A DNA stretch of 39,305 nt from a bacterium (GTDB lineage: Bacteria; Vulcanimicrobiota; Vulcanimicrobiia; Vulcanimicrobiales; SCRA01): positions 1 to 39,305 of the forward strand of contig SCRA01000002.1 in assembly GCA_004297985.1 (NCBI GenBank). The letters run 5' to 3'. Every line of letters starts with the position of its first letter. The first letter of the stretch is position 1. Positions 1 through 39,305 of this stretch are shown piece by piece. The position numbers and the translations under genes are program-made. The notes beneath the pieces are model-generated. The model saw only the letters and a list, made by a program, of their open reading frames with translations, searched no databases and was not told the origin of the DNA.

Positions 1-241
1 CGGCGTTCAAAGGGAGATAAAAAAAGGCGCGCAGTGCCTTCGCCCCCCGGAGGGACTTTCAAACACATGGGGTCCCCGCCGAGTTTACGAGGCGGGGATT
101 GGCACCAGCGCCTTTCTTGAGAAGCGACCCGCCGAGTTCAAAGGCCACTAGGAAGGAGGCGGAGATCAAAAGATCAGTACTTTCCCGCATGCGTCTCCCC
201 CGGTCTGCGGGGTACCATGGGTTCCTGGAGGACGGTATACC
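1..241 (+). other. Non-coding leader with competing hairpins
   Basis: No convincing gene lies here; the open frames on the minus strand look like shadows. On the plus strand CCCCGCC (74-80) pairs perfectly with GGCGGGG (91-97) around a 10-nt loop. The 11-mer CCCGCCGAGTT at 75-85 recurs at 128-138, so the GGCGGG at 91-96 could pair with either copy. A further CCCC/GGGG pair (197-200 with 209-212) sits just before the ribosome binding site of the next gene. This could be a structured 5' UTR. It matches no riboswitch class that I recognise, so the regulatory reading is inference. Confidence 0.35.
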
Positions 242-520
242 ATGGAGACGCACACGCTGCACATCGGTGAGAGCATGACTCTCGAGCTCCCACAGCCGCG
301 GGACGAGCGCTGGAAGTTCATCGTCATGGGCTCGGGCATCCAAGCGCGTCGCGGGCATGCCGCCTCTAACCAGATCGCGCGCTGGGAGATGGAGGGGGTG
401 CATGCGGGGCGCGTGTTGATCTCGGCGGCGCTGGTGGGCCTCGACGGGCGCGTCACGGACACGCGCAATTTTCTCTATCGAGTGGAGCCGATCGCTCAAC
501 CCTCCTTGGTCCGAGCGTAG
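242..520 (+). CDS. Hypothetical 92-aa protein upstream of GH15 gene
   Basis: I do not recognise this small protein. It has no signal peptide or membrane segment, and a mix of charged and beta-prone stretches (for example HIGESMTLELP near the start and RVTDTRNFLYRVEP near the end) that reads like a folded soluble domain, not a shadow frame. A good Shine-Dalgarno GGAGG at 227-231 lies 10 nt before the ATG, which supports translation. The GH15 hydrolase starts 60 nt after its stop on the same strand, so co-transcription is likely, but that says little about its job. The opposite strand is also open here; I favour plus because of the ribosome binding site. Confidence 0.5.
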   Translation: METHTLHIGESMTLELPQPRDERWKFIVMGSGIQARRGHAASNQIARWEMEGVHAGRVLISAALVGLDGRVTDTRNFLYRVEPIAQPSLVRA

Positions 521-580
521 CCGGAAGCACATCGTCCCCCATGCGCAGGCCGGCGCCTGCGCCCCTACGAACCAGCGGCC

Positions 581-2647
581 ATGCCACGAGACCTACCGCT
601 CGGCAACGGCTCGCTGTTGGTCGCCTTCGACCGCACCTACACATTGCGCGATCTCTACTACCCTCACGTTGGTCAAGAGAACCACCTCGGGGGTCACAAG
701 TGCCGCCTAGGCGTGTGGTGCGACGGGGTGCTTTCGTGGACCCATCACGACGGCTGGCAGCGCGAACTGCGCTACCGCGAGAACACGCTGGAGACCGCCG
801 TCTCATTGCGCCATCAGGCGCTCGGCATCACGCTCCTCTGCTCCGACGTCGTCGATCTTCGCGAGCCGGCGCTGCTGCGGCGGTTCACGCTCTACGACGA
901 CCGCCGTGAGGGGGCCCCGCGAGACGTGCGTCTCTTCCTGGCGCACAACTTCTATCTTTACGGCACCGAGATCGGCGACACGGCGCTCTACCACCCGGAT
1001 GCGCGTGCCATCATCCACTACAAAGGGCACCGCTATCTCCTGGTCACGATGCGTAGGAGGGGGAGCGACGGCCCCGACCGCTTCGCCGTGGGCGCGAAGC
1101 ACAGCGGCCAAGTGGAGGGGACGTTTCGCGACGCCGAAGATGGAGAACTCTCCGGAAATCCCATCGCACAGGGTGCCGTCGATTCGGTCTGCGGCGTGGA
1201 CCTCTTGCTGGCTCCCGCTGAGAGCACGACCGTCGAGGCTTGGCTCGTCGCCGGCCTCTCGCTCGACGAAGTGCTCGACCGCCATCGGCGCATCGCCGGA
1301 GGAGCATGGGCCACGATGCGCCGACGGACACGCGACTATTGGCAGACTTGGGTGACCAAGGACGACACGCTCTTCGCTGGCCTCTCCCCGGAGATCGTCA
1401 CGGAATACCGGCGCAGTTTGCTGGTGATGCGCACGCAGATCGACGATGGCGGGGCGATCGTGGCGGCCAACGATAGCGACATCACCTCCGCCTTTCGCGA
1501 CACCTATAGCTACGTCTGGCCGCGTGATGGCGCGCTCATCTCCTACGCGCTCGATCTCGCCGGCTATCACGAATTGACGCTTCGCTTCTTCCGCTTCTGC
1601 CGCCGCTCACTTACCCACGACGGCTGGCTGCAGCACAAGTACAACCCCGACGGCTCCGTGGCGTCGTCGTGGCTGCCATACTACGCCGCCAGCGAGCGGA
1701 CGCTGCCGATTCAAGAGGACGAAACGGCGCTGATCCTCTGGGCGCTTTGGCAGCATCTCTTTCTCTCCCGCAATCTCGAGGCGCTCGCCGAGCTCTACGA
1801 CGATCTCGTGCGCCCCGCCGCGCAGTTCCTGCTCCGCTATCGCGACGCGTCCACCGGCCTCCCGCTCCCTTCGTGGGATATCTGGGAGGAGCGCTACGGA
1901 ATCCACGCCTGGACGATCGCCTCCGTCTACGCGGGGCTACGCGCCGCCGCCCACATGGCGCACGCCTTCGGCGACGACAGCGCGGCCTATCTCGAGGCGG
2001 CGGAGAACATGCGCCTCGCAGCCATAGATGCGTTGTGGGACGAGGATGCCGGGCGCTTCGTGCGCACGATCGTGCCGCGCGGCGACGGCACGCTCGAGCG
2101 CGACCGTACCCTCGACTGCTCGATCTACGGCCTTGTACGATTCGGCCTCGTCGAGCCGCACGATCCGCGCGCGGTGGCCACGCTGGAAGCGACCTTCAAC
2201 GGCCTCTCCGTGGACACGGAAATCGGAGGCATCGCCCGGTACGCAGGCGATACCTACCATCGCCGCAACGGCGATCCCACACGCGTCCCCGGCAATCCTT
2301 GGTTCATCTGCGCGCTGTGGCGGGCGCAATGGGAGCTGCTGCGTGCGCGCGATGAGCGGCACATGGCCGCCGCGGCGGAGATCATGACCTGGGTCGTGGG
2401 CCACGCCGCACGCAGCGGCGTGCTGGCCGAGCAACTCGACCCCGAGAGCGGCGGACCGCTCTCCGTCTCACCGCTGACTTGGAGCCATGCGGAGTTCGCG
2501 ACGACCGTTGTCACCTACCTCGACCGCAGCTCGACGCTCACGCGCTGCGAGCTCTGCGAACGCCCCACCTACATGCGTGAGCAGCGGCTCATCCAGCATC
2601 TCCACGCCTCGAGCCTTGGCGGCGAGCACCGGCTCTCCGCCGAATAG
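581..2647 (+). CDS. Glycoside hydrolase family 15 (glucoamylase-like)
   Basis: A 688-aa protein with the full GH15 layout: an N-terminal beta-sandwich domain (about residues 1-270) beginning LPLGNGSLLVAFD, then an (alpha/alpha)6 barrel. The barrel carries the family blocks TYSYVWPRDGAL, LPIQEDETALILW (about 375), a general-acid region WDIWEERYGIHAWT (about 435) and the general-base region LTWSHAEF (about 632). GH15 enzymes release glucose from the non-reducing ends of alpha-glucans or cleave trehalose; which one applies here cannot be read from sequence. There is no signal peptide, so it is probably cytoplasmic and acts on storage glucan or trehalose. The extreme C-terminus adds CELC followed by HLH and a late His, resembling a small metal-binding tail. 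The start was chosen because the conserved LGNGSL block follows immediately. Confidence 0.9.
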   Translation: MPRDLPLGNGSLLVAFDRTYTLRDLYYPHVGQENHLGGHKCRLGVWCDGVLSWTHHDGWQRELRYRENTLETAVSLRHQALGITLLCSDVVDLREPALLRRFTLYDDRREGAPRDVRLFLAHNFYLYGTEIGDTALYHPDARAIIHYKGHRYLLVTMRRRGSDGPDRFAVGAKHSGQVEGTFRDAEDGELSGNPIAQGAVDSVCGVDLLLAPAESTTVEAWLVAGLSLDEVLDRHRRIAGGAWATMRRRTRDYWQTWVTKDDTLFAGLSPEIVTEYRRSLLVMRTQIDDGGAIVAANDSDITSAFRDTYSYVWPRDGALISYALDLAGYHELTLRFFRFCRRSLTHDGWLQHKYNPDGSVASSWLPYYAASERTLPIQEDETALILWALWQHLFLSRNLEALAELYDDLVRPAAQFLLRYRDASTGLPLPSWDIWEERYGIHAWTIASVYAGLRAAAHMAHAFGDDSAAYLEAAENMRLAAIDALWDEDAGRFVRTIVPRGDGTLERDRTLDCSIYGLVRFGLVEPHDPRAVATLEATFNGLSVDTEIGGIARYAGDTYHRRNGDPTRVPGNPWFICALWRAQWELLRARDERHMAAAAEIMTWVVGHAARSGVLAEQLDPESGGPLSVSPLTWSHAEFATTVVTYLDRSSTLTRCELCERPTYMREQRLIQHLHASSLGGEHRLSAE

Positions 2648-2649
2648 GC

Positions 2650-3771
2650 TTACGCGGTACGTTCGCTCACCCTGCGCGTGCGCGCCGGTGAGGCGAGAAC
2701 GAACGGTAGCGCTGCCAATGGCGCGGCGCCGCTGATGAGAATCGCCACCGCGTAGCCGGAGCCGAGCTGCGCCGCCAGTGCCGCCACCAGAGCACCAATG
2801 GCCGCTCCGCTGCTGAAGGCCAAGTTGTAGGCGCCCATCGCGGCGCCGCGCGTGCGCGAGGTGCTACGCTCGAAGAAGAGGCCGACGCCGACGGGGACCA
2901 CCGCCGCCCAGGCCAATCCGAAGAGGCCCCCAGCAACCACGACCTCGATCCAGCCGTGAGCGTGCGCTGCCAGCAGACACGCCAACGCCTGCGCCACCGC
3001 CGTGGGAATCGCCACAATTCGCGGACCATGGAGGTCGACCAGCCGCCCCGCAGGGTAGCGCAGCGCAAACGTGGTGAAGGCCATCGCGCTGAAGATCAGC
3101 GCGCCGTTGGCGATGCCGCGATCGTGAAATGTAAGGACAGCCAGAGCGTTGTTGACGCCGTTTTGCAGCGTCGTGCCCACAAGAAATCCCATCGCGGGGA
3201 ACCATGCGTTGCGCATGAGGATACGGCGGCGCTGGACCGAGTGGACGTCGTGACGCTGGGGCAGACCCAGCAGCACGATGAGTCCGAGCGCCGTGAAGAG
3301 CGCGGCCCACAGGTACTGCTGCCGGCCGATCCCGTGCTGCCACAGGAAGACGCCCAACGCTGGGCCGATGGCGAACCCCAAGTTGCCGATCATGCCTAGC
3401 GTCGACGTTGCCGAAACGATGCGCTCACGAGGCACGATCTCGCTGGCGTAGGCGAACTCTGCGGTCATGTAGCCCATGAGCGCGATGCCGCGTACCGCCA
3501 TCAGCAGGCCGCCGCCCAGCGCACCGTGTACGAAGGACATGCCCAGGATCGCCAGGCCGCAGAGCACTACCGCGGCGCGCACGGTCGCCAGCCTCCCCAC
3601 GCGGTCGACGATTGCGCCGACCGGGAGGCTGCCGAAGATGGAGGCAAAGAGCCCGCCGCCCATGGCCAAGGCTATCGCTCCTCGTGCGGCGCCGTCATGC
3701 ATGAGCGCCAGCGGCAGCGATCCAATCGGCAGATTCGCCGCGAGATCGAGAAAGAGCGTCGAGAGAAGCAA
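2650..3771 (-). CDS. MFS transporter
   Basis: A 373-aa, very hydrophobic protein with about 11-12 membrane segments. It has an MFS-type loop motif between the second and third segments (GAIVDRVGRLATVRA), typical of the drug/sugar efflux branch of the major facilitator superfamily. Substrate unknown. The only usable in-frame start downstream of the thiolase stop is a TTG at 3771, which would place the first membrane helix almost at the N-terminus. Open sequence continues upstream without an ATG, so the real start is uncertain. It follows the thiolase gene by 55 nt on the same strand, and an 11-bp perfect hairpin occupies that gap, immediately before the start. It converges on the GH15 gene with 2 nt between stops. 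Confidence 0.8.
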   Translation of the reverse strand: MLLSTLFLDLAANLPIGSLPLALMHDGAARGAIALAMGGGLFASIFGSLPVGAIVDRVGRLATVRAAVVLCGLAILGMSFVHGALGGGLLMAVRGIALMGYMTAEFAYASEIVPRERIVSATSTLGMIGNLGFAIGPALGVFLWQHGIGRQQYLWAALFTALGLIVLLGLPQRHDVHSVQRRRILMRNAWFPAMGFLVGTTLQNGVNNALAVLTFHDRGIANGALIFSAMAFTTFALRYPAGRLVDLHGPRIVAIPTAVAQALACLLAAHAHGWIEVVVAGGLFGLAWAAVVPVGVGLFFERSTSRTRGAAMGAYNLAFSSGAAIGALVAALAAQLGSGYAVAILISGAAPLAALPFVLASPARTRRVSERTA

Positions 3772-3773
3772 GA

Positions 3774-3805
3774 GCGCGTAGGGGCGCGAGATTCCCCCTA
3801 CGCGC
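3774..3805 (-). promoter_or_regulatory. Strong intergenic hairpin, thiolase-MFS junction
   Basis: GCGCGTAGGGG (3774-3784) is perfectly complementary to CCCCTACGCGC (3795-3805) around a 10-nt loop. In the minus-strand transcript it falls between the thiolase stop and the MFS start codon. No T-tract follows, so it is not a classical intrinsic terminator. It could be an mRNA stability or attenuation element, and its G-rich arm includes the only Shine-Dalgarno-like stretch (GGGGGA) before the MFS gene. Structure is seen; function is inferred. Confidence 0.6.
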
Positions 3806-3826
3806 GCATCGGGGACCGATGAGATC

Positions 3827-5020
3827 TCAGCGCGCCTCGATCACGGCCGCGATGCCCTGGCCGCCGCCGATGCAGGCGCTGGCGACGCCGTAGCCGCCGC
3901 CGTTGGTGCGCAGATCGTGGAGCGCCGTGAAAGCGATACGCGCACCGCTGGCACCCAGCGGGTGGCCAAGCGCGATTGCCCCGCCGTGCGGGTTGAGACG
4001 CTCGCCGGCGAAGCCCAGCTCCTTGGTGCAGGCCAGGACTTGCGGGGCGAAGGCCTCGTTGATCTCGACGACGTGGAGATCCTTGGCCTGAACGCCCCCG
4101 CGCTGCAGCGCCTTGGGAATGGCGACGGCGGGGCCGATGCCCATGATGTCGGGATCCACGCCCACCGCGCTCCAGGAGACCAGACGGCCGATCCACGAGA
4201 GGCCGTCGGCCTTCGCCTGCTTCACCGTCGTCACGACCACGGCCGCGGCTCCGTCGGTGATGCCGCTGGCGTTGCCCGGCGTCACGACCCCGCCTTTCTT
4301 GAAGCGCGCGGGAAGCTTGCCCAAACGCTCCGCCGTCATGCCGTCGCGCGGGCCCTCGTCCACCGAGATCGTCTGCGTCGTCCCCTTCGGGCCCGGAACC
4401 TCGACGGGAACGATCTCGTCGGCGAAGTAGCCGTTGTCGCGTGCGGCAACCGCGTTCTGCTGGCTGCGCAGCGCGAACTCGTCGCAGGCTTCGCGCGGGA
4501 TGCCGTAGCGTTCGGCCAAGTTCTCCGCGGTGATGGCCATCGGCATCTTGTTATACGAGTCGGTCAGCCCTTGCCAGAGCGAGTCCTCGAGCGCGCCCTG
4601 GCCCAAGGCCAAGCCCCACCGGGCCCCGCGGATGACGTGCGGGGCCTGGCTCATCGACTCCGTACCGCCGGCCAGCACGTAGCTGGCCTCCCCCAGCAGG
4701 AGGTGGTGGGCGGCGGTGATGATAGCCTGGAGGCCGCTGCCGCAAAGGCGGTTGAGCGTGAGCGCGGGCACGCCGATGGGCACGCCCGAGCGTAGGCCTA
4801 CGTGGCGGGCAAGGTAGATGGCGTCGGCGCTGGTCTGCATCACGTTCCCGAAGACCACGTCGTCGATCTGCTCGGGCGCCACGCCGCTGCGGGCCATGGC
4901 GCCCTTGGCGGCGGCCACGCCTAAATCGGTGGCGGTGAGATCCTTGAGAACCCCACCGAAGTTGCCGAAGGGCGTGCGCGCCCCGGCCAGGATCACGATA
5001 TCGGTGTCACGGTACTGCAT
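3827..5020 (-). CDS. Acetyl-CoA C-acyltransferase (thiolase)
   Basis: A 397-aa thiolase-superfamily enzyme that condenses or cleaves acyl-CoA (acetoacetyl-CoA or 3-ketoacyl-CoA). Family signatures are complete: ILAGARTPFGNFGG at the N-terminus, the nucleophile Cys in LNRLCGSGLQAI, the VEINEAFAPQ block, the His of NPHGGAIALGHPLGASG, and the C-terminal Cys in VASACIGGGQG. Length fits the biosynthetic/degradative thiolases (about 390-400 aa). The frame is open for another 56 codons upstream, but homology begins at MQYRDTDIVI, so I place the start at 5020; no clear Shine-Dalgarno is visible there. No other beta-oxidation or PHB gene is adjacent, so the pathway is unresolved. Confidence 0.9.
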   Translation of the reverse strand: MQYRDTDIVILAGARTPFGNFGGVLKDLTATDLGVAAAKGAMARSGVAPEQIDDVVFGNVMQTSADAIYLARHVGLRSGVPIGVPALTLNRLCGSGLQAIITAAHHLLLGEASYVLAGGTESMSQAPHVIRGARWGLALGQGALEDSLWQGLTDSYNKMPMAITAENLAERYGIPREACDEFALRSQQNAVAARDNGYFADEIVPVEVPGPKGTTQTISVDEGPRDGMTAERLGKLPARFKKGGVVTPGNASGITDGAAAVVVTTVKQAKADGLSWIGRLVSWSAVGVDPDIMGIGPAVAIPKALQRGGVQAKDLHVVEINEAFAPQVLACTKELGFAGERLNPHGGAIALGHPLGASGARIAFTALHDLRTNGGGYGVASACIGGGQGIAAVIEAR

Positions 5021-5180
5021 GGAGAGTCGCTTCGCGGCGGCTCGCTCTTCCCTCCTGGCGCGGGAGGCAACCGAAGCGGATTGCGTACCCGGGGCGGGGT
5101 GTATCAGCGGGCTATCGCGTGAGGGCGAGTATTGGCCATCGTGTGTAGCAACCAAAGCGACCCACCCGAAAGGAGTCACG

Positions 5181-5270
5181 ATGATCAATGCCGGTAGTGA
5201 CGTGCAACTATCGTTGAGTAGCGAGGCTGGCGGTCGGCCAGCGCCTCCATCCGGCCACGGTCCAACTTGA
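5181..5270 (+). CDS. Possible 29-aa micropeptide
   Basis: A short frame starts with ATG 8 nt after a strong Shine-Dalgarno (GAAAGGAG), encoding MINAGSDVQLSLSSEAGG and a Pro/Gly-rich tail. It sits in the gap between the thiolase gene (opposite strand) and the exported protein starting at 5384. It has no membrane segment and no recognisable family. It could be a leader peptide for the downstream gene or chance. The main support is the ribosome binding site. Confidence 0.25.
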   Translation: MINAGSDVQLSLSSEAGGRPAPPSGHGPT

Positions 5271-5383
5271 GTTCTGCGCTGACCACGCGCCAGGGCGGGA
5301 TGGCCCCAAGTAGACGGCTGAGAAGCTATGCTGCCAGCCAGAAATCCTCGACCCGCATGTCTGCTAGGATGAGGATCACCGCT

Positions 5384-5791
5384 ATGCTTCAGAAAGGCAC
5401 ATGCGTTAGAGCCTGGATAATTGCGTTGTTTATGAGCACTGTCATATTAGGAGGTGCTGTTCGCTGGTCTTCCGCGGCGACAACGACAACCGATGAACAG
5501 CAGGTTATACAGCTCACTATCGCTGGCGTGCAGGCGCGATTCCCTGGTGGCTCAACGCAGCCGACGGTCATCCAGCTTGCGATCATCGATAATTACGCGT
5601 TAACGACGTGGGCTCTTGGTGAAGGCGGCGGAAACGCACTCTTGCAAAAGAATAAGAAAGGTGTCTGGTCCGTTATTGCCCTCCATGGCGGAGGAATGGG
5701 TCCACCAATTCTCGAGGCATTCGGCGTTCCCGCGAGTACGGCTACGAGCCTCTGGAACGGCCTTGCCCCTGTTCCAACTCCCACGCCATAG
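5384..5791 (+). CDS. Small exported protein, copper-uptake-associated-like
   Basis: About 135 aa. The N-terminus CVRAWIIALFMSTVILGG is a signal peptide or anchor, followed by a mature domain of about 100 aa and a Pro/Thr tail. The pattern ALTTWALGEGGGNALLQKNK, then GVWSVIALHGGG and FGVPASTATSLW, resembles small periplasmic proteins annotated as copper-uptake-system-associated, in which W-x-QGD-x-GGRALL, a tryptophan strand and a GVP-x-x-x-A helix recur. That resemblance is by memory and weak. The frame is open upstream; ATG 5384 (or ATG 5369, MRITAMLQ) gives a proper signal peptide. Codon use is visibly more AT-rich than neighbours (GAT, AAT and ATA codons are common), suggesting recent acquisition. 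Confidence 0.5.
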   Translation: MLQKGTCVRAWIIALFMSTVILGGAVRWSSAATTTTDEQQVIQLTIAGVQARFPGGSTQPTVIQLAIIDNYALTTWALGEGGGNALLQKNKKGVWSVIALHGGGMGPPILEAFGVPASTATSLWNGLAPVPTPTP

Positions 5792-6470
5792 CGCAGGGGC
5801 TAACGCAGTGTTGAGTTGACGTGTGTAACGTCAAGTTGACGGCGCAAGTTGAAGTCGCGTACTACTTGGTTTCGCCTTGATACCAAGACTCTCATCGGTC
5901 TTGCAGTTACTGTTGAGTGGCAGGCAAAGAGCGCGCGACTGGGAGGTGCAAGCAGCGCGCTGAACCGGATCTGGACGGCCCGACGGGCCGCCACGTTCAC
6001 CCGCGCGAGATGAGACGGCCTCGGACGACGGCTCTGGCCATGCCTCGCCGTCCTCCCCCGCCGGAGAACACCCCGACGGACCCGGTCGGGCCTCTCATGT
6101 TCCGACGATCACCGTCCATGCATGATGCGGCCTTCGACCCCGGCGGAGCAGCATCGTCTCGCATCGCGACGGTGCATGTGCTGCCTTCGTGAAAGGGAAC
6201 CCACTCGGCCACCGCGACATGACCCCTATCTACACTTCGAACCTCGCGTCACCGCGACGCCCGCAAGACTCGGTCCCGACCTGCCCGCTACCCACAAGCG
6301 GCGGCTCAAGCTGGCTCCTTTCGGGCAGGCCGTTCGGGTCGCTACAACAACCTTCGCCGAAAGCCACGATTAGCCACTACCTGCCCTCAGGCAGCAGCCG
6401 CTCATACACCGCGCCCTGGGGCACGATCCCGAAGCGGGCCTCCGGGGCGCGGCCGTCGAAGGGTACGCCC
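5792..6470. other. Gene-poor gap of about 680 nt
   Basis: I see no supported gene. The first part contains an inverted repeat TTGACGT (5816-5822) / ACGTCAA (5828-5834) with a 5-nt spacer, and several nearby AGTTGA repeats. The plus-strand frame at 5917-6192 is Pro/Arg/Thr-rich low-complexity sequence typical of a shadow. The frame leading into the regulator is open from 6189, but its upstream 94 codons are also low-complexity. The minus strand at 6377-6473 reads like the C-terminus of a real protein but has no body upstream of it. The gap may be a decayed gene remnant; I cannot prove it. Confidence 0.4.
5816..5834. repeat. Inverted repeat TTGACGT-N5-ACGTCAA
   Basis: Perfect 7-bp arms with a 5-nt spacer, 25 nt after the stop of the small exported protein. 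A second TTGAC follows at 5836-5840. It is not followed by a T-run, so it is more like a protein-binding site than a terminator. No regulator can be assigned. Confidence 0.4.
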
Positions 6471-7424
6471 ATGGCATCGTCGGTCGGCCGAGTGCACACG
6501 TCCATAGACATGCGCGCACTTCCCATGTCTGCGCGCCATTCGTCTGTGATCGCGGCGTTCGACCGTCTGCCGGTCGGAGGCATTCTCGAACTCACCAGCG
6601 ACAACGACCACAAAGCGCTGCGCGCCGATCTCGTGATGCGCCGCCCCTCGGAGTTCCTCTGGGATGTGCGCAACATGGGCAGCCAGCGCTGGGTGATCCG
6701 CATCGAGCGCGTCGACGCCAGCGTCGAGGATCTGGAGCACTTTGTTACGCGCTGTGCCCCGTTCGCCGATGTCTCGCGCGAAGTGATCACGCGTGTCGTG
6801 CAGGTCGCCACCGAGCGCAACTACCGCGGCGGCGAGACGATCTTCGACGAAGGCGAGCAGTGGGATTATCTGGGCTTCGTCCGCAGCGGACGCGTCGTCT
6901 TCACGCTGCTCTCGCGCGATGGGAAGATGCAGACGCTGCTGGAACGCTTCCCCGGCGACGCCGTCAACGAGACCCCGGTGTTCGACGGCGGCACCACGGT
7001 GTATCGGTGCGAGGCGATGGTCGACTCGCATCTGGTGCTGATTCCGCGGGACGAGGTCTTGCGCGCCTGCCGCCAGGACCCGGAGCTGGCGCTCTCGTTC
7101 CTCGTCGCTTCGAGCCAGGCGCGCCGTCGCTCCATCAGCACGATCGCCGACCTCTCCTTCGCTCACGTCCTGCAGCGCGTAGCGAAGTGGCTGCTGAACT
7201 ACACGGGACCTGGAGAGGGCCTCACGCCGGGCGTGCTGGGCGTCGAGCGACTCTCTCAAGCGCAGATCGCAGCCGCCGCCGGAACCGTGCGTGACATGGC
7301 GGCACGCGCACTGATTCGTCTGCGAGACTCCGGCGCCGTGGAGCTGGAGCGCGGACGCGTCAAGAAGCTCGATCGCGCGATCCTCGAGAGCTTCGTCAAC
7401 AACATCGAAGGCACGGCCGTCTAG
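6471..7424 (+). CDS. DUF2249-Crp/Fnr fusion transcription regulator
   Basis: About 317 aa in three parts. Residues 9-78 match the DUF2249 pattern: SIDMRALPMSARHSSVIAAF, then a His-containing NDHKALR-like strand and a WDVRNMGSQRWVIRIERV end. Residues about 85-200 are a cyclic-nucleotide-binding-type beta barrel (FADVSREVI start, GGETIFDEGEQWDYLGFVRSG). Residues about 225-305 are a Crp-type winged helix with recognition region LSQAQIAAAAGTVRDMAARAL. There is no Fnr-type N-terminal cysteine cluster. DUF2249 is otherwise found with hemerythrin-like and nitrogen-oxide/redox genes, so a redox or NO-related input is a reasonable guess. ATG 6471 starts just before DUF2249; the open frame upstream to 6189 looks non-coding. 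Its stop shares a CTAG palindrome with the stop of the convergent protease gene. Confidence 0.8.
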   Translation: MASSVGRVHTSIDMRALPMSARHSSVIAAFDRLPVGGILELTSDNDHKALRADLVMRRPSEFLWDVRNMGSQRWVIRIERVDASVEDLEHFVTRCAPFADVSREVITRVVQVATERNYRGGETIFDEGEQWDYLGFVRSGRVVFTLLSRDGKMQTLLERFPGDAVNETPVFDGGTTVYRCEAMVDSHLVLIPRDEVLRACRQDPELALSFLVASSQARRRSISTIADLSFAHVLQRVAKWLLNYTGPGEGLTPGVLGVERLSQAQIAAAAGTVRDMAARALIRLRDSGAVELERGRVKKLDRAILESFVNNIEGTAV

Positions 7425-8422
7425 GCGGCGCGCTGTTCGCCCGCCGCCAGCGCCTTGCGGGCCTGCTCGAACGTGGCGACCGGGATCACGCGGATGCCGC
7501 GCGTCCCTTCAATCTCGCGATAGTTGCCAGGCGGGCAGAGAAAGATCTTCGCCCCCGCGCGCTTGGCAGCGATCACTTTCTGCGACGCGCCGTCGATGGG
7601 GCCCACGTTCCCGTCGAAGTCGATCGTACCCGTGCCGGCTACGGAGACCTCGCTCAGCGGCCGCCCGCTGAGCGCGGCGTAGATATCGAGGGCCATCATA
7701 AGGCCGCCGCTGGAGCCGGAGATGCGTTCGAGCTCGCCGCCGAAGCGCACCGGCACAGGCAGGTCCGCTTTCCCCGGCTCAGCCGCAATCAATACGCCGA
7801 TGCGCGGCTGGCCCTGCGGGCTGCCGCTGGTCCCAACGCTCACGATGCGCTCGCTGCCTCTGCGATCGATTCGGATGGTGGCGGGGGTTCCGCCGACGGG
7901 GTGAGTACCCACGATCGCGACCATCCGCGCCAGCGAGGTAACGGCGTGCCCGTCGACCTCGACGACGATATCGCCGGGCTCGAGCAGGCCGCGCGCGCGG
8001 CTATTCTTCAGTACGGCCACCACGCGCACGCGCGAAGGAGGCGTTACCACGCGATAGCCTGCGGCGCGCTCGCCAACCACCGCGGCGGCTTGTTGGCTCT
8101 CGATCATGCTGCGCCGTAGTACCTCTCGATACTGCTCGGAGGGGACCCCCGCCGGCTCCAGGTCAGACCGGTGCAGTAGACGATAGCCTGGGGCGTACTT
8201 GGCCAACAGCCCCAGCGGCGAAGCAGGGTAGAGCAGAACGTCCGTCAGGTAGACAGGACGTGCCGGGGACGTGTGTCCTGCCACGCGAATCGCCGCGCGC
8301 AGATCGACCGCGTCCCCTGGCGCCATCACCACGTAGGGAGTCGGGAGATAGAAGAGCGCGGCGAGTAGGACCGCGATCCAGATCACCGTGCGCCATGCAC
8401 GGAGCGGTGCTCTAGACCTCAA
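7421..8422 (-). CDS. PDZ domain / Lon-type (S16) serine protease, YlbL-like
   Basis: A 333-aa protein with an N-terminal membrane anchor (residues 13-28), a PDZ domain (about 130-200, VVAVLKNSRARGLLEPGD) and a C-terminal Lon-type protease domain. The catalytic Ser is in SGSSGGLMMALDIY (Ser about 238) and the catalytic Lys in DGASQKVIAAK (about 282), so the Ser-Lys dyad is intact. This is the architecture of YlbL/SepM-type envelope proteases with the active domain outside the membrane. The start is a TTG 4-5 nt after GGAG, inside the last codons of the coiled-coil gene (11-nt overlap), which implies translational coupling. The gene converges on the Crp-type regulator, with both stops in one CTAG. 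Confidence 0.88.
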   Translation of the reverse strand: MRSRAPLRAWRTVIWIAVLLAALFYLPTPYVVMAPGDAVDLRAAIRVAGHTSPARPVYLTDVLLYPASPLGLLAKYAPGYRLLHRSDLEPAGVPSEQYREVLRRSMIESQQAAAVVGERAAGYRVVTPPSRVRVVAVLKNSRARGLLEPGDIVVEVDGHAVTSLARMVAIVGTHPVGGTPATIRIDRRGSERIVSVGTSGSPQGQPRIGVLIAAEPGKADLPVPVRFGGELERISGSSGGLMMALDIYAALSGRPLSEVSVAGTGTIDFDGNVGPIDGASQKVIAAKRAGAKIFLCPPGNYREIEGTRGIRVIPVATFEQARKALAAGEQRAA

Positions 8423-8972
8423 TCGACTCCATCTTGGCGGTATCCTCGGCGACGGAGATCGGCGAGGTGGGGGCCGAGCGCGGCCCGGCGGCCTTGACCG
8501 GCCTCTCCGGCGTTGGCGTCCCCTGCCGATGACGCTCTGCGCTCAGGGCAGCCTGCCCTTTCTCCACGGATCCCAAGGCCGCACTGAGCCGAGCCTGGAG
8601 CTCTGCCAGCACCTGCGCCGCATAGCCATCGGCCCCCTCGCGAATTTTGGCGGCCTTCTCCTGCGCCTCGCGCAGGATGACGTCAGCGGTCGTGCGCGCC
8701 TGCGTGACCACCACCGAGGTATCTACCATGCTCTCGTGCTCGGTAGCCGCCTCGGCGACGATGTTCTGGGCGCGCTCCTGGGCCTCGCGCAGCACGCGAT
8801 CCTTCTCTCTAGATATCTGCCGCGCACGCTCGACCTCCTCGGGCAGCGTGGCGCGCATCTTCTCGATAAACTCGACCATGCGCTCTTCGGAGACGACGCG
8901 ATAGGAGAACGGAAGCCAGACTCCCTCCTTCACGTATGCCTCGAGCTTATCGATGACGCGGTAGATCGACAT
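8412..8972 (-). CDS. Coiled-coil protein of the coaD locus
   Basis: A 186-aa soluble protein. The first 40 residues (YRVIDKLEAYVKEGVWLPFS) are a conserved-looking cap. Residues about 40-150 form a long Ala/Glu/Arg-rich coiled coil resembling F-type ATPase b/E stalk subunits, and the tail is Pro/Ser-rich and disordered. It has no membrane segment. Genes of this kind sit next to coaD and rsmD in some Gram-positive-related bacteria and are usually annotated only as hypothetical or DivIVA/ATPase-like. The cap plus coiled coil would suit a scaffold or division-associated role, but that is inference. It lies 13 nt after coaD and overlaps the protease gene by 11 nt. Confidence 0.75.
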   Translation of the reverse strand: MSIYRVIDKLEAYVKEGVWLPFSYRVVSEERMVEFIEKMRATLPEEVERARQISREKDRVLREAQERAQNIVAEAATEHESMVDTSVVVTQARTTADVILREAQEKAAKIREGADGYAAQVLAELQARLSAALGSVEKGQAALSAERHRQGTPTPERPVKAAGPRSAPTSPISVAEDTAKMESIEV

Positions 8973-8985
8973 CAGTGCGAACCCC

Positions 8986-9489
8986 CTACGTAGCGTGAGT
9001 GAGTGAGCGGCGACGAAGCTCCATCGTGCGCAGGACGTGCTCCGGCACGAATGCCGAAACGTCGCCGCCGAGGAAGAAGACCTCCTTGACCAGGCTGGAG
9101 CTGACGAACGAGAACTCGGCGCTGGCCATCATGAAGGCCGTGTCGACGTCCTTGGAGAGGCTACGGTTCATGAGCGCGGTCGACATCTCGGACTCGAAGT
9201 CGGAGACCACGCGCAGGCCCTTCACGATGAGATCGGCATCGATCTTCTTGAGATAATCGGCGAGCAGGCCTCTGAAGTGGTCGACGCGCACGTTGGGCAG
9301 GTCGGCCACCGACTCGCGAATCATCCGCTCGCGTTCTTCGAGCGTAAACAGCGGCGAGCGCTTCTGCGGATTGACGACGACGGCTACCGTCAGTCGTGGA
9401 AAAACGCGAGCGGCACGACGCACGATGTCCATGTGCCCGTTGGTGATTGGATCGAAACTCCCGGGATAGACCGCATGGGGCCCGCTCAC
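8986..9489 (-). CDS. coaD: Phosphopantetheine adenylyltransferase
   Basis: A 167-aa enzyme of coenzyme A synthesis (fourth step), transferring AMP from ATP to 4'-phosphopantetheine to give dephospho-CoA. Signatures are textbook: YPGSFDPITNGHMDIVRRA with the nucleotidyltransferase TxGH motif, LFTLEERERMI, VDHFRGLLADY, IVKGLRVVSDFESE, and the EFSFVSSSLVKEV stretch near the C-terminus with the Ser-Ser-x-x-x-Lys-Glu of the family. Length equals the family norm (about 160). Its ATG overlaps the rsmD stop by 4 nt (9486-9489). Confidence 0.97.
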   Translation of the reverse strand: MSGPHAVYPGSFDPITNGHMDIVRRAARVFPRLTVAVVVNPQKRSPLFTLEERERMIRESVADLPNVRVDHFRGLLADYLKKIDADLIVKGLRVVSDFESEMSTALMNRSLSKDVDTAFMMASAEFSFVSSSLVKEVFFLGGDVSAFVPEHVLRTMELRRRSLTHAT

Positions 9490-10040
9490 GACACTACTTC
9501 CTTGAGCTGAAGAAAGGTAAGCGCGACCTCGCCGTACGCCTCGCGCCGCTGGACGCAGTATGGTGCCGGCATGCCGACCGCGGCGCGGCTGCTATGTTCG
9601 TAGATCACCAAACTCCTCTCATCCACGAGCCCTCGCTCGTGCAAGCGCAGCAAGACGCGCTCAGGGACTCCGAGCGCGTACGGCGGGTCGGCGAAGACGA
9701 TATCGAAGCGGCCGTCCAGACGCTCCAGCGCGCGCTCGACGGGCGCGTTGACGACGCGCGCTCGATCCCGCTCGATGCCCAGCTCCACTGCCAAGGCCGC
9801 GATGCGTTGAGCGACGCGGGACTGACCCTCGACGAAGACAACAGCCTGCGCACCACGCGAAAGAGCCTCAAAGCCGATAGCCCCGGTTCCCGCATAGAGA
9901 TCCAGCACGCGAGCCCCGATCGTCCGGCTCCCCAACATCGAGAAGAGGGCCTCCTTCACACGACCCGGTGTCGGCCGTACGCCACGGGACCTCGGCCCCG
10001 CGATACGTCGCCCCCCAAGGGTTCCTCCGGTCAATCGCAT
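9486..10040 (-). CDS. rsmD: 16S rRNA (guanine966-N2)-methyltransferase
   Basis: A 184-aa SAM-dependent methyltransferase acting on 16S rRNA in the small ribosomal subunit. It shows the RsmD N-terminal signature GGTLGGRRI with RPTPGRVKEALFSML, the SAM-binding motif VLDLYAGTGAIGFEALSRGA, and the catalytic DPPY motif in FDIVFADPPYALG. Length is normal for the family. It directly precedes coaD with a 4-nt overlap, the usual rsmD-coaD arrangement, and follows the CHAD gene by 15 nt. Confidence 0.95.
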   Translation of the reverse strand: MRLTGGTLGGRRIAGPRSRGVRPTPGRVKEALFSMLGSRTIGARVLDLYAGTGAIGFEALSRGAQAVVFVEGQSRVAQRIAALAVELGIERDRARVVNAPVERALERLDGRFDIVFADPPYALGVPERVLLRLHERGLVDERSLVIYEHSSRAAVGMPAPYCVQRREAYGEVALTFLQLKEVVS

Positions 10041-10055
10041 CCTGGGTAGCGGTGC

Positions 10056-10508
10056 TTAGGGAGCGGCGCCCGGGGAACCTTGTGGAGAACCGAACCCGGC
10101 GTAGGCGGCCAATACATCGAGCGCTCCGTCCACGGCGAATGCCGTGCGCCAAAGGCGGCGAACGCGCATCAAGAGCCCGCGGCGGTCGCGGTCGATCATC
10201 CTAGCGACGCCGTCGCCGCCCTTGGCGGCCATCGCGAGCAAGACATCGCAGTCGTGGATCTCGCCGAGCATATCCTGCAGCTCCGCCAGGATACGCTCCG
10301 CTGCCTGCGTCTCCGCCGGGAGTTCCACGCGATGGAGCTCCAAGGCATACCGCAAGCGCTTGCAGGCGATGCGCAGATCGTGGAGCGGGGCGGCCTCGCC
10401 GCGGTCCAACGCAAGCGCCCCTGACAGCACCTCTGCCAGACGTAGACGCACGATCTTCCGGCGCATCGCTTCAATGCTCGTGGCGGCGGCGACGCGACGC
10501 GCCTTCAC
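10056..10508 (-). CDS. CHAD domain, C-terminal half (split gene)
   Basis: About 150 aa starting at a GTG that overlaps the previous stop (GTGA). It carries the second helical bundle of a CHAD domain: LHDLRIACKRLRYALELH with its conserved His and basic residues, then LAELQDMLGEIHDCDVLLAM. CHAD proteins bind inorganic polyphosphate through conserved His/Lys/Arg residues. A normal CHAD domain of about 290 aa has two such bundles in one chain; here they are in two reading frames. A run of six G residues (10510-10515) sits right before the junction, and a single -1 shift there would fuse the halves in-frame. It could be a coupled split gene, programmed slippage or a sequence error. Confidence 0.75.
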   Translation of the reverse strand: MKARRVAAATSIEAMRRKIVRLRLAEVLSGALALDRGEAAPLHDLRIACKRLRYALELHRVELPAETQAAERILAELQDMLGEIHDCDVLLAMAAKGGDGVARMIDRDRRGLLMRVRRLWRTAFAVDGALDVLAAYAGFGSPQGSPGAAP

Positions 10509-10930
10509 GCCGCCCCCCAATCGTGTGCCAGCACACACTGAGCGATCGCCTCGCTTGCACGCTCGCCGAGCCGCCGGCGGCGGCTGCGCAGCCTGCGCGC
10601 GATGCGCTCGAGGCGCGCGTGCGCCGTGCCGCGCGCCGCTCGGAGGTAGACTTCCACGCGCGCCAGCAGCACGTCGTTGTCGCGCGCTGCACCCGTGTGA
10701 CGCCCCAATTGCTTGAGGATGCGCAGCCAACCCTCGGCCTCGGGAACGAGCTCGCGCAGATCCTCCAGGGCAGCGCGCAGACGGCGCGCACGCGTGCGAA
10801 CATCATGCAGGGCCTCTACGTCGTGCGGGCGCTCGAGCGCCGCCGCGCGCCGCAGTTCGAAGTCGTCCAGCCGCCGCTCGACCAACTCCCGAGCCCACTC
10901 CGCCAACGCGGCGTCCGGCGGCTGGCTCAC
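10505..10930 (-). CDS. CHAD domain, N-terminal half (split gene)
   Basis: A 141-aa protein with the first CHAD helical bundle: an N-terminal helix (WARELVERRLDDFELRRAA), the conserved EALHDVRTRARRLRAALEDL helix with the signature His, and LGRHTGAARDNDVLLARV. It ends abruptly with AHDWGAA after the G-run, exactly where a full CHAD domain would continue into its second bundle. Its ATG overlaps the stop of the HAD hydrolase by 4 nt, and its own TGA overlaps the GTG of the C-terminal half. CHAD proteins localise to polyphosphate granules. A partner polyphosphate kinase or triphosphatase (CYTH) gene is not in this window. Confidence 0.75.
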   Translation of the reverse strand: MSQPPDAALAEWARELVERRLDDFELRRAAALERPHDVEALHDVRTRARRLRAALEDLRELVPEAEGWLRILKQLGRHTGAARDNDVLLARVEVYLRAARGTAHARLERIARRLRSRRRRLGERASEAIAQCVLAHDWGAA

Positions 10931-11628
10931 GGCGCCAACTCCGCCAGCGTACGGACGGTGACCACATCGTGAGGAAGGGCGCGCAGGTCGGCTGCCGCAG
11001 GGTCGCGCTCGGGCACCCAGACGGCCACCAGCGCCGCGGCGCGCGCGCCAAGGACATCGCCGTCGAGATCGTCACCGACGTACGCGGTACGCTCGGGACG
11101 CGTACCCAGCCGGCTCACCAGGGCGGCGAATGCCTCTGGGGCCGGCTTGAGCGCGCCGATGTGCTCGGAGATCAGCATGGGCAGGTGCGAGAGCCCCAAC
11201 GACTGCGCCTTGGCCTCTTGCAGCGGGCTCCACCCGTTGGTCAGTATGGCAACGGGAATGCCGCGTACCTGCAAACGCTCGATGCAGGCCCGCGCCCCCG
11301 GAGCAGGGCGCATGCCCACGCGCGCCTCCGCCACGACCTCCTCACGCCAACGTGCAACCTCGGCTTTGGCCCGCGACGCGGGAAGATACGCCCCCAAGAA
11401 GATCGCCATGGCCTGATCGATGGTGAGCTGCCCCACGCGTGCCAGCGCAAGAAGCGCGGAGGCGTGCTCGCGTAGCGCACCGCCCACGGCTGCGCCGCGG
11501 CTCGCCGCGGCCTCGCGCGCGTAGCGCAGCATCGTGCGCAACTCAAGCCGGTCGTCGAAACCTAACGTGTGATCGAGATCGAAGCCCAACGCATCCACTT
11601 CGATCTCCGGCGAGAGCCGCACCGCCAT
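10927..11628 (-). CDS. HAD-family hydrolase
   Basis: A 233-aa haloacid dehalogenase-type phosphatase. Motif I is LGFDLDHTLGF (nucleophile Asp in DLDHT), motif II is VAILTNGWSP, motif III is the Lys in GALKPAPEAF, and motif IV is AYVGDDLDGDVLGA, so all catalytic residues are present. The helical insertion after motif I is a class I cap. Substrate is unknown; the family includes phosphoglycolate, pyridoxal-phosphate and nucleotide phosphatases. It lies between a micropeptide candidate (9 nt upstream) and the CHAD gene (4-nt overlap). Placement next to a polyphosphate-binding domain is suggestive but no more. Confidence 0.9.
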   Translation of the reverse strand: MAVRLSPEIEVDALGFDLDHTLGFDDRLELRTMLRYAREAAASRGAAVGGALREHASALLALARVGQLTIDQAMAIFLGAYLPASRAKAEVARWREEVVAEARVGMRPAPGARACIERLQVRGIPVAILTNGWSPLQEAKAQSLGLSHLPMLISEHIGALKPAPEAFAALVSRLGTRPERTAYVGDDLDGDVLGARAAALVAVWVPERDPAAADLRALPHDVVTVRTLAELAP

Positions 11629-11637
11629 CGCTCGTGC

Positions 11638-11736
11638 TCAGCCCGGCTCGCCGCTCGGTATGCCCTCGCGCGCCAACGCCTCGACGTAACGGATGATACA
11701 TGCGGCGCCAAGAGCCGCCCAGATGCGTGTTCTCAT
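11638..11736 (-). CDS. Possible 32-aa small protein between recG and HAD gene
   Basis: An ATG at 11736 follows a very good Shine-Dalgarno (AAGGGAGGC) and opens a 32-codon frame, MRTRIWAALGAACIIRYVEA and a charged tail, ending 9 nt before the HAD hydrolase gene. The frame fills nearly all of the recG-HAD gap. An earlier in-frame ATG (11748) lies one base after the recG stop. The N-terminal half (IWAALGAACII) is hydrophobic and could be a short membrane helix. I recognise no family. Confidence 0.45.
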   Translation of the reverse strand: MRTRIWAALGAACIIRYVEALAREGIPSGEPG

Positions 11737-11749
11737 GCCTCCCTTCATT

Positions 11750-13864
11750 TCAACTCGAGACGACGAGTGCCTGGAGCGTCTCCCCCGCCGCCAAGAGGTG
11801 CCGCAGCCCGTTGTGCTCGGGACGCTCCAACTGCGGATCGGCGGCAACGACGGCGTCGGCATCCGCCTTCGCCTCCGCATAGAGGTGAAAGTCGGCCACG
11901 AGGTTCGCGAGCTTGAAGTTTGCCGCCCCGGACTGCGCCGTCCCACGCAGGTCGCCCGTACCGCGCAGCCGCAGATCCTCTTCGGCGATGGCGAAGCCGT
12001 CGGCGGTTCGCTCGAGCACGCGGAGCCGCTCGCTCTCCGCGTGGTCGTCCGGGGCCACGAGGATGCAGAACGACGTGGCCGCGCCGCGCCCGACGCGACC
12101 GCGTAATTGATGGAGCTGAGCCAGTCCGTAGCGCTGGGCATCGAGGATGACCATCACACTTGCATTGGCGACGTCAACGCCTACCTCGACGACGGTCGTA
12201 GCGACGAGAACGCTTACCTCGTTGCGAGTGAAGGCCGCCATCGCCTCGTCCTTCTCGCGCGCCGGCATCTTCCCGTGGAGCAATCCCACGCGCAGATCGG
12301 GGAAGATCTGGTGGGTAAGCTCGTCGTAGACTTCCGTGGCCCGCGCGATCGCCGCCTTGCTCTCCTCCTCGCCGCCGTTCTTCCTGCCGTTGTCGAGGCC
12401 GATCGAGGGCGTCACGACATAAGCCTGCCGACCCCGCTCGACCTGTTTGCGAACGAAGGCCCAGACGTCGAGCTTGTGGTCCTCGGTGGTAGCGCGCGTG
12501 CGAACCGGCGTGCGCCCCGGCGGAAGCTCATCGATCACCGAGAGGTCAAGGTCCGCATAGAGCGACTGCGCCAGCGTGCGCGGGATGGGCGTGGCCGTCA
12601 TCACCAGCGTGTGCGGAAGATTGCCGCCATAGCCTTTCACGCGCAGCCGCATGCGCTGCTGCACCCCGAACTTGTGCTGCTCGTCGATGATCGCCAGACC
12701 CAGGCGCGCGAAGACCACGTCGTCCTCGAGCAGTGCGTGGGTCCCGATGGCCAGCGACGCGCTGCCGTCGACGAGGTGGCCGAGCGCCTCACGGCGCGCC
12801 TTGGCGCCCTGACCGCCCAGCACCACCTCGACCGGCACCCCAAACGGCAGAAGCAGCGTGGACAACTTGGCGGCGTGCTGACGCGCCAGAATCTCCGTCG
12901 GCGCCATCAGCGCCGCCTGCGCGCCGGCGCGGTGGGCCAGCAGCGCCGCGGCCGCGGCCACCAGCGTCTTACCGCTTCCAACGTCGCCCTGCAGCAGTCG
13001 ATTCATCGCCTGCGGGAGCGCCATGTCTCCCCACATCTCGCGAATGACGCGCCGTTGCGCTCCGGTCAGCGCGAACGGTAACTGGCGCTCCAACTCGTCC
13101 ATCAGATCGTCAGGAGCACTCATCGGCAGAGCGCCGCCGGTGAAGGCACGCTGGGCGCGCTTGATCGCCGCGCCCAACGCTAGGCCCAGGAACTCGCCGT
13201 AGATGACGCGCCTGCGCGCCGCCAACGCCTCAGACATACGCGTTGGCAGATGGATCGCACGGTACGCTTCGCGCGTCGGGAGGAGAGCGTGCTTGCGCTG
13301 CAGATCCTCGGGCAACTCGTCGATCGGGATCTCCAGCAGACGCGGCAGCGCCTTACGGATGACCGCGCGAATCGTTTTGAGAGGGAGACGCGCGGTCTGC
13401 CCGTAGACGGGGAGAACCTCGCCGTCGTACGTCTCCCCGTCGCGCGTCACGCGGTGAAGCGAGACGTTGACCTGAGGTCCTGAGAACGAGCGCTGGACAC
13501 GCCCGCGCACGAAGATCTGCATGCCCTCGCGCAACTGGTTGCGCAGATAGGGGCGCCCGAACCAGACAGCGGTGAACGCGCCGGCGTCGTCGCGCAACAG
13601 CGCCGTCGTCTTCGCGCGTGCGCGCCCCGCCAGGAACTGATGCTTGACGGAGATGACCGTGCCCGCGGCGTTCTCCTCACCCTCTAGCACGCCGCCCAGG
13701 AGATTCGAGGGCGTCGGCGCCGTCAGGTCCTCGTAACGGTACGGGAAGTAGGTGAGGAGGTCGTAGGCGGAAAGCAGGCCCAGCTCACGCTCGAAGAGCG
13801 CGGCCCGCTCCGCTGGGATGATCTCCCGCAGGGGCGTCTGGGGCGCGAGCGCAACGGCCCTCAC
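11750..13864 (-). CDS. recG: ATP-dependent DNA helicase RecG
   Basis: About 704 aa, the normal size. RecG remodels stalled replication forks and Holliday junctions in the cytoplasm. The N-terminal wedge/OB domain (about 1-230) contains [13 protein letters not shown] and the [12 protein letters not shown] strand. Helicase domain 1 has Walker A ([11 protein letters not shown]), the Walker B/DExH variant [16 protein letters not shown] and [11 protein letters not shown]. Domain 2 has [32 protein letters not shown] and QLRGRVGRG. The frame is open upstream, but the GTG at 13864 overlaps the hisIE stop (GTGA) and gives the expected N-terminus, so I start there. It sits downstream of hisF-hisIE and is probably read with them. 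Confidence 0.95.
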
Positions 13865-14505
13865 TTCGCCCGTCGCAGCAGCTCCCGGCCCACGTCGTCG
13901 ATAGTCACGCCCTGTTCGTGCATCAGCACGAGCGTGTGGAAGAGCAGGTCGCTGACTTCCCACGTCAGCTCGTCGTGGTCGTGGTTCTTCGCCGCGATCA
14001 CCACCTCCGTGGCCTCCTCGCCGATCTTCTTGCCGATGCGGTCAACGCCGCCGTGCAGCAGTTTGGAAACGTACGACGCGTCGACGGAGGCGCCGCGGCG
14101 CTGCTCGATCACGCGCTCGAGATGCTCGATCGCTCTTACGAACTCGACGGCGCTGTTGCCGGGCGACTCGCCGGCGCCGCCGAGGCGCTCCGCCAAGACG
14201 TTGTGGAAGCATGTAACCGCACCTGTATGGCAGGCGGGACCCGTGGGCTCCACGAGATAGAGCAACGCGTCGGCGTCGCAGTCGTAACGTACTGCCACGA
14301 CATGCTGCACGTTGCCGGAGGTCTCTCCCTTATTCCAGAGAGCGCCGCGCGAGCGGCTCCAGAGCCACGTGCTGCGCGTCTCCAGCGTGCGCGCCAGCGC
14401 CTCGCGGTTGGCGTACGCCAGGGTCAGCACGTCCTTCGAGCGTGCGTCTTGGACGATCACGGGGAGCAGACCGTCGTCTCCCCAGCATAGCGCCTCAACG
14501 GACAT
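13861..14505 (-). CDS. hisIE: Bifunctional PR-AMP cyclohydrolase / PR-ATP pyrophosphatase
   Basis: About 214 aa; catalyses steps 2 and 3 of histidine synthesis. The N-terminal HisI domain (about 1-110) has the signature [19 protein letters not shown] and the metal-binding [13 protein letters not shown] and ACHTG stretches (three Cys including CDADA). The C-terminal HisE domain (about 125-214) has [31 protein letters not shown] and [14 protein letters not shown], the MazG-like helical pyrophosphatase core. The start [10 protein letters not shown] at 14505 overlaps the hisF stop by 11 nt; the open frame extends 20 codons upstream but is within hisF. Confidence 0.95.
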
Positions 14506-15280
14506 CGGCGATGCCCCGAGCGCCGGAGACGGCACGAACGGCGACGCCGCGATCGCGCAACGCATCTTTCAGCGTTGGAATCGACAGCTCGCCGAAGTGG
14601 AAGAGCGAGGCGGCCAGCGCCGCGTCGGCTCCCGCCTCGAAGGCATCGACGAAGTCCTCGATTCCTCCGGCGCCGCCCGAGGCGACGAGCGGCAGGGAGC
14701 TCGCGCTGCGTACCGCGCGCAACAGCTCGAGATCGTAGCCCCGCTTCGTGCCGTCGGTATCGATACTGGTCAACAGGAGCTCGCCGGCGCCGCGCCGCTC
14801 CGCTTCGCGCGCCCAGTCGACGGCATCGACGCCCGTCTGCGTGCGCCCGCCGTTAACGTGCACCTCCCAGCCCTCGGCTCGCCGTTTGGCATCGATGGCC
14901 ACGACGACGCATTGGCCGCCGACGACGCGCGCCGCCTCGTCGAGCACCGCCGGATCACGTACCGCCGCGCTGTTGATGGAGACCTTGTCGCAGCCCGCAC
15001 GCAGCAGATCGACCACGTCATCGACTCCGCGCACGCCGCCGCCCACCGTGAAGGGCATCGTCAGCTCGCACGCCGTCGCCCGCACCACCTCCAGCAGCGC
15101 GCGGCGCCCCTCGATGGTTGCCGTGATGTCCAAGAGGACGAGCTCGTCGGCGCCTTGCTCCTCGTAGGCTCGGGCAAGCGCCACGGGGTCACCTGCGTCG
15201 ACCAATGAAGTGAAGTTCACGCCTTTGACGACGCGGCCGTCTTTGACGTCCAGGCAAGGGATGATGCGGCGGGCAAGCAT
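14495..15280 (-). CDS. hisF: Imidazole glycerol phosphate synthase cyclase subunit
   Basis: About 261 aa, (beta/alpha)8 barrel that with HisH makes imidazole glycerol phosphate and AICAR in histidine synthesis. Signatures: [20 protein letters not shown] (catalytic Asp of CLDV), [57 protein letters not shown] (second catalytic Asp in IDTDGT) and [11 protein letters not shown]. The true start is MLARR at 15280; the longer frame runs through the tandem repeat and is not coding. Only hisF and hisIE are here, so the rest of the his pathway is elsewhere. Confidence 0.96.
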
Positions 15281-15311
15281 GCCCGGTGATTCTCCCCGTT
15301 CCCCACTCGTT

Positions 15312-15499
15312 CCGCTACGCTGCACTCGTGGAAGCCCCAATGCTTGAAAGGTTCCGGGCCACTCGGCCCGGCTTGCAAGAAGTGCGTTGGCCGCTACGCT
15401 GCACTCGTGGAAGCCCCAATGCTTGAAAGGTTCCGGACCACTCGGCCCGGCTTGCAAGAAGTGCGTTGGCCGCTACGCTGCACTCGTGGAAGCCCCAAT
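15312..15499. repeat. 79-bp tandem repeat, 2.4 copies
   Basis: A unit beginning CCGCTACGCTGCACTCGTGG repeats with a period of exactly 79 bp (start near 15312, 15391 and 15470); the third copy is cut after CCCCAAT at 15499. The two full copies differ by one base (G/A) within CCGGGCC-ACTC-GGCCCGG, which is a perfect 7-bp hairpin in the first copy and has one mismatch (a G-U pair in one RNA strand) in the second. The array lies between tRNA-Cys and hisF. Period 79 is not a multiple of 3, so it is not a coding repeat. Confidence 0.85.
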
Positions 15500-15507
15500 A
15501 AAAAACA

Positions 15508-15581
15508 TGGAGGCGACAGTCGGAGTCGAACCGACGATGGAGCTTTTGCAGAGCTCTGCCTTACCACTTGGCTATGTCGCC
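15508..15581 (-). tRNA. tRNA-Cys (anticodon GCA)
   Basis: The minus strand folds as a full cloverleaf: acceptor GGCGACA paired with TGTCGCC, D-arm AGCCAAGTGGTAAGGC, anticodon arm GAGCT-CTGCAAA-AGCTC with anticodon GCA, and T-arm CGTCGGTTCGACTCCGACT-like sequence. The discriminator base is T, normal for tRNA-Cys, and the 3' CCA is encoded (15510-15508). A T6 run follows directly downstream (positions 15505-15500 on the complementary strand), which probably helps termination. Confidence 0.97.
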
Positions 15582-15698
15582 ACGAGCGGGCCCACGCTCT
15601 CTCGGCGCGGGTCTCCTGTCGATGGGTCGGTGCGGTTCTTCCCAAAGGACACACCGTCCTGCCGAGGGGTTGCGCCAACAGCGCGGAAAGCACGGAGC

Positions 15699-16391
15699 AT
15701 GACCGCTACCGGCCGCGACGGCATCAAGTTCTTCGTCAACCTCACCGAGCTCGATCTCTTTACCGCTGAGACGGGCCAGCCCACCAACCCCGCGCTCCTC
15801 GATACCGAGCCCTTGCGCCAGTTCACCTCGATCGAGATCACGCAAGAGCACGTCACGGTGACCTACAACGAGCAGATCACGCGCTACTACAATACCAACG
15901 CAATCAGTCACCGCGAGTGGTCGTACAAATACAACGACGACGCCGACTTCGTCAAGGCGATCGGCAAGGTCGTCGACCTGGTGCGCGAGCACCTGCAGGA
16001 TCTACCCGAGAATCTGGCCTGCCCGCCGGGTTGCGGCGAATGCTGCCGGAGCTACGAGCCCTTCGTCTCGAGCGAGGACGTCCAGCGGATCGCCGACCAT
16101 TTCGGGCTGAGCTATCGCGAGACGATGCGCCGTTACGTCAACCAGCGCCCTTCGGCGGACGGTTCGACGGTCGGTTGGCTCAAGAAAACCGGCCCGGCGC
16201 TCTCCGATCCTTGCGTCTTCCTCAAAGAGAGTCGCCCGGGGCACTTTACGTGCGGCATCTACGAGGCGCGCCCCTCCGACTGTCGCGAGTTCAGCCCGAT
16301 CGGCTGCGAGGACGTCGACTCCTCGCGCTGGGAGCGCGAGAAGTCGCGCCGCAAGAAAGAGCACGCTCGAGGTAGAAAGAGCCGCCAATGA
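15699..16391 (+). CDS. YkgJ/CxxCx(CC)-cluster protein
   Basis: About 230 aa. The central part carries a cysteine cluster: CPPGCGECCRSYEPF (residues about 107-121), then PCVFL, CGIYEARPSDCREF and IGCEDV. This is the zinc/iron-chelating YkgJ family, whose molecular role is unknown, though a metal-cluster or redox role is often proposed. The N-terminal 90 residues (DGIKFFVNLTELDLF and the following beta-rich part) are an additional domain that I do not recognise. The C-terminus is very basic (KSRRKKEHARGRKSRQ). ATG 15699 follows GGAG; the longer frame upstream runs through tRNA-Cys and is not real. The stop overlaps the aminotransferase start by 4 nt, so the two are coupled. Confidence 0.82.
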   Translation: MTATGRDGIKFFVNLTELDLFTAETGQPTNPALLDTEPLRQFTSIEITQEHVTVTYNEQITRYYNTNAISHREWSYKYNDDADFVKAIGKVVDLVREHLQDLPENLACPPGCGECCRSYEPFVSSEDVQRIADHFGLSYRETMRRYVNQRPSADGSTVGWLKKTGPALSDPCVFLKESRPGHFTCGIYEARPSDCREFSPIGCEDVDSSRWEREKSRRKKEHARGRKSRQ

Positions 16392-17587
16392 TCGAGCCGC
16401 TTCGCCTCTCCCGGCGCGCCGCACAGGTCGCGCCCTCTTCTACCATGGCCGCCGCCGCGGCCGCACGAGCCCTGATCGAGCAAGGGGTCTCGGTGGTCAA
16501 CCTGACCGCCGGCGAGCCCGATTTCGCCACGCCGGAGCCCATCCGCCGGGCCGCCCACGAGGCGATCGAGGGGGGCTATACCAAGTATCCTCCGCTCACC
16601 GGCTATGCCGATCTTCGCCAAGCCGTTGTCGACTATGCAGCGGAGCGCGGGGCGCGTTACCAAGCCGAGGGCGTCGTCGTCTCCTGCGGCGCCAAACAGG
16701 CGATCACCAACGCGCTGTTGGCTCTGGTCGGCGAAGGCGACGAAGTCATCATCCCCGCCCCCTACTGGGTCAGCTATGTCGATCAGGTGAAGCTCGCAGG
16801 CGGCACGCCCGTCGTCGTCGAGACGCGCGCCGAGGAGAACTTCGCCCTGGACGCGGAGCGCATAGCCGCCGCGATCACGCCGCGTACGGTTGCACTCTTC
16901 CTCAACTCCCCTTGCAACCCCACGGGGGCGGTCTACCCGCGCTCGGTTCTCGAAGCCGTGGGCGAGCTGGCGCTGCGTCACCGTCTCTGGGTGATCTCCG
17001 ACGAGATCTACGCAGCGCTGAGCTACGACGGTGAGGCAGTCTCCTTTCCTTCGCTCTCGGCCGAGGTAGCTGCGCGCACGGTACTCGTCGACGGCGTCAG
17101 CAAGATCTTCGCCATGACCGGATGGCGCATCGGCTGGACCGTCTGCGACCCCACGCTCGCGAAGGCGATGGCGACCATGCAGGGACAGACCACCAGTGGA
17201 GCCGCCGCCGTCTCCCAACGCGCGGCGCTGGCGGGACTGCGGATGGACCGCGCCCCCGTCCACGCGATGGTCGGCGAGTACGTCAAGCGGCGCGCGTACG
17301 GCCTAGAGCGTCTGCGCGCCATTCCGGGCGTGCGTTGCTCCAAGCCCAGCGGCGCCTTCTACTTCTTCCCTCACGTGGCGACGCTCTTCGGGCGCAGCCA
17401 CCAAGGGACGCCGATCGACTCCTCGGCGACGTTGACGCGCCTCTTGCTTGAGCGGGAGGGCCTCGCGATCGTGGGTGGAAGCGGCTTCGGGGCCGAGGAG
17501 CACGTGCGTATCTCCTACGCGGCCTCCATGGAGAGCCTGCGCGACGGGTTCGACCGCCTGGAGCGCTTCGTCCGCGCCCTCACTTAG
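16388..17587 (+). CDS. Pyridoxal-phosphate aminotransferase, aspartate type
   Basis: A 399-aa class I/II aminotransferase of the thermophile/Bacillus-type aspartate aminotransferase group. Signatures: LTAGEPDFATPEPI, GGYTKYPPLTGYADLRQAV, the LNSPCNPTGAVY block, VISDEIYAALSYDG, and the PLP-lysine site VDGVSKIFAMTGWRIGW. It transfers the amino group of aspartate to 2-oxoglutarate, or related substrates such as prephenate; members of this group are often broad. Translationally coupled to the CxxC-cluster gene and followed by a strong terminator. Confidence 0.92.
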   Translation: MIEPLRLSRRAAQVAPSSTMAAAAAARALIEQGVSVVNLTAGEPDFATPEPIRRAAHEAIEGGYTKYPPLTGYADLRQAVVDYAAERGARYQAEGVVVSCGAKQAITNALLALVGEGDEVIIPAPYWVSYVDQVKLAGGTPVVVETRAEENFALDAERIAAAITPRTVALFLNSPCNPTGAVYPRSVLEAVGELALRHRLWVISDEIYAALSYDGEAVSFPSLSAEVAARTVLVDGVSKIFAMTGWRIGWTVCDPTLAKAMATMQGQTTSGAAAVSQRAALAGLRMDRAPVHAMVGEYVKRRAYGLERLRAIPGVRCSKPSGAFYFFPHVATLFGRSHQGTPIDSSATLTRLLLEREGLAIVGGSGFGAEEHVRISYAASMESLRDGFDRLERFVRALT

Positions 17588-17612
17588 CGCGGGCGCCTCT
17601 CGGATTCCCAAC

Positions 17613-17646
17613 GAGCGCCCGCGCTGCAACGCGCGGGCGCTCTTTC
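17613..17646 (+). terminator. Rho-independent terminator after aminotransferase
   Basis: GAGCGCCCGCGC (17613-17624) pairs perfectly with GCGCGGGCGCTC (17631-17642) around a 6-nt loop and is followed by TTTCGTGT. The stem is 12 bp and nearly all GC. The same G-rich sequence near 17587 could form a competing stem with the first arm. Confidence 0.8.
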
Positions 17647-17650
17647 GTGT

Positions 17651-17671
17651 CTTGAAGCTCGAGACCACAAG
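17651..17671 (+). promoter_or_regulatory. HAIR-like site (CTTG-N13-CAAG) upstream of clpB
   Basis: CTTG (17651-17654) and CAAG (17668-17671) are separated by exactly 13 nt, the spacing of the outer half-sites in the HAIR element (CTTGAGT-N7-ACTCAAG) bound by the heat-shock repressor HspR. The inner bases (AAG and CCA) do not match the consensus. It lies 27 nt before the clpB start. clpB is an established HspR target in actinobacteria; HspR itself is not in this window. A -10-like TAGAGT is at 17682, without a clear -35. Confidence 0.4.
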
Positions 17672-17697
17672 CGGAGCTGGGTAGAGTATCGAGAGCG

Positions 17698-20349
17698 ATG
17701 GATGCAGAGAAGATGACCGAGCGCGTTCAGCAGGCGTTGAACGCCGCCCACGCGCTAGCCGTGCGGCGCCAAAACACCGACGTCGGAGTGGAGCATCTGC
17801 TGGCGGCGCTCCTAGAACAGGACCAGGGCATCGTTCCCACCATCCTCGAGAAGGCTAACGAGGATCCGCAGCGCATGGCGCGCCGGGTGGAGCGAGAGCT
17901 CGAACGCCTGCCCAAAGTGGTGGGGACGCAGCCCGATCGTGTCTACCTTTCTGCTGCGCTCAGCCGCCTGCTGAACACCGCCGAGGACGAGTCCAAGGCG
18001 CTCTCCGACGAGTACGTCTCTGTCGAGCACCTGCTCTTGGCGATGGGAGCGGACGGCGGCTCGGTGGGGCGGCTCTTCCGCGAGCTGGGGCTGACGCGCG
18101 AGCGGCTGCTCCAGGCTCTACGCGACGTGCGCGGCAATCAGCGCGTGACCTCGCAGAATCCCGAGGCCACGTACCAGACGCTCGAGCGCTACGGGCGCGA
18201 CCTCACGCAATTGGCCGCGCAAGGCAAGCTCGATCCGGTCATCGGGCGTGACGAGGAGATTCGCCGCATCGTCCAAGTGCTCTCGCGGCGCACCAAGAAC
18301 AACCCCGTGCTCATCGGCGAGCCCGGCGTCGGCAAAACGGCCATCGTCGAGGGCCTCGCCCAGCGCATCGTGCGAGGCGACGTGCCCGAGGGTCTCAAGC
18401 ACAAGCGCGTCATCTCGCTCGACATGGGCGCGCTGATCGCCGGTGCCAAATACCGCGGCGAGTTCGAGGAGCGCCTGAAGTCCGTCCTCAAGGAGGTGCA
18501 GAGCTCCGAAGGGCAAGTGCTGCTCTTCATCGACGAGCTGCACACGGTTGTAGGCGCCGGCAAGGCCGAAGGGGCGATGGATGCGGGCAACTTGCTCAAG
18601 CCGATGCTGGCGCGTGGCGAGTTGCACATGATCGGAGCGACCACCCTCGACGAGTACCGCCGGCACATCGAGAAGGACGCCGCACTCGAGCGCCGCTTCC
18701 AGCCCGTCACGGTCGACCAGCCGAGCGTCGAGGATACGATCTCGATCTTGCGCGGTTTGCGCGAGCGTTACGAGGTACACCACGGCGTGCGCATCAAGGA
18801 TGCCGCCCTGGTCGCCGCCGCCGTACTCTCCAACCGCTATATCAGCGACCGCTTTCTGCCCGACAAGGCCATCGATTTGGTCGACGAAGCTGCAGCGAAG
18901 CTGCGCACCGAGATCGACTCGCTGCCGCAGGAGCTCGACGAGAGCCAACGCCGCATCATGCAGTTGGAGATCGAGCGCGAGGCGCTGCGCAAGGAGACGG
19001 ACGACGCCAGCAAACGGCGTCTGGAGCGTATCGATAGCGAGCTGCGCGAGCTGCATGCAGCCGGCGACGCGCTGAAGGAGCAATGGGAGCGCGAGAAGGG
19101 CGAAGTCTCCCGTGCGCGCGCATTGCGCCAGCAGGCCGAGGAAATCAAACTCGAAATCAATCAACAAGAGTTAATCGCGGATAACGCAAAGTCTGAAGAC
19201 GAACGCCAAAGAGCACAGACGAAGGCCGGTGAACTCCGCTACTCTACGCTCCCGGACCTCGAGCGTCGCTTGCGTGAGGAAACCTCGAGCGACGGCAAGA
19301 GCCGCCTGCTCAAGGAAGAGGTGGACGAAGAGGACATCGCTGAAGTCGTCAGCCGTTGGACACATATCCCCGTCAGCAAACTGCTCGAAGGCGAGATCCA
19401 GAAGCTGCTGCACTTGGACGAGGAGCTCCACCGGCGCGTCATCGGCCAAGACGAAGCCGTCGCCGCCGTCTCGGAAGCGGTGGTGCGCGCACGGGCGGGC
19501 CTGGCTGATCCCAATCGCCCGATCGGCTCCTTCATCTTCTTGGGGCCCACGGGCGTGGGCAAGACGGAGCTCGCGCGCGCGCTGGCCTCGTTCCTCTTCG
19601 ACGACGAACGCGCGATGATCCGCATCGATATGTCGGAATATCAAGAGAAGCACACGGTGGCCCGATTGATCGGCTCCCCTCCGGGTTACGTCGGCTTCGA
19701 GGAGGGCGGTCAGCTCACCGAGGCCGTGCGGCGGCGCCCATTTTCCGTCATTCTCTTCGACGAGGTGGAGAAGGCGCACCCCGACGTCTTCAACGTCTTC
19801 CTGCAAGTCCTCGACGACGGCCGGCTCACGGATGGACAAGGCCGTACGGTCGACTTCCGCAACACGATCGTCATCATGACGTCGAACATCGGCAGCCACC
19901 GCATCCTGGAGTACCGCGACGGCTTCGCCGGGGGCTACGAACAGATGAAGGCTGCCGTGCTCGAAGAGCTGCGGCTCCATTTCCGTCCGGAATTTCTCAA
20001 CCGCGTCGATGAAGTCGTGGTCTTTCACGCGCTTACCGAAGAGCAACTGGGCGCGATCGTCGAGATCCAATTGATGCGACTGCGCGGGCGCCTGGCGGAG
20101 CGGCGCATCACGCTGGAGCTCGGAGAGGCGGCCAAGCGTCATCTGGTACAGGCGGGCTACGATCCCGTCTACGGCGCGCGCCCGCTCAAACGCGCGATCC
20201 AGCGCGAGTTGGAGACACCGCTGGGACGGAAGATCATCGCCGGCGAGATACGCGAGGGTCAGCTCGTACGCGTCGACATCGACGCCCGGCGCGACGAGCT
20301 CACGTTCACGCCGGTCACGGCCGAGGTGCCGGCCGCGGCTGCGGTTTAA
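17698..20349 (+). CDS. clpB: Chaperone ClpB (AAA+ disaggregase)
   Basis: An 883-aa heat-shock disaggregase that works with DnaK to rescue aggregated proteins in the cytoplasm. The N-domain (about 1-150) has two Clp repeats. NBD1 has Walker [14 protein letters not shown], pore loop [14 protein letters not shown] and the [20 protein letters not shown] stretch. A long coiled-coil middle domain (about 400-525) separates ClpB from ClpA/ClpC. NBD2 has Walker [35 protein letters not shown] and [16 protein letters not shown]. There is no ClpP-binding IGF loop that I can see. Monocistronic, with a terminator upstream and a convergent gene downstream whose 3' end overlaps it by 35 nt. Confidence 0.97.
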
Positions 20350-21238
20350 CGAACATCAGCGCCAGGCTCGCGGCCAGCAGTGCGCCGCTGAGCAAGACGC
20401 TGGGCGTCAATTGCTCGTGCACCAGCGCCACCGCCGCGATCAATCCGGTAGCCACGGCGGCGTAGAGGCCGCCCGTGGTGGCGATGGTGGCATTCGAGCG
20501 GCGGATCGCCATCACGTTGGCGATCGGTCCGATCAAACCCAATGCCACGACCATCTCGCCGAAGAACGCCCACGCAACCTGTGGCGTCGCGAAGGGGTGG
20601 GCGATAGCACCGCCGACGCCCGCCGCCATCCCTACGACCGTGACGATGACGGATCCCAGCCCCGTGCTGGCCACGGAGACGAATGCCGACGGATAGCGCG
20701 CCGTGAGTTCGCGCGTGCCCAACGCGAAGAGCGCATAGATCGCGATCCAGGCGATCATCAGCGCATCGCCTTGCGGCGTCGAGCCGTGAGAGGAGCGCGT
20801 CGCCGAGAGCACGGCTACACCGCCCACACCGCAGGCAATCGAGAGCCAGGCGCGACCGCGCAGCGGCTTGCGGCGCACCATCGACTCGAGAAGCGCCGTT
20901 GCCGGGGGCGTGAGCCCGCTGATCAGCACCACGTGTGCGGCGCTCGTCCACTGCGAGGCGACTGCATAGAGACCCGTCAGCCCCGGTCCAAAGAGCAGAC
21001 CAAGCCACGCCAGGCGCCAAGCATCCAGCGGCACGATCGATCGCCCGCGCGGCCAGACCGCCAAAGCGGCGACGGCGAAGAGCGGCAGGGACCAGAAGCC
21101 ACGCGCGACGACCAGCGTCACGCCGTCGAAGAGGCTGCCTCCGGCCGCGGCGTAGAGCACTTTGGAGACGGGGGCGTTGAGGCCCCACGCAAGGCCCGCC
21201 ACAACCACCAGCGCGAAGACGAGAGGTGAGCCCTTCAC
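20315..21238 (-). CDS. DMT-superfamily (EamA) transporter
   Basis: About 307 aa, ten predicted membrane helices in two EamA-like halves, beginning [20 protein letters not shown] with the usual WG-x-N/A-x-P pattern of helix 1. The family exports amino acids, nucleobases and other metabolites; substrate unknown. GTG 21238 follows GAGGAGGGC, a strong but close Shine-Dalgarno. A TTG at 21268 is an alternative adding ten residues. The 3' end overlaps clpB tail-to-tail by 35 nt. It is divergent from metF with about 80 nt between starts. Confidence 0.83.
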
Positions 21239-21319
21239 GCCCTCCTCATGCGCCGCGGACCGGCGCAAGCCCCTCTTCGCGAGAGGCCGCCGCCGCGCGC
21301 GAGGCGTAGTCTCGACTGC

Positions 21320-22273
21320 ATGAAGATCGCCGAGATCCTCGCAGCGCGGCGCCCAGCGTTCTCGTTCGAGTTCTTTCCGCCCAGGAGCGACGAAGCGATG
21401 GCGGCACTACTCGAGACGGTCTCTACGCTGCGCTCATTAGGCCCCGCGTTCGTCTCCGTAACCTACGGTGCCGGCGGCAGCACGCGCGCGCGCACCATCG
21501 AGATCACCAAGACGATCAAGCGCGAGTTGGATATCGAGGCGATGGCGCACCTTACCTGCGTCGGGGCCACCGCCGAGGAACTGCGCTCGACGCTCGGCGA
21601 CTTCCGCTCCGCCGGAATCGAGAACGTGCTTGCACTGCGCGGCGATCCGCCGCAGGGCGAGTCAGCATTCACCGCCGTCGAAGGCGGGCTCGCGCACGGA
21701 GCCGATCTCGTGCGCCTGGCGCGAGAAGGCGAGGCCTTCTGCGTCGGCGGCGCGTGCTATCCGGAGAAACACATCGAGGCCCCCGACGCCGCCGGCGATC
21801 TGCGCCATCTGCGGCACAAGGTCGAGGCGGGAGCGCAGTTTCTCATCACGCAGATCTTTTTTGACAACCAACGCTACTTCTCGTTCGTCGAACGCGCGCG
21901 CCGTGCCGGAATCGACGTGCCGATCATTCCCGGCATCATGCCGATCACCAACGTCGCGCAGATCGAACGCTTCACCCGGATGTGCGGCGCCACCATTCCG
22001 TCGCGCTTGATGGCCGAGCTCGAGGCGCGCCGCGAGGAACCGGAAGCGGTCATCGATCTCGGAGTCGCCTACGCCACCCTTCAATGCGTCGATCTCCTGA
22101 CGCGCGGGGTTCCGGCGATCCACTTCTATACGCTCAACAAATCGCCGGCCACGCGCGCCGTGGTCTCCGCTCTATCGGCCGCCCGCCCGTGGGAACCGGC
22201 CAAGGGCCGCCGCTACGTGGAGAACGCCGACAGCATCATCGAATCGGCCCTTTCACTGCCGAGCTCCCTCTGA
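21320..22273 (+). CDS. metF: Methylenetetrahydrofolate reductase
   Basis: About 317 aa (E. coli MetF is 296), a flavin-dependent barrel enzyme that makes 5-methyl-THF for methionine synthesis. Signatures: FSFEFFPPRSDEAMAAL with the catalytic Glu of the FEFFPP motif, FVSVTYGAGGSTRARTIEI, AHLTCVGATAEEL, NVLALRGDPPQG, GGACYPEKHIEA, FLITQIFFDNQRYF, PIIPGIMPITN and VPAIHFYTLNKS. The start was chosen as the ATG preceding KIAEILAARRPAFSFEFF; the frame upstream is Arg/Pro low-complexity. It probably shares the divergent promoter region with the DMT transporter. Confidence 0.95.
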   Translation: MKIAEILAARRPAFSFEFFPPRSDEAMAALLETVSTLRSLGPAFVSVTYGAGGSTRARTIEITKTIKRELDIEAMAHLTCVGATAEELRSTLGDFRSAGIENVLALRGDPPQGESAFTAVEGGLAHGADLVRLAREGEAFCVGGACYPEKHIEAPDAAGDLRHLRHKVEAGAQFLITQIFFDNQRYFSFVERARRAGIDVPIIPGIMPITNVAQIERFTRMCGATIPSRLMAELEARREEPEAVIDLGVAYATLQCVDLLTRGVPAIHFYTLNKSPATRAVVSALSAARPWEPAKGRRYVENADSIIESALSLPSSL

Positions 22274-22371
22274 GGGCGAGGCGTAATGCAACCTTTGTCG
22301 CTGTGGGCGCCTGCGCGCCGGCGTAGAATCGTGCGGGACTTTTCAATCCATCATACGCGAAAGGACCAACG

Positions 22372-22728
22372 TTGAACATTCGCACCACCCTCATGACCGC
22401 GGCCATCCTGCTCGGCATGACCGGCATCGCCGGCGCCGCCGCCCCGGCCTCGAAGACCGTCGACATCTCGGCCAAGAACTTCGCCTTTACCCCGGCCGTC
22501 GTGACCCTCAAGGAGGGTCAGCCCACGACGCTCAAGCTCGTTGCCACTCAGGGTGCCCACGGTTTGGTTGCTCCGGAGATCGGCCTCACCAAGATGGCGA
22601 CCATCACCAACGCACCAACCACCGTCACGGTGACACCGCAGAAGGCCGGGACCTTCGTGGAGCACTGCGCCCTCTTCTGCGGCGCCGGCCACGCCAACAT
22701 GACGATCACCTTCAAGGTCGTCAAGTAG
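22372..22728 (+). CDS. Exported small cupredoxin with CuA-type motif
   Basis: A 118-aa protein with a Sec signal peptide (TTLMTAAILLGMTGIAGAAA) followed by a single cupredoxin domain. The mature part starts VDISAKNFAFTPAVVTLKEG, the classical cupredoxin/COX2-like strand, has a ligand His in GAHGLVAPEIG, and ends with HCALFCGAGHANM, which is C-x3-C-x3-H-x2-M, the full CuA ligand motif of cytochrome oxidase subunit II. It would bind a dinuclear CuA centre or a single copper outside the cytoplasm and carry electrons. The TTG start lies 6 nt after AAAGGA. No oxidase gene is adjacent; a bc-type subunit is about 15 kb away. A strong terminator follows, so it is probably a single-gene unit. Confidence 0.85.
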   Translation: MNIRTTLMTAAILLGMTGIAGAAAPASKTVDISAKNFAFTPAVVTLKEGQPTTLKLVATQGAHGLVAPEIGLTKMATITNAPTTVTVTPQKAGTFVEHCALFCGAGHANMTITFKVVK

Positions 22729-22771
22729 TTCGAAGGACTCAATCGACCGCGTCGGGCGACCGTTGCCCATC

Positions 22772-22806
22772 GAGCCCCTGCCATCGTATGATGGCGGGGG
22801 CTCTTG
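22772..22806 (+). terminator. Terminator hairpin after cupredoxin gene
   Basis: GAGCCCCTGCCATC (22772-22785) pairs with GATGGCGGGGGCTC (22790-22803) around a GTAT loop, 14 bp with one T-G wobble, followed by TTGGC. The T-run is short, but stem strength and position support termination before the sigma factor gene. Confidence 0.65.
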
Positions 22807-22852
22807 GCATTCACGTGATCCGTGGGCCCGCGCGGTACGTTGAACGAACGGG

Positions 22853-23437
22853 ATGGGAATGCGGTACGAAGCGTACGGCGACGAGACCCTTCTGGCGTTG
22901 ACCGCACGGCGCGACGCCCTCGCATTCGAGGCGCTCTACCGGCGCCACGCAGCGCTGATGCGCCTGCTCTTGCGGCGCATTCTCGGAGGAACGGACGAGG
23001 CCGAGGAGTGCCTCCAAGAGACGTTCGCAAGGGTCTGGCAACGCGCAGAGACGTATCGGCCGAGCGGTGCCGGCCCACGTGCCTGGATCGTGGCAATCGG
23101 CCGAAACGCGGCGCTCGACCGTCTTCGCCGACGCAAGGCCCGCCCGCAGACCGAGCCCTTGGAGGTGGCGCCCGTGCCGCAGAGTTCAACCGCCGACGAT
23201 CCAGCAGAGGCCAGCGTACGCGCCGAGTTACGCCGCCGCGTCCAAGCCGCGCTGCGCGACTTGAGCGCTGACCAACGCGAGGCGCTGGAGCTGGCGTACT
23301 TCTCCGGCCTCACCCAACGCGAGATCGCCGAGCGCACGCACGCGCCGCTGGGCACCGTCAAGAGCCGCATTCGCCTAGCCATGCATCGCCTTCGCGACCT
23401 CCTGGAGCCGCTGATCACCGAGGGTAGCCATGTCTGA
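22853..23437 (+). CDS. ECF (group 4) RNA polymerase sigma factor
   Basis: A 194-aa sigma factor. Region 2 (about 22-95): AFEALYRRHAALMRLLLRRI, then DEAEECLQETFARVWQRAE and WIVAIGRNAALDRLRRRKA. Region 4 (about 130-185): LSADQREALELAYFSGLTQ, REIAERTHAPLGTVKSRIRL and AMHRLRDLL. There is no region 1.1 or 3, as usual for ECF factors. The SigK/RskA-type anti-sigma gene follows with an 8-nt overlap, so the pair is coupled and the sigma is held inactive until a signal. ATG 22853 and ATG 22859 are both possible; the second has the better spacing from GGGA. Confidence 0.93.
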   Translation: MGMRYEAYGDETLLALTARRDALAFEALYRRHAALMRLLLRRILGGTDEAEECLQETFARVWQRAETYRPSGAGPRAWIVAIGRNAALDRLRRRKARPQTEPLEVAPVPQSSTADDPAEASVRAELRRRVQAALRDLSADQREALELAYFSGLTQREIAERTHAPLGTVKSRIRLAMHRLRDLLEPLITEGSHV

Positions 23438-24092
23438 ACTCGAGCACATCGCCGAACCCGAGGCATACGCCCTGGGGGCCCTCGAGCCCGACGACATGGC
23501 GGCAGGCGCGCGCCACTCAGCGGAGTGCCAAGCATGCACCGATGAGGTCGAGCGCTACGCACGCGTGGCGGCACTCCTGCCGTACGCGTTGGAAGAGAGC
23601 GCAGCCACGTATCGCCGCCGCGGACGGTTCTGGGGCTGGGGACTCCTGGCCGCCGCCTCGCTAGCGGCCATCCTGTGGGGTGGTCAAACGGCGCTTCGCG
23701 GCAACCACGAACGCGCGATATCCGCGGCGGAGCGCACCGTCGTCCAGATGATCGCGGCGCGCCCTGAGCGCGAGGTCTCCCTGCACCCGATGTCGCCAAC
23801 GGTCGCGAACGCGCGCGCGACGCTGATGGTGGGCCGTGCAGACGGCATGAAGACGGCCGTCGTCGTCTCGGCCCTGCCGCCGCCTCCGCCGCACATGACC
23901 TACCACCTGTGGTACCAAAGCAACGGGAGCGAGCAGGCGGGACCGCAGCTGATGAGGTTGCCCAACGGGACATCGGTCTGCGTGGTGGCCGGCGACGTTC
24001 GGACGCGCTACGAGCGTGTGGGTATCGTCCTCATGGGCGAAGGCAGACACGAGATGCTCTTCGATGCCCCGCTTTCAAAAGCATCATCCTAG
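23430..24092 (+). CDS. Membrane anti-sigma factor, RskA-like
   Basis: A 220-aa single-pass protein. The cytoplasmic part (about 1-65) contains a zinc anti-sigma motif H-x3-C-x2-C in ARHSAECQACTDEV. One transmembrane helix follows (about 70-85, GWGLLAAASLAAILWGG). The extracytoplasmic part (about 90-220) looks like an RskA/anti-sigma-K domain with VVVSALPPPPPHMTYHLWYQ and GDVRTRYERVGIVL. RskA-type factors are degraded by regulated proteolysis to free their sigma. Overlap with the sigma gene by 8 nt and the shared strand make the pairing secure. What stress it senses is unknown. Confidence 0.88.
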   Translation: MSELEHIAEPEAYALGALEPDDMAAGARHSAECQACTDEVERYARVAALLPYALEESAATYRRRGRFWGWGLLAAASLAAILWGGQTALRGNHERAISAAERTVVQMIAARPEREVSLHPMSPTVANARATLMVGRADGMKTAVVVSALPPPPPHMTYHLWYQSNGSEQAGPQLMRLPNGTSVCVVAGDVRTRYERVGIVLMGEGRHEMLFDAPLSKASS

Positions 24093-26812
24093 ACCATCTG
24101 GACACTGGCCAAGAGGCGCCCCATCTCCTCGGCGGGAACCGGCGGCGAGAAGAGATTTCCCTGCCCCACGGGGCACCCCAGCTCGATCAGCGCGAGCCAC
24201 TGGCTCTCGCTCTCAACGCCCTCTGCTACCGCCTCCATCCGCAAGTTCGCCGCCAGGCCCAGCAACGTAGCGACGATGGATGCCGAGTCCTCGTCGTCGT
24301 TCATGCGTGCGATCAGCGTGCGGTCGATCTTCACCAACTCGGCGGCTAGCCCCCGAATCGCCGCGATCGAGGAGCTTCCCGAGCCGAAGTGATCGACGGC
24401 GATGCGCACGCCGGCGTCGGCGAGCTCGCGTACCGAGCGCTCGGCGCGCTGATGGCCCTCGGTGGTGACGCTTTCGGGCACGTCGACAACGACGTTGCGG
24501 GGATCGACGCGCGCATCGCGCAGCGTAGCGAGCAGTCGCGCCGCCCCCTCCGGTTGCGCAAGCTGGGCGAGCGAGAGATTGATGGAGAACGAGCGCAATC
24601 GCCCGGCCGCCATCCACAGAGCCGCTTGGCGGATCGCCTCGCAGTTCGCCCAGCTACCCACCGACTCGATCAAACCGTAGGATTCGAGGAACGGAAGGAA
24701 TGCCTCCGGAGTTATCAGCTTGCCGCGATCGCTCCAGCGCAGGAGCGCCTCGACTCCCACGATCGCACCGGCCAACTGGAAGCCGCCGTTGTGGAGTGCG
24801 TCGCGCCACGCGGCGCGCAGATCGACGATCGGTTGGTAATGGACGATGAACTCGCGGCGCTCCGCCGCATGGAAGAGCCGCGCGCCGAGCATCTCGCCGC
24901 GTGCCCGCGCACCACCGCTCTCGCCGAAGATCTGCGTCTGTCCCGTACCCGCGTGCTTAGCGAGGTACATTGCCTCGTCGGCGTGGCGAATCAGCGTCTC
25001 GCCATCCTGCGCATCACTGGGGAAGACGCTGATGCCCACACTGGCGCTGACGAGCACCTCGCTGCCCGCGGTCTCGAAAGGTTGCTCCAGGGACCGATGG
25101 ATGTTCGCCGAGACGGCGAGCGGGACGTGCGCGTAACCGCTGCCTCCCTCCGCCAAGCCGATGCGCTCGATATCCGTGATCAGCATCAAAAACTCGTCGC
25201 CGGCCAGCCGCACGACCAGGTCCGTCGCCCGAGCCGAGCGGCGTAATCGTGAAGCGACGACTTGCAGGACGTTGTCGCCGGCGGCGTGGCCCAGCGTGTC
25301 GTTGATCTCCTTGAAACCGTCGAGATCGACGAAAACCGCCGCTACGGCGCGGCCGCTGCGCCGCGCGCGACCCAACGCGGGCGTCAAGTGCTCCTCGAGC
25401 ATGCTCCGGTTGGGCAGACCGGTGAGGGCGTCGTGGTAGGCGAGGTACGCCACCTCCTCGCTCTCGAGGCGCTGCGCGGTCACGTCGTGGGCGAAGACCA
25501 GTATAAACTCCGGCTGCCCGCTCACGTCGCGGACGACCGACATGTTGAGATAGAGCCAGAGCTGGTGACCGGCCCCGTCGATGAAGCGCGCCTGAAGATC
25601 CACCGCATGCGCCTCGCCGACGATCAGCCGATGCAACGCGAGCTCTACCGCGGGGCGATCTTCGGGAGCGACGAACTCCGCTAGGCGCATCGTCCGTGCC
25701 TCGTCGGGTGTTCGCCCAAGCAGCGCGCAGTATGTCGACGGCGCTTTTCGGCAGCGTGCGTCGAGGCCCACGTGGAGAATCATGGTGGACGAGGCCTCTT
25801 CCGCTCTCGCAAGCTGCTCCTGCGCGACGAGCAATTTGCGCTCGGCACGCGCGCGTGCGCTGACGATCCCTCCCACCAACAGGCTCGTCAAGGTCACGGC
25901 GAGCATGAATTGCTGAATGTCCGCGATGGCGGCCGCCGGATAGCCGAACGACTCGCTCAGCAGCATCGCCGCGATGTCCGTTCCGGCATTGACCACGATT
26001 GCGCCGGCCAAGCCGCGGCGCACTACGATCCATGCAAGCGGCAAGAAGTAGAGGTACAGGAAGTTCGGGGTCTCTCGTCCCGTCGCCGATGCCGCATAGG
26101 CAAACGTGAGGGTCAACGCCGTTGCGGCGACCTGACCGACGGTCTCGAGACGCGCGGGGGGCGGCAGCGACGGGATATGCACCTCGCGTGCGACGGGGAA
26201 CCCCGCGAGCTTCAGGACGAGCGGCGTGCCACGCAGCATCAGCAGCGGAAGAATCGTCGTCGTACCCACGGCGCGCCCGATCCAACTCTCGCCGACGGCC
26301 ACGGGAAACTGGGTCCATGCGATCATCCCACTCACCGCGGCGTAGAAAGCGGAGGCGACCGCAACACCCAATGGTGCGACGAGGCCGGCGACCACGACGA
26401 GGTTCGTCACATCGCTAATTCTGCGCTTGAGCGGATCGTAACGCAGCGGGCCCTTCAGCAGATATCCGGCGCCGCCGCATACCAGCGTTTCGACCAGCCC
26501 CGATAAGAGGACTTCGCCGGCATGGCGCGGGGATACCGGATCGACGATCAGACTCACGGCGTGGGCGACGAACACGAGCGGCGCATAGCCGATGCCGAAG
26601 GTGAGAATGACGAAGAGGGAGAGCGCCGGCGGCAGGTACCATGGCGGAACGCCTGGCTGCACCGCGGCGAACGAGTGCTTGAGCGCATCCAACGCGTTCC
26701 AGGCGACGACGAACAGGAGGGAGATCGCAACGGCACGAGCGTACCTACCGAGCCGGCCGGCGCGAACGCTCGACGCGTCTTCGGCCACCCGGCGGCCGTT
26801 CACGATATTCAA
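24089..26812 (-). CDS. MASE1-like/PAS/GGDEF/EAL cyclic-di-GMP protein
   Basis: A 907-aa membrane sensor. Residues about 25-325 hold eight to ten membrane helices of a MASE1-like input. A PAS domain follows (about 340-455), then GGDEF (about 463-625), then EAL (about 640-895). The GGDEF active-site motif reads RLAGDEF, with Ala for the first Gly; the RxxD product-inhibition site (RATD) is five residues upstream, intact. The EAL domain has EALLRW, the catalytic-type Lys in VKIDRTL, and AEGVES, but the DDFG loop reads AVDHFGSGSSS, with His replacing the second Asp, and LELTES reads VDVPES. Both activities may therefore be altered. The gene overlaps the anti-sigma gene end by 4 nt, convergently. 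Confidence 0.93.
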   Translation of the reverse strand: MNIVNGRRVAEDASSVRAGRLGRYARAVAISLLFVVAWNALDALKHSFAAVQPGVPPWYLPPALSLFVILTFGIGYAPLVFVAHAVSLIVDPVSPRHAGEVLLSGLVETLVCGGAGYLLKGPLRYDPLKRRISDVTNLVVVAGLVAPLGVAVASAFYAAVSGMIAWTQFPVAVGESWIGRAVGTTTILPLLMLRGTPLVLKLAGFPVAREVHIPSLPPPARLETVGQVAATALTLTFAYAASATGRETPNFLYLYFLPLAWIVVRRGLAGAIVVNAGTDIAAMLLSESFGYPAAAIADIQQFMLAVTLTSLLVGGIVSARARAERKLLVAQEQLARAEEASSTMILHVGLDARCRKAPSTYCALLGRTPDEARTMRLAEFVAPEDRPAVELALHRLIVGEAHAVDLQARFIDGAGHQLWLYLNMSVVRDVSGQPEFILVFAHDVTAQRLESEEVAYLAYHDALTGLPNRSMLEEHLTPALGRARRSGRAVAAVFVDLDGFKEINDTLGHAAGDNVLQVVASRLRRSARATDLVVRLAGDEFLMLITDIERIGLAEGGSGYAHVPLAVSANIHRSLEQPFETAGSEVLVSASVGISVFPSDAQDGETLIRHADEAMYLAKHAGTGQTQIFGESGGARARGEMLGARLFHAAERREFIVHYQPIVDLRAAWRDALHNGGFQLAGAIVGVEALLRWSDRGKLITPEAFLPFLESYGLIESVGSWANCEAIRQAALWMAAGRLRSFSINLSLAQLAQPEGAARLLATLRDARVDPRNVVVDVPESVTTEGHQRAERSVRELADAGVRIAVDHFGSGSSSIAAIRGLAAELVKIDRTLIARMNDDEDSASIVATLLGLAANLRMEAVAEGVESESQWLALIELGCPVGQGNLFSPPVPAEEMGRLLASVQMV

Positions 26813-26868
26813 GGAGCAGGTGTTCTGCTCGACCCACTAGCCTCCCGCCGCCGACATGCCTTCTTGTG

Positions 26869-27831
26869 TTAGGCTTTTGTCACTAAAAGCTCACGCAGCA
26901 TTTCGAGCGAGATGTTCGATCCCGTGACCGGAAGCAACACGCTGGCGCCCGTGAGCGTCCGGCTCAGCCGGCGAGCACACGCCAGGGCTGCCGCACCCGC
27001 CGGCTCCGCTAATTGGTGGCCCTGCCCGATAAGGAACCGCACGCCTTCTTCGATCTCTCGATCGTCGACCGTGACGAAATCATCGAGGTGCTCGGCGAGC
27101 AGGCTCTGCGGCAGGTCGTAGGACTCGCGCGTGGCCAGGCCCTCCGCAATGGTCGACTGAGATTCGTAGCGCACGTGCTCGCGCCGCTGCCACGCATCGT
27201 GCGCTGCCGGCGCCTGCGCGCTGCAGACGGCGATCACGCGCGTTCGCGGCGAGAGCGCTTTGACCACCAGCGCCGTGCCTGCGGCATTCGATCCTCCTCC
27301 GACCGGGACGATCACCACATCGAACGCCCGGCGCGCGAGCGCCTCGAGCGCCATCGTCGCAACGCCGGCGATCAATAACGGCTCGTCGCCGGACGAAATG
27401 AACAGCCGCCCCTCGCGTTGCGCAGCCTGTTCGGCAGCTGCGACGCTGGCCTGGAAGTCGTGACCCTCCAATCGTACGTCGGCTCCCATCGCCTGCATCG
27501 CACGCACCTTGAACGGGTTGGCACCTCGAGGAGCGTAGATGATCGCCAGCACGCCGAAGAGGGTGGCGGCATAGGCGATCGACTGGCCGTGGTTACCCGT
27601 CGAGGCGGTGACGACGCCGCACAGGCGCGCGCGCTCCGCGTTGACGGCCATCCAATTGATACCACCGCGCACCTTGAAAGCTCCCGTCGGCTGCGCCGTC
27701 TCCAGCTTGAGCCAGGCATCGAGCCCGAGTGCCCGCGCGAAGGCAGGATGCTGCACGAGGGGCGTCTCCGGAAGGTATGCCCGGATGCGCTCGTACGCTG
27801 CGCGAACGTCGGCGATGCTCAGCCGTTCCAT
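26869..27831 (-). CDS. Threonine dehydratase-like PLP enzyme
   Basis: About 320 aa, fold-type II PLP enzyme of the threonine/serine dehydratase and serine racemase group. It has the PLP lysine in TGAFKVRGGINW, the substrate-carboxylate loop TASTGNHGQSIAYAA and the phosphate-binding VPVGGGSNAAGTALV. It has no C-terminal ACT regulatory domain, so it resembles catabolic (TdcB-like) or racemase types and not the isoleucine-regulated IlvA. It lies 17 nt downstream of the YeiH gene on the same strand. ATG 27831 precedes the conserved start MERLSIADVRAAYERI; the longer frame lies inside YeiH. Confidence 0.88.
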   Translation of the reverse strand: MERLSIADVRAAYERIRAYLPETPLVQHPAFARALGLDAWLKLETAQPTGAFKVRGGINWMAVNAERARLCGVVTASTGNHGQSIAYAATLFGVLAIIYAPRGANPFKVRAMQAMGADVRLEGHDFQASVAAAEQAAQREGRLFISSGDEPLLIAGVATMALEALARRAFDVVIVPVGGGSNAAGTALVVKALSPRTRVIAVCSAQAPAAHDAWQRREHVRYESQSTIAEGLATRESYDLPQSLLAEHLDDFVTVDDREIEEGVRFLIGQGHQLAEPAGAAALACARRLSRTLTGASVLLPVTGSNISLEMLRELLVTKA

Positions 27832-27848
27832 GTATCCACTCTCGATTC

Positions 27849-28847
27849 TTAGACGGCGTGCTGGATGATGAGACTGGTGATCGCGACCAACCCCCAGATC
27901 GCCGCCCCGAGCGCGATCGGTCGAACGCCGGCGGAGCCGAATGCACGCATGTCGACGGAGAGGCCCACCGCCGCAAGCGCCACGACGATCAAGAAACCCC
28001 CGAACTCCGCGAGCGACGACATCATTGCATGCGGCAGCAGTCCCGTTGAATCGATGGCCGCCGCGATCACGAAGGCGAGGATAAACCACGGAATGACGTG
28101 CGCGATCCCACGCCGCTCTCGCCGCAATCCTCTGCTCTCACGCGCGCGCCAGGCCACCGCAGCGGCGACGCCAAGTGAGACGGGAATGATCATCACCGTG
28201 CGCGCCAGTTTCACGATGGTGGCGATGGTGCCCGCAGTTCGACTGAAACTGTATCCGGCCGCCACCACCGACGAGGTATCGTTGACGGCCGTTCCGGCCC
28301 AGATGCCAAACGCGGTGTCGCTCATGTGCATGACGTGGCCGAGGAATGGGAAGAGGAAGACTCCGATAACGTTGTAGAGGAAGATCGTCGAGACCGCGTA
28401 GGCAATCTCACTCGCCTCGGCCGCCACGATCGGCGCTATCGCAGCGATCGCCGAGGCACCGCAGATCGAGGTGCCCACGGCGATCAACAGGCCCGAACGC
28501 GAGTCGACGCGCAGGACGCGACCCAGTACCAAGCCGCCGATGAGCCCCACCGCAAGCGTCACCAGCATCACGCCTGCGCTTGAGCGCCCTACGCTCCACA
28601 GACCGGGGAGATCGATCCCGAAGCCCAGCAGCACGATGGCACCCTGCAGCACCTTCTTCGACGTAAAAGCTACGCCCGGCGAGCTCCAGCTCGGCAGACT
28701 GACGGCATTGCGCAGAATGATGCCGAAGAGGATGGCGAAGATCGGCGCCCCAATGATCGGCGCAGAGCGCCCGATGAACGCGGCGAGCACGGCCAGGACA
28801 AGCGAGAGCGCAAGACCCGGCAAGCGGGCGGGCCAAGTGGATGTCAT
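27849..28847 (-). CDS. YeiH/UPF0324 family transporter
   Basis: About 332 aa, 9-10 membrane helices. It matches the Cons_hypoth698/YeiH family: GAPIFAILFGIILRN, LLGFGIDLPGLWSVG, GTSICGASAIAAIAPIVAA with the conserved Gly-Thr-Ser-x-Cys-Gly-x-Ser-Ala motif, and GIWAGTAVNDTSSVVAAGY. Members are annotated as putative sulfate or sulfonate-related exporters, with the evidence thin. Its ATG overlaps the stop of GH125 by 4 nt, and the PLP enzyme follows. The three-gene association is unusual and gives no clear common pathway. Confidence 0.88.
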   Translation of the reverse strand: MTSTWPARLPGLALSLVLAVLAAFIGRSAPIIGAPIFAILFGIILRNAVSLPSWSSPGVAFTSKKVLQGAIVLLGFGIDLPGLWSVGRSSAGVMLVTLAVGLIGGLVLGRVLRVDSRSGLLIAVGTSICGASAIAAIAPIVAAEASEIAYAVSTIFLYNVIGVFLFPFLGHVMHMSDTAFGIWAGTAVNDTSSVVAAGYSFSRTAGTIATIVKLARTVMIIPVSLGVAAAVAWRARESRGLRRERRGIAHVIPWFILAFVIAAAIDSTGLLPHAMMSSLAEFGGFLIVVALAAVGLSVDMRAFGSAGVRPIALGAAIWGLVAITSLIIQHAV

Positions 28848-30232
28848 GGAAGACGCATTCCGAACAAATCGCTGCTCAGCCTCCCGCGCGCCATCGCGAT
28901 CGCGCCGCGATTCTGCCACTGCAGCACCGTGGGCGCAAGCACCGGTGTCTGCGCCGCGCGCAGGAATGGCGCTCCCGCCTCCGTAGGGGCGAAGCGCTCC
29001 GCGGAGACACCCGCGGCCGTGCGAAAGATCAGTTCCGCATACAGTGCATTGGCCCAACCAAACTCCGCCCGCGTGAAGTGCCATGGGCGGCGAGGATCGA
29101 AGCTCTCGTGAATGAGCCCGTCGCTTCCGTCGGTGGCTGCCAGAGCCCGCAAGCCGTCGGCAACTTCGCCGGGGCTCCCCGCCGTCAACGAGCGCGTGAT
29201 GATGCCCAGCGGCCAGATCCATCCCGGGGGCGTATGCACGCTGCCGAGGCCTTCCGCGTACCCTGCGCGGTAGAAGTACGGGTCCGCATTCGAGAGGATA
29301 AAACGGCGCGTGGCTCTGTAGAGCGCGTCATCCGGCGAGAGGTAGTCGAAGTAGGTCGCGGCGATGAGGTTGGGAAGATTGGCGTCGCCCATCGCCACGG
29401 CGCTACCGAGGCCGTCGACTTCGTAGGCATAGATCCAGCCGATACCCATGGCGTACACGTGACCGAAGCGCTCGATGGCACTCCGCACCTCGAAGGCCAA
29501 GCCCGCCGCATCCAGGGCCAGCGCGCGATCGCCGAATCCGCGGTCGGCCAACACGGACAGCTCACGCAGGGCGACCACGGCCAGCATGTTCTGCGGAACG
29601 TTGAACGGATAGATGCAGGCGTCGTCAGAGGGGCGGAAGCCGCTCCAGATCATCCCAGTCTCGCCGAACGGGGCGCCATGCCCGCCGTGAGGCAGTTCAC
29701 CATAGAAGTAGCGCGAGCACGTTGCGTGGTGCTGCTCGCAGCGATAGGTCGAGACGATGCGCTGGAGCATCCAATGGATGCGCGGCGTGAAGATGCTCGC
29801 GTCGTGCGTGCGCTGCCAGTAGGCCCAGAGCAGCGTCACGGGAAACGCCAGCGAGTCGACCTCCCACTTCTGCTCCCAGACCTTGTAGTCTGCCGTGAAG
29901 GCGTTGGCGTAGGGGTCGGTCAGGACGTTGCGGGACTCGTGCTCGATAACACGGTGTGCCAGTCCCGCGAACACGGGGTCCTCCTGGGCGAAGCGAACGT
30001 AGGGCAGCGTCTGGGCCGCCGAGTCACGCAGCCACATCGCCGGGATGTCGCCCGTCTGCACATAGACCGTCCCGTCGCTCTCCCGAAAGAAGTCGACGGC
30101 GACGGTGTGGAAGAGGGTCGAGGCATCGACGGCAAGCGTGGGGCCCCCGTCGGTCGGGATGAGGATATGCTCGTTCGGCCACCCCGCGCCCATGAGGGCG
30201 AGAGCCGCCGCCAACGCTAGGATGCGAATCAC
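28844..30232 (-). CDS. Exported GH125 exo-alpha-mannosidase-like protein
   Basis: A 462-aa protein with a Sec signal peptide (MIRILALAAALALMGAGW), so it acts outside the cytoplasm. It matches GH125 (formerly DUF1237): VQTGDIPAMWLRDSAAQTLPY near the N-terminus, KWEVDSLAFPVTLLW, and FRPSDDACIYPFNVPQN, with the likely general acid Asp in the SDD stretch. Further blocks are MGDANLPNLIAATYF and TDGSDGLIHESFD with the likely general base Glu. GH125 enzymes remove non-reducing alpha-1,6-mannose by inversion. No mannan or cell-wall gene is adjacent. The start is a GTG at 30232 (GTG ATT CGC), divergent from the NRAMP gene. Confidence 0.9.
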   Translation of the reverse strand: MIRILALAAALALMGAGWPNEHILIPTDGGPTLAVDASTLFHTVAVDFFRESDGTVYVQTGDIPAMWLRDSAAQTLPYVRFAQEDPVFAGLAHRVIEHESRNVLTDPYANAFTADYKVWEQKWEVDSLAFPVTLLWAYWQRTHDASIFTPRIHWMLQRIVSTYRCEQHHATCSRYFYGELPHGGHGAPFGETGMIWSGFRPSDDACIYPFNVPQNMLAVVALRELSVLADRGFGDRALALDAAGLAFEVRSAIERFGHVYAMGIGWIYAYEVDGLGSAVAMGDANLPNLIAATYFDYLSPDDALYRATRRFILSNADPYFYRAGYAEGLGSVHTPPGWIWPLGIITRSLTAGSPGEVADGLRALAATDGSDGLIHESFDPRRPWHFTRAEFGWANALYAELIFRTAAGVSAERFAPTEAGAPFLRAAQTPVLAPTVLQWQNRGAIAMARGRLSSDLFGMRLP

Positions 30233-30260
30233 GTCGCAGGTTCCACTTGGTTGCCGGGCG

Positions 30261-30283
30261 TATAATTAGCCAAACCTAAAACC
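30261..30283 (+). promoter_or_regulatory. DtxR/MntR-like operator over the NRAMP -10
   Basis: TATAAT (30261-30266) is a perfect -10. From its last base, TTAGCCAAACCTAA (30266-30279) is a TTAG-N6-CTAA palindrome. Read on the minus strand, TTAGGTTTGGCTAATTATA matches the DtxR/IdeR consensus TTAGGTTAGGCTAACCTAA at 14 of 19 positions by eye, with a perfect first half-site apart from the centre. Such operators are bound by iron or manganese-dependent DtxR/MntR repressors. It sits 30-50 nt before the NRAMP start in an 81-nt divergent gap, so it could also control the GH125 operon. Confidence 0.55.
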
Positions 30284-30313
30284 TTAACTCGTCTCACCGA
30301 GGTCGAACCGCAC

Positions 30314-31573
30314 GTGAACGATGCCCTCCCCCGTCCCCTGACCGCAACGCCCACCGTGCGACGCGCATATTGGTTGCGCTTCGTAGCGTTCTTTGCCGTT
30401 GCCGGGCCGGGACTGGTGGTGATGCTGGCGGATACGGATGCCGGGAGCGTGATCACCGCGGCGCAGAGCGGAGCCCGCTGGGGCTTCAAGCTCCTAGCGC
30501 TTCAGGTCATCCTGGTGCCCATCCTCTTCGTGGTACAGGAACTGACCGTGCGTCTTGGTCTGACCACCGGGCGGGGCCACGGCGAGTTGATTCGCCTGCG
30601 GTTCGGACCGGTCTGGGCGTGGATATCGGTCTCTACGCTGATGGTCGCCTGCCTCGGGGCCCTGGTCACCGAGCTGAGCGGCGTAGCGGGCGTGGGGCTG
30701 CTCTTCGGCGTTCCCGCCTGGGTCAGTGTCATGCTGACCGTGGCCCTGCTGGTCACCGTCGTCTGGACGGGGTCCTACCGCTCGGTCGAGCGCATAGCCA
30801 TCTTCATCGGTGCCTTCGAGCTGATCTTCCTCGGCGTCGCCTGGCTCTCGCACCCCCAAGCGGGCCTCCTCCTGGACGGCCTGGCGCACCCGCCTCTCGG
30901 CGATCGCTCGTACCTGTATCTGGCGGCAGCCAACATCGGTGCGGTCATCATGCCGTGGATGGTCTTCTACCAGCAGTCGGCCGTGGTCGACAAAGGACTC
31001 GACGTCCGCCACTTGCGCGCCGCGCGCTGGGATACGGCAATCGGCGCGATCCTCACGCAGGTCATCATGGCCGCCGTCCTGGTCGCGACGGCGGCGACCA
31101 TCGGACGCCACAATCCTGGGGCCCCGCTCGACACCGTCCAGCAAATCTCTCAAGCGCTCGTCTCGTTCCTGGGCCAGAGCGTCGGCCAGGTGCTCTTTGC
31201 GCTGGGGATGGTCGGCGCCTCGATCGTCGCGGCGATCGTCGTCTCGCTCACCGCGGCCTGGGGGCTAGGCGAGGTGCTCTGCTACCGCCGCTCGCTGGAG
31301 CACTGCCCACGCGAGGCACCGTGGTTCTACGGTGTCTTCACCGCGGCGCTGGTGCTCGGCGGCGCGCTCGTGGCCTCCGGGATCAACCTCGTCGACTTGA
31401 GCGTGGCCGTCGAAGTGATGAACGCGCTGCTGTTGCCCATCGTGCTGGGCTTCCTCTACTTGCTAGCGGTTAAGGCGCTACCGGCCCCATACCGTCTGCG
31501 CGGCTGGTATGCCGTTGTCGTCGCCGTGCTGATGGTGGCCACCGCCGGCTTCGGCGTCTACGCCGCATTGTAG
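30314..31573 (+). CDS. NRAMP-family metal transporter, divergent
   Basis: A 419-aa membrane protein with about 11 helices, SLC11/NRAMP fold: AGPGLVVMLADTDAGSVITA in helix 1 and NIGAVIMPWMVFYQQSAVV in helix 6. In classical Mn/Fe NRAMPs the helix 1 motif is DPGN and helix 6 reads MPH; here they read DAGS and MPW. Changes at these metal-contact positions are found in the NRAMP-related branch that includes bacterial Mg transporters, so the substrate could be Mn, Fe or Mg. An operator resembling DtxR/MntR sites in front suggests Mn or Fe homeostasis. GTG start at 30314. Confidence 0.85.
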   Translation: MNDALPRPLTATPTVRRAYWLRFVAFFAVAGPGLVVMLADTDAGSVITAAQSGARWGFKLLALQVILVPILFVVQELTVRLGLTTGRGHGELIRLRFGPVWAWISVSTLMVACLGALVTELSGVAGVGLLFGVPAWVSVMLTVALLVTVVWTGSYRSVERIAIFIGAFELIFLGVAWLSHPQAGLLLDGLAHPPLGDRSYLYLAAANIGAVIMPWMVFYQQSAVVDKGLDVRHLRAARWDTAIGAILTQVIMAAVLVATAATIGRHNPGAPLDTVQQISQALVSFLGQSVGQVLFALGMVGASIVAAIVVSLTAAWGLGEVLCYRRSLEHCPREAPWFYGVFTAALVLGGALVASGINLVDLSVAVEVMNALLLPIVLGFLYLLAVKALPAPYRLRGWYAVVVAVLMVATAGFGVYAAL

Positions 31574-31583
31574 CGGCTCACGA

Positions 31584-32336
31584 TTAGGTCGGGATCTTCT
31601 CCAAGAACTGCCGCACGCGCTCGCTCTCCGGCGCGCTGAAGAAACGCTCCGGCGGCGCATCGGCGACGATCCGGCCCTCGTCGACGAAGACGATGCGGCC
31701 GGCGGCTCGCCGTGCGAAGCCCATCTCATGGGTCACGACAGCCATCGTCATCCCTTCTTGCACCAGCTCGTCCATGGTGGCGAGCACCTCCTGGACCATC
31801 TCCGGATCGAGGGCGCTGGTCGGCTCGTCGAAGAGCATGACCGCGGGGCGTAGCGCCAGTGCCCGCGCGATCGCGACGCGTTGCTTCTGCCCCCCCGAGA
31901 GTGAGTTCGGGTAGGCGTGCTCTTTGGCCGCCAGGCCAACTTTCGCCAGCAGAGCTTGGGCCCGCGCCTCGGCCTCCTGCCGGCTAATATGCAGCACCTT
32001 CTCCTGTGCCAGCGTGACGTTGTCGATCACGGTGAGATGCGGGAAGAGGTTGAAGAGTTGGAAGACCATCCCCATGCGCGTGCGCACGCGGTTGACGTCG
32101 ACACCGGGATCATTGATCCGCGCGCCCTCGAACCAGACCTCTCCCGCCGTCGGCCGCTCGAGCAAGTTCAAGCAGCGCAGGAGCGTGCTCTTCCCGGAAC
32201 CGCTCGGCCCGATGATCGCCAGCACTTCGCCGCGCGCGATGGAGAGATCGACGCCTTTGAGGACTTCGTGCGGGCCGAAGCTCTTCCTCAGCCCTCGCGC
32301 CTCGATGATCGGCGCGCCGTTGCGCTCGTCCATCAT
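31584..32336 (-). CDS. Polar amino-acid ABC transporter ATPase
   Basis: A 250-aa ATP-binding subunit of the GlnQ/HisP type. Walker A GPSGSGKSTLLRCLN, Q-loop in GMVFQLFNLFPHLTV (the amino-acid family form), signature LSGGQKQRVAIARAL, Walker B PAVMLFDEPTSALDPEM and H-loop AVVTHEMGFAR are all present, so it is catalytically complete. The NLFPHLTV stretch is typical of polar amino-acid importers. It is the last gene of the operon with permease, binding protein, M20 amidohydrolase and RpiR regulator; its ATG overlaps the permease stop by 4 nt. Confidence 0.96.
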   Translation of the reverse strand: MMDERNGAPIIEARGLRKSFGPHEVLKGVDLSIARGEVLAIIGPSGSGKSTLLRCLNLLERPTAGEVWFEGARINDPGVDVNRVRTRMGMVFQLFNLFPHLTVIDNVTLAQEKVLHISRQEAEARAQALLAKVGLAAKEHAYPNSLSGGQKQRVAIARALALRPAVMLFDEPTSALDPEMVQEVLATMDELVQEGMTMAVVTHEMGFARRAAGRIVFVDEGRIVADAPPERFFSAPESERVRQFLEKIPT

Positions 32337-32992
32337 ACATACACCTTGAGTCGGCGCTCCAGAAGCTGTGTCCCCGTGCTGACGACCGAGGTGATGACGT
32401 AGTACATCACGCCGATGGTCAGATAGACGGCGAAGTTCTGAAACGTGGCGCTGATAATCAGTTGGGCACTGAGCAGCAGTTCTTGGACCGTCACCAAAGA
32501 AACCAGCGCCGAGTTCTTGGTGAGCGCGACGAATTCGTTGCCCAGCGGTGGAAGCATGCGAAGGAAGGCCTGCGGCAAGACGACGTAGCGCATCGCCTGC
32601 GCCGTGCTCAGCCCAAGCGAGCGCGCTGCCTCAACCTGGCCGCGCTCGATAGACTCGATCGCACCGCGGACGATCTCGGTCTGATAGGCTCCGCTGTAGA
32701 CCGCCAGGCACCCTACCGCCGCCACCATCGGGGGCACCTGAAGGCCGACCTGTGGGAAGGCGTAGTATACGAAGAACAGCTGCACGATAAACGGCGTGCC
32801 GCGAATCACCGAGACGTAGGCAGCCGCAAGCCCGCGCAACGGCATCAGCGGTGAGACACGCGCCAACCCGCCGAGGAGACCGGCGAGGGCGCCGAGGACC
32901 AGGGCCATCGCCGTCACCTCGATCGTGACCAGCGCGCCGTGCAGCAGGAGCGGGAACGACTTCTCGACCGCGTCCAGCCCCAGAAGGCTCAT
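32333..32992 (-). CDS. Amino-acid ABC transporter permease (HisMQ type)
   Basis: A 219-aa inner-membrane permease with about five helices. It has the HEAT/EAA-like motif GQVEAARSLGLSTAQAMRYV (EAA-x3-G form), plus LLLHGALVTIEVTAMALVLG and VSVIRGTPFIVQLFFVYYAF near the N-terminus, all typical of the His/Glu/Gln/Arg/opine permease family. Works as a homodimer or heterodimer with the ATPase; only one permease gene is here, so a homodimer is likely. ATG 32992 follows the binding protein stop after one base. Confidence 0.93.
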   Translation of the reverse strand: MSLLGLDAVEKSFPLLLHGALVTIEVTAMALVLGALAGLLGGLARVSPLMPLRGLAAAYVSVIRGTPFIVQLFFVYYAFPQVGLQVPPMVAAVGCLAVYSGAYQTEIVRGAIESIERGQVEAARSLGLSTAQAMRYVVLPQAFLRMLPPLGNEFVALTKNSALVSLVTVQELLLSAQLIISATFQNFAVYLTIGVMYYVITSVVSTGTQLLERRLKVYV

Positions 32993-32993
32993 C

Positions 32994-33788
32994 TTACTCG
33001 CTCTTGCCGAACCACTTGGTCTCGAGCTCCTTGAGCGTCCCATCCTTCTCGAAGGCAGCCAAGGCCTCGTCGGCCGCCTTGGTCAGGCTAGGATCGTTCT
33101 TGCGGAAGGCGTAGCCGTACTGCTCGTGCGTGAGCAGGAAGGGAGCCATCTTCGCGCCGCCGTGCGTCTTGATGTAGTAGCGCGCCGCCGGGTAGCCGGT
33201 GACCACCGCGTCGGCCTGCCCATTCTGCAGCGAGAGAAACATCTGGTCGTTGGTTTGCACGATCACCAACTGTGCGCTGGGGATGTGCTCCTTGAGCCAG
33301 TTGACGGACTTCGTGCCCACCTGTACGGCGATACGCTTGCCTACGAGGTCCTTCTCCGATTTCGTGGCTGCGTCATTGGACTTGACCATCACGCCCAAGC
33401 CGCCGGTAAAATAGGGGCTGGTGAAGTCGACGACTTTCTGCCGCGCTTCGGTGATGTAGACAGCCGAGGCCGCCATGTCGACATGATTGGCCGTCAAGCC
33501 AGGGACGAGTCCGCCGAACGGTACTTGCTGGAACTCGACCTTCTTTACGCCGATCTTTTTGGCAATCGCGTTGACGAGGTCGATATCGAAGCCGACCTTC
33601 TCGCCGCCGGCCGTGGTGTACTCGAAGGGCGGGAAGGTGGCATCCGTGCCGACGATCAGCGGCTGTTGCCCCGATCGCAAAGCGTCGAGAACATCGGCAC
33701 CGCGTGCCGGAGCGAGGCTCGTCCCCACAACGGCCCCGGCGACCAGGGCGCCGGCGGAGGCGAGCAACGTCTTTCGGTCAATGCGCAT
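32994..33788 (-). CDS. Amino-acid ABC transporter substrate-binding protein
   Basis: A 264-aa periplasmic/exported solute-binding protein, SBP family 3. The signal sequence (TLLASAGALVAGAVVGTSLA) follows a MRIDRK start; RK replaces the twin Arg of Tat, so export route is unclear. The mature part starts VGTDATFPPFEYTTAGGEKV and has GFDIDLVNAIAKK, ASAVYITEARQKVVDFTSPY and IAVQVGTKSVNWLKE, typical of polar amino-acid binders. No lipobox Cys is visible. It forms a complete importer with the next two genes. AAGGAG lies 9 nt before ATG 33788; ATG 33797 is an alternative. Confidence 0.93.
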   Translation of the reverse strand: MRIDRKTLLASAGALVAGAVVGTSLAPARGADVLDALRSGQQPLIVGTDATFPPFEYTTAGGEKVGFDIDLVNAIAKKIGVKKVEFQQVPFGGLVPGLTANHVDMAASAVYITEARQKVVDFTSPYFTGGLGVMVKSNDAATKSEKDLVGKRIAVQVGTKSVNWLKEHIPSAQLVIVQTNDQMFLSLQNGQADAVVTGYPAARYYIKTHGGAKMAPFLLTHEQYGYAFRKNDPSLTKAADEALAAFEKDGTLKELETKWFGKSE

Positions 33789-33826
33789 AGTCTCCATCTC
33801 CTTGTCGTAGATGTGGCAACACCCGG

Positions 33827-35071
33827 TCAGTCGAGGTCGCGGTCGAGGCGCATGAGGGCGTCGAGCATGATCGTCGCCGCCACCGCGAGGCTCTCCGGCG
33901 GCGAATGCTCCTCTGGAACGTGGCTCTTTCCCCCGGTGCTCCTGATGAAGAGCATCCCGATTCTCGTGAAGGCCGCCATATGCGAGGCGTCGTGGCCCGC
34001 CATGCTGCGTAGCCGCGGCGCCGTGAGGTTGCGCGCCGCACACGCCTCTTCAAAGGCTTCCAGGACGGCACGATCCGCGGCCACGGGAACGGAGTTGCTT
34101 CGCGTGAGCTCCTCAAGACGCAAGCCGCGGCGCTCCAAGATCGCATGCGCCGCATGCTCGAAGGCGTCTTCCAGCTCTTGCAGGTCCCGCACGAAGCAAG
34201 AACGGATCTCCCAGCGTAGGTCGACGCACCCCGGAACGATGTTGACGGCGTTGGGTTCCACGGTCAACACGCCGATCGTTCCCACGGCGCCATCGTAGCT
34301 GCGCGCCAAGCGCTCCAGCTCGAGAGCGATCTCCGAGGCGGCCATCAGGGCATCGCGACGTTCGTCCATGCTGGTCGACCCAGAGTGGTTGGGCTCGCCG
34401 ATCACGCGCCAGCGTCCGCGCTTGATTCCCGCGATCTCCGTCACCACGGCGAGCGGAAGCCCGGCCCGCTCAAGGTGCGGCCCCTGCTCGTTGTGCACCT
34501 CGAGGTAGGCGGCGACGTCACCCGCAGACATCCGCGCGCCTTCGAGCTCCTCGGGGTCGCCGCCGATCGTCCGCAACGCATCGCGTAGACTGCGGCCCTT
34601 GGAATCGACTGCGTCGAGCTCCTCGGGGCGTAGACGCCCCGCCAGCACGCGGCTGCCGAACGTCGACATCCCAAACGGGCTCGGCTCCTCCGCGCGGAAG
34701 ACGATCACCTCGAACGGGTGGCGCAGGCGTACCCCGAAATCCCGAATGGTGCGCGCCATTTCCAGCGCGATCACTACCCCCGCGGCACCATCGTACTTTC
34801 CACCGTTGGGAACCGTATCGAGGTGAGAGCCGGCCATCAACGGCGCCAGTCCAGGCTCGCTCCCCTCTCTGCGCGCGTAGAGGTTGGCGGCGGCGTCACC
34901 GCGCAGGGTCATGCCGACCTGCGAGGCCTGTTGCTTGAACCACTCATGGGCCAACTGCTCTTGCGGCGAGATGCCCAAACGTGAGAGGCCGCCACGCGGA
35001 TCGACGCCGACGCGCCCCAACGCCTCGATATCGGCCAGCATACGTTCGAGAGAGATCGTCAGCGCGGTCAT
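33827..35071 (-). CDS. M20 family Zn-amidohydrolase (carbamoylase type)
   Basis: A 414-aa enzyme of the M20/hydantoinase-carbamoylase group (N-carbamoyl-L-amino-acid hydrolase, allantoate amidohydrolase, beta-ureidopropionase). Zinc ligands: His and Asp in AGSHLDTVPNGGKYDGAAGV, Glu in FRAEEPSPFGMSTFGSR and His in AYLEVHNEQGPHLE; the dimerisation part has GEPNHSGSTSMDERRDA. The late His in GKSHVPEEH closes the site. It lacks a signal peptide. The gene sits between RpiR (4-nt overlap) and the amino-acid importer (38-nt gap), so the pathway is likely uptake of an N-carbamoyl- or N-acyl-type amino acid followed by hydrolysis to ammonium/CO2 and amino acid. Exact substrate unknown. Confidence 0.9.
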   Translation of the reverse strand: MTALTISLERMLADIEALGRVGVDPRGGLSRLGISPQEQLAHEWFKQQASQVGMTLRGDAAANLYARREGSEPGLAPLMAGSHLDTVPNGGKYDGAAGVVIALEMARTIRDFGVRLRHPFEVIVFRAEEPSPFGMSTFGSRVLAGRLRPEELDAVDSKGRSLRDALRTIGGDPEELEGARMSAGDVAAYLEVHNEQGPHLERAGLPLAVVTEIAGIKRGRWRVIGEPNHSGSTSMDERRDALMAASEIALELERLARSYDGAVGTIGVLTVEPNAVNIVPGCVDLRWEIRSCFVRDLQELEDAFEHAAHAILERRGLRLEELTRSNSVPVAADRAVLEAFEEACAARNLTAPRLRSMAGHDASHMAAFTRIGMLFIRSTGGKSHVPEEHSPPESLAVAATIMLDALMRLDRDLD

Positions 35072-35979
35072 GGAGTCTCCTGGTCCCGGGCAGCCGGCGG
35101 CGGACCCAGACCCTGTCCCGTGAAAATATCGGCTTCGCGCGCAAAGGTCTCGAAGCGGCGCAGATAGTCATCCGCCGCCGGGATCTCGTGCGTCGCGAGG
35201 ACCGTGAAGAGAAAGCTCGCGAGCACCTGGAACGTGCAGTACGAGTCGAAGACGCCCGTACTGCTGGCCGGCGCGACCAATGAGAGATCTGCCAACTGCA
35301 CGGCCGGCGAGAGCACGCTGTCGGTGATGACTGCCGTCTCGATCGCGTGTGCCCGCGCGTACGCGAGCAGATCCAGCGTCTCGCGCGGATAACGCGGATA
35401 GAGGAAGCCCACGGCCAAGGAGTCGCGCGGCGTCGAGAGCGCGAGTATCTCGAGCGTCTCCGACGACAGCTGCGTCAGGTGAACGACGTCCGGATGCAGT
35501 TTGCGCAGGAAAAAGGCGAACTGCGCGGCGATCCCCGCCGCCGAGCGGAAGCCCATTACGTAGACGCGGCGCGCCGCGGAAATCGCCTGCGCCACGCGTT
35601 CGACGGCGGCAAGCTGACCCGACGTACGGAGAGCGCGCAGGTGCGCCAACTCCTCGTCGAGGATGCGATCGAGGGCACGCGGTACGGCGGGATCGCGACG
35701 CAGCTCCTGGACGCGGTCGACGCCCGTCAACTCGGAGCGCACGATCCCTTGGATCGCTGTTACCAAGTCCTGGTAGCCGCCGAAGCCGAGCTGGTTGGCG
35801 AAACGAGTGACGGTCGCTTGGCTGACGCCGACGGCCTCGGCCAGCTCGGAGGCACTCATGAAGCACGCACGGCGATACTCTCGTATCACGTAGGACGCGA
35901 TCTGCCGGTGTGCCGCGGAGAAGCCCTCTTCACCCGCGATCAAACGGACGAGATCATCCTTGGTGCGCAGATGCGGCAT
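35068..35979 (-). CDS. MurR/RpiR-family transcription regulator
   Basis: About 303 aa. N-terminal helix-turn-helix (about 1-75) has ASELAEAVGVSQATVTRFAN and LGFGGYQDL, the RpiR signature. The C-terminal half (about 120-280) is a SIS domain (AISAARRVYVMGFRSAAGIA) that binds phospho-sugar or amino-sugar ligands in the family. ATG 35979 is preceded by AGGTGA at a good distance; a GTG at 35991 is an alternative adding four residues. It leads an operon with M20 hydrolase and a polar amino-acid importer, and a perfect palindrome lies just upstream, suggesting autoregulation. Confidence 0.92.
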   Translation of the reverse strand: MPHLRTKDDLVRLIAGEEGFSAAHRQIASYVIREYRRACFMSASELAEAVGVSQATVTRFANQLGFGGYQDLVTAIQGIVRSELTGVDRVQELRRDPAVPRALDRILDEELAHLRALRTSGQLAAVERVAQAISAARRVYVMGFRSAAGIAAQFAFFLRKLHPDVVHLTQLSSETLEILALSTPRDSLAVGFLYPRYPRETLDLLAYARAHAIETAVITDSVLSPAVQLADLSLVAPASSTGVFDSYCTFQVLASFLFTVLATHEIPAADDYLRRFETFAREADIFTGQGLGPPPAARDQETP

Positions 35980-35998
35980 AGAATCATTCACCTATTTG

Positions 35999-36022
35999 TT
36001 TGTATGAATGAGTTCATACAAA
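35999..36022. promoter_or_regulatory. Perfect palindrome, likely RpiR operator
   Basis: TTTGTATGAA (35999-36008), spacer TGAG, TTCATACAAA (36013-36022): 10-bp perfect arms, 4-nt spacer. It lies 20 nt upstream of the RpiR start on the minus strand and 103 nt before the LOG gene on the plus strand, in a locally AT-rich segment of a GC-rich window. Operators of RpiR regulators are often such palindromes near their own gene. Assignment to this regulator is inference from position. Confidence 0.7.
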
Positions 36023-36124
36023 TGAGTCTCGCAGGTCGCAGGTCCGCTTGTCAAGGACGGCGGAGCACTTTTCCGTCTGGTGCCGGAAGAGGTTGCGCGA
36101 ACCCTCCGCCGAGAAGGCGAACGC

Positions 36125-36709
36125 GTGCGACGGATCTGTGTCTTCTGCGGCTCTAAAGCTGGCGCGCGCTCAACATACGCTCAAGGGGCGCGCGCGCTCG
36201 GCGCGGCGATCGCGCACCGCGGACTGGAGCTCATCTACGGGGGCGGCAGTCTAGGCCTGATGGGCGTGCTTGCCGACGCCGCGCTCGCCGCCGGCGGGCA
36301 CGTGATCGGCGTCCTCCCGCGCGGACTCTTTTCGCGGGAAGTGCCGCACCAGGGGCTGAGCGAGCTCATCGAAGTCGCCAGTATGCACGAACGCAAAGCG
36401 GTGATGGTCGATCTTGCCGACGCCTTCGTCGCGCTGCCGGGCGGCTACGGAACATGCGACGAGCTCTTCGAGATCGTCACGTGGGCGCAGATCGGTATCC
36501 ATACCAAACCCATCGTTCTGATGGACGTAGACGACTACTTCGCCCCGCTGGCCGCCTTCGCCGAGCAGGCCGAGCGCGAGGGCTTTATCCCGGCCGGCTA
36601 TGCGACACTGCTGACGCGCCTCCGCGACGCGGATGCCGTACTCGATTTCCTTACCTCCGCGGCGCTCCCGGTCACCATCCCGTCGGGCGCCGAAATCCCG
36701 CAACGATAG
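36125..36709 (+). CDS. LOG-family phosphoribohydrolase
   Basis: About 194 aa, Rossmann-fold enzyme of the LOG (TIGR00730) family, which releases the base from nucleoside 5'-monophosphates such as cytokinin ribotides or purine nucleotides. Signatures: RRICVFCGSKAG at the start, GLELIYGGGSLGLMGVLAD, SMHERKAVMVDLADAFVALP, and the catalytic PGGYGTCDELFE, matching PGGxGTxxE. GTG 36125 directly precedes the conserved N-terminus and has AAGG 9 nt upstream; GTG 36080 would add 15 poorly conserved residues without a ribosome binding site. The threonine aldolase follows after 7 nt. Confidence 0.92.
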   Translation: MRRICVFCGSKAGARSTYAQGARALGAAIAHRGLELIYGGGSLGLMGVLADAALAAGGHVIGVLPRGLFSREVPHQGLSELIEVASMHERKAVMVDLADAFVALPGGYGTCDELFEIVTWAQIGIHTKPIVLMDVDDYFAPLAAFAEQAEREGFIPAGYATLLTRLRDADAVLDFLTSAALPVTIPSGAEIPQR

Positions 36710-36716
36710 GAGTTCC

Positions 36717-37754
36717 ATGAACTTCGCAAGCGACAACGTGGCCGGCGCGGCGCCGGAGATCCTTGCGGCGCTCCTTGCCGCGAACGAAGGCGCCGCGGCG
36801 CCGTATGGTGCCGATGCCATCTCGCGACGCCTCGAGGCGCGCTTCGCGGAGCTCTTCGAGCGCGAGGTCGCCGCTTTTCCCGTGGCCACCGGCACGGCCG
36901 CCAATGCGCTGGCGCTGGCGACGGTCACCCCGCCGTACGGCGCCGTCCTCTGCCATGCCGAGGCGCACATTCACACGGACGAGTGCGGCGCCCCCGAGTT
37001 CTTCACGGGAGGCGCGAAACTGCTCACGCTTCCAGGAGAGCACGGCAAGCTCTCCGCCCAGGCCGTCGAACGCGCGCTTGCCGTCACGCCCTTCGGATCG
37101 CAGCACGCGATCCAACCAGCGGCCTTGAGCATCTCGCAAGCCACCGAGGCAGGAACCGTTTACACGCCGGCGGAGATCGCCGCGATCACGGAGGTGGCCC
37201 ATCGCTACGGGCTCCTCGTTCACATGGACGGCTCGCGCCTGGCAAACGCACTCGTGGCCCTGGGCGTCTCACCGGCGCAGGCCACCTGGCGCTCCGGGAT
37301 CGACGTGCTGTCATTCGGTGCCACCAAGAACGGCGCGCTGGGCGCCGAGGCCGTGATCTTCTTCGATCCCGCGCGTGCCGGCGATTTGATCTACCGGCGC
37401 AAGCGCGGCGGACACCTCTTCTCCAAGCAGCGCTTCCTCTCGGCGCAATTGGAGGCGTATCTCCACGAGGATCTCTGGCTTCGCAACGCGCGCCATGCCA
37501 ACGAGCAGGCTACGCGCCTGGCGGCGGGACTACGCGACGTCGAAGGCATCACGCTGCGCCATGCCGTCGACGCCAACATCCTCTTCGTGGAGTTTCCCGA
37601 GGAGTTGATTCAACGATTGATTGCGGCGGGGGCCTCGTTCCATCGCATCGGTGGGGCGGACTCAACGCTCGTGCGTCTGGTCACGGCCTTCACAACGAAC
37701 GCGGGCGACGTCGACCGATTCGTCGACGTCGCCCGCGCACTCAGCCGAGTGTAG
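36717..37754 (+). CDS. Threonine aldolase family PLP enzyme
   Basis: About 345 aa, fold-type I PLP enzyme of the low-specificity threonine aldolase (beta-eliminating lyase) family, which splits L-threonine or related beta-hydroxy amino acids to glycine plus an aldehyde. Signatures: NFASDNVAGAAPEILAAL at the N-terminus, FPVATGTAANALAL, LVHMDGSRLANAL with the PLP-nitrogen Asp, and the PLP lysine in FGATKNGALGAEAV. ATG 36717 follows TAGGAG at the right distance. Paired with the LOG gene. The coding end contains a 15-bp perfect hairpin. The gene converges on the cytochrome b-c gene with 8 nt between. Confidence 0.92.
   Translation: MNFASDNVAGAAPEILAALLAANEGAAAPYGADAISRRLEARFAELFEREVAAFPVATGTAANALALATVTPPYGAVLCHAEAHIHTDECGAPEFFTGGAKLLTLPGEHGKLSAQAVERALAVTPFGSQHAIQPAALSISQATEAGTVYTPAEIAAITEVAHRYGLLVHMDGSRLANALVALGVSPAQATWRSGIDVLSFGATKNGALGAEAVIFFDPARAGDLIYRRKRGGHLFSKQRFLSAQLEAYLHEDLWLRNARHANEQATRLAAGLRDVEGITLRHAVDANILFVEFPEELIQRLIAAGASFHRIGGADSTLVRLVTAFTTNAGDVDRFVDVARALSRV
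37701..37736. other. 15-bp perfect hairpin inside threonine aldolase 3' end
   Basis: GCGGGCGACGTCGAC (37701-37715) and GTCGACGTCGCCCGC (37722-37736) are exact reverse complements with a 6-nt loop, 18 nt before the aldolase stop codon. The codons remain sensible (AGDVDRFVDVARA), so the palindrome coexists with coding. No T-run follows on either strand. It may slow or stop transcripts at the convergent junction with the cytochrome gene. Confidence 0.6.
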
Positions 37755-37762
37755 GAGGGAGC

Positions 37763-39214
37763 CTACTTGGCCTCAGCGGCCACCTGCGCCTCGGTCACGG
37801 CGCCGGCCTTGTTGCCCCAGTCGTTCCGAATGTAGGTCACGATGGAGGCGATCTGGGCGTTGGTGAGCTGCCCCTTCCAGGCAGGCATCGCGCCGTTGTA
37901 CGGCTTGCCCTCAACAGTCAGCGGGCCCGTCTTGCCATTGACGACGATGTCGATCACGGCCTTGGGGTCGCCCGTCACGAACGCATTAGCAGCCAACGGC
38001 GGGAACGTTCCCGCGATGCCCGCGCCACTGGCATTGTGGCAAGCGGCGCACTTCTGGAGGTAGATGGTCTTGCCGGCCAGCAGGCTGGTGCCGCCGCCGG
38101 TTGCGGCAACCTTCTCCTCGTGGCTGCAGGCGACGGCGCAGATGCCGACGTTACCGCCGCTCTGTACGGCGGCTTGATTGATCGCCGCCTGTCCGTAAAT
38201 GCCGGTGCCGATGATGAACAGCACGAGGACCACCGTGATGCCCATCAGAGCCGGGCGGCGCGAGATCACGCGCGAGGGATTACGGTCGATCCAGGGCAGC
38301 AGCAGCAGGACGAGCAGGAAGAGCGTCGGGACGACGATCGTCCCCACGACTTCGAGGCTCGGCGGCGTCAAGCGAAGGACACCATACAGCGGCAGGAAGT
38401 ACCAGGCCGGCGAGGGCACGAAGGTCGAGTTGTTGGGATCGGCCTTATTCAACAGCTCCGGCGGAGCGGCGATCGCCAGGATCACCATGATCGCGAAGGC
38501 GGCGACCGAGACAGCCGTGTCCATGAAGAGCTGGTTCGGCCAGAAACGGCCAGGCTTGCGCACGGGCGGCTTGTCGTCGGCCGGGCCCGCCGCACCGTTG
38601 TGACGGAAGATCGTCAGGTGGCCGACGGCCAGCAGCACCAGCAGCGCGGGTACCAGCCAGACGTGTATACCGAAGAAGCGGTTGATGGTGAGCGTGCCCA
38701 TCGAGGGACCGTCTTGCAGGAAGCCCTTTACCCACTCGCCGAGAACGGGCGCGCTGCCGGTGATGTTGATTGACACCTGCGACGCGAAGTAGGCGTTGAG
38801 ATCCCACGGCAAGAGGTAGCCCGTCAAGCCCATCACGAGTGTGAACAGGAAGAGGATCACACCGACGACCCACATGATCTCGCGTGGCCGCTTGTAGGCG
38901 CCCCAGATCAACACTTGCAGCAGGTGGAGGGCCACCAGGGCGATCATCACCGAGGCGCCCCAATAGTGGACGCCGATGACGAACTCACCGAAGTTCACCT
39001 TGTCATAGATGAACTTCGTCGACTCCCAGGCCGTTGCCGCCGACGGTGCGTAGTAGAACGTCAAAAAGATGCCCGTGACGATCTGAATGACGAGCGCGAC
39101 CAAGGTCGCGCTGCCGAAGACGTACCAGTAGCTGGCACCGCCCGGCACGTCTTCCGTCAGGAACGTGTTGATCTGGCCGACGATACCGGTACGTTCCTCG
39201 AGCCACTGTAACAT
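37763..39214 (-). CDS. Fused cytochrome b / cytochrome c subunit of bc-type complex
   Basis: A 483-aa quinol:cytochrome c reductase subunit joining three pieces. Residues 1-210 are a cytochrome b6-like part with heme-b ligands His83/His97 and His184/His199. Residues 225-345 are a subunit IV-like part. Residues about 375-483 are an exported-side cytochrome c with CAACH (389-393) and a candidate Met ligand in GAMPAWKGQ. Fourteen residues separate the second His pair, as in b6. The quinol-oxidation motif reads P-A-W-Y (269-272) instead of PEWY. The linker contains CAVACSH (359-365). AAGGAGG precedes the ATG. An upstream gene fragment (39237-39305) is on the same strand, so it is operonic; a Rieske gene is expected there. 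Confidence 0.93.
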   Translation of the reverse strand: MLQWLEERTGIVGQINTFLTEDVPGGASYWYVFGSATLVALVIQIVTGIFLTFYYAPSAATAWESTKFIYDKVNFGEFVIGVHYWGASVMIALVALHLLQVLIWGAYKRPREIMWVVGVILFLFTLVMGLTGYLLPWDLNAYFASQVSINITGSAPVLGEWVKGFLQDGPSMGTLTINRFFGIHVWLVPALLVLLAVGHLTIFRHNGAAGPADDKPPVRKPGRFWPNQLFMDTAVSVAAFAIMVILAIAAPPELLNKADPNNSTFVPSPAWYFLPLYGVLRLTPPSLEVVGTIVVPTLFLLVLLLLPWIDRNPSRVISRRPALMGITVVLVLFIIGTGIYGQAAINQAAVQSGGNVGICAVACSHEEKVAATGGGTSLLAGKTIYLQKCAACHNASGAGIAGTFPPLAANAFVTGDPKAVIDIVVNGKTGPLTVEGKPYNGAMPAWKGQLTNAQIASIVTYIRNDWGNKAGAVTEAQVAAEAK

Positions 39215-39236
39215 GGGACCTCCTTGCGAGACGGGG

Positions 39237-39305
39237 CTAGCTGTAGGCGATGACGATGCGGTCGGATACCGCCGTCTCGTACTGAATCCAGGTAATCTCC
39301 GCCGT
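39237..39305 (-). CDS. C-terminal fragment of upstream gene
   Basis: The window cuts a leftward gene; its last 22 residues are TAEITWIQYETAVSDRIVIA plus YS, ending in TAG 22 nt before the cytochrome b-c ATG. The frame is clean and the spacing includes AAGGAGG, so the two genes are probably one operon. A Rieske iron-sulfur subunit would be usual here, but nothing in this fragment identifies it. Confidence 0.5.
   Translation of the reverse strand, partial: TAEITWIQYETAVSDRIVIAYS

Follow-up and report, generated by a model that had tools for sequence, protein, structure and literature searches.

The Rieske/cytochrome b-c locus

The window, i.e. the whole stretch of DNA analysed, represents one entire contig of 39305 bases, in a genome of 90 contigs that is 96% complete. 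Next to the contig end lies a gene for a fusion of cytochrome b and a monohaem cytochrome c (Table 1), the 483-residue product of which matched the Pfam profiles Cytochrome_B (PF00033, 4.8e-44), Cytochrom_B_C (PF00032, 2.5e-12) and Cytochrome_CBB3 (2.6e-11). The last 69 bases of the window encode the final 22 residues of a Rieske protein, one residue off the Rieske tail of locus L033, and the sequence AAGGAGGT stands immediately 5' of the cytochrome b-c ATG. With this Rieske tail next to it, the gene belongs to a Rieske/cytochrome b-c operon that the contig end truncates. Among relatives, an intact Rieske gene with CPHLxC...CPCHG/N was found directly upstream of cytochrome b-c; its absence from family f3 had been suspected from a strict motif search and was dismissed on reading the proteins.

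Table 1. Positions of the genes, motifs and residues discussed, numbered along the window
Feature	Positions	Strand	Basis
Rieske gene, C-terminal end (TAEITWIQYETAVSDRIVIAYS, then stop), cut by contig end	39237..39305	minus	translation
Cytochrome b-c fusion gene, 483 aa	37763..39214	minus	ORF and Pfam; alignment with Nitrospirota homologues and with 48 distinct ones from Eremiobacteria
Cytochrome b part (about residues 1-350) and C-terminal monohaem cytochrome c (about 379-464)	within 37763..39214	minus	
Qo motif P269-A270-W271-Y272 (CCG GCC TGG TAC)	38399..38410	minus	codon reading
Ala codon 270	38405..38407	minus	
Y133	38816..38818	minus	invariant, 48/48; aligns with Y147 of R. capsulatus and Tyr153 of C. 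glutamicum QcrB
D138-L139-N140, start of helix cd1	38795..38803	minus	alignment to 8smr; N140 = R. capsulatus M154 position
Helix-B histidines H83 and H97, ligands of haem b	38924..38968	minus	invariant
Helix-D histidines H184 and H199, ligands of haem b with the spacing of 15 seen in cytochrome b6	38618..38665	minus	invariant
Haem c motif C389-x-x-C392-H393	38036..38050	minus	sequence; invariant in 9-row alignment

The four histidine ligands for two b haems (H83, H97, H184 and H199) were all invariant among the 48 aligned Eremiobacteria. Residue D138 was likewise kept in 48 of 48, and position 140 was occupied by Asn (41) or Asp (7). The placement of Y133 was based on alignment to solved cytochrome b. 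The short ef loop appeared, from the alignments, to be devoid of the bc1 H276/D278 stretch. Search of viral contigs for extra alignment rows provided no usable ones, and an AlphaFold model built from nine rows was poor (pLDDT 52.9) and was not used for distances.

Several traits are shared with cytochrome b6f, namely the helix-D histidine spacing of 15, PWD at cd1 and a short ef loop ending in ADP. However, cytochrome b6f is made of two chains (b6 and subunit IV) and carries PEWY and the haem ci Cys35, whereas the PAWY protein is a single chain with Ala at the Cys35 position; neither the split nor the haem ci cysteine of cytochrome b6f was thus found.

Two further observations concern the locus and its relatives. 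A cysteine pair (C359/C363) followed by SHE occurs in the linker ahead of the cytochrome c domain (residues 359-365, 38120-38140), a feature of about five of the 48 aligned Eremiobacteria sequences, seemingly those of the window's genus. Two residues past the cluster-loop Ser, the Rieske genes upstream of cytochrome b in L033, L035, L037, L107 and L109 encode either Tyr (GSVY, NSTY) or Phe (GSQF, GSEF). This position is known to tune the Rieske potential, and the Qo motif stayed PAWY regardless of it.

Distribution of alanine in the Qo motif

The sequence-only reading had reported PAWY instead of PEWY at residues 269-272, within the context VPSPAWYFLPLYGVLR, and both motif and context were confirmed; neither the minus strand nor the cytochrome c fusion had been mentioned there. 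Homologues were aligned, as that reading had proposed, and position 270 was Ala in all 53 distinct genes from class Eremiobacteria, encoded by GCC (22), GCG (16), GCA (8) or GCT (7); the PEWY-bearing close relatives named as a possible refutation were not encountered. These 53 proteins, approximately 54-97% identical to the query, came from three families of the class, the gene being carried by three genomes of the same genus, by family f2 of the same order and by family f3 of the same class. The relatives included Candidatus Eremiobacterota MAGs, among them 'Candidatus Eremiobacter'. In the per-column table, which covered 48 distinct proteins, P269, A270, W271, Y272 and F273 were all invariant. 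The alanine is thus real and, in all members examined, fixed in the respiratory cytochrome b of class Eremiobacteria, a class of soil bacteria. The contig was metagenome-assembled and the gene adjoins its end, but a sequencing or assembly error, already disfavoured by the sequence-only reading, is scarcely conceivable in view of an uninterrupted reading frame and of Ala, under all four of its codons, in 53 of 53 distinct relatives. A pseudogene was rejected on the same two observations.

The remaining classes of the phylum had different cytochromes b, or none. PDWY was found in paralogues of some f2 relatives and in L091 of another class, while L093, also from another class, showed PEWY in a split complex. 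No second cytochrome b was found in the window's genome. The idea that another bc complex does the real work was therefore rejected for this genome; the f2 paralogues with PDWY correspond to L099-L102. In the window's genus, L098 (G002:C312) is an additional cytochrome b of split type that has PQWY; its match runs across a TGA stop, and no such gene was found in the window's genome.

Members of the b-c fusion family also occurred in Nitrospirota, the phylum to which L038 belongs and from which 118 genomes were sampled, with PAWY in Leptospirillum-like members and PEWY in others. Like the Eremiobacteria protein, they join cytochrome b and a monohaem cytochrome c in one chain; the b parts are 41-45% identical, and in L038 a Rieske gene lies upstream. 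Nitrospirota PAWY proteins display PWDER at cd1 and Arg at position 80, whereas those of Eremiobacteria have PWD(L/M)(N/D) and Ile, Leu or Met at 80. Loss of Arg80 was considered as a partner of the Ala change and discarded: PEWY Nitrospirota (the L129 group) have lost Arg80 too, and Leptospirillum-type PAWY proteins have kept it. The Nitrospirota combinations PWDER/PAWY versus PWDQ/PEWY give the appearance of a swap of acid positions.

In a tree computed without the trait columns, the PAWY proteins of Eremiobacteria formed one clade and those of Nitrospirota another. Support for a joint clade of both, which bears on one versus two origins within the fusion family, was 59/77. Another Nitrospirota cytochrome b, of 368 residues and PWTQLS type (L185, G208:C31), has PAWY and was nested among PEWY relatives, indicating a separate origin. 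Since L185 lies inside a PEWY group, PAWY most likely arose at least twice.

The acidic Qo residue of PEWY or PDWY is absent from the PAWY protein, in which Pro, Trp and Tyr are retained. The sequence-only statement that nearly all cytochromes b have PEWY or PDWY proved too strong, as PVWY, PLWY, PTWY and PQWY all turned up in this analysis. The 30 best-matching Pseudomonadota proteins, together with a few others, were selected by their match to the PAWY protein and are not a random sample; among them were 17 PVWY, one PLWY and one PTWY. Because such members exist, an acidic residue is not a true criterion for a bc complex; a non-acid at the second Qo place is a known natural state, of which Ala is one more form. 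The solved proteobacterial bc1 complex of Pseudomonas aeruginosa (PDB 8smr) likewise has a non-acid second residue (PVWY). It differs by having Val instead of Ala, and Gly and Met in place of D138 and N140. Proteobacterial bc1 complexes also have a separate cytochrome c1, unlike the fused cytochrome c of the PAWY protein. Kao and Hunte (2014) reportedly assign PVWY to beta- and gamma-Proteobacteria, PPWF to Archaea, and distinct patterns to acidophiles. PAWY by name had no mention in the literature searched, except that the Kao and Hunte 2014 survey may list it (e.g. for Leptospirillum). According to a review by the two authors (PMC9162462), Qo motifs differ systematically from lineage to lineage, quinone and redox potential are correlated with the second residue, and replacement of the motif Glu costs only part of the turnover.

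Quinone and a candidate proton path

Two genes of the MqnA/MqnD type (VitK2_biosynth, PF02621) were detected in each of 21 genomes (the window's genome and 20 relatives), and there was no UbiG match over the cut-off. On this basis, menaquinone is probably the quinone of the organism. Within the same class, Vulcanimicrobium alpinum has menaquinone and a bc complex (PMC9758169); its description gives MK-7 in the table and MK-9 in the text (PMC9758169). A different quinol, such as low-potential menaquinone, had been put forward to account for PAWY. The gene data make menaquinol the most likely substrate. However, menaquinol alone would be insufficient as a cause, since C. glutamicum keeps Asp (PDVY, PMC8795186) and ten PAWY Nitrospirota genomes were devoid of the futalosine marker PF02621, so that the futalosine pathway is not tied to PAWY in Nitrospirota; these genomes could use the classical pathway.

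The complex is most likely functional, as suggested by its four haem b histidines, its CxxCH motif, the Rieske gene directly upstream and its being the only cytochrome b found in the genome. The reading we favour, which appears rather likely, is that an ordinary Q cycle with menaquinol as substrate operates in this sole bc complex found in the genome, the second proton leaving by way of Y133, water and polar residues of cd1. Of the two electrons of menaquinol, one would go, along with a proton, to the Rieske cluster with its His, and one to haem bL. For the second proton, usually assigned to the PEWY Glu, the invariant Tyr133 would act as acceptor together with water; from there this proton may reach D138 and N/D140, polar residues where helix cd1 begins, and then the positive side. 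We infer this path from the invariance of Y133 and D138, from the Asn or Asp found in 48 of 48 proteins at the M154 position, and from precedents in R. capsulatus and C. glutamicum. Both Y133 and D138 are present in PEWY enzymes too and hence are no markers of PAWY. This counts against the favoured reading, as does the apparent lack of the H276/D278 stretch in the ef loop.

The role suggested for Y133 derives from two reports (PMC10583091, PMC8795186). The R. capsulatus single mutant E295V grows and still re-reduces cytochrome c, at 110 versus 380 s-1. The double mutant H276F/E295V is dead, and either M154T or N279S restores it by letting Y147 pass protons to D278; proton transfer was lost only once H276 was removed as well as E295 (PMC10583091). 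In the menaquinol-oxidising C. glutamicum, stigmatellin, a transition-state analogue, is H-bonded to Tyr153 and the Rieske His, and not to the motif acid (PMC8795186). By counting in the aligned chain, Tyr153 belongs to GYSLP, which is the place of Y133. Actinobacterial QcrB (C. glutamicum, M. smegmatis) thus shares menaquinol oxidation and the Tyr of GY.LP with the PAWY protein; it differs by the Asp kept in its Qo motif, a likeness of only about 25-30% and a separate dihaem QcrC. The earlier suggestion that a residue other than the motif acid takes the proton is plausible.

Alternative explanations and significance

Another explanation is a moved acid, in which a carboxylate where helix cd1 begins would have taken over from the PEWY Glu as direct proton acceptor: E139 (of PWDER) in Leptospirillum-like Nitrospirota, and D138 or, in some, D140 in Eremiobacteria. 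Every PAWY Nitrospirota fusion read had PWDER and every PEWY one PWDQ (L112-L141, L162-L181). However, this association is a single event in the tree, without independent repeats, position 139 of Eremiobacteria is Leu, Met or Ser, and D138 also occurs in PEWY enzymes, all of which makes a moved acid rather unlikely.

Adaptation to acid surroundings, where a fixed carboxylate may be unneeded or harmful and water would take the proton, is somewhat less likely still. Leptospirillum is a genus of acidophiles, records of that name are included in the other large PAWY group, and acidophiles are said to have distinct Qo motifs. V. alpinum has its optimum at pH 6 and grows down to pH 4.5, but its range extends to pH 8 (4.5-8, PMC9758169), and the origins of PAWY are few.

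The loss of the textbook proton acceptor could also mean that normal bifurcated quinol oxidation has been given up, the complex working mainly in reverse for example, or being a relic. This is most improbable: the cofactor ligands and the Qo Pro, Trp and Tyr are strongly conserved, the Rieske protein is intact, the complex is the only bc complex found in the genome, and Rhodobacter E295V works (PMC10583091). The sequence-only proposal that the complex works differently found no support.

Returning to proton release through Y133, water and cd1, a broader interpretation may tentatively be offered. In two deep PAWY lineages, the route by which the proton leaves the Qo site on the haem bL side may have been rebuilt around helix cd1, a new acceptor replacing the motif acid. 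The rebuilt exit would comprise Tyr133, D138 and N/D140 in Eremiobacteria, and E139 in Leptospirillum-like Nitrospirota. If true, these enzymes would be natural counterparts of the Rhodobacter mutant-plus-suppressor enzymes. The exit of the second proton from Qo quinol and the need for a motif acid are still debated, and a class with a non-protonatable residue in its main bc complex provides natural enzymes that need another proton route. Residues Y133, D138 and N/D140, together with E139 in Leptospirillum relatives, are named for testing, and the list of Qo motifs is widened past the usually quoted PEWY and PDWY.
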